DNA from: Proteobacteria bacterium UBA1844
GTDB taxonomy: Bacteria; Pseudomonadota; Gammaproteobacteria; Steroidobacterales; Woeseiaceae
Direction of reading: 5' to 3'
Length of the DNA: 33,772 nt
Assembly: GCA_002338615.1 (NCBI GenBank)
Contig: DDIS01000155.1
Location: 10,907 to 44,678 of the forward strand
Part shown: positions 1 to 33,772 of the stretch, piece by piece
Layout of the letters: each line of letters starts with the position of its first letter
Numbering within the stretch: the first letter of the stretch is position 1
Program-made: the position numbers and the translations under genes
Notes under the pieces: model-generated
Databases searched by the model: none
What the model saw: the letters and a program-made list of their open reading frames with translations, nothing else
What the model was told of the DNA's origin: nothing

Positions 1-2
1 CC

Positions 3-1160
3 AACTGGGGTCGTTATCACCTGCCGGTCGCGAATAATACGAACGTGCGCTTGTCGGGTGCCGAAGATGGTCGCCAGCGTTATTTCGTCTTCGACGGTAA
101 CTTCGACCTGACGTCGGCAAGCCCGACCACCGTCGATGCGAACGGCATCCCGACAACAACCGAAATCGGCCCTGAACTGGTCACGGCAAACGGCGTGACG
201 CCCGACAGCGCGCAGCTCGCGGACCAGAATATCGAGCCGATGTTCCAGGACGAGTTCATCCTGGGCTACGAGAAGACCATCGCCGATGACTGGCTGCTCG
301 GCGTCCGCTACATCAACCGCGACCTCGCGAGTGGCATCGACGATGTCCTGATCAACGACGCCGTCGACGCGCTGGGCTACGAACACACCGGTGATGCGGG
401 TGGCTACGTGCTCGCCAACCCGGGCAGCGATATCACGATTCCTTACGATCGCTATGGCACGGGTCAGCTTGAAACGACAACGTTTACCGCGGACCTGCTC
501 GGCTATCCGAAAGCGGAACGCACCTACCAGGCGCTCGAGTTCACCATCGAAAAAGCGTTCACTGATCGCTGGGGCTTGCGCGGCTCATACACCTGGTCGA
601 AAAGCGAAGGCAACACGGAAGGCTACGTGAAATCCGACAACGGCCAGGACGACGCGGGCATTACGACCGATTTCGACCAGACCCAGTTGATGGATGGCTC
701 CTACGGCCTGTTGCCGAACAACCGCACGCACCAGTTCAAGCTGTTCGGCAATTTCGAGGTATCGGAAAGGTTCGTGCTCGGTGCTGACATGCTGCTGCAG
801 TCAGGTCGCCCGGTGAATATATTTGGCACCAATCACCCTGACGGGCCGCCCTCCTACGGCAATACGTACTACATCACGGATCCGGCCACCGGCGTATTGC
901 GCAAGATTCCGCGCGGCACCGCCGGCGAGACACCGTGGGTGACACGCCTCAACCTGTCCGCTATTTACACTTTCGAGTGGAATAACACGGCCGAGGTGGA
1001 GCTCAGGGCGGAGGTATTCAACCTGATGGATGCGCACAGCGTGCTCGAGGTCTACGAGCTCGGCGAGGTAGCACCGGGCTCGCCCGACCCGCAGCTTGGT
1101 GCACCGACCAGCTACCAGGCACCGCGGACATTCCGTCTTGGCGCCAGTATCCGGTTCTAA
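3..1160 (+). CDS. TonB-dependent receptor (Oar-like), C-terminal part
   Basis: The reading frame is open from the first bases of the window, so the gene is cut at its 5' end and only about 385 C-terminal residues are seen. The sequence is rich in alternating beta-strand patterns with aromatic girdle residues. It has receptor-like stretches such as NWGRYHLPVANNTNVRLSG and a TWSKSEGNTEGYVK segment. It ends in RTFRLGASIRF with a terminal Phe, the usual outer-membrane barrel signature. This matches the barrel of large Oar-type TonB-dependent receptors, which carry an N-terminal carboxypeptidase-regulatory-like domain and a plug, here outside the window. Such proteins import substrates across the outer membrane using TonB energy; the substrate cannot be told. 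A strong hairpin follows the stop codon. The family call is fairly sure, the Oar subgroup less so. Confidence 0.85.
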   Translation, partial: NWGRYHLPVANNTNVRLSGAEDGRQRYFVFDGNFDLTSASPTTVDANGIPTTTEIGPELVTANGVTPDSAQLADQNIEPMFQDEFILGYEKTIADDWLLGVRYINRDLASGIDDVLINDAVDALGYEHTGDAGGYVLANPGSDITIPYDRYGTGQLETTTFTADLLGYPKAERTYQALEFTIEKAFTDRWGLRGSYTWSKSEGNTEGYVKSDNGQDDAGITTDFDQTQLMDGSYGLLPNNRTHQFKLFGNFEVSERFVLGADMLLQSGRPVNIFGTNHPDGPPSYGNTYYITDPATGVLRKIPRGTAGETPWVTRLNLSAIYTFEWNNTAEVELRAEVFNLMDAHSVLEVYELGEVAPGSPDPQLGAPTSYQAPRTFRLGASIRF

Positions 1161-1182
1161 AGCGCGCAGTAGGCTCAATACG

Positions 1183-1215
1183 CGGCCGGCCCTGCACCTG
1201 TGGGGCCGGCCGTTT
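1183..1215 (+). terminator. Rho-independent terminator after the TonB receptor gene
   Basis: A perfect 10-bp stem (CGGCCGGCCC pairing with GGGCCGGCCG) with a 10-nt loop is followed by a short TTT run, 22 bp after the receptor stop codon. The T tract is short, so termination may be partial. Confidence 0.7.
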
Positions 1216-1344
1216 CCCGTTGGAACAATGCCAGCCCGGCGCAGTCATAGGTTCGGACAAGATTGGTGAGATACCCGGGGGGGCAGCCACAATGAATACG
1301 GCCTTGGCCAAGTCGAACACGTGCGTCACGCGACAGGTGTCCGG

Positions 1345-3162
1345 ATGACGCCGTCAACCTACCGCTTTTCCAACTTTGAGTTTGACGCCAACTCGCTGGG
1401 TTTGATGCACCAGGGCAAACCGGTGCCAATCCGGCCGCAAGCTGCAAAACTGTTGCACGCGCTGTTGCAGGCCAGTCCCGAGCACGTGCCGCGTGAGGAA
1501 CTGCAGCAACGCCTGTGGAAGAATATCAACTACATTGAAGTCGATGGCGCGCTCAATGCCTGTGTTCGGGAACTGCGCAACGCGCTGGGTGACTCAGGCA
1601 GTGCCGAAAGGTTTATCGAAACCCTGCCGAAACGAGGCTATCGTTTTGTCGGTGAGATACAGCCGACGCAGAAGCCCGTCGGACGTCACTGGCTCGGCGC
1701 GGCATCCTTGTTGTTTATCACTACGCTCGTGTTCGCCTATCTCGGGCATCAACCGGAGCAAACCGAACCCGGAAACGAACCAATCCTGATTTCTGTTTTG
1801 CCAGCCGACCTGCCAGGTGACGACGGTCGCTCACCTCCAACGAGTTACCAGGTCGCCATGCAAATTACGGCCGCCCTCCGCGACCTCAACGTGCCAAACC
1901 TGAGCATTATTAGCAGCGACACGGTGCGCAGGAACAGCGACGACAGTGTGTTTCTCGCCGAGTCCGCTCGCGCCGACTTCGTGTTACGCACGGCAATTAC
2001 GCGGGACGATGGCCACCTGCTGGTAAAGGCGAACCTGCTTGATGTAACGGACCGGCAATCCAAGAGTCAGTTTTTGAAATCCTACCCCGACCAGCCAACG
2101 CTGGTCACGCGCGCCGTACCCGACGATATCGTCACCTGGATGGTGGACTTTCTCGGGATCGAGGTACCCAAGGATTTATTGTCGAACCGGACATTGCTGC
2201 AGCCCGAGCTTATCGACAAGTTGATTCAGGCGCGTTGGTACCGGGAAATGCCCGATCTCGAGGCGCAACTCGACGCGCTTGCGCTGTACGACGAAATACT
2301 GGAAGTGGACCCGGACAATACTGAAGCCCTGTGCGGCAAGCTGGTCCTCTTGACCAGGACCGCCGGCTACACGGCCGCACCCATCCTTGAACGCTACGAC
2401 GAGATCGAGCGCCTTGCCTACCGGATCAAACAAAGCGGCATTTTGGCTGGCGGTATTCCCGATCTTGGGCTCGCGTTCGTCCGCCTGTACCGGGACTGGG
2501 ATATTGAAGCCGCGTTGCAGCACTCGGAAGCGTCGCTGATGATCGATCCGCAGAACGCGCAAACCTACACAACCTACTCTGCCGCGAAAGCCGCGTCCGG
2601 CGATTTTGGCGGGGCAATCCGCTCTGCCGAGACCAGTCTCCGCATTCGTCCCAATGATTGGGCGCGTGCGGATCTTTGCTACTACCTGCTGCTTGGCAAT
2701 GAGCTCGATCGCGCGATCGATATCTGCCAGTGGGCACGCGAAACCGCGCCAAAGGATGTCTTTGCAACAACAATCTATGCCGTCGCCAGCTACGAAAAGG
2801 GCAATGAAGCCGAGGCGCTGACGACAATGATTGACGCAATAGAACAAGCAAGCCCGGGCACCTACGCGAACGACGCGGCCAGACCCGGCTCCTGGCAGGA
2901 ATTCAGCTGCCAGCGTGCAAGTTACTATTCAGACCTGTTTTCAACCCCGGAGTACCAGGGAAGCCCGGTGCTGTTCATCACGGCTGCGTACTACTGGTCT
3001 CAGTGCGGTAACCGGGAACAGGTTCTCAACTGGGTGGCAAAGTCCATGCAATCCAAGGGACAGATGGCGGTTTTCATCAACGTGGATCCGAGGTTTCGCA
3101 AGTGGCGGTCGGACCCTGATTTTCGCAAACTGGTCGCGCCTATTGATGCCAGCAACACGTAG
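1345..3162 (+). CDS. CadC/ToxR-like membrane-anchored winged-helix regulator with TPR domain
   Basis: A 605-residue protein. Residues about 6-103 form an OmpR/CadC-type winged-helix DNA-binding domain, ending in the typical LPKRGYRFVGE wing. A single membrane helix follows at about residues 114-133 (WLGAASLLFITTLVFAYLGH). A periplasmic part then includes a domain with the PILISVLPADLPGDD start common in this class, and a C-terminal half made of TPR-like helices. The ATG at 1345 is preferred because an AGGTG ribosome site lies seven bases before it; an in-frame GTG at 1321 would add eight residues. Family knowledge: such one-component regulators sense envelope conditions and bind DNA from the membrane. 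Neighbours are the receptor upstream and a broken sigma-factor gene downstream. The target genes are not visible. Confidence 0.85.
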   Translation: MTPSTYRFSNFEFDANSLGLMHQGKPVPIRPQAAKLLHALLQASPEHVPREELQQRLWKNINYIEVDGALNACVRELRNALGDSGSAERFIETLPKRGYRFVGEIQPTQKPVGRHWLGAASLLFITTLVFAYLGHQPEQTEPGNEPILISVLPADLPGDDGRSPPTSYQVAMQITAALRDLNVPNLSIISSDTVRRNSDDSVFLAESARADFVLRTAITRDDGHLLVKANLLDVTDRQSKSQFLKSYPDQPTLVTRAVPDDIVTWMVDFLGIEVPKDLLSNRTLLQPELIDKLIQARWYREMPDLEAQLDALALYDEILEVDPDNTEALCGKLVLLTRTAGYTAAPILERYDEIERLAYRIKQSGILAGGIPDLGLAFVRLYRDWDIEAALQHSEASLMIDPQNAQTYTTYSAAKAASGDFGGAIRSAETSLRIRPNDWARADLCYYLLLGNELDRAIDICQWARETAPKDVFATTIYAVASYEKGNEAEALTTMIDAIEQASPGTYANDAARPGSWQEFSCQRASYYSDLFSTPEYQGSPVLFITAAYYWSQCGNREQVLNWVAKSMQSKGQMAVFINVDPRFRKWRSDPDFRKLVAPIDASNT

Positions 3163-3263
3163 CGATCGTCGTTGACGCATCAGGAGTATTGACGTTGCCG
3201 GCGTTACCGCGTGCGGGATTCGGCGGCGCAGACATGTGCACCCGATTTAATGCACAATGAGTT

Positions 3264-3743
3264 GTGACCGACACACCACTTACCGACCTGATTCATCAAG
3301 CTCAAAATGGTGACAAGGCTGCCATGGGCCAGGTATTCGATCTTGCCTACGCGGACCTCCGTATGCTGGCGCGATCACGTTTGCGCAGAAGCCGCAAGAA
3401 CACCCTGCTCGGCACAACCGCATTGGTACATGAGTCATTTTTGCGTTTTGTAAACACCCGGCAACTGAAGATCGAGGATCGCAATCACTTTCTTCGTTAT
3501 GCCGCTCACGTCATTCGATCGGTCGTCATCGACTATGTGCGCGAGCAACAAACGGAGCGACGCGGCGGCGATGCCGCACATATAACGCTCAACACGTCGG
3601 TGGGCCAGGCTCAGCCAGTTGGCGAAGACGAAATCCTGCGCGTGCACGAGGCGCTCGACGAGCTGGCTCGTTACGAACAGCGGCTTGTTGAAATCGTTGA
3701 GATGCGTTACTTCGCCGCCGGATGCGGCGGGCCTGGACCCTGA
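3264..3743 (+). pseudogene. ECF sigma factor of the X6 type, truncated before region 4
   Basis: From a GTG start, about 150 residues match an ECF sigma factor of the Sig-70_X6 type, usually about 185-190 aa. Region 2 holds LLGTTALVHESFLRF and RNHFLRYAAHVIRSVVIDYVRE. The linker leads to the beginning of region 4 (RLVEIVEMRYFA). At this point, where the family continues with a helix-turn-helix such as GLSEEETAEAL, the sequence switches to an unrelated tail (GCGGPGP) and a stop. The -35-binding helices are therefore gone and the product should not work as a normal sigma factor. The DNA just past the break codes, in another frame, for delta-60 repeats. A hairpin (CGCCGC-CGGAT-GCGGCG) sits exactly at the switch. 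A deletion fusing two genes is the simplest reading; a chimeric assembly is the alternative. Confidence 0.75.
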
Positions 3744-4919
3744 CTTCTGGAGTGGTGGCAAACTCACGGTGCCCGGGTTCGGTGAAGCCACCGACATTGC
3801 ACTGCAGCCGGACGGCAAAATCGTCGCAGTAGGCGATAATAGGATCGCGCGCTATACGGCTGATGGCGAACCGGACACCGGCTTTGGTACAGGCGGCTCC
3901 GTCGTTATGAATGTTTTCAATTCGAACAACACAATCTACGACACGCTGGAAGCCGTGACCGTCCAACCCAACGGTCAGATCATCGTTGCAGGTTCCTCGC
4001 AGGATGGTGCTAACTCGCCAACGCAAAACGACATCATCGTTGCGCGCTACGATGTAAACGGTGCACTCGATCCTACCTTTGGCAACGGCGGCACCGTAGT
4101 TACAGATATCGAAGGCGGGGCGACGGCGCCTACGATGTGCTGGTTCAACCGGACGGCGCCATCGTTATTGCCGGCACAGCTTCAATAGTCGGCGCCTTCG
4201 GAATCAGCGACGGCGACTTTGCCGCTGTTCGTTACACCAGCAGTGGCGCGCTTGATGCAGGCTTTGGCAATGGCGGAATAGCCACCATTAATATTGCGGG
4301 CCGGACCGATATCGCTTACGCGGCGGTTTTGCAGATCGACGGCAAGCTTGTAATGACCGGCCGTGTGGCAAATACCGGTGGTGACGATCCGGATATCGGG
4401 CTGGTGCGATTCGACACGAACGGAATTCCGGACGCGACCTTTGGCACCGGCGGTATTGTTCGCGTTACAACGCCAGACTGGGACGAAGCGTCCGATATCG
4501 TGGTGCAACCCGATGGCAGCATTGTTGTGTCGGGATTCACCATTGTCGGTTCATCGGCCATGCTCACCGTCGCCCGTTTCGATAGCGCGGGGGCAAGCGA
4601 CGCTGGCTTCGGCACAGGTGGCTTCCTGCGCGATCCGGTCATGGAACGCGGGCGCAGTCTTGCGTTACAGGGCGACGGCCAGATCGTTGTCGCCGGCAGC
4701 GTAGGCGAATACCCCGGTGACATGGCTGTCGCGCGCTTGAATGCCATCGGTGCGCTGGATACTGGTTTCGGTGAGAGTGGTTTGTTGCGCTTCGACTTCT
4801 TCGGTGGCAGCGATGGTGCCAACGCAGTTGTCATCCAAGCAGATGGCAAAATCGTCGCGGGCGGCTATGCCGTAAACGGCACCCAGATGAGCCTTGCCCT
4901 CATTCGCGTATTGCCCTGA
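3721..4919 (+). pseudogene. Delta-60 repeat (beta-propeller-like) protein, headless and frameshifted
   Basis: The translation shows a run of delta-60 repeats, with units of the form LDxxFGxGG...ALQPDGKIVVAG...ARY. Examples are ALQPDGKIVAVGDNRIARY, then VQPNGQIIVAG, LVQPDGAIVIAG and finally IQADGKIVAGGYA. These are usually exported proteins with many repeats. Here there is no start codon or signal peptide: the frame emerges directly from the sigma-factor remnant at about 3721. A second break lies in the G run at 4117-4120. Upstream of it the repeats are in one frame, downstream in another, and adding one G would restore GGGDGAYDVLVQPDGA. An ATG at 4137 opens the downstream frame (260 codons) but has no clear ribosome site. 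It was probably a secreted repeat protein and is now a remnant, unless the breaks are sequencing or assembly faults. Confidence 0.75.
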
Positions 4920-4942
4920 CGGGACTAACCCGTGAAACCTAT

Positions 4943-4968
4943 GCCCTGTGGCGAATTCGCCGCAGGGC
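4943..4968. repeat. 26-bp near-perfect palindrome
   Basis: Two 13-base arms (GCCCTGTGGCGAA and TTCGCCGCAGGGC) abut directly and pair with a single G-T wobble. It lies 24 bp after the delta-60 remnant. No T run follows on either strand, so it is not a classic intrinsic terminator. It could be a cruciform, a protein-binding site or a degenerate terminator. Confidence 0.55.
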
Positions 4969-5110
4969 GCGGCGCTTGCGACGACGGCTCGTTTAACGTT
5001 CAGTTAACCCCATGTTGGCGTCGACTACACATGATCACGCGTAGTCTCGTGAGCTTATGCAGGAGTGTTTCAAAAAAACACCCCGATAAGCGAATATGGA
5101 GTCAACCGAA

Positions 5111-5551
5111 ATGAAGACGAACACACGACAAATTGCTAGCCTGGCTTTTTCGATGTGCGCAACGTTTGCGTGCGCAGTGGTTCTTGCTGCGGAACCCGTC
5201 ACCCGGCATGCGGCCACGGGCGATGACAACAGCGATGCAGTACATTGTTTGAGCACCATCCGCATCAAGCAATCCGATGTACTCGACAACCAGAATATCC
5301 TGTTCGAGATGACCGACCGGAGCACGTTTCTCAATGTACTGCCGTATCCCTGCCCGGGATTGTCGCCGCAGAAACCGTTCATGTACCGAACTTCCATCAA
5401 CCAGCTTTGCGACCTGGACATTGTCACGGTTCTGGACAACACGGGCTTTGGCCTGATGCCCGGCGCATCCTGCGGGCTCGGCGATTTTCGACCGATTGAC
5501 GAAGCCGCGGCCAAAGCGCTGAAAAGCCAATCGAAGAATCGCGACGCATAG
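5111..5551 (+). CDS. Small exported protein, DUF6491-like
   Basis: A 146-residue protein with an N-terminal signal peptide (basic MKTNTRQ start, hydrophobic core LAFSMCATFACAVVLA, cleavage probably after AAE or nearby). The mature part has a conserved-looking frame: CLSTIRIKQSDVLDNQNILF, then LPYPCPGL, then FMYRTSINQLCDLDIVTVL and a late C-G-L-G-D-F. This pattern resembles the uncharacterised DUF6491 family of small periplasmic proteins. Its four mature cysteines would suit two disulfide bonds. The ATG at 5111 is chosen because GGAG lies nine bases upstream and the signal peptide begins there; an in-frame ATG at 5096 is less likely. The gene stands alone and converges with the oxidoreductase gene. 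Function unknown. Confidence 0.75.
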   Translation: MKTNTRQIASLAFSMCATFACAVVLAAEPVTRHAATGDDNSDAVHCLSTIRIKQSDVLDNQNILFEMTDRSTFLNVLPYPCPGLSPQKPFMYRTSINQLCDLDIVTVLDNTGFGLMPGASCGLGDFRPIDEAAAKALKSQSKNRDA

Positions 5552-5672
5552 CCCGTGTCCGTGGCGATTTCGTCGCGTCTTCGATTGCCGCTTGCCTTGC
5601 GGCGGGATGGTAGTCTTGTTCGCGCGCGTGCCGAAGGGGTTTGTGGCGTTGAACGCTGACACAGCGACGATG

Positions 5673-6779
5673 CTACTGAACCGCCGTGATGCTCGCTACG
5701 TGCTCCGCTATCGCAAGTGATGCCGTTAGCCCGGGTGACTCGATCCCGAACAGGCTGGTTACATTCGGAATGCCGTGTTGTTCAGGGCCGACGAACGTGA
5801 AATCGGCGGCCGGCTGCCCTTGCCCGGATATTTTGGGGCGAATACCTGTGTATCCAGGGTCCAGTTTTCGATCCTTGATCCCAGGGTAGTACTGCGCAAT
5901 GGCCGCGCGAAATAACGCTTCGCGTCCTGCATCAAACTCGTAATTAATTGCGTCAACCCAATGAACATCCGGCCCGAAGCGAGCTCGCCCGGAAAGATCG
6001 AGTGTCAGGTGTATGCCGAGCCCACCTGACGATGCAACGGGATACACGAGGTGCTTGAACGGTGATCTTCCGGCAAGTGTGAAATATTGGCCCTTGGCCA
6101 GGTGCCTTTTTGGAATGCTGCCCGGCTCTATGCCACTGATACTGCTTGCCACCTGCTGGGCGTGGAGCCCCGCCGCAATAATTGCGCTGTTGCATGAAAT
6201 GCTGCCATCGCGCGACACGATTCGCAGCCCCTTCGATTCAGGTTCAATGCGAGTTACCTCGGTATTCAGAACGAGCTGTCCGCCACCCCGCTCAAGATCG
6301 GCAAGATAGTGGAGCATCAGTTCGTGCACATCGACAATCCCGGTACGCCGCGACCAAAGGCCTTCCTGACACTTGATAGCCGGCTCGGACCTGGCAAGCG
6401 ATTTTCCTGAAACGCGAACCAGGTCGACATCAATGTTCCGCGTATTCGCCCACAAGCGGTCCAGGGCCTCCAGTTCGGTCTCCGTTGAACCGACGACAAA
6501 CTTGCCAATCTGTGAGTGTGCGATCTTGCGTTGCTCACAGTACTGATACAGCATTTCGCGACCACGTATGCACAGTCGGCTCTTCAGGGATTCCGGCGGA
6601 TAGTAGAGCCCGGCATGAATGACTTCGGAATTCCTGCTACTGGTTTCGCTACCAATCCTGTCGGCGCGATCAACGACCAGGACCGATCGCCCCAATGCGG
6701 CAAGTGCCCGGCCGATCGCGAGCCCGACCACCCCGGCGCCAATGACTACAAAATCGAAATCTCTGGTCAACGCTGTCAT
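5673..6779 (-). CDS. FAD-dependent oxidoreductase, LhgO/DAO family
   Basis: A 368-residue protein of normal family length. The N-terminus has the FAD-binding Rossmann motif GAGVVGLAIGRAL (residues about 14-26) and an acidic VVDRAD end to the second strand. The stretch ETSSRNSEVIHAGLYYPPES at about residues 45-64 is very close to L-2-hydroxyglutarate oxidase/dehydrogenase. A C-terminal segment, LFGIESPGLTASLAIAEHV, closes the FAD site. Family knowledge: LhgO-like enzymes oxidise L-2-hydroxyglutarate to 2-oxoglutarate and pass electrons to oxygen or the quinone pool. Related members act on other 2-hydroxy or amino acids, so the substrate is inferred. The ATG at 6779 fits the family start. It is transcribed alone, converging with the small exported-protein gene. 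Confidence 0.85.
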   Translation of the reverse strand: MTALTRDFDFVVIGAGVVGLAIGRALAALGRSVLVVDRADRIGSETSSRNSEVIHAGLYYPPESLKSRLCIRGREMLYQYCEQRKIAHSQIGKFVVGSTETELEALDRLWANTRNIDVDLVRVSGKSLARSEPAIKCQEGLWSRRTGIVDVHELMLHYLADLERGGGQLVLNTEVTRIEPESKGLRIVSRDGSISCNSAIIAAGLHAQQVASSISGIEPGSIPKRHLAKGQYFTLAGRSPFKHLVYPVASSGGLGIHLTLDLSGRARFGPDVHWVDAINYEFDAGREALFRAAIAQYYPGIKDRKLDPGYTGIRPKISGQGQPAADFTFVGPEQHGIPNVTSLFGIESPGLTASLAIAEHVASITAVQ

Positions 6780-7090
6780 TGAGCTAGCTCGTCGCCTGGC
6801 TTCGGCAAGTGTTGAACGCGGCCGATAAACTACTTCTCTTGTGAAAATACATTGTCATAAGTGATTGGTATCGCCAGGTCAGCATCAGTTGTGCACGTCA
6901 CTAGCCATTATTCGGCCGAAGCATCGGTATATGCAAGTCACCAATTGGAGACCTCACCATGCCCCACGAGCACGAAGCCTTGGTCTCTGGAAACGCTTGA
7001 AAATTGCAATGTTTAGCGAGAGAAGAGCAGCCGTAACTCGCGTTCGAGACCAGGGCACGTCAAAGCTTCAACCCCAGACCATTCTTAACT
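6780..7090. other. Intergenic stretch, no gene seen
   Basis: About 310 bp between the divergent oxidoreductase and toxin genes. A reading frame runs through into the toxin, but its upstream part lacks a ribosome site and family similarity, so I do not count it as coding. The promoter of the oxidoreductase must lie near 6780-6860, but I could not pick convincing hexamers. Confidence 0.5.
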
Positions 7091-7119
7091 TTGACACGTA
7101 TAACGTATCACGTTACACT
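7091..7119 (+). promoter_or_regulatory. higBA promoter 1 with internal inverted-repeat operator
   Basis: A consensus -35 (TTGACA, 7091-7096) and a -10 (TACACT, 7114-7119) are separated by exactly 17 bp. A perfect inverted repeat, TAACGT-ATC-ACGTTA, at 7101-7115 fills most of the spacer and enters the -10. This is where the HigA antitoxin would be expected to bind for autorepression. The predicted start of transcription, seven bases after the -10, coincides with the GTG of the toxin gene. Confidence 0.75.
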
Positions 7120-7125
7120 CAATTA

Positions 7126-7404
7126 GTGATCCGACGCTTCAAGCACAAAGGACTGCAACGATTCTTTTTGCGTGGCACGAAGGCCGGCATTCAAGCTCCG
7201 CATGCCGCAAAACTCCGACTCATTTTGTCTCGGTTGCACGCTTCTATCGTTCCCAAAGATATGGATCTTCCGGGCCTGTACCTACATCAGTTAAGGGGCG
7301 AGAGCCGGGGGACGTGGTCAGTTCGAGTCAGTGGCAACTGGCGAATTACGTTCAAGTTTGAAGGACTGGATGCGCTTGACGTGAACTACGAGGATTACCA
7401 CTAG
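7126..7404 (+). CDS. higB: HigB-family toxin (RelE/ParE superfamily), module 1
   Basis: A 92-residue protein of normal HigB length. It opens with [13 protein letters not shown] and ends with [28 protein letters not shown] and NYEDYH, all typical of HigB mRNA interferases. Family knowledge: HigB cleaves mRNA at the ribosome when free of HigA. The GTG at 7126 is chosen because the family begins at this residue; the open frame upstream has no similarity. No ribosome site precedes the GTG, and the promoter at 7091-7119 places +1 at this codon, so a leaderless message is inferred. The antitoxin gene follows after two bases. It sits upstream of the sulfate activation operon. Confidence 0.88.
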
Positions 7405-7406
7405 CC

Positions 7407-7700
7407 ATGACTATGCAGATGCACAACCCACCCCATCCGGGCGAAGTTCTTCGAGATTTATGCCTTGAACCGCTGGAGCTTAGTGTCACCGACGCGGCCG
7501 AGGCACTCGGAGTTGCCAGGAAGACCCTTTCTGCCATTCTTAATGGGCGCGCCGGTATCAGCCCTGAAATGGCGTTGCGGCTGTCTATGGCGTTCGATAC
7601 GACGCCGGAGAGTTGGCTGAACCAACAATCTCAGTACGACCTTTGGTTAGCGAAAAAGGCGAAGAAACATCTCCGTGTGAAAAGGTTATCCGCAGCCTGA
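7407..7700 (+). CDS. higA: HigA-family antitoxin (XRE HTH), module 1
   Basis: A 97-residue protein. It has the HigA opening [18 protein letters not shown] and an XRE helix-turn-helix at about residues 27-60 ([20 protein letters not shown]). The family ending follows: [20 protein letters not shown]. It neutralises HigB and, with it, represses the shared promoter, most likely through the inverted repeat at 7101-7115. The start at 7407 lies two bases after the higB stop; an alternative ATG at 7413 would remove two residues. The tight spacing means translational coupling. Toxin-first order is normal for higBA. Confidence 0.9.
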
Positions 7701-8050
7701 CACAGCGCTACATTGATGCCTCCTGCCTTCCATCAGGATCTCAGGAGCGACGAGAATAAAGCAGCGCTGCCATGTCTATCGTACGGCTGTCAACGCAAGA
7801 ATCTGGGCCGTACTAGATACGATTTCGACATAAGCTGCTGGCTTAACTTAACAAACGCCAATCGTCAACAAACCGGCGACATCACAGCGCTATGAATGTA
7901 TCCTGCGGTCCCACTCACGATCTGACTATTTGTGTCTCCCACGCCGCTTGACAAAATGAACTCTGCGTCGACCTGCTGGGCGCGTATGGATGGGGATACA
8001 AGGTTTCGTGAAAATACTTTATCAGCCATAAATATTGCAGAGCACCAACG
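7701..8050. other. Intergenic stretch upstream of cysD
   Basis: About 350 bp with no credible gene; the short frames here lack ribosome sites and family features. It should hold the cysD promoter. No sigma-70 pair, riboswitch or clear activator site could be recognised by eye. Confidence 0.45.
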
Positions 8051-8947
8051 ATGAACCTTACCCACCTGGAACGTCTCGAAGCCGAAAGCATTCATATCAT
8101 GCGCGAGCTTGTCGCGGAGGCGGAAAATCCGGTCATGCTTTATTCTGTCGGCAAGGATTCGGCCGCCATGCTTCACCTGGCGAAGAAAGCGTTCTTCCCC
8201 TCCACGCCTCCGTTTCCCCTTCTGCACGTTGATACGACCTGGAAATTCAAGGACATGTATGCACTGCGCGAGAAAGCTGCAAAAGAGGCAGGCATGGAGC
8301 TGCTCATCTATCAAAATCCCGAAGCCGTGGAGAGGGGCATCAACCCGTTCGACCACGGTTCGCTGCATACCGAGATGTGGAAGACCGAGGGCCTGAAGAA
8401 AGCCCTCGACCATTACGGCTTTGACGCCGCCTTCGGCGGAGCCCGACGCGACGAAGAAAAGAGCCGGGCCAAGGAACGCGTATTTTCATTCCGCACAGCC
8501 AAACACCGGTGGGATGCGAAAAATCAGCGACCGGAACTCTGGAATCTCTACAACGCCCGCAAAGCGAAAGGTGAAAGCATACGGGTATTTCCGCTTTCGA
8601 ATTGGACCGAGCTCGATGTCTGGCAGTATATTCAACTGGAAGATATCGAAATTGTTCCATTGTATTTTGCGGCTGAACGCCCCACCGTTGTGCGCGATGG
8701 CATGCTGATCATGGTCGACGATGATCGGCTGCCGCTGCAGCAGGATGAGGCCCCGGTGCAGCGATCCATTCGCTTCCGCACCTTGGGTTGTTACCCCCTT
8801 ACCGGCGCCATCGAGAGCCACGCGGCAACATTGCCCGAAGTCATCCAGGAAATGCTTCTTACTACAACGTCGGAGCGCCAGGGACGCGCCATCGACCACG
8901 ACAGTTCAGGATCCATGGAGAAAAAGAAGCAGGAAGGGTATTTCTAA
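8051..8947 (+). CDS. cysD: Sulfate adenylyltransferase subunit 2 (CysD)
   Basis: A 298-residue protein of full family length. It has the PP-loop [13 protein letters not shown] (residues about 33-45) for ATP binding. The family signatures [35 protein letters not shown] and [12 protein letters not shown] follow, and it ends in KKKQEGYF. CysD makes adenosine phosphosulfate (APS) from ATP and sulfate, driven by GTP hydrolysis in CysN, in the cytoplasm. Its stop overlaps the start of cysNC (TAATG), which couples translation of the two partners. No cysH or other reduction gene lies nearby. Confidence 0.97.
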
Positions 8948-10869
8948 TGGTCGCGAAAGATGAAAAGTACCAAACCGATGCCCTGATTGCCGAAGATATC
9001 GACGCATACCTTGAGGCCCATCAGCATAAATCGATGTTGCGCTTCATAACCTGCGGGTCCGTGGACGACGGTAAATCGACGCTGATCGGCCGGCTGCTCT
9101 ACGACACGAAAATGATCTTCGAGGATCAACTCGACGCGCTGGAGGCTGACAGCAAGAAAGTTGGCACCCAGGGTCAGAATATCGATTTCGCGCTGCTGGT
9201 CGATGGGCTCGCTGCCGAACGGGAACAGGGTATTACGATCGACGTCTCGTATCGCTTTTTCACCACTGAGAAACGCAAATTCATCGTCGCGGACACGCCC
9301 GGCCATGAGCAATATACGCGTAACATGGTGACGGGCGCATCCACTGCCGACCTCGCCGTAATACTGATCGATGCACGGCAGGGTGTTCTGACACAGACCC
9401 GGCGTCACAGCTATTTGGTAAAGCTCGTCGGCATCAAGCACGTCGTGTTGGCGGTCAACAAGATGGACCTGGTCGGCTACGACCAAGGTGTCTTTGATAA
9501 GATCATCGCGGATTATCACGAGTTCGCCACCAGCATCGGTATCGATTCGTACACGGCCATTCCCATCTCCGGGCTCGCCGGCGACAACATCGCGCAGCTC
9601 TCGGACAACACCCCCTGGTACAGCGGTCAGTCCCTCCTCGAGCACCTTGAAAACGTGCAACTTGACGTGGCCCTGAACCAGGACAAAGCGTTTCGCATGG
9701 CCGTGCAATGGGTGAACCGGCCCAATCTCGACTTTCGCGGCTTCAGTGGGCAAATTGCGGCTGGCTCAGTCAAACCCGGTGACAAAGTTCGGGTCGTACC
9801 ATCGGGCAAGACCTCGACAATCAAGCGCATCGTAACGATGGACGGTGATCTCGAAGTTGCCGTCGCCGGCCAGTCCGTGACGCTCACGCTGGCGGACGAA
9901 ATAGACTGCTCGCGCGGTGATGTAATCGCGGCAGCCGAGAGCCCACCGGAAGTCGCCGATCAATTTGAAACGACTATTGTATGGATGTCGGACGAGCCCT
10001 TGCTACCGGGGCGCAGCGTGCGGATGAAGATTGGCACGCAGACCGTGTCCGCACACGTGCAGCAGCCGAAATATCAAATTGACATCAATAGTATGCAGCA
10101 CCTGGCGGCCAAGAAGCTCGAACTCAACAGCATCGGGGTAGCCGAAGTCGCGACAGACAAACCCATCGTATTCGAACCCTATGACAGCAATCGGGATATG
10201 GGCGGTTTCATTCTTATCGACAAGAATACGAATGCCACGATAGCCGCGGGAATGATTCACTTCAGTCTGCGGCGCTCAAAAAACGTGCATTGGCAGCCCG
10301 TCGATATTGATCGGGATGCACACTGCCGCCTCAAGAATCAAAGGCCGCTGGTGTTGTGGTTTACGGGCTTGTCTGGCTCAGGCAAGTCGACGATAGCCAA
10401 CGAAGTAGAGAAGCGCCTCCATTTCATGAATCGTCACACATTCCTGCTTGACGGTGACAACATCCGGCACGGCTTGAACAGGGATCTGGGTTTTACTGAC
10501 GCTGACCGCGTCGAAAATATTCGCCGCATCGGCGAAATAGCCAAATTGATGACCGATGCGGGCTTGATCGTTCTGACCGCTTTTATTTCGCCGTTTCGCG
10601 CGGAGCGCCAGATGGCCCGGGCGATGTTGCCAGACGGCGAGTTTATCGAGGTATTCGTCGACACCCCCCTGCAGGTTGCGGAAAGTCGCGACGTGAAAGG
10701 TTTGTACAAGAAAGCCAGGTCGGGCGAACTGAAGAACTTTACGGGTATCGACAGCCCTTATGAAGAGCCCGTCAGTGCCGAGATTCGAATCGATACGACC
10801 AAAATGTCCGCCAGGGAAGCCGCCCGGCATATCGTCAATCAACTGTTTGGTTTGGATGAGGCTGACTAG
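8947..10869 (+). CDS. cysNC: Bifunctional sulfate adenylyltransferase subunit 1 / APS kinase (CysNC)
   Basis: A 640-residue fusion. Residues 1 to about 440 are CysN, an EF-Tu-like GTPase with P-loop GSVDDGKST (37-45), G3 motif DTPGHEQYT (about 116) and G4 motif NKMD (171-174). Residues about 455-640 are the CysC APS kinase with a second P-loop, GLSGSGKST, at about 474. Further CysC motifs are [24 protein letters not shown] and [18 protein letters not shown]. Together with CysD it makes APS and phosphorylates it to PAPS. PAPS serves sulfate assimilation and sulfotransferases. The ATG at 8947 overlaps the cysD stop; a longer upstream frame lies inside cysD and is discarded. Both kinase and GTPase motifs are intact. 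Confidence 0.97.
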
Positions 10870-10901
10870 GTCGGCGATTTCTGAAGAATCACGCCGATTT
10901 G

Positions 10902-11192
10902 CTATCCTGTCCGTCTTAGCGGCGGCACTTTTTGGTGTAAATCCATGGCGTGCCAGAGATCCCAGTCGCGTTGCAGATTCAACCAGAACTCTGGGCCGGT
11001 TTTGAGCGCCTCACCCAATGCCAATGCCGAATCCGCACTGACCTGACGACGACCGTTGACCACCTCGTTAAGACGTGCATACGTCCAACCGAGGTGTGCG
11101 GCGAAAGCTTTCTGGGTCACACCCAGCGGCTCCAGAAACTCTTTCAACAGCATTTCGCCGGGGTGTGTCGGGGGACGATTCTTCGGTAACAT
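10902..11192 (-). CDS. higA: HigA-family antitoxin (XRE HTH), module 2
   Basis: A protein of about 96 residues. It has the HigA opening RPPTHPGEMLLKEFLEPL and an XRE helix-turn-helix (TQKAFAAHLGWTYARLNEVV). The family ending is LKTGPEFWLNLQRDWDLW. The ATG at 11192 is preferred because AGGTGA (11198-11203) lies five bases before it; a GTG at 11201 directly after the toxin stop would add three residues. It neutralises the HigB encoded just upstream on the same strand and should bind the operator at 11501-11519. It differs clearly in sequence from the module 1 antitoxin, so the two modules are separate acquisitions, not a recent duplication. Confidence 0.9.
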   Translation of the reverse strand: MLPKNRPPTHPGEMLLKEFLEPLGVTQKAFAAHLGWTYARLNEVVNGRRQVSADSALALGEALKTGPEFWLNLQRDWDLWHAMDLHQKVPPLRRTG

Positions 11193-11201
11193 GTCTTTCA
11201 C

Positions 11202-11492
11202 CTAATGGTAGTCAATCACTTGTACATCAATCGCATCCTGTCCTTGCCACCGGAAAACAATGCGCCATTGGTCATTGATCCGCAGACTCCAGAACCCCGC
11301 CCGATCACCTTTCAATTTCTCCAACCGGTTACTCGGCGGAATGCGTAACATGTCCAGCGTCGGGGCCGCATTGATCTGGTCCAGCAATCGTCGCGCCTTG
11401 TCGCGCAATGCAGGCGGTAGCTTCCGCGCCTGACGACTGTTGACACCGTCGTAGATATCCCGGGTCGTCTTGTCGGCAAGGCTCTTCAGCAT
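11202..11492 (-). CDS. higB: HigB-family toxin, module 2
   Basis: A 96-residue protein starting MLKSLADKTTRDIYDG. The HigB features are NSRQARKLPPALRDKARRLL, PPSNRLEKLKGDRAGFWSLR and QWRIVFRW-IDVQVIDYH at the end. It is a likely ribosome-dependent mRNA interferase. The ATG at 11492 is chosen by family alignment; the open frame continues upstream only into IS66 debris. No Shine-Dalgarno sequence precedes it. The -10 box ends six bases before the ATG, so +1 falls on the start codon, as in module 1. The antitoxin gene begins within ten bases of the stop. Confidence 0.88.
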   Translation of the reverse strand: MLKSLADKTTRDIYDGVNSRQARKLPPALRDKARRLLDQINAAPTLDMLRIPPSNRLEKLKGDRAGFWSLRINDQWRIVFRWQGQDAIDVQVIDYH

Positions 11493-11498
11493 ATTTGG

Positions 11499-11527
11499 AA
11501 TATATCGTATATCGATATACCGCTCAA
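11499..11527 (-). promoter_or_regulatory. higBA promoter 2 with internal inverted-repeat operator
   Basis: On the minus strand TTGAGC (11522-11527) and TATATT (11499-11504) are 17 bp apart. The perfect inverted repeat TATATCG-TATAT-CGATATA spans 11501-11519, filling the spacer and overlapping the -10. The layout is the same as in the first higBA promoter though the operator sequence differs. Transcription would start at about 11492, the A of the toxin ATG. Confidence 0.72.
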
Positions 11528-11663
11528 GCCGCGTGTAAACATGAGTATTAGCCACGTCGTAACACGAGCGACAGGGACTTTCACCATGGGGTAAGAAAAG
11601 GCCATTTGTCATGGCGCAATGGGGGCTGTTTGGTCTGGATGAGTCCGGGCTAGGTCGGATATT

Positions 11664-11720
11664 AACGCTGGCGCGTTTTGTCGAACCCGGGTTTACCTCG
11701 CAGCGCCTTGCGACGCACCA
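11664..11720 (+). repeat. Dispersed copy of the core of the 166-bp repeat
   Basis: These 57 bp (from AACGCTGGCGCGTTTT to GCACCA) match the corresponding part of the 166-bp tandem repeats at 16375-16431 and 16541-16597, with one visible difference (GCGAC for GCGGC). The copy lacks the terminator hairpin and the ACAGCC hairpin of the full unit. It lies in non-coding debris between higB module 2 and the IS66 fragment. Confidence 0.8.
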
Positions 11721-11819
11721 ATGCGTTATAGAAGTTGGCCACATATATGCAGAAAGGTTGCCTTCATCGAACGTACATGAATCTTCGGCAGCTTTGATCT
11801 GCGGAATCGAGAGGGAGTC

Positions 11820-11924
11820 TCCCGCCTCCTCGACCACGATTGCAAGTCCGTTGATGCCCTTACGAAAGTCAACGACATCCCGGCACAGATACACCGCCGG
11901 TAAATCGTTTGAGGGACGCATCAT
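11820..11924 (-). pseudogene. IS66 TnpB (Orf2) N-terminal fragment
   Basis: The first 34 residues, MMRPSNDLPAVYLCRDVVD then FRKGINGLAIVVEEA, match the N-terminus of IS66 TnpB proteins, which are usually about 115 residues. After this the frame stays open but becomes unrelated sequence. The start codon overlaps the tnpA stop (ATGA), the normal arrangement in the family. The gene is broken and cannot give a functional product. Confidence 0.8.
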
Positions 11925-12256
11925 TCGAGACGCGCCACCGTGTTCAGAATCGCTGACAACGAGCCGCCATCAACCGCGCCGCAACACTCCACCGAAACTC
12001 CGTTCGGCAACTGAATGCGCCACTTCGTATCGGCTGATACCGTCGCCGTCTGCACACGCTGAAAGCGCTTTTTCTGCGCGCGTGGCAACACACCTTTCCT
12101 GACCAGTATTTTCTTTGCGTCGTACAGCTCGCGGACCACGAACCCGTGCTCCGCCGCGTACTCCGTGAAACTCTTTCCCGATGCCTCGCACGCCTGCAGA
12201 CGCTCCAGTCATTTACGCTGATGTTCCGTCAGTGCTTTTCCTGCTGATCCAACCAT
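11921..12256 (-). pseudogene. IS66 TnpA (Orf1) with internal stop
   Basis: Read from the ATG at 12256 the frame gives MVGSAGKALTEHQRK, then a TGA stop (12209-12211) where the family has Trp. It continues LERLQACEASGKSFTEYA to the C-terminal IQLPNGVSVECCG-like segment. The single change TGG to TGA explains the break. TnpA is a small DNA-binding accessory protein of IS66 elements. An internal start near 12139 could give a short product but would lack the N-terminal helix-turn-helix. Confidence 0.78.
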
Positions 12257-12346
12257 TGCTTCGCTCCGCTGATCTTGAACAGCGCAGCTTGCAGAGAAAT
12301 GAATCAGACAAAAAGGGCGTGGTTTATTTTGCGCTTACGCTGTATC

Positions 12347-12703
12347 GGCATGTAGCACCTAATGTAGTGTTTCAACGCTAACAACTAAGGCAACCCCGAA
12401 AGGTACGCGAACACCTCTATAGCTCCAACTACAACCAGTACAAGGCGCTGTGATGGCTAAAGCAGAATGCCATCATCAGATTTAGAGAACGCGATTATCC
12501 TAACGGCTGGTCGCGCTTTTTATGCCCGTTGTTTTCTCCCTCGCGAGGGTGCAGGGAATCTTTGAGATGTCAAAAAAACGATATTGATGAGTGTGAAAGG
12601 GCGAAATTAATCAAGTCGCATTTCTCGATACTTCGCCCAGAAATCCGTATAGAGACGAATGTCGAATACAACTTTAGGCTAGTTCGCACAATCATCAACA
12701 ATT
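12347..12703. other. AT-richer intergenic stretch, no gene recognised
   Basis: About 360 bp between the IS66 end and the secreted-protein gene. By eye it is richer in A and T than the flanking core genes. A 60-codon frame at 12529-12714 has no ribosome site or recognisable features. The promoter of the following gene pair probably lies in the last 100 bp, but no clear hexamer pair was found. Confidence 0.45.
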
Positions 12704-12713
12704 GGAGAAGATA

Positions 12714-13409
12714 ATGCGCAAACTAATAATTCTGGCCTTGCTATCGCCCTTGTCCGCTTTTGCACAAGGAACCTTAGGCGGAACGAACGACACGTTTGAT
12801 GGTCCGTCCTCGTATTCAGATTTCGGTCCAAATTATTCGATGTTTGGACAGATGAATATCAACATGGGCGGCTTTTTGTATCAAGACCATATGAACTACT
12901 CTTGGCAGGGTACTAACGACGACGGCGAGATAGAGGAGGTTACCGTCATAGCCAAGCGGCTAGTCAACCACGGATGGCAACTCTATTCATTTATTAATCT
13001 CAACCTAACCGGTGAAGAGATATGCACAAACTATACGGATGGAGGTCACTGCAATGCTACGGATACGTTTTACGATCCCAATAAGACGCCAATTGACGAG
13101 GGTTGCCAGACTGTGACCGGCCACAGGGGACCACTCACCGGCCAGGAAGCAAATGACCTAAACGTGGAGTACCTCAATGGCCAAGCAGTCGGAGCTGCCG
13201 TCTTGACTGCATTTAGTACAGGCGGAGGCCTCGCAATAGGCGGAGCGCCTGGAGGATTGATCGCCGCGTTGGGCGCAGCGGTAGCTACCTATTCAAGTTT
13301 CGTTGGCGAGCTGCCATTCAAGTACGGGGACAATGTGGATTGGACGCTTGAAGTATGCAACGATGGGGAAGGTGGTGTAAATTCAACGTTGCACACTGAT
13401 ATAACCTGA
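12714..13409 (+). CDS. Exported glycine-rich protein of unknown function
   Basis: A 231-residue protein I do not recognise. It starts with a clear signal peptide (MRKLIILALLSPLSAFAQG, cleavage after AFA). Then comes an Asn/Gly/aromatic-rich region, a short EIEEVTVIAKR segment resembling the TonB-box-like strings of outer-membrane receptors, and a cysteine-containing middle (EEICTNY, GGHCNAT, EGCQTV). A long Gly/Ala-rich hydrophobic stretch at about residues 155-195 (VGAAVLTAFSTGGGLAIGG and on) looks like a glycine-zipper membrane-inserting segment. A fourth Cys lies near the end. The ATG at 12714 is preferred over an in-frame TTG at 12702 because GGAG lies six bases before it. A small membrane-protein gene follows after eight bases. 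A secreted toxin or bacteriocin-like role is possible but only inferred. Confidence 0.7.
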   Translation: MRKLIILALLSPLSAFAQGTLGGTNDTFDGPSSYSDFGPNYSMFGQMNINMGGFLYQDHMNYSWQGTNDDGEIEEVTVIAKRLVNHGWQLYSFINLNLTGEEICTNYTDGGHCNATDTFYDPNKTPIDEGCQTVTGHRGPLTGQEANDLNVEYLNGQAVGAAVLTAFSTGGGLAIGGAPGGLIAALGAAVATYSSFVGELPFKYGDNVDWTLEVCNDGEGGVNSTLHTDIT

Positions 13410-13417
13410 CTTGAGTT

Positions 13418-13627
13418 GTGCCGGTGAAAATTGTCAAGATACTTATTGGAATAGCAATGATTCTGCCGGTCTTCGCGATTCCCAGGCTTATAGGCGAGAT
13501 GACCCTTAGAGGATACGAGCCGTGGGAAGCCATTTGTTTGGCACTTGGAATGACGCTGCCGTTTGTGCTTCTTTTCTTCATCGCATACTTTTTCGTGGAC
13601 AAAAGTACAAGTCGAACTTCGCGCTGA
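13418..13627 (+). CDS. Small two-helix membrane protein, possible immunity protein
   Basis: About 69 residues with two predicted membrane helices: KILIGIAMILPVFAIPRLI at about 6-24 and a second hydrophobic run, AICLALGMTLPFVLLFFIAY, at about 38-57, followed by a charged tail DKSTSRTSR. The start is a GTG at 13418, or at 13424 two codons later; neither has a strong ribosome site, so translation may be coupled to the gene eight bases upstream. Pairing with an exported protein that has a membrane-active-looking segment suggests an effector/immunity or partner relationship, but no family is recognised. It ends 140 bp before the IS3 element. Confidence 0.55.
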   Translation: MPVKIVKILIGIAMILPVFAIPRLIGEMTLRGYEPWEAICLALGMTLPFVLLFFIAYFFVDKSTSRTSR

Positions 13628-13833
13628 AGGCGGAATCCAAGAGAGAATCGACGACACTGGTCGGAAAACCGAAGACGACCCCCGTCACTTAGAGCAAGGT
13701 CGGATGGCCTCCTTGTCGGCGGCTATCCGGGGTGGATTCGTAAAGGTTAAGTTTCTAGAAGACTCTATGATCTTCCCCCGGGATACCGGACACCGAGTTA
13801 AGAATCATATAATGATTCGAAACGAGGTGTTAG

Positions 13834-14130
13834 ATGAAGAAGCAACGCAGAAATCACAGTCCTGAGTTTAAGCGAGAAGCGGTGGCATTGGTGGTTGATC
13901 AGGGCTACAGCAAAGCCGAAGCCGGGCGCAGCCTTGGGATAAATGGGGCTCTGATCGGTCGCTGGCAGCGCGAGCTTGAAGGTGATGCGTCAGAGGCGTT
14001 TCCGGGCAAAGGCAAGCGCACGGCTGAGCAGCAACGGATCCATGAGCTGGAGGCGGAGAACCGCCGGCTGCGCATGGAGAGAGAAGTCCTAAAAAAAGCC
14101 ACGGCCTTCTTTGTCAAGGAAAGCTCATGA
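13834..14130 (+). CDS. IS3-family transposase OrfA
   Basis: A 98-residue protein. It has an N-terminal helix-turn-helix of the HTH_Tnp_1 type (NHSPEFKREAVALVVDQGYS, SKAEAGRSLGINGALIGRW). A C-terminal leucine-zipper-like coiled coil follows (RIHELEAENRRLRMEREVLKKA). It binds the terminal inverted repeats. Its stop overlaps the orfB start (ATGA). An A7 run at 14091-14097 near its end allows a -1 shift into the orfB frame. It appears intact. Confidence 0.93.
   Translation: MKKQRRNHSPEFKREAVALVVDQGYSKAEAGRSLGINGALIGRWQRELEGDASEAFPGKGKRTAEQQRIHELEAENRRLRMEREVLKKATAFFVKESS
14091..14098 (+). promoter_or_regulatory. Programmed -1 frameshift site of the IS3 element
   Basis: The run AAAAAAAG is read as CTA AAA AAA GCC in the orfA frame. 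Slipping back one base keeps AAA-AAA pairing and moves the ribosome into the orfB frame, which is open from here to the orfB ATG. This would give the OrfAB transposase, as known for IS3 elements. Confidence 0.75.
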
Positions 14131-14981
14131 GGTATCGATTTGTCGATGCGCATAAGAAGGTCTGGCCGGTGAATCTCATATGTCGTGTTCTGAGTGTGTC
14201 CACTAGCGGGTACTACGACTGGACGAAACGTAAACCGAGTCAGCGAGCCTTGTTGAACGAAGAATTGGATATCCGCGTAGGCGAGCTGTTTGCCGCTCAC
14301 CGACAACGCTATGGAGCGCCCAGGATTGCCGATGCTTTGCGCGATGAAGGCATCCAATGCAGTGACAACCGGGTTGCGCGAAGAATGCGTTTGAAAGGGC
14401 TGAGGGCGATTCAGGCGAAGAAATTCAAGGTTACAACCGACTCAAATCACTCAAAGCTGGTGGCACCCGATTTAATCGAACAGGACTTCAGTGCTGAGGC
14501 TCCCAATCAGAAATGGACTGGTGACATTACGTACATTTGGACTGACGAGGGTTGGCTGTACCTGGCGGTCGTGATGGACCTGTACTCGCGTGCCATCGTC
14601 GGCTGGTCGATGAGTCGACGGATGACGCAGGAGCTGGTCTGTAACGCGTTGCACATGGCTCTGTTCCGGCGCGGTTTCCCCAAAGGCACGATTGTCCACT
14701 CTGATCGTGGCAGCCAATATTGCTCAAAGCGGTATCAGCAGTTGATTGAGCGCAATGGTCTGTACTGTAGCATGGGTCGCAGAGCGACCTGCTACGACAA
14801 CGCCGTGACTGAGAGTTTCTTTCATACACTGAAAGTCGAACTCGTTCATCGAGAAAGATACTTGAGCAGGCGCATGGCGCAATCCAGTATCTTTGAATAT
14901 ATCGAAACTTACTACAATCGGCAGAGAAAACATTCTGCTATCGGGCATCGGATACCGATGCAATTTGAGAACGCAGCTTAA
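14127..14981 (+). CDS. IS3-family transposase OrfB (DDE integrase core)
   Basis: A 284-residue protein with the retroviral-integrase-like DDE core. The first Asp is in WTGDITYIW, the second in VHSDRGSQYCS and the Glu in ESFFHTLKVE. The N-terminal HTH_21-like region is AAHRQRYGAPRIADALRDEG. It ends NRQRKHSAIGHRIPMQFE, as usual. It is made mainly as an OrfAB fusion through the A7 frameshift. All catalytic residues are present and there is no internal stop, so the element could be active. Confidence 0.95.
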   Translation: MRYRFVDAHKKVWPVNLICRVLSVSTSGYYDWTKRKPSQRALLNEELDIRVGELFAAHRQRYGAPRIADALRDEGIQCSDNRVARRMRLKGLRAIQAKKFKVTTDSNHSKLVAPDLIEQDFSAEAPNQKWTGDITYIWTDEGWLYLAVVMDLYSRAIVGWSMSRRMTQELVCNALHMALFRRGFPKGTIVHSDRGSQYCSKRYQQLIERNGLYCSMGRRATCYDNAVTESFFHTLKVELVHRERYLSRRMAQSSIFEYIETYYNRQRKHSAIGHRIPMQFENAA

Positions 14982-15011
14982 CCGCGTGTCCGTTGTTGTG
15001 GGGGAAGATCA

Positions 15012-15471
15012 GTCGCTGACCCGGGGCGGGAACGTACGCTATGCGCTAAAGACTCCGTATCGCGACGGCACCACGCACGTGATCTTCGAGCCCGAGGACT
15101 TTATTGCGCGACTCGTCGCGTTGGTGCCCAAGCCCCGCGCGCACCTGACCCGGTACCACGGTGTGTTCGCACCGGCGAGCCCCGACCGGGCAGGGATTGT
15201 GCCCGGGACACGCACCGCCGCTGCCGCCGCAAATGGTGAGGTATCGGCCAGCGACCGGCAACGGGCGATGTCATGGGCACAACGCCTCAAGCGGGTGTTC
15301 GCCATCGACATTGAGACCTGCCGACAATGCGGCCGGCGACTGCGGGTGATCGCCAGCATTGAGCAACCCGCAGTCATCGAGCGGATTCTGGACCATCTCG
15401 GCCACACGGCGGAGCCGGTCGATCCGGCGCATCCGAGCCGAGCGCCGCCTAAGGGCGATCGCCTGGTCTGA
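15012..15471 (+). pseudogene. IS91-family transposase, C-terminal fragment
   Basis: About 150 residues match the C-terminal part of IS91-type (Y2, rolling-circle) transposases: NVRYALKTPYRDGTTHVIFE, FIARLVALVPKPRAHLTRYHGVFAP-like, then MSWAQRLKRVF and the zinc-knuckle-like CRQCGRRLRVIASIEQP. The N-terminal zinc domain and the catalytic HUH/tyrosine part are missing. The fragment begins exactly at the right end of the IS3 element. It is read in the frame that passes through the IS3 terminus. The remaining 3' end includes the natural stop, so the right part of an IS91-like element is preserved. Confidence 0.85.
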
Positions 15472-15617
15472 CCGCTTTGTCCTGTTCTTAACCACCCGGG
15501 CCCCCTTGCAGGGACGGGCGGGTGTTGACTCGTGCCGTGATGCGCCGGCGTTTCCGGGTGAAAGGGAGGGATTCACGCGCCTCAACGACGAGGGGTCGGG
15601 CCGGCTCCGCACGATGG

Positions 15618-15776
15618 CGGCCTCGATCTGCCGTTAATCGGCCCGGTTTCAGCTCGCTCCGACGGTTTCTGTCCTGACATAATGGCCCCTTATACGCCGG
15701 CCTCGATCTGCCGTTAATCAGCCCGGTTTCAGCTCGCTCCGTCGGTTTCTGTCCTGACATAATGGACCCTTATACG
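15618..15776. repeat. Two tandem copies of an 80-bp repeat
   Basis: The unit starts CGGCCTCGATCTGCCGTTAA and ends with ATAATGG-CCCTTATACG. Copy 1 begins at 15618 and copy 2 at 15698, with only a few differences (CGACGG/CGTCGG, GGCCCC/GGACCC). It lies 147 bp after the IS91 transposase stop, where the terminus of an IS91-like element would be. The repeat may therefore be a duplicated element end. Confidence 0.85.
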
Positions 15777-16045
15777 TACTACCCGCATATCTCAAAGTTA
15801 TCGTGCAAGTCGCGACGTATCACTTCCGGGAAGAGAACTCCCACCAACCGTTCGCACCAATGGTGCAAACCAGAGAAGGGCAGTCGCCGATCCCGGCAGA
15901 TTTGAACGACGAGAATTGCTTGCCCTAAATTTGCCACTTCTGGCTAGACTTGATCGAGCACAAACGAGCATCTACTGCCACTTAGAGAATCCACGAACGC
16001 CCTCCAAGTCGTTTAAAAACAGGCGGTGACCGACCGACCCTTGGC
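15777..16045. other. Non-coding stretch between IS91 remnant and tRNA fragment
   Basis: About 270 bp without a credible gene. A minus-strand reading frame crosses it only because the tRNA-derived sequence is open when translated. No promoter or known element could be picked out. Confidence 0.45.
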
Positions 16046-16091
16046 TCTCCGTAGGCAGGGGTCACAGGTTCGAATCCTGTCGGGCGCGCCA
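16046..16091 (+). pseudogene. 3' portion of a tRNA gene (tRNA-Arg-like), possible attachment-site scar
   Basis: The last 46 bases of a tRNA gene are present: the 3' side of the anticodon stem (GGCAG), a perfect T arm (ACAGG-TTCGAAT-CCTGT), the 3' acceptor strand CGGGCGC, discriminator G and CCA. It closely resembles the end of a tRNA-Arg of the GCGCCCG acceptor type. The bases upstream do not form the anticodon stem 5' half, the D arm or the matching acceptor strand, so it is not a functional gene. Such 3' fragments are commonly left where elements integrate into tRNA genes. Confidence 0.7.
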
Positions 16092-16243
16092 ATACAAATA
16101 GGGTGTATTCCAATGGGATGGACTCCTCCTCACCTTTAAACGGCATCGCAATGTGCCAAGCTGGTGAAGCTAATTCCCAGTAACAGGTAGAGAAGGAGTC
16201 CGACATGGAGATTACTCGCGTAGGTATAGATATCGCAAAAAAT
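16092..16243 (+). mobile_element. IS110-family element, 5' end fragment
   Basis: An ATG at 16205 with GGAG upstream opens MEITRVGIDIAKN, the hallmark N-terminus of IS110-family DEDD transposases. After about 13 codons the sequence passes into the 166-bp repeat and similarity stops, so the gene is lost. The roughly 110 bp between the tRNA fragment and the ATG would be the element's left non-coding end, which in IS110 elements encodes the bridge RNA. An 8-bp stem, GGACTCCT (16120-16127) with AGGAGTCC (16194-16201), encloses smaller hairpins. Confidence 0.7.
16120..16201 (+). ncRNA. Candidate remnant of an IS110 bridge RNA
   Basis: GGACTCCT and AGGAGTCC can pair over 8 bp around a loop of 66 nt. 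The loop contains small stems (GGCA...TGCC and AGCT...AGCT). It occupies the place before the transposase ORF where IS110 bridge RNAs are encoded. The guide loops cannot be assigned without an intact relative. Confidence 0.3.
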
Positions 16244-16264
16244 CGCAGCGCCTTGCGGCACACC

Positions 16265-16293
16265 TATAAAAAACCCCACACAAGGCGGGTGGT
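16265..16293 (-). terminator. Third terminator-like hairpin in the tandem repeats
   Basis: On the minus strand CCCGC and a diverged GTGGG stem are followed by a T6 run. It is the equivalent, in the farthest repeat copy, of the terminators at 16431-16458 and 16597-16631. Confidence 0.5.
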
Positions 16294-16430
16294 CGCCTTG
16301 AGTTGCTTGAGAGGGGATTGATCAAAACAGCCTTTGGGCTGTTTTGACCCTGCGGGCGCACTTCGTGCGTCCAAAACGCTGGCGCGTTTTGTCGAACCCG
16401 GGTTTACCTCGCAGCGCCTTGCGGCGCACC

Positions 16431-16458
16431 AAAAAAAAGACCCGCACAAGGCGGGTGG
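16431..16458 (-). terminator. Second intrinsic terminator downstream of tRNA-Glu
   Basis: On the minus strand the stem CCCGC-CTTGT-GCGGG is followed by TC and eight Ts. It belongs to the second 166-bp repeat unit and would stop transcripts that read through the first terminator. Confidence 0.7.
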
Positions 16459-16596
16459 TCACCGTGAGCTGCTTGAGAGGGGATTGATCAAAACAGCCTT
16501 TGGGCTGTTTTGACCCTGCGGGCGCCCTTCGGGCGTCCAAAACGCTGGCGCGTTTTGTCGAACCCGGGTTTACCTCGCAGCGCCTTGCGGCGCACC

Positions 16597-16631
16597 AAAA
16601 AAAAGACCCGCGCAAGGCGGGTTTTTTTTTT
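16597..16631 (-). terminator. Intrinsic terminator of the tRNA-Ala/tRNA-Glu operon (bidirectional)
   Basis: Stem ACCCGC/GCGGGT with a 5-nt loop is flanked by a run of eight A on one side and ten T on the other. On the minus strand it ends the tRNA transcript five bases after the CCA of tRNA-Glu. It could also work on the plus strand. Confidence 0.9.
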
Positions 16632-16635
16632 GGTA

Positions 16636-16711
16636 TGGCGTCCCCAAGGGGATTCGAACCCCTGTTGCCGCCGTGAAAGGGCAGTGTCCTAGGCCTCTAG
16701 ACGATGGGGAC
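16636..16711 (-). tRNA. tRNA-Glu (anticodon TTC)
   Basis: 76 nt including encoded CCA. The acceptor GTCCCCA pairs with TGGGGAC. The anticodon arm is CTGCCC-TTTCAC-GGCGG-like with TTC, and the T arm is AGGGG-TTCGAAT-CCCCT. It is second in a two-tRNA operon after tRNA-Ala, and close to gltX, which charges this tRNA. Confidence 0.97.
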
Positions 16712-16736
16712 TTGGATCTTTTTTTCCATGTGAAGC

Positions 16737-16812
<76 letters not shown>

Positions 16813-16824
16813 ACGGAGCCGGGG

Positions 16825-16853
16825 ACTATAGGGGTGCATGGGGGGGCTGTCAA
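16825..16853 (-). promoter_or_regulatory. Sigma-70 promoter of the tRNA operon
   Basis: On the minus strand TTGACA (16848-16853) and TATAGT (16825-16830) are exactly 17 bp apart. A C/G-rich discriminator follows, as is usual for stable-RNA promoters under stringent control. The predicted start is about six bases before the mature tRNA-Ala. Confidence 0.88.
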
Positions 16854-16887
16854 GAACGGTGGAATATTATGCAGTTTAACTGCCAAA

Positions 16888-18303
16888 TCAAGCGTTTGCA
16901 GCCCCTCTGGCCGCGATGAATTCTATTGCCCTGTCCAGCCTCGCGACCGTCCTTGCCTGGCCCACGAGAGACAACGTCACATCAATTGGGGGCGATACCG
17001 CGCCGCCCGTCACGGCCACTCGAATCGGCTGGCCGATCTTGCCCATGTTCAGCTCAAAGCCGGCGGCAACCTCGGAGATGATCGAACTGATCGCCTCCTC
17101 GTTCCACTCACCGAGACTCGCCAGTTCATCCCGAACCTTTTTCATGGGTTCAAGAATCACCGGCCGCAAATTCTTCTTCGCGGCTTTCTCGTCGAATGTC
17201 GTGAAATCTTCGTAGCAATACCGGGCACTGTCGGCCATCTGCGCCAGCGTCTCGGCGCGCTCCCGAAACCCTTCCGCGACGCGTGCAGATTCCGGCCCGT
17301 TGGCGGGGTCGAGTCCTGCCGCCACCAGGAACGGCACCAGGTCAGCCCCCAGCCGGTCCGCGGGTGCCGCAATGATGTGTTGCTGGTTCAGCCAGCGCAG
17401 CTTCTCGGGATTGAATGACGAAGCCGACTGGTTGACATCATTGATATCAAACAACGCGGTCATCTCCTCGATGCTGAACACCTCCTGATCACCATGTGAC
17501 CAGCCCAGACGCACCATGTAGTTCAGCATGGCTTCGGGCAGGTAGCCTTGTTCGCGGTAGTCGCGTACATCCACGGCGCCGTGCCGTTTCGAAAGTTTCG
17601 CGCCATCGGGCCCGAGGATCATCGGCAGGTGCGCATAAACGGGTGGCGCAACGCCCATAGCGTCGAGCATGTTCATCTGGCGCGGTGTGTTGTTCAGGTG
17701 ATCGTCGCCGCGAATGACATGGCTGATTCGCATGTCGCTGTCATCAATTACGACGGTGAAATTGTACGTTGGCGCACCGTCGGAACGAACGATGATCAGG
17801 TCATCGAGCTCGCTGTTTTGAAACACCACCCTGCCACGAACGAGATCATTGATAAGGACTTCACCCTGTTGTGGATTCTTGAACCGGATGACGGGCGTCA
17901 CGCCCTCCTTCGGCTCGGTTCGGTCCCGACAACGACCGTCATAGCGCGTCTTCTCGCCGCGCTCCATTTGCGCGGCACGTAATTCCTCGAGTTCCTGCTT
18001 GCTGCAATAACAGTGATACGCCTTGCCCTCGGCAAGCCATTCGTCCGCAACCTGCAAATAACGATCGAAGCGATGCGTCTGGAAAATGGGCCCTTCATCC
18101 GCGTCGAGTCCCAACCAGCTCAGGCCATCCAGGATTGCCTCTACGTTAGCCTCGGTGGATCTTTCCCGGTCGGTATCTTCGATCCTGAGTATAAAGTCGC
18201 CCTTGCAATGCCGGGCATACAGCCAGCAGAACAAGGCTGTGCGCACACTGCCTATGTGCAGCACGCCGGTGGGGCTCGGGGCAAAACGGGTTCGGACGGT
18301 CAT
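16888..18303 (-). CDS. gltX: Glutamyl-tRNA synthetase
   Basis: A 471-residue class I aminoacyl-tRNA synthetase of full length. The HIGH motif is in FAPSPTGVLHIGSVRTALF near the N-terminus. A catalytic-domain segment YNFTVVIDDSDMRISHVIRG follows, then the KMSKS-type motif KLSKRHG at about residue 240. The C-terminal anticodon-binding helical domain is complete and ends in FIAARGAANA. It charges tRNA-Glu with glutamate; the substrate tRNA gene lies 177 bp downstream on the same strand. The tRNA operon has its own promoter, so the two are adjacent but separately expressed. The ATG at 18303 matches the family start MTVRTRFAPSPTG. Confidence 0.97.
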   Translation of the reverse strand: MTVRTRFAPSPTGVLHIGSVRTALFCWLYARHCKGDFILRIEDTDRERSTEANVEAILDGLSWLGLDADEGPIFQTHRFDRYLQVADEWLAEGKAYHCYCSKQELEELRAAQMERGEKTRYDGRCRDRTEPKEGVTPVIRFKNPQQGEVLINDLVRGRVVFQNSELDDLIIVRSDGAPTYNFTVVIDDSDMRISHVIRGDDHLNNTPRQMNMLDAMGVAPPVYAHLPMILGPDGAKLSKRHGAVDVRDYREQGYLPEAMLNYMVRLGWSHGDQEVFSIEEMTALFDINDVNQSASSFNPEKLRWLNQQHIIAAPADRLGADLVPFLVAAGLDPANGPESARVAEGFRERAETLAQMADSARYCYEDFTTFDEKAAKKNLRPVILEPMKKVRDELASLGEWNEEAISSIISEVAAGFELNMGKIGQPIRVAVTGGAVSPPIDVTLSLVGQARTVARLDRAIEFIAARGAANA

Positions 18304-18459
18304 GTTCGCGCTACAGTTGGTGTAAAGGCCGCGGATTTTAGCAGATGCGGATCAATCAATGGCGGCCAGGTCGCCGGCGCCTGTCGCGAATATCGGACAT
18401 TAGGTAATCATTTAAAAACAATAAGATATCGTATTTATATGAGTGCTGACATCAGATAT

Positions 18460-18485
18460 GTCGGCGGTTGCCGACGATCATCGGC
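18460..18485 (+). promoter_or_regulatory. Tandem palindromes, candidate upstream activator sites for sigma-54
   Basis: A perfect palindrome, GTCGGC-GGTT-GCCGAC (18460-18475), overlaps a second near-palindrome, GCCGACGATCATCGGC (18470-18485). They lie about 80-90 bp before the sigma-54 promoter, the usual place for an enhancer-binding protein. The left part, GTCGGCGGTTGC, recurs with one change upstream of the second sigma-54 promoter. Confidence 0.55.
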
Positions 18486-18562
18486 CAAACTACCGCGTCC
18501 TGCGCCTGTTGCGTACTACTTGCGACTCCTAAATGGCTGATCCGGTTGACGCTCGTGCAACA

Positions 18563-18578
18563 TGGCACGGCAATTGCT
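18563..18578 (+). promoter_or_regulatory. Sigma-54 (RpoN) promoter of the lipoprotein/EPS genes
   Basis: TGGCACGGCAATTGCT matches the -24/-12 consensus TGGCAC-N5-TTGCW with GG and GC exactly 10 bases apart. Transcription should start at about 18590 and run towards the lipoprotein gene at 18912. XrtA/PEP-CTERM systems are known to be controlled by RpoN with the PrsK/PrsR pair. Confidence 0.82.
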
Positions 18579-18911
18579 CTGTTATAGCGTCCGACGCGTC
18601 TACGGCCTACTATCTCAAGCGGCAAACGGGCTTTGTGACGCAGTGCACATTAGTCTCGATTGCTAGTCACGTAGTCTCAACTCGGACAATTGATCTTGAC
18701 GGATGCCAGCACGAACATGCGCGCAATGTCGAATTGAAGAAAGGAAACTCGTTACTAGATGAAAACGCATAACGACCGGTCTATGGGACGATCCTGGAGA
18801 CAGCGGGGCAGCCACGTGACACCGATAGAACGTTGCTGGCGCCCGGTATCCCTCTCACAACCGGAAAGAAACCGGCAGCGATGCGGGTGACACGCTTGCG
18901 AGGAGATACAG

Positions 18912-20447
18912 TTGATTTTTGTTTCTAGGGTACGCCGAACGCTTCCTTTGCTGGCGACTGCCGTGATATTGAGCGGCTGTCTCACGTCGGGCGGCGAGGA
19001 TGCAGATGTGCCCAATGGGGACTCCCCCGGCGATGATACAAGCAACTCGCCACCTTCAATTTCGGGAACGCCCTCGCCGTCCGTTGAGACCGGCACTGAG
19101 TATAATTTTATTCCCGTCGCAGTTGACCCGGATGGCGACGCATTGATGTTTTCCATCAACAACAAGCCCGATTGGGCGAGTTTTGATGCGGGCAACGGGC
19201 AGGTCTTCGGCATGCCCATGCCAGGCAACGAGGGAACCTACAGCGATATTGAAATTTCGGTCAGCGACGGCGAGCACAGTACAGCGCTCATGTTTGCCAT
19301 CACGGTCCGGCAACCAGACGACAATCCGGGAAGCTCAGCCCCAACAATAGCGGGAAATCCGCCGCAAACCGTTGTCGCGGGACAAGAATACCTTTTCGTG
19401 CCCGAGGCGAACGATCCGGATGGCGACGCATTGAGTTTCGCCATCTCGAATCGTCCATCCTGGGCCGCTTTCGATACTGCATCGGGCCGCCTCGCAGGCA
19501 CACCCAAGGAAGACGACACAGGTACCTATACAGGAATCGAGGTCAGCGTTTCGGACGGTGCACAGGGCGCTGCGATCCGTTTCAACATTGACGTGCTGCC
19601 CGCTTCGACACCGCCTTCCAATACGGCGCCGAGCATTTCCGGTACGCCGGACCCCACGGTCAAAGTAGGCTCAGCTTTTTCTTTCACCCCGATGGCTAGC
19701 GACGTGGATGGAGATACTTTGACATTCACTGTCGCGAACAAACCGAATTGGGCCTCATTTGCGCAAAGCACCGGCCGCCTGTCCGGCACGCCAACCGCTG
19801 GTGCCGAAGGAAATTACCTGAATATTCGCATCACTGTCAGTGATGGGGCGGCGAACGACTCGCTCGAATTCGACATCTCAGTTCTGCCGATGGATGATCC
19901 GGACCCGCAAAACACTGCACCAAGAATATCCGGATCGCCACCGAATTCGGTTGTCGTCGGCCAACCCTACTCGTTCGTGCCGACTGCAACTGACGCTGAT
20001 GGCGACCAACTGAGCTTTTCCGTGACGAACAAACCGGGCTGGGCGAATTTCAATGCCACATCAGGCGAACTCAGCGGCACACCGCCCCAGGGTTCAGAAG
20101 GAAGCTATGACAATATTCGCATAATGGTCAGCGACGGTGCCGCGACCGACTCCATGGAATTCGGTGTGACTGTCGTCGCAGCCGCCAATTCGTCCGTTAG
20201 TTTGCGCTGGACAGCGCCGAGCGAGAACGAAGACGGCTCGACATTGACGGACCTTGCAGGGTACGAGATTCATTATGGCCTGTCTTCCGGCAACTACAAC
20301 AATACGCAGATCGTCGCTAACCCGAGTGTAAGCAGTGCGGTCGTCGAAAACCTGGCGCCAGGCGCTTACTTTTTCTCCACGAAGTCTTACAATAGCAGCG
20401 GCATACGAAGCAGCTTCTCTGGGGAAATTCGGGTTCAGGTGAATTGA
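18912..20447 (+). CDS. Lipoprotein with four Ig-like (He_PIG) repeats and a C-terminal FN3 domain
   Basis: A 511-residue surface lipoprotein. The signal peptide ends in the lipobox LSGC (Cys at about 24), followed by a low-complexity Gly/Asp/Ser linker. Four repeats of about 95 residues follow. Each starts P-x-I-x-G-x-P with a VDPDGDALxFSIxNKPxWAxF core and ends GxYxxIxIxVSDG, typical of putative Ig/cadherin-like He_PIG domains. The last 85 residues (SLRWTAPSENEDGS to the end) are a fibronectin type III domain. The start is a TTG at 18912 with GAGGAGA just upstream. The FN3 part is a clear paralogue of the small lipoprotein at 21835. It is the first gene after the sigma-54 promoter and probably an extracellular matrix or carbohydrate-binding component. 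Confidence 0.88.
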   Translation: MIFVSRVRRTLPLLATAVILSGCLTSGGEDADVPNGDSPGDDTSNSPPSISGTPSPSVETGTEYNFIPVAVDPDGDALMFSINNKPDWASFDAGNGQVFGMPMPGNEGTYSDIEISVSDGEHSTALMFAITVRQPDDNPGSSAPTIAGNPPQTVVAGQEYLFVPEANDPDGDALSFAISNRPSWAAFDTASGRLAGTPKEDDTGTYTGIEVSVSDGAQGAAIRFNIDVLPASTPPSNTAPSISGTPDPTVKVGSAFSFTPMASDVDGDTLTFTVANKPNWASFAQSTGRLSGTPTAGAEGNYLNIRITVSDGAANDSLEFDISVLPMDDPDPQNTAPRISGSPPNSVVVGQPYSFVPTATDADGDQLSFSVTNKPGWANFNATSGELSGTPPQGSEGSYDNIRIMVSDGAATDSMEFGVTVVAAANSSVSLRWTAPSENEDGSTLTDLAGYEIHYGLSSGNYNNTQIVANPSVSSAVVENLAPGAYFFSTKSYNSSGIRSSFSGEIRVQVN

Positions 20448-20478
20448 CGGCAACGAAGTAATTTTCCCAACGAGAAAG

Positions 20479-21783
20479 ATGTCGATGGCTGGCCTGCAGC
20501 TGTTGCCGCTCGCTGTCGGACTCATTGTGTTCAGTACGGCAATGCCGGTCCAATTGATTTCCGGCATATGGCAGACCGGCACATTCGGCGAGACCGACTT
20601 CCTGCTGAACCTTTTGCTCTACATGCCTCTTGGTGTGGCCTTGTCCCGGCGGCCGATAGTAATCGTTGCGATCATAGCCATGCTGGTGTCAGCGGGCATT
20701 GAAATCCTGCAGTTCTTGAGCTTCACCCGCTTCTCGTCGTACTTCGACGTAGCTGCAAATGTGATTGGCTGCATGGTGGGCGCGCTCGGAGGTCGAAGTC
20801 GTTTTCTTGGTAGCTACTGTGCCCCTACTATTATTCCGGTCAACAGAGTCACCGGTACCGCCGCATCCCTGTTGCTTATCATGTTGGTGCTCGTTCATCT
20901 GGCACCCAGCAAGCCGAGCATACTCTCGAATTGGAACGCTACATACTCGATGTCGCTCGGGAACGAATTGACCGGAAATCGTCCATGGCAAGGCGACATC
21001 GACAGTCTCACGATTCTGACTACGGCAATTTCTGCGAACGAAGCGCGCGCACTTGCCGAAAACTCTGTTCCGAGATTTTCCGACGACGTTTCGTATATCC
21101 TGCCGCAGAAAGTAAGTTTGGATGGAACCGAAACCTTTGTTGTTCCGGAAGCCGCCTCGCTAGCATTCGCCCACAACGCGATTCGGCACAATGCATTCTC
21201 GGTAATCGCCGAAATCGAAACGGCCAGTGAATACCAGGATGGCCCGGCTCGGATCATCAGCTTTTCGAAGGATCCGTATCACCGGAACTTCGATCTGGGA
21301 CAGGAACAGGGCACGCTGGTATTCAGGGTGCGAACACCGATTACCGGCGCGAATGGGGACCGGCCGGACACACGGACGGCCGACATTCTGGAAGCCCAAC
21401 GAAAGACTTCCCTGATCGCCACATACGATGGCGCTTTTGCCAGAATTTACGTCGACGGAAAACTGGCCGGACGTTCCAATCTTGCAGCAGCCGGTTGCAT
21501 TCTGCATAGCTTGTGCGACTCCGATGTGCCGCTTTCGCAGTGGTTATATGGAGCCGCTCTCGCGTTCGCTGCACTCACGATCGTACCGGCCACAAAGATC
21601 GGAACCTGCCGCGCTACCGCGCTGGCAGCGAGCATCGCCGGCGCGCTGCTGTTGCGGGTACTCGTTCCCGAGCACCCCATGTATCTGCTGGGGATCTGGC
21701 CGGATGCCGCAGCATTGGCAGGTGGAATATTCGTGGCCGCGGCTCTGACAGGTTACAATCAGACCGGTACTGACCAGCAATAG
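20479..21783 (+). CDS. VanZ-family membrane protein with LamG/concanavalin-like insert
   Basis: A 434-residue protein. The N-terminal quarter is VanZ-like, with membrane helices and the signature FLLNLLLYMPLGVALS. This is followed by IEILQFLSFTRFSSYFDVAANVIG-like residues, including the E-x3-Q-F and D-x3-N motif. Residues about 195-340 form a periplasmic concanavalin/LamG-like beta-sandwich (FDLGQEQGTLVFRVRTP, RIYVDGKLAGRSN). Three or four further helices end the chain. Family knowledge: VanZ-LamG proteins are common in exopolysaccharide loci, but their role is not established. The start is ATG 20479, or 20485. It lies 31 bp after the Ig-repeat lipoprotein gene and is probably in its operon. 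Confidence 0.8.
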   Translation: MSMAGLQLLPLAVGLIVFSTAMPVQLISGIWQTGTFGETDFLLNLLLYMPLGVALSRRPIVIVAIIAMLVSAGIEILQFLSFTRFSSYFDVAANVIGCMVGALGGRSRFLGSYCAPTIIPVNRVTGTAASLLLIMLVLVHLAPSKPSILSNWNATYSMSLGNELTGNRPWQGDIDSLTILTTAISANEARALAENSVPRFSDDVSYILPQKVSLDGTETFVVPEAASLAFAHNAIRHNAFSVIAEIETASEYQDGPARIISFSKDPYHRNFDLGQEQGTLVFRVRTPITGANGDRPDTRTADILEAQRKTSLIATYDGAFARIYVDGKLAGRSNLAAAGCILHSLCDSDVPLSQWLYGAALAFAALTIVPATKIGTCRATALAASIAGALLLRVLVPEHPMYLLGIWPDAAALAGGIFVAAALTGYNQTGTDQQ

Positions 21784-21834
21784 AAAGTCCCGCCGAACCG
21801 GGACCTTGACAGCTGCACCGGAACTGGATTAGTG

Positions 21835-22206
21835 ATGAAGATTCGATACGCGTCCTGCCTCAATCTCGCGACTTTTGTGGCCGCGCTGGCGCTCGTCGGC
21901 TGCTTCGGTAAAAACGGAGGCTCGGCCGATGCGGAAATTAAAGCGCCTGGCAAAACAAGCTTGTCGTGGACCGCTCCAACAGAAAAAGAAGACGACACGG
22001 CCCTGCCGGACCTTGCCGGTTACACGATTTATTACGGACGTTCTCCCGGGAAATACCTCAACGGCATTCGTATTGACGATCCTGACGCGACCAGCTATTT
22101 GGTCGACAACCTGACACCGGGAACGTACTACTTTGTCGTAGCGGCATTCGATTCGAGCGGAAACGAGAGTCGTCTCTCTGGAGAGGCGATCAGGGTAATC
22201 GAATAG
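21835..22206 (+). CDS. Small FN3-domain lipoprotein
   Basis: About 123 residues. The signal peptide has the lipobox LVGC (in ALALVGCFGKNGG), and a single fibronectin type III domain starts at TSLSWTAPTEKEDD. The domain aligns along its length with the C-terminus of the lipoprotein at 18912: WTAP, LPDLAGYTIYYG, LTPGTYYFVV, SRLSGEAIRV. The two flank the VanZ gene, pointing to a duplication or domain swap within the locus. Start at ATG 21835 (a GTG at 21832 is possible). Probably anchored in the outer membrane, with a role in matrix or polysaccharide contact. Confidence 0.82.
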   Translation: MKIRYASCLNLATFVAALALVGCFGKNGGSADAEIKAPGKTSLSWTAPTEKEDDTALPDLAGYTIYYGRSPGKYLNGIRIDDPDATSYLVDNLTPGTYYFVVAAFDSSGNESRLSGEAIRVIE

Positions 22207-22609
22207 TTTCACACGTTCGCAAAATTGTATTATTGATCTTAGCGCTCTCTGCGACACTCCATTACAGGAATCTTTCAGGGCCTGTCCCGCCGATGATTTG
22301 AAATTGAAGATCTAAAATCGAAGCCATAGTCCAATAAGAACCATGAATCTGCCCACTCTAGGACAATGCCGTAAGTTCGTATTTCGCGTCGCTGCGCGAC
22401 CGATTCAGTTTTTCCTGGAACAATCCCTGCACGCGGCGCTCAACCGTGTTTGCCTCATTGATAGTTGTGTCACAGCAATAGACGAGACGCCCGAGTATCC
22501 TGCGCCACCTGTCGACTACGAGTTGAATTCTGCCAGTTAAACCTGTTCCTTATCGGAATAGCCACTTTCCCGGTCGTGATCCGGGGTACCGCGAGCAACG
22601 ACGGAAACT
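22207..22609. other. Intergenic stretch with an uncertain small ORF (22343-22540)
   Basis: About 400 bp. A 65-codon frame from an ATG at 22343 ends in ETPEYPAPPVDYELNSAS, but it has no good ribosome site and no family I know. The stretch probably also holds a promoter for the flippase gene; none was obvious, and no sigma-54 site was found here. Confidence 0.35.
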
Positions 22610-24109
22610 ATGACAATAAGCGTACAGTCGAAGATGGCGCGCGGTGCCGCGTGGATGATTCTTTTCAAATGGGTCGAACGTGGACTCGGTCTGTTATCCA
22701 CGTTAATTTTGGTTCGCTTGCTGTCGCCCGCCGACTTCGGCATGGTAGCAATGGCGATGTCGTTCATCTTCATGGCCGAGATGTTCTCGGCTTTTGCGTT
22801 CGATATTGCGCTGATTCACAATCAATCGGCAACCGTCGAACATTACAATTCTGCGTGGACAGCGGACATCCTGCTAGGTGCAATGATCGCCGTCGTGATG
22901 TGGGCCGCTGCCTATCCCATCTCGTTGTTTTACGAGCAGCCCGCCTTGTTCGCGCTTGTCTCAGTTCTTGCGCTGGGACCGCTAGCGACAGGCATGGAAA
23001 ACGTCGGCGTTGTGGCATTTCGCAAAGAGCTCGATTTTCACAAGGAGTTCGCATTCCAGGTGTCCCGCAAGATCATCAGCTTCATCGTAGTGATCCCCCT
23101 CGCCTACTACCTGCGGTCCTACTGGGCGCTGGTTGCCGGCATACTCGCATCCAAGGTGGGAGCGTCGGCGCTGAGTTATTGGGTGCATCCTTTTCGACCC
23201 AGGATTTCGTTCAAGGAACTCGGCTCTCTGATGCAGTTTTCGAAGTGGCTGCTGATCAACAACATTGTCAACTTTCTCAAAGAACGATCCACGGATTTCT
23301 TTGTCGGCAAAATGCAGGGGCCTGGCGTGCTCGGCGTTTTCAATATCAGTTACGAATTCGCAAATCTTCCAACGACTGAAATCGGGGCTCCCGTCAACCG
23401 GGCTCTCTTACCGGGCTTTGCCAAGCTGGGCGACGACTCCGCTGGCATAAATTCATCGATCAAAAATGCGATTGGTCTGGTTGCATTGATCGCTATACCA
23501 ACCGGACTGGGATTGTTTGCTGTCGCGCCGTTTTTTGTGCCCGTAGCGCTCGGTGAAAAATGGCTAGCGTCAGTCCCGGTGATGGAAATCCTGAGTATTA
23601 ACAGTTCGATCCTCGTATTTCACGGCACGATCGTGACACTTTTTATTGCCATGGGCATGCCGCGTAAGGCAACCATGATCAATCTCCTATTCGTTTGTAT
23701 TCTCGTCGCGGGCCTTGCTGTCCTGGTCCGCGATAAAGGTGCCGTTGGCGCCGCATGGTCGATGCTTATCGCTTGCGTCGCCTCGACGCCGGTCTATCTG
23801 TGGCAGGCACGACGACATTGTGGGGTCCCGGTCAGTGCGTTTATTGCCGGGGTGTTCCGCCCTGCGGCCGCCGGCGCCGTTATGGTCCTGGCGGTTCGGG
23901 CGTATATGCCCGATTATATTGTCGGCATGCCGGCTAGCGGGGCCATTGTTATCCTTACTGCTGCGATCGGGCTCGGAGTATCTGCCTATGCCGTTTCGCT
24001 CGCGGGCCTTTGGACGTTGGCGGGACTGCCGGAGGGCCCCGAAAAAATGATCGGGTCAAAAATAGCCTGGCGTATCAAAGCCTTGTTGACTAAGACAACG
24101 GAAGATTGA
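22610..24109 (+). CDS. Polysaccharide flippase (Wzx/MOP superfamily)
   Basis: A 499-residue integral membrane protein with 12-14 predicted helices. The N-terminus (SKMARGAAWMILFKWVERGL, GLLSTLILVRLLSPADFGMVA) is typical of WzxC-like lipopolysaccharide/exopolysaccharide translocases, and EFANLPTTEIGAPVNRALLPGFAKL is the conserved loop of the family. It flips lipid-linked oligosaccharide units from the cytoplasmic to the periplasmic side of the inner membrane for polymerisation. The next gene starts three bases after its stop, so the two form an operon. It is the clearest transport component of the EPS locus here. Confidence 0.9.
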   Translation: MTISVQSKMARGAAWMILFKWVERGLGLLSTLILVRLLSPADFGMVAMAMSFIFMAEMFSAFAFDIALIHNQSATVEHYNSAWTADILLGAMIAVVMWAAAYPISLFYEQPALFALVSVLALGPLATGMENVGVVAFRKELDFHKEFAFQVSRKIISFIVVIPLAYYLRSYWALVAGILASKVGASALSYWVHPFRPRISFKELGSLMQFSKWLLINNIVNFLKERSTDFFVGKMQGPGVLGVFNISYEFANLPTTEIGAPVNRALLPGFAKLGDDSAGINSSIKNAIGLVALIAIPTGLGLFAVAPFFVPVALGEKWLASVPVMEILSINSSILVFHGTIVTLFIAMGMPRKATMINLLFVCILVAGLAVLVRDKGAVGAAWSMLIACVASTPVYLWQARRHCGVPVSAFIAGVFRPAAAGAVMVLAVRAYMPDYIVGMPASGAIVILTAAIGLGVSAYAVSLAGLWTLAGLPEGPEKMIGSKIAWRIKALLTKTTED

Positions 24110-24112
24110 TTA

Positions 24113-25162
24113 ATGAAGAAGCACAGAGTCGCTGCGCAATGGGAAAAACGGATTCGGGCCGGATCCTGGCTCGTCGTGCGCAGCAAGGAAGAGATTCTCA
24201 GTACATTGGACGAGAACGCCTGCCTCGACGGACTGCCTTTTCAACCGGAGATGTTCGCATTCTGTGGCCGGAAAATGCAGGTTGCCAAGGTTGCCCACAA
24301 GACCTGCGACAATATCAAGAAAACAGGTGGCCGTCGCATGGACAGGGCTTTTCACCTTGTCGGGTCACGATGTGACGGGGCGATGCATGGCGGCTGCCAG
24401 GCCGATTGCGTATTCTACTGGAAGGCCGATTGGTTGCGTCCCGACGACGGTGCGCCCGTTTACTCGACAAACAACGGCAGCAACATCAAGTGTCACGAAC
24501 AGGATGTGTATACCCGAGTGCGGGAACGAGGTCATGAAAACAGCAACGATCCTGTTTGGGTATGCCAGACAACGGCTTTGTACGATGCGACGGAGCTTCT
24601 TCACTGGTGGGACGTTCGCCAGTACGTCAAGGACGTTACAAGCGGCAATCACTCGGCCTGGAAAATCATCAAGCTGCTGACGGCGGCCGGTTACCGCAAT
24701 ATTGTTGGACTCGGTTTTGGCTACAGCTACCTGGTACGATTCTACAATGCCGTGCAAAAACTCACCGGCGGCAATCCGTATCCTGGTATCCAGGGAAAAA
24801 TTGCCGAAGGCGCGAAAACGCCGACGGAAGTCCTCGATTTGCAGGTCGGTGAATGGGTAGAAGTGAAGTCGGGTGAAGAAATTGCCTCGACACTCACCGA
24901 AAACGGCTTCAACCGCGGCATGCGCTACGACCCGGAAATGCTCAAGTACTCCAATGGCCGCTACCGCGTACAGATGAAAGTCAATCGCCTCATCGACGAG
25001 ATCACAGGCAAAATGGTGCACATCAAGAACCCCTGCATTCAGCTCGAAGATGTCTACTGCCGCGCCGAATGTACGCCGATGCGGCTGGGCTGCCCGCGGG
25101 CGTCAAATACCTACTGGCGTGAAATCTGGCTGCGCCGCGTCGATGGCCCGCGGACGGACTAA
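24113..25162 (+). CDS. Duplicated cysteine-rich protein of unknown function in the EPS locus
   Basis: A 349-residue soluble protein with no signal peptide or membrane helix. It contains two copies of one domain, at about residues 17-109 and 246-343. Shared features are G-x-W-x-x-V-x-S-x-E-E-I-x-S-T-L near the start, then PEM, a Gly-Arg turn, and an end with C-x-G-x-x-x-x-C and W+x-W-L-R. Copy 1 has Cys 87, 95 and 99 (RCDGAMHGGCQADCVFYWK); copy 2 has Cys 308, 316, 320 and 327 (CIQLEDVYCRAECTPMRLGC). The arrangement suggests metal binding. The middle (about 110-240) has several Trp, two further Cys and a hydrophobic Gly-rich stretch. It starts three bases after the flippase gene, and its stop overlaps that of the convergent nucleotidyltransferase gene. 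I cannot name a function. Confidence 0.8.
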   Translation: MKKHRVAAQWEKRIRAGSWLVVRSKEEILSTLDENACLDGLPFQPEMFAFCGRKMQVAKVAHKTCDNIKKTGGRRMDRAFHLVGSRCDGAMHGGCQADCVFYWKADWLRPDDGAPVYSTNNGSNIKCHEQDVYTRVRERGHENSNDPVWVCQTTALYDATELLHWWDVRQYVKDVTSGNHSAWKIIKLLTAAGYRNIVGLGFGYSYLVRFYNAVQKLTGGNPYPGIQGKIAEGAKTPTEVLDLQVGEWVEVKSGEEIASTLTENGFNRGMRYDPEMLKYSNGRYRVQMKVNRLIDEITGKMVHIKNPCIQLEDVYCRAECTPMRLGCPRASNTYWREIWLRRVDGPRTD

Positions 25163-26280
25163 GCCAGGCGCAAATTTTTGCGGAGAAATTTTACGCTCAG
25201 GTGATACGCCAGCAACCATGGTGGCATGCGTAGCCAGTGCGATCGCACGTACAAAAGCAATCGTGCCAGTTCGGTTGCCCGGCTCGGCAAATCCGGATGT
25301 TGTGGATACAGGGCCCTTGGCACCAGGCGGTCCATTATGCGCACGACAATCCAGGGCGGCGCCCAACGGCGAATTTCCCCGGCTATCCGCTCCGGATAAT
25401 CAGTGTCGAGCAAGCGACTGGCATAGCGCAGGCTGTAGTAAGCTGGCCGGCGAAGATCGAGTTCGCTTGCCCGCAGCACAAGCCGGTCCCAGAACGCCGC
25501 GTCCGCCCCGGCGAAGTGATCGAGCAGGTCGGCAATATCGACCAGATCGCGCAGCTTGTCAGCAAGATCGGAGTCGAACATCAAATGCACCATTGCGTGG
25601 AGCACGATGTCTTCGTCACAGGGAACAGCGTAGCGTGAATCCGGCAAGCGGTGGGATTGAGCCAGGATCCGTTCTCCGCTTGGCTTCAATCTCGCGGTGC
25701 GCGGCAGGATGTTGTGATGAAGATCGATCTCTACCTCGCGCTCTACATGCGTGAGCGGCGGCAGTTCATGCGTCCAGCGCCGGTAGTAGTTGTCGTCGTA
25801 GGGCGTCAGCTCCGCGGACTCCCATCCCATATCCTCGAGAACTTCCTCGACGTAATGCAGGTCGTTTTCCGCGACCATCAGGTCGACGTCCGCAAACAAA
25901 CGCCCGGGTGCATTGGGCAGGCGAAGGAACAGGTACGCACAACCCTTCATCACGACCAGCGGCACTTGCCTGCCTGAGCTCATGGCCCAGGCAATTCGAT
26001 CCAGTTCCCAGGACGCGAGGCGTGCCCGAGCGTCCGCCATGGCCATGCCGCCATGCAACTGGTCAAGGGCGACCTGCGGAAGCTGGTTCGTGCTCCCTTG
26101 GTCCCTGAGCCGGTAGCCCAAATGTCCAAGCAGGCGCGCACGCCTGGCAGCCCGCAGTGTTAAATCGAGATCAGGTAGCGAAAGTTCCGGCAAGCGCTCA
26201 GGTTGCCGGACAACTAGATTCAGCAGTTTGCGCACCTCGTGGGCGGCTCGCCCCACAGATTCAGGTGTCGTCATTGGCAA
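25159..26280 (-). CDS. Nucleotidyltransferase-family protein (NTP_transf_5 type)
   Basis: A 373-residue protein. The core matches the NTP_transf_5 group: VPLVVMKGCAYL (about 107-118), then RLFADVDLMV with a D-x-D metal pair at 131-133, and a third acidic site in VEIDLHHNIL. The C-terminal helical part holds a conserved HAMVHLMFDSDLADKLRDLVD-like stretch. Such proteins probably transfer a nucleotide or nucleotide-sugar part, but the substrate is unknown. The start at 26280 lies inside the end of the kinase gene (20-bp overlap); an ATG at 26274 is the alternative. It is last of four coupled genes in the HPr-rel-A-type operon. Its stop overlaps the convergent cysteine-rich-protein gene. Confidence 0.82.
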   Translation of the reverse strand: MPMTTPESVGRAAHEVRKLLNLVVRQPERLPELSLPDLDLTLRAARRARLLGHLGYRLRDQGSTNQLPQVALDQLHGGMAMADARARLASWELDRIAWAMSSGRQVPLVVMKGCAYLFLRLPNAPGRLFADVDLMVAENDLHYVEEVLEDMGWESAELTPYDDNYYRRWTHELPPLTHVEREVEIDLHHNILPRTARLKPSGERILAQSHRLPDSRYAVPCDEDIVLHAMVHLMFDSDLADKLRDLVDIADLLDHFAGADAAFWDRLVLRASELDLRRPAYYSLRYASRLLDTDYPERIAGEIRRWAPPWIVVRIMDRLVPRALYPQHPDLPSRATELARLLLYVRSHWLRMPPWLLAYHLSVKFLRKNLRLA

Positions 26281-27196
26281 AGTCCGTCAACAGCGCAACG
26301 GCCTCGTTCAGGTCCGAATAGACAAAGCGGTGACAACTCGCGGTGCCGATAAGAGTCGCGACTGCGTTGTATCCGGACTCGCCAAGCAACTCGTAATTGA
26401 ACGCATTCGTCGCGAGGTGCATGAATCCCTCCTGTTTCGGCAACTCGATCAGTGCGCAGGGCGTGTCCGGCCGCCACTCGGGAAACACGAGCCAACGAAC
26501 CGGCGCAGCGTCCTCACTCCGCAGAATCGAGTCGCCAGGTGGCCGGAGGTGCGCCACGGTACCCTTTCGGGTCCCCGGGATTTCGGGTCCGAGATTGGCG
26601 TTGGCAGAGAACCCGCGAATCACACTGATAGATTCGTTCTTGAGGGCCAGCGGCCTCGGCACGGGCAGCATGTCCGGCGTCCCGGGACGCATCAGGCCGA
26701 ATTCGTCGGAAAACAGGCGCCAGCCACTGAGCGACAGACCCGCGCACAGCGTCGTTTTGCCGGCTCCCGGTGCAGCGGGCAATAGCATTGCGTGGCCCCG
26801 GAATTCGGCGATTGCGGAATGCAGCATCAGGAACGCGTGCGAGCGCAGTGCAATGACGAGATTAATGCCCCACTCAAGTACTGCCAGTGCCTGCTCCGCC
26901 GGCATGTCTTCATGCGGCGCTCGACCGTCCACGGAGAACCGGACTCTGGGCGCGCGTAGCCCGGGTACACCCCGTCGCTCGTCGAGTCGCACATGGAAAC
27001 TGAACACAGTGTCATCGGGAAGGAGCGCGTAGTCGCGATACAAGCGATAGAGTGATTCGACGATTCGTTCCGACCGTACGACGATCCGCGCGGCAAACGG
27101 CCCGATTTGTACCCCGATGCCATCATGCAAACGCTGACCGAAGTGCTGCTCGCTCAGATCGCCCACCCGAGCTGCACCGGTGCTGTTTGCCGTCAT
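26261..27196 (-). CDS. HprK-related kinase A
   Basis: A 311-residue protein with a kinase P-loop APGAGKTTL (about 142-150) preceded by LMLHSAIAEFRG and followed by FSDEFGL (about 162-168), as in HPr kinase/phosphorylase. It lacks the full HprK length and N-terminal domain and fits the HprK-related kinase A group found with PqqD-like proteins in exosortase loci. Family knowledge: the biochemical activity is unproven. By analogy it would phosphorylate a protein or small molecule using ATP or pyrophosphate. The ATG overlaps the stop of the PqqD-like gene by four bases, and its 3' end overlaps the nucleotidyltransferase gene. Cytoplasmic. Confidence 0.88.
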   Translation of the reverse strand: MTANSTGAARVGDLSEQHFGQRLHDGIGVQIGPFAARIVVRSERIVESLYRLYRDYALLPDDTVFSFHVRLDERRGVPGLRAPRVRFSVDGRAPHEDMPAEQALAVLEWGINLVIALRSHAFLMLHSAIAEFRGHAMLLPAAPGAGKTTLCAGLSLSGWRLFSDEFGLMRPGTPDMLPVPRPLALKNESISVIRGFSANANLGPEIPGTRKGTVAHLRPPGDSILRSEDAAPVRWLVFPEWRPDTPCALIELPKQEGFMHLATNAFNYELLGESGYNAVATLIGTASCHRFVYSDLNEAVALLTDFANDDT

Positions 27197-27498
27197 ATCC
27201 GTTCGATCATACCGAGGTGTTCGAGTCGCGCGAGCAGTAGGGCAATCTCCTCGTGATGTTCAGGGGAATCTGCCGGGCCGTCCGGTGGCGGAAACGACAT
27301 TGCCACCGCCTGCGTCGATCTCGGCTCAACGAGGAAATATTGAACCAACGCGGCGCTGGCCGCATTAAGAAAATGGGTTCGGCCGGACGGCCTATGGTAG
27401 ACGACGTGTTCATCGTCCCAACCATTCCAGAGAAGCTGGTCGGGGTCAACGGACCGCCACAATCGGGCGCTGGTATACGTGCTGCTGCCCGACTCCAC
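27193..27498 (-). CDS. PqqD-like peptide chaperone of the HPr-rel-A system
   Basis: A 101-residue protein with the PqqD fold pattern. An N-terminal strand region W+VDPDQLLWNGWDDEHVVYH is followed by PSGRTHFLNAASAALVQYF (the characteristic L-N-x-x-A-x-x-L) and a helix to LLARLEHLGMIERI. PqqD proteins bind a precursor peptide and present it to a modifying enzyme. Here the partner would be the HprK-related kinase or nucleotidyltransferase, and the cargo may be the Tat-exported protein encoded just upstream. The start is a GTG at 27498 without a clear ribosome site, 20 bp after that gene. The stop overlaps the kinase start. Confidence 0.82.
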   Translation of the reverse strand: MESGSSTYTSARLWRSVDPDQLLWNGWDDEHVVYHRPSGRTHFLNAASAALVQYFLVEPRSTQAVAMSFPPPDGPADSPEHHEEIALLLARLEHLGMIERI

Positions 27499-27518
27499 GC
27501 GCTTTGTACGTTAGGGAA

Positions 27519-28001
27519 TCAGAGGTCGGTAACGACGATATTGCTTGAGAACGAGGTCAACGCAGTAGCCGAAACAATAATACCTTGCCTAACATTGACT
27601 TCCTGCCAGCGCCGGCCCCAGGGCTTGTAGTAGTATGCGCCGCCATCCTTGCACATGGCCGATTCGCGCACTCTCGCTGCCTGCCACATCGGCGCCCGCC
27701 GGTAATCCCGGTCGCGAATCGCGCTGATTCGGGCAGACGCCGGATCGCCAAGATCGTACAGGTTGCCCGATCCGCGCACACGATCTACTGATCGGGGATC
27801 GAGGCACAAGGTGCGGCCAAACCGGTCCGTCGTTGCCACCGGAGACGCGGAAATCACATTGCTGGAGCGAGCCAGCGCAGCACCGCTCTGCAATGTCAGT
27901 ATCGTCGGAACTGTCGCTACCGATGCACGAAGAACCGCCCGGCGGCTGACCGCTGGTTTCTCGGTGGCCTCATTAGGCTTGATCGGATCCTGCGTTGACA
28001 T
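27519..28001 (-). CDS. Small Tat-exported protein, candidate cargo of the HPr-rel-A system
   Basis: A 160-residue protein that I cannot assign to a named family. It has a twin-arginine signal: SRRAVLR at residues 19-25, then the weakly hydrophobic core ASVATVPTILTLQSGAALA with an A-x-A-type cleavage site near residue 44. The mature part begins RSSNVISASP, has two cysteines (66 and 117), an Arg-rich middle (RISAIRDRDYRRAP) and a Tyr/Trp-rich stretch (GGAYYYKPWGRRWQEV). It ends in a hydrophobic IIVSATALTSFSSNIVVTDL-like tail. Tat export suggests folding or cofactor loading in the cytoplasm before export. It is the first gene after a sigma-54 promoter, with GGAAAG six bases before the ATG, and leads the operon with the PqqD-like and HprK-like genes. 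Confidence 0.75.
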   Translation of the reverse strand: MSTQDPIKPNEATEKPAVSRRAVLRASVATVPTILTLQSGAALARSSNVISASPVATTDRFGRTLCLDPRSVDRVRGSGNLYDLGDPASARISAIRDRDYRRAPMWQAARVRESAMCKDGGAYYYKPWGRRWQEVNVRQGIIVSATALTSFSSNIVVTDL

Positions 28002-28082
28002 GTTAAGCTTTCCGAGTCGAGTTGAGCCGGCGAATTAAATTCGGCCCACATAGGTGGTTTGTCAGTAGAACACTCAGAGTAA

Positions 28083-28098
28083 AGCAAGCCTCGTGCCA
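28083..28098 (-). promoter_or_regulatory. Sigma-54 (RpoN) promoter of the HPr-rel-A operon
   Basis: On the minus strand TGGCACGAGGCTTGCT matches the full -24/-12 consensus, with GG and GC 10 bases apart and a T before TGGCACG. The start should be near 28072, giving a leader of about 70 nt before the Tat-exported-protein gene. Confidence 0.88.
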
Positions 28099-28181
28099 AT
28101 AGCAATTTCTCTCGTTTTTTCATAGTGTTGCGGTGACTATCACACTGTTGTTTCTGTGTCACTGTATAGTAATCCGACAGA

Positions 28182-28193
28182 GCAATCGCCGAC
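28182..28193 (-). promoter_or_regulatory. Candidate upstream activator site for the second sigma-54 promoter
   Basis: Minus-strand GTCGGCGATTGC differs by one base from GTCGGCGGTTGC at 18460. It lies 83 bp before the sigma-54 box (91 bp in the other case), in the same orientation relative to the promoter. A second GTCGG follows 14 bases on. It also sits just before the start of the glycosyltransferase gene on the other strand. Confidence 0.45.
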
Positions 28194-28196
28194 AAC

Positions 28197-29414
28197 ATGA
28201 AGATACTGCATGTGCTGGACCATAGTTTGCCGCTACACAGCGGTTACACTTTTCGCAGCAAAAGCATCATCAATGCACAACAATCTTTCGGGTGGGTTCC
28301 CGTCGCCGTGACGTCCCCGAAGCATGAGGCCAACTGGCCAAATGCGACGGAACCTGAAGAAATCATCGACGGTATTCGCTTCATTCGTTCCGGAGCTGTC
28401 CCTGACTGCGCATCACCGTTACTGGAAATTCGTATGGTGCGTCGCCTGTACAAGAGGATTTGCGCTGCCATCGAGGCGGAAAAGCCGGATATCTTGCACG
28501 CCCATTCCCCCGTGCTGAATGGCTTGGCCGCCCTCTGTGCCGGCAGGCGATTCGGCCTGCCGGTTGTCTACGAAATCCGTGCATTTTGGGAGGATGCCGC
28601 CGTCAGTCACGGTTCCTACGGCGCTAACACAGCGCGATATAAAGCGGTTGCTGCCGCCGAAACTTTCGTTTGTCGCCGTGTTTCGCAGGTTGCGGTGCTT
28701 TGCGACGGACTAAAGGAAGATCTTATCCGCCGCGGCATTGATAAGGAAAAAATTACGCCCGTGCCGAACGCGGCAGACTTGGAAAGCTTCGGGGATTGCC
28801 AACCCGCGACGAGGCTTGCAGCCGAATGGGCTCTAGAAGGCAAACAGGTTATAGGATTTATCGGGTCGTTCTACGATTACGAAGGCCTCGATTTACTCGT
28901 TAGCGCTTTTGCAGAGCTGGTCCAAAGCTTGCCGAACCTGGTCTTGCTGCTCGTCGGCGGCGGCAGAATGGAACAACAGATCAAAGAGCAGGTTACCGGC
29001 TTGGGCCTCCATGAACGGGTTGTCTTTGCCGGCCGGATTCCGCACCAACAGGTGCCTGGGGTTTACAAATTGATGCAACTGGCGGTGTTTCCAAGGTACT
29101 CGATGAGACTGACGGAGCTCGTAACTCCTCTCAAGCCGCTGGAGGCTATGGCTATGCGCACTGCCTGTCTCGCGAGTGACATCGGCGGCCATCGCGAACT
29201 CATTAAACGGAACGAAACCGGATTTCTGTTTCCGCCGGGCGACACCGATGCCCTTGCGCAGGCGATCGGGGATCTACTCAGCTCGCCCGATATGCTGACC
29301 TGCGTGACCGACCGGGCCCACGACTGGATAGTTCGCGAACGCAACTGGACCGCAACAAACGCGCGTTATGTTGAAATCTATGCGAGGGCGATGTCAGCGC
29401 CCGCGGCCGCCTGA
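28197..29414 (+). CDS. Exosortase A system-associated glycosyltransferase (GT4)
   Basis: A 405-residue GT-B glycosyltransferase. The N-terminus MKILHVLDHSLPLHSGYTF with later TSPKHE is the hallmark of the exosortase A-associated (Daro_2409-type) group. The C-terminal half has IGFIGSFYDYEGLDLL, VVFAGRIPHQQVPGVY and LTELVTPLKPLEAMAMRTA with the donor-binding E-x7-E motif, then ASDIGGHRELI. It adds a sugar, from an NDP-sugar, to the growing lipid-linked EPS unit on the cytoplasmic face. It diverges from the Tat-protein operon; the intervening 195 bp is shared regulatory DNA. The ATG at 28197 is fixed by the family start. Confidence 0.9.
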   Translation: MKILHVLDHSLPLHSGYTFRSKSIINAQQSFGWVPVAVTSPKHEANWPNATEPEEIIDGIRFIRSGAVPDCASPLLEIRMVRRLYKRICAAIEAEKPDILHAHSPVLNGLAALCAGRRFGLPVVYEIRAFWEDAAVSHGSYGANTARYKAVAAAETFVCRRVSQVAVLCDGLKEDLIRRGIDKEKITPVPNAADLESFGDCQPATRLAAEWALEGKQVIGFIGSFYDYEGLDLLVSAFAELVQSLPNLVLLLVGGGRMEQQIKEQVTGLGLHERVVFAGRIPHQQVPGVYKLMQLAVFPRYSMRLTELVTPLKPLEAMAMRTACLASDIGGHRELIKRNETGFLFPPGDTDALAQAIGDLLSSPDMLTCVTDRAHDWIVRERNWTATNARYVEIYARAMSAPAAA

Positions 29415-29522
29415 ATGTCGGTATAATTATCTTGCCGCGAACGATCGAGTAGATACTCTATAGGGATGGGCTTCCCAAACAAGCACTGCGGCTACTACGG
29501 TTACCGGGGAACAGAGCCAGCG

Positions 29523-30962
29523 ATGAACATGAAAAAAGCCCGAACGCGGCTTAAGCCGACGCTCATGCGACGCCCCGTAATCGGCGCGGCGACTCTGGCG
29601 CTGGCGACTGTGACACCTGCTACCTCTTTGGCCGATCCTTGGGAGGGTGGCGCATACATCGAAGTTGGCGTCATACATTCCGACAATATTTATCTTTCAG
29701 CAACAGATCCTGAGGAAGATTTTCTGTTGATGCTCGCCCCGGGTCTGCGCTATACAAAAGACAGCGAACGCTTCAATGGCACGATTGACTATCGCATGGA
29801 AGCCTTTCGATACCAGGATCTGGCGGACTCCAGCGATATATCGCACCTGCTCAATGCAGAGCTGACCACAACGCTGCTACGGGACAAGTTTTACCTTGAC
29901 ACCAACGCGAACGCCGGCCAAGCCATCGTTTCTGCGGACGCCCCAATCGTATTGACCAACGTTCCCATCACCGGCAACCGTGCCGATTATTTCGATTTCA
30001 CCGTACAACCTCGCTGGGAACAACGAATCGGCTCAGTCGATCTTGAAGCCCGGAGCGCGTATACCAACTACAATTTCGATACGGAGGACGAAATTGGCGA
30101 GGCCGACTACCAAATTGAGAGTAACTTCGAACTAGACAACGAGCATCTGCAACGCGGTATCGTCTGGGACTTGAGATACGAACACACGCGCGCCACATTC
30201 GAAGGCGCATTGCCTTACGAATATCAGCGTGCCGACTTTACGCTGGGATTGTGGGTAAACAGCGCGCTGCAGATATTCGGTTTGTACGGTCACGAGACAC
30301 CGATCGATGAGTTTCTGGATCCCAGCATGGATTCAGAGGTGTGGGAAGCTGGCTTCCTCTACGTGCCGAGCGAGCGAATGCGGATCGAACTCGCGGCGGG
30401 CGAACGGGGCTTCGGCGATTCCTACCGGGCAGACATCAACATCGCCGGACAACGCAGCGAACTCAGCCTGACTTACGATGAAGGCCCGGCAACCCGGGCA
30501 TCGATCGTGGCTGGCGGTAGCGTCGTCGATTATGGCCCAACAGAAGGCCTGTTCGACCCGCTCGGCACCGGCGACCGGTTTCTGCAAAAGCTTGGCGCGT
30601 TCGTATTCACGCGACAAATGCCCAAGAGTCAGTTCCAGATCCAGCTACTAAGCGATCGTCGTGAAAACGTCCTCACGGCTACCGGCCCCAGCCGCGCGGA
30701 TGAGCAATATGACAGCGCGATAGCTACCTATGAATGGGATGTATCCGCTCGCGTCGCGATTGAACTCGGTGCCGAATACCTGAAGTTCGAAGACGAAGTC
30801 CGCGACGGTGATCTGAAGCGCGGGCGATTCTCGGTCACCTATGGGCTGGGGGCACGCACCGCGTTGACGTTTGCCATCGACCACATCGTGAACAATGACA
30901 TCTCATTTCCCTATGTCGCAACCCAGGTATCGCTGGTGCTGCGCCGCGATTTTAGTCTCTGA
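29523..30962 (+). CDS. Outer-membrane beta-barrel protein of the XrtA/PEP-CTERM EPS system
   Basis: A 479-residue protein. A signal peptide (MNMKKARTRLKPTLMRRPVI, then a hydrophobic AATLALATVTPATSLA with cleavage before DPWEGG) precedes a chain of amphipathic beta strands. It has the family-like opening GAYIEVGVIHSDNIYLSATD and GLRYTKDSERFNGTIDYRM, and a C-terminal strand VSLVLRRDFSL. It matches the uncharacterised outer-membrane protein group found with PEP-CTERM systems (TIGR03016-like), perhaps the EPS export channel or its partner. The ATG at 29523 (or 29529) is chosen as the signal-peptide start; the frame is open further upstream. TATAAT at 29422-29427 is a possible -10. It lies between a glycosyltransferase and the amidotransferase gene. 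Confidence 0.8.
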   Translation: MNMKKARTRLKPTLMRRPVIGAATLALATVTPATSLADPWEGGAYIEVGVIHSDNIYLSATDPEEDFLLMLAPGLRYTKDSERFNGTIDYRMEAFRYQDLADSSDISHLLNAELTTTLLRDKFYLDTNANAGQAIVSADAPIVLTNVPITGNRADYFDFTVQPRWEQRIGSVDLEARSAYTNYNFDTEDEIGEADYQIESNFELDNEHLQRGIVWDLRYEHTRATFEGALPYEYQRADFTLGLWVNSALQIFGLYGHETPIDEFLDPSMDSEVWEAGFLYVPSERMRIELAAGERGFGDSYRADINIAGQRSELSLTYDEGPATRASIVAGGSVVDYGPTEGLFDPLGTGDRFLQKLGAFVFTRQMPKSQFQIQLLSDRRENVLTATGPSRADEQYDSAIATYEWDVSARVAIELGAEYLKFEDEVRDGDLKRGRFSVTYGLGARTALTFAIDHIVNNDISFPYVATQVSLVLRRDFSL

Positions 30963-31012
30963 AGCAAGTGGCGGGATGTCAGCAATAATACTCCTCCGCG
31001 TAGTGCACTAGT

Positions 31013-32911
31013 ATGTGTGGCATCGCCGGGCTGGTTGACCTTCGCGATAAGCGCCCTGTCAACGACAGGTTGCTTCGCGCCATGAGCGACAGTCTGCTGC
31101 ATCGCGGACCGGACGCGAGCGGCACATTCTGCAAGCCGGGCGTCGGCTTGAGCCACCGGCGATTGTCGATCATCGATCTCGCATCCGGCCAGCAGCCGAT
31201 GTTGAGTGCAGACGGCCGCTTCACCCTTGTTTACAACGGTGAGCTGTACAACTACCGCGAGCTGCGTGAGGAGCTTATGAAACTTGGGCGGCGGTTTCGA
31301 ACCAAATCAGACACCGAGGTTTTGCTCCAATGTTGGGAAACGTGGGGCGAAGACTGCCTGCCAAGACTGAACGGCATGTTCGCATTCGCAATCTGGAACC
31401 AGGAAACCAGCGAACTCTATCTTGCCAGGGACCCGATAGGCATCAAGCCGCTCTACTACGCCTTGCTCCCGGACGGCTGGCTGGCGTTCGGATCCGAACT
31501 GAAAGCACTGCAACGTTGTCCGGATTTACCCAGGGAACTTGATCCTCGCGCGGTCGAAGACTATTTTACTTTCGGCTACATACCCGACCCAAAGACGATC
31601 TATGCGGGTGTATTCAAGCTACCGCCCGCGCATGCGCTCCGCTGTCAGCGTGGCAAACCAACTCCCCCACCCCGGCGGTACTGGGCGTTGGAATTCTCCA
31701 GAAACGCCGGGACGAACATTGATGTTCTGCAGCGGGAATTACTCGAGCGCTTTGACAGTGCCGTGCAGAGGCAAATGGTCGCGGACGTCCCGCTCGGCGC
31801 ATTCCTGTCCGGCGGCGTCGACTCGTCAGCCGTTGTCGCATCGATGGCGATGAGTGCACCCGATCCAGTGAGTACCTGTTCCATAGGCTTTGCCGATCCC
31901 CAATACAACGAAGCCAATTACGCCGCGATCGTCGCCAAACGTTACGCAACGAATCACGATTGCCGCATCGTGAGTGCCGATGATTTCTCGCTTGCTGACT
32001 CGCTGATCGCCCTCTACGACGAGCCCTTCGCCGACAGTTCGGCGCTACCAACATACCGCGTGTGTGAGCTTGCGCGTAGCAAAGTGAAAGTGGCGCTGTC
32101 CGGTGACGGCGGTGACGAATGCTACGCGGGTTATCGACGCTATCTCTGGCACATGCGCGAGGAACAGGTACGCTCCGTGTTGCCGCTCGCTGTACGCTCC
32201 CGTGTATTCGGCTGGCTAGGTCGCCATTATCCCAAGCTGGATCGGGCACCGCGCGTCTTTCGCGCCAAGACCACTTTCGAATCGCTAGCGATGTCTAGCG
32301 CAACGGCGTATCTGCACTCGGTATCGATCTTTCCGGCGGAATTACGGGCGCGCCTGTTCAGCAAACGGATGGCTACGGAATTGCAGTGCTATCGCTCGCA
32401 TGAAGTCTTTGCCGAGCACGCGCGAAACGGTCCGCAGGACTCGCTGTCTCTGATTCAGTACCTCGATTTTCAAACCTATCTTCCAGGCGATATTCTTACC
32501 AAGGTTGACCGTGCCAGCATGGCGCACAGCCTCGAAGTTCGCGTGCCGATTCTCGATCGCGAACTCGTCGACTGGGCCGCCAGTGTGTCAACCAAATACC
32601 GTATCAAAAACGGCGAAGGCAAATACCTTCTAAAGCGTGCATTCGAGCCGCGCTTGCCACGACAGATTCTTTACCGGGCAAAGAAAGGCTTTGCGGTGCC
32701 TGTTGAGGACTGGTTTCGAGGGCCGCTGCGGCAGGCGATATCGGATACCGTCGCAGGCGGGCGCCTCGCGGCAACCGGGTTATTCGAAGTCGACGAGCTC
32801 AAGAGGCTCGTTAGAGAACATCAGTCGGGGCGTAGCAATTACACGCCCGTACTCTGGGCCCTGTACATGTTCGACGGTTTCATGCGCCGAGAGGCTGACG
32901 GCCGTTCATGA
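31013..32911 (+). CDS. Asparagine synthase-like amidotransferase, XrtA/PEP-CTERM type
   Basis: A 632-residue enzyme. The N-terminal class II glutaminase domain has Cys2 as nucleophile (MCGIAGLVD), HRGPDASG, HRRLSIIDLASGQQPM and YNGELYNY. The C-terminal synthetase domain has the PP-loop SGGVDSSAVVASM and SGDGGDECYAGYRRY, and ends with ILYRAKKGFAVPVEDWF. The length and gene context match the XrtA system amidotransferase group (TIGR03108-like). It would release ammonia from glutamine and amidate an acidic group, possibly on the polysaccharide; the acceptor is not known. The start is ATG 31013, the only one compatible with Cys2. Confidence 0.93.
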   Translation: MCGIAGLVDLRDKRPVNDRLLRAMSDSLLHRGPDASGTFCKPGVGLSHRRLSIIDLASGQQPMLSADGRFTLVYNGELYNYRELREELMKLGRRFRTKSDTEVLLQCWETWGEDCLPRLNGMFAFAIWNQETSELYLARDPIGIKPLYYALLPDGWLAFGSELKALQRCPDLPRELDPRAVEDYFTFGYIPDPKTIYAGVFKLPPAHALRCQRGKPTPPPRRYWALEFSRNAGTNIDVLQRELLERFDSAVQRQMVADVPLGAFLSGGVDSSAVVASMAMSAPDPVSTCSIGFADPQYNEANYAAIVAKRYATNHDCRIVSADDFSLADSLIALYDEPFADSSALPTYRVCELARSKVKVALSGDGGDECYAGYRRYLWHMREEQVRSVLPLAVRSRVFGWLGRHYPKLDRAPRVFRAKTTFESLAMSSATAYLHSVSIFPAELRARLFSKRMATELQCYRSHEVFAEHARNGPQDSLSLIQYLDFQTYLPGDILTKVDRASMAHSLEVRVPILDRELVDWAASVSTKYRIKNGEGKYLLKRAFEPRLPRQILYRAKKGFAVPVEDWFRGPLRQAISDTVAGGRLAATGLFEVDELKRLVREHQSGRSNYTPVLWALYMFDGFMRREADGRS

Positions 32912-32963
32912 CGGATCAAATGCAGCGCGCGTTAGGCCACTCGCGGGCCGTCGACGGCGGCGA

Positions 32964-33772
32964 ATGTTAAATCTGCTCGTTTATTCCTCGCTGTTCCCGA
33001 GCAGTGTCGCACCGCAGCACGGTATCTTCGTGGCCGAACGCCTGCGGCACATGCTGCGGCACGGTTTCTCCGCTAAAGTCGTCGCGCCTGTACCGTGGTT
33101 TCCGTTGCGATCGCCGCTATTCGGTCACTACGCGGTATACACGCAAACTTCGCGCCGCGACACCTTTGCCGGGATTGACGTCGTCTATCCACGCTACCCT
33201 CATATACCGAAGTTCGGGATGAGGACCGCTCCCGATTTGATGCGGTGGGGTACGGAGCACGTGGTTCGCAAGCTTTGCCACCCGGCGGTCGCTGCGATTG
33301 ATGCACACTACTTCTATCCCGACGGTGTCGCGGCGTGCGCGATCGGCAGGAGCCTCGGACTCCCGGTCGTCGTGACTGCGAGAGGCAGTGACATCAATTT
33401 GCTGCCCCGGTATCCTGGACCGCGTCGCCGGGTTCTAGCCGCCGCGAACTCGGCCGCGGCGATCGTCGCAGTTTCGGACAGTCTCCGTTCAGCAATGGTC
33501 GATCTTGGCATGCAGGCGGACAAAATTCGGGTGATCCGGAACGGTGTCGATACCGAACAATTCGCACCGCATGAGCGACCCGCAATCGACAAAGGCAGAG
33601 GCAGCGAGACCCTGTTGATGGTCGGTAACCTGGTACCTGAAAAAGGTCACGAACTTGCATTGAAAACGCTGGCGCGGCTACCGGGTAGTCATCTTAGAAT
33701 CGCCGGTGACGGACCCTTGCGCTCGCGGCTGGCTCGCAGCACGCAGCGGCTTGGCTTAGGCGAGCGAGTGAC
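32964..33772 (+). CDS. Glycosyltransferase family 4 protein, cut by the window end
   Basis: An open frame of 269 codons from the ATG at 32964 to the end of the window. It starts MLNLLVYSSLFPSSVAPQHG, then IFVAERLRHMLRHGF and VVAPVPWFPLRSP, the opening of an EPS-type GT-B glycosyltransferase. Further on it has DAHYFYPDGVAACAIGRSLG, VVTARGSDINLLPRYPG, IRVIRNGVDTEQFAP and LLMVGNLVPEKGHELAL; the last marks the start of the nucleotide-sugar domain. The rest of that domain lies outside. The gene begins 52 bp after the amidotransferase stop, probably in the same operon. It resembles PEP-CTERM-associated sugar transferases. Confidence 0.88.
   Translation, partial: MLNLLVYSSLFPSSVAPQHGIFVAERLRHMLRHGFSAKVVAPVPWFPLRSPLFGHYAVYTQTSRRDTFAGIDVVYPRYPHIPKFGMRTAPDLMRWGTEHVVRKLCHPAVAAIDAHYFYPDGVAACAIGRSLGLPVVVTARGSDINLLPRYPGPRRRVLAAANSAAAIVAVSDSLRSAMVDLGMQADKIRVIRNGVDTEQFAPHERPAIDKGRGSETLLMVGNLVPEKGHELALKTLARLPGSHLRIAGDGPLRSRLARSTQRLGLGERV

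Follow-up and report, generated by a model that had tools for sequence, protein, structure and literature searches.

A conserved proteobacterial cassette with a predicted Tat-exported substrate is a probable relative of RiPP systems containing HprK-like kinases

The closest described counterparts of the locus analyzed here are likely to be RiPP systems with HprK-like kinases. Linear polyphosphorylated peptides (LPP), RiPPs reported in 2026 and called restricted to Bacillota, carry the leader motif YxxPxVLxHQxIxFETxxS, and LppK phosphorylates Ser3 of a core that starts with AQSNWK (PMC13381572). Among the phosphorylated lasso peptides, such as paeninodin and pseudomycoidin, the kinases carry a His-Lys-Asp-Asp motif, the residue modified by PadeK is the C-terminal Ser, and pseudomycoidin requires a nucleotidyltransferase homolog for the hexoses on its phospho-Ser (review, PMC9266682). 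NCBIfam additionally includes an HPr-rel-A system (TIGR04352 and TIGR04353), the names of which cover a kinase and a chaperone; no publications on this system were found.

The window, that is, the whole stretch of 33,772 nt that was analyzed, comes from Proteobacteria bacterium UBA1844 (Woeseiaceae; GCA_002338615.1, contig DDIS01000155.1, positions 10,907-44,678 of the forward strand). It contains a cassette of four genes, all on the minus strand, that encode a Tat-signal protein, the predicted precursor and substrate (27519..28001, 160 aa, ATG start), a PqqD-like RRE protein (27193..27498, 101 aa, GTG start), an HprK-related kinase A (26261..27196, 311 aa, ATG start) and a nucleotidyltransferase of PF14907 (NTP_transf_5; 25159..26280, 373 aa from TTG). 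The last of these ORFs has an alternative in-frame ATG six bases inside the TTG start. The Tat and PqqD-like genes are separated by 20 nt, the PqqD-like and HprK-like genes overlap by 4 nt, and the HprK-like and nucleotidyltransferase genes overlap by 20 nt. The coordinates and a motif scan agree with an earlier note on this DNA, which had listed the same four genes, overlaps and gap along with a sigma-54 site. Both HPr-rel-A components score over their cut-offs (kinase, TIGR04352, 322.2 bits with a cut-off of 200; PqqD-like protein, TIGR04353, 47.1 bits with a cut-off of 35), as does the nucleotidyltransferase (PF14907, 171 bits, cut-off 31); the Tat precursor lies outside the HPr-rel-A names.

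By kind of enzyme, the cassette shares with LPP a discrete RRE, an HprK-like kinase and an NTP transferase; further common features are precursors of 35-200 aa with a conserved N-terminal region and a variable C terminus, and location in polysaccharide loci. With the phosphorylated lasso clusters, it has in common the RRE, the HprK-like kinase and, in the case of pseudomycoidin, the nucleotidyltransferase homolog. Because the chemistry of HprK-like kinases and nucleotidyltransferases is already described for lasso peptides and LPP, the cassette is not of a wholly undescribed kind, as the earlier note had suggested for an exported-peptide modification system; the form with a predicted Tat-exported substrate, though, is new. 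LPP systems have a SipW-like peptidase of their own as well as an MsbA-like transporter, whereas the cassette has a twin-arginine signal and presumably depends on a housekeeping signal peptidase. No signal peptidase was detected among the families listed for the 22 window ORFs scanned, with partly strict thresholds, and neither a lasso cyclase nor a dedicated leader peptidase was seen. An AsnB-like protein of the window was considered as a lasso macrolactam cyclase and rejected, given that it scores 247 bits against NF033535 (cut-off 525) and 937 bits against TIGR03108, which identifies it as the XrtA amidotransferase.

The model of the PqqD-like protein (pLDDT 89.9) adopts a discrete RRE fold, and lasso B1-leader complexes account for all six top-ranked Foldseek chains, which come from three entries. 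The idea that this protein escorts a leader thus gains support from the predicted structure, which resembles leader-bound lasso RREs. The precursor is encoded next to the RRE and combines a conserved leader with a variable core, as in RRE-dependent RiPP systems.

Neither Pfam nor NCBIfam contains a family that matches the Tat-signal protein at E 0.1, and none of nine Tat precursors scanned against NCBIfam reached a family cut-off; the sub-threshold match among the nine was to SepX/GlpR (E 0.025). Given the 97 other proteins related to it at E <= 1e-3 and the conserved gene order, the cassette is more than a chance arrangement. In contrast to LPP, the core is predicted to be a folded domain (mean pLDDT 78.9; 81-97 for ten-residue blocks from residue 51 onward), with no fold match in the PDB. 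The two cysteines of the earlier note, C66 and C117, do not vary in either homolog alignment (31 and 65 rows), and W132 is nearly invariant in the 65-row alignment. The supposed hydrophobic tail is modeled as a short helix and strand of the folded domain and is not an obvious membrane anchor.

Tat signals combine a twin-arginine motif, a hydrophobic stretch and an AxA site, and all three are present here as sequence patterns. The signal and leader, RRAVLRASVATVPTILTLQSGAALA (residues 20-44; 27870..27944, minus strand), include the twin Arg, P-x-I-L-T-L-Q and A-L-A elements, with P32 invariant in the 31 and 65 rows. The mean top-residue fraction is 0.92 for residues 32-48 vs 0.53 for residues 49-138. 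The pattern RR..P-x-[IVLM]-x-[TS]-L is absent in 22 of 111 presumed-precursor loci, a count that omits eight sample loci and a rule that misses some leaders. Compared with LPP, the leader has P(-13), V/I(-11), L(-10), Q(-7) and a +3 Ser followed by Asn, but lacks the Tyr, which is used by LPP RREs, as well as the His, Ile, Phe and Glu. Strictly, 4 of 10 consensus positions agree (5 with V/I/L allowed), too few to class it as an LPP leader; its score in the LPP register is reached by 0.05% of permuted leaders.

The +3 Ser is Ser47 (27861..27863, minus strand), the third residue past the predicted cut ALA|RSSN. S47 and N48 (+3 and +4) are invariant in the 31 and 65 alignment rows, and a +3 Ser is found in 62 of the 83 distinct leaders that have an AxA-type site. 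Ser47 is the favored candidate phosphorylation site, with Ser150 as the alternative. The latter belongs to the C-terminal motif SATALTSF (residues 144-151; 27549..27572, minus strand), in which S144 and S150 are invariant in both alignments. The same system might instead target this C-terminal Ser, as the lasso kinases do, with PadeK as the precedent. A looser form of the motif occurs in 81 of 87 distinct tails vs 667 of 4350 (15%) shuffled ones, and other precursor classes end in SCWxSF or TC[YF]ASL, similar tails despite otherwise different sequences. However, Ser150 is not the last residue, in the model it directly follows a short helix within the folded domain, and the end of the Tat protein bound by the RRE is presumably the N terminus, so that this variant seems unlikely.

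The Tat protein co-occurs with the PqqD/HprK/nucleotidyltransferase set. Among 398 genomes of the phylum, it is present in 36 and the kinase in 61, and all 36 Tat-positive genomes also hold the kinase (Fisher p 4e-35, with genomes counted as independent despite kinship). The earlier note had asked in advance whether the Tat protein is missing from most homologous loci. It is not: a Tat-like ORF lies upstream of the kinase at all 61 loci formed by 60 relatives and the window and at 48 of 57 sample loci, compared to 4 of 61 and 7 of 57 for the opposite-strand control, and 4 and 2 for a control 3 kb downstream that was counted solely at loci with sequence reaching there. The gene order is conserved, with a similar layout across many proteobacteria. 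HPr-rel-A itself is found in Nitrosomonas, in Accumulibacter and in further proteobacteria from the environment, among them purple sulfur bacteria.

The enzymes are highly conserved as well. H126, K147, D164, E165 and K186 are identical in 100 of 100 aligned kinases, an invariant His, Lys, Asp and Glu set that is assumed to correspond to the lasso-kinase His-Lys-Asp-Asp motif; in the nucleotidyltransferase, K112, G113, R127, D131 and D133 (numbered from the TTG start) are identical in 95 of 95. These motifs bear on the possibility that the PqqD-like protein serves as a chaperone for Tat proofreading, with the kinase gating export only, by phosphorylation of the chaperone or the signal peptide, and the mature protein left unmodified. 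Such a role is compatible with the better conservation of the signal region than of the mature part and with the separation of the Tat-PqqD pair from the kinase in three genomes (G069, G125 and G268). Nevertheless, it is very unlikely, considering that a nucleotidyltransferase with conserved motifs is encoded behind the kinase in most loci and that related systems modify the core.

Upstream of the cassette, a sigma-54 promoter, TTGGCACGAGGCTTGCT (28083..28099, minus strand), corresponds to motif 2 of the PEP-CTERM box, with no mismatch to the scanned consensus, and a probable PrsR activator site, TGTCGGATTACTATACA (motif 1; 28163..28179, minus strand), is located 63 nt further upstream. This spacing is that of the PEP-CTERM (PrsR/sigma-54) regulon, in which the spacer is 62.8 nt (S.D. 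10.6, range 32-92; PMC1569441). The motif-1-like site ends in TATACA, one mismatch from the TTTACA end of the 17-nt motif 1; of 21 upstream regions that carry a sigma-54 site, the window's among them, 11 have exact TTTACA. In the assembly to which the window belongs, nothing matches the box in its strict TTTACA form. The paired PEP-CTERM-type box upstream of these cassettes is a new observation: it precedes 42 of 94 cassettes vs 17 of 1651 background windows. PrsR is encoded in the same genome (706 bits) and is a putative regulator of the cassette. According to PMC1569441, PEP-CTERM genes mostly form operons of a single gene; the Tat gene instead heads an operon, and its product shows no PEP-CTERM domain (NCBIfam, E 0.1).

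The neighboring genes are of the XrtA/PEP-CTERM EPS type, namely, a TIGR04063 glycosyltransferase, a TIGR03016 outer-membrane protein and a TIGR03108 amidotransferase (28197..32911, plus strand), all over cut-off. The EPS link of the earlier note is strengthened by the promoter and by the co-occurrence of XrtA with the cassette in the 398-genome sample, and weakened by the failure to find an exosortase in the window's own assembly. That the kinase and nucleotidyltransferase act on EPS or a lipid-linked sugar, with the Tat protein as a co-regulated periplasmic EPS partner, is highly doubtful: the adjoining EPS genes, the TIGR03108-type amidotransferases close to several sample cassettes and the common promoter type fit this possibility, but it leaves the RRE fold and its pairing with the Tat gene unexplained, and cassettes exist without EPS neighbors, as in Nitrosomonas, where no homolog of the window EPS genes was found within up to 8 kb on each side.

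Altogether, the cassette is best read as a Gram-negative, Tat-exported relative of the HprK-kinase RiPP systems within the PEP-CTERM/EPS regulon, and it is reasonably probable that it represents a RiPP-like system that modifies a folded Tat-exported protein, with expression under PrsR and sigma-54 as for the PEP-CTERM genes. In such a system, the PqqD-type RRE would hold the N-terminal signal or leader of the Tat protein, the kinase would phosphorylate a conserved Ser, possibly repeatedly and most likely at Ser47, and the nucleotidyltransferase-fold enzyme would then extend the phosphate with a sugar or a nucleotide. Folded and modified, the protein would exit via Tat, with the leader cut off by signal peptidase, and the product might act in the envelope or EPS. 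In a bolder and distinctly improbable extension, the RRE would also be a chaperone of the Tat signal and would let the folded protein go for export only once both enzymes have built a Ser-linked phospho-sugar, with the phosphodiester handle as the site where XrtA-type EPS is primed on the secreted protein or attached to it.

For HPr-rel-A, a probable substrate, candidate phosphosites and a probable regulon can now be named, which opens the system to direct testing. If the preferred reading is correct, RiPP-type leader recognition and phosphorylation would apply to folded proteins exported by Tat as well as to short peptides, and covalent protein modification would become a candidate for a part still missing from the PEP-CTERM/EPS program that underlies flocs and biofilms.

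The four-gene layout claimed in the earlier note is confirmed, on the minus strand, with a 20-nt gap followed by overlaps of 4 and 20 nt, and the gene positions hold as well. The HprK-related kinase A (TIGR04352), the PqqD protein (TIGR04353) and the nucleotidyltransferase (PF14907) pass the curated cut-offs. For the Tat-signal protein, a Pfam and NCBIfam scan at E 0.1 matched no model; 97 other proteins are similar to it at E <= 1e-3. A 349-aa open reading frame at 24113-25162 (+), with no family over the cut-off and no homolog in the relatives L002-L062, runs convergently to the nucleotidyltransferase gene and overlaps its 3' end by 4 nt.

In a phylum sample of 398 evenly drawn genomes, the kinase scores over its cut-off in 61 and the Tat family is found in 36, every one of them kinase-positive (Fisher p 4e-35, uncorrected for relatedness), so that the co-occurrence of the Tat protein with the PqqD/HprK pair in other genomes, proposed in the earlier note as a check, is indeed found. 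Among the 25 kinase genomes without a Tat-family call, four loci (L127-L130) give weak family matches upstream of the kinase (E 4e-4 to 1e-2), most of the remaining negative loci encode a different small RR-signal protein at the equivalent upstream place, and in L133 this region is cut off by the contig end. The family profile also matches 60 of 61 loci from a scan of named genomes carrying the kinase, a set biased to close relatives because the window's own kinase was the query; the sole miss, L002, offers only about 135 bases ahead of its PqqD start. The order Tat-PqqD-kinase-nucleotidyltransferase recurs in these relatives, except that L061 is differently arranged and L011 and L059 stop short of any nucleotidyltransferase. 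In L043 (3093-4600), two tandem Tat-family reading frames precede the PqqD and kinase genes, as in clusters with several precursors. The cassette kinase of L003, labelled Bythopirellula sp., is 54% identical to that of the window, reflecting either transfer or a misbinned contig.

A uniform rule, requiring a reading frame with RR and a hydrophobic stretch that ends 100-900 bp upstream of the kinase, is positive in 61/61 loci (60 relatives and the window) and in 48/57 sample loci, compared with 4/61 and 7/57 on the opposite strand and 4 and 2 positives 3 kb downstream, counted only where the sequence extended that far. The sample set covers 58 of the 61 kinase genomes, reduced to 57 by the short upstream region of L133; the other three are the window's own genome, counted with the relatives, and G125 and G173, whose kinase-bearing contigs lie outside the set. 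The rule picks another reading frame in L009 and L011, although the Tat profile matches there too, and it probably chose wrongly in L127 and L089. Among the nine rule-negatives, another measure gives a candidate in L128, L090 and L110, L080 has a divergently transcribed Tat-PqqD pair, and for L150, L158 and L083 the Tat gene is found on a separate contig of the same genome; L138 and L148 show no Tat candidate by any measure used. A PqqD-profile match adjoins the kinase in 128/151 loci with at least 900 bp available upstream, duplicates counted.

The Tat and PqqD genes also occur as a pair apart from the kinase. In three genomes (G069, G125 and G268) the two are adjacent with the kinase on a different contig, and neither kinase nor nucleotidyltransferase matches were found within 10.1, 3.1 and 10.2 kb, respectively; by eye, the reading frames flanking the G268 pair seem unrelated. 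The pairs without an adjoining kinase or nucleotidyltransferase gene lie at L151 4498-5252, L159 4411-5165 and L120 1306-2296, with the kinase elsewhere in the genome on another contig. Such pairs without a neighbouring kinase favour a direct relation between the Tat and PqqD proteins, which may form one unit.

Thirteen residues of the 160-aa window protein (P32, S39, G40, A42, A44, S47, N48, C66, D83, C117, G140, S144 and S150) are invariant in an alignment of 31 of the 99 Tat proteins, picked to include the most divergent, and again in one of 65 of the 99 that leaves these out. The mean top-residue fraction is 0.92 for P32-N48 versus 0.53 for residues 49-138; in our judgement, such strong conservation of P32-N48 is atypical of signal peptides. 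The cut predicted after A44 by the AxA rule for signal-peptidase cleavage puts Ser47 at +3 and Asn48 at +4. Of 111 loci, 89 show the leader pattern and yield 86 distinct leaders (the L009 and L125 entries are wrong reading frames); an AxA-type site is present in 83 of these, and in 62 of the 83 serine occupies +3. A second conserved serine near the C terminus is present in 81/87 distinct tails, compared with 15% of shuffled tails. As the candidate phosphosite, Ser47 is rated at roughly even odds and preferred to Ser150, rated about half as likely. The precursors upstream of PqqD in L139-L147 form a class that opens with a C[EQ]IPVP-like motif and whose fully read members end in TC[YF]ASLQ; by eye, the serine follows the predicted cut at +5, not +3, in 9/9. 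The divergent precursors upstream of PqqD in L125, L126, L134, L135 and L137, with an SPGxW motif and C-x-x-S-G soon after the signal, are a further class. In the AlphaFold model of the window protein, the signal and linker have low confidence (pLDDT 60 for the block with Ser47 and 45 for the preceding block) and are followed by a small beta-rich domain predicted with confidence; no PDB relative of the model was found. Tat use would fit a folded core.

A close likeness is to linear polyphosphorylated peptides (LPP) of Bacillota, described with the leader consensus YxxPxVLxHQxIxFETxxS and a core starting AQSNWK, in which LppK phosphorylates Ser3 (PMC13381572). Set in this register, the leader of the window protein shares P, L and Q, has I where the consensus has V, and carries at -1 an A, which is permitted there, whereas the consensus Tyr, His, Ile, Phe and Glu are unmatched; its score is reached by 0.05% of permuted leaders, for a register spotted before testing. 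Kinase residues H126, K147, D164, E165 and K186 are identical in 100/100 aligned kinases, and a review describes a His-Lys-Asp-Asp motif as essential in lasso peptide kinases (PMC9266682), a likeness drawn from the described motif, not from alignment. In 95/95 aligned nucleotidyltransferases, K-G and D-x-D are conserved. In pseudomycoidin, the same review reports, hexoses on phospho-Ser require the nucleotidyltransferase homolog PsmN, a nucleotidyl intermediate being still possible; PsmN and LppN are likened to the window enzyme by description, their PF14907 membership being assumed. The role of this enzyme is the weakest step of the proposal because lppN deletion is reported to cause no detectable change (PMC13381572).

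Upstream, the sigma-54 site TTGGCACGAGGCTTGCT lies 81 nt ahead of the Tat start; sites with at most one mismatch occur in 21/87 upstream regions versus 107/6828 control windows. For PEP-CTERM genes, the promoter arrangement published in 2006 consists of a 17-nt motif 1 with TTTACA as its last bases, a spacer averaging 62.8 nt (range 32-92) and a sigma-54 motif 2 (PMC1569441). By these published features only, an exact TTTACA is in range in 11/21 loci with a sigma-54 site, compared with 3.5% of shuffles. The aligned motif-1 sites, probably bound by the activator PrsR, mostly share a TGTCG 5' end, as does the window site TGTCGGATTACTATACA, with a spacer of 63. The paired box precedes 35/60 and 7/34 cassettes versus 17/1651 background windows, the TGTCG half being derived from the same loci later scored, many of them from Nitrosomonas or Accumulibacter. 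PrsR is encoded in the window's own genome (706 bits), and in a floc former PEP-CTERM expression is reported to be RpoN-dependent (PMC9850573). The kinase is present in 24/34 genomes with XrtA over the cut-off (p 1e-14, uncorrected). A strict exosortase link is opposed because 37/61 kinase genomes are without XrtA over the cut-off and neither TIGR03109 nor PF09721 detects an exosortase in the window's own assembly (94% complete). The failure to detect an exosortase contrasts with the PrsR gene of the genome and with the XrtA/PEP-CTERM-type EPS genes at window positions 22610-33770. A homolog of TIGR03108 (XrtA amidotransferase, an AsnB relative) lies beside or near the cassette in L127, L128, L130, L154-L158, L161 and L163, its identity being confirmed with NCBIfam for three of these loci.

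Literature searches, with subscription papers and preprints outside their coverage, returned no paper for the kinase's name or its model number and, for combinations of PEP-CTERM, HprK and PqqD, a single paper, which its abstract shows to concern another system. The word twin-arginine is absent among the matches listed in one search with RiPP terms; in another, an Amycolatopsis genome comparison is listed as containing both hprk and twin-arginine (PMC11004387). By term search, the word kinase is absent from the main texts of two surveys of the RRE, the leader-binding PqqD-type fold. We rate the cassette as a new form of the HprK-kinase RiPP systems.
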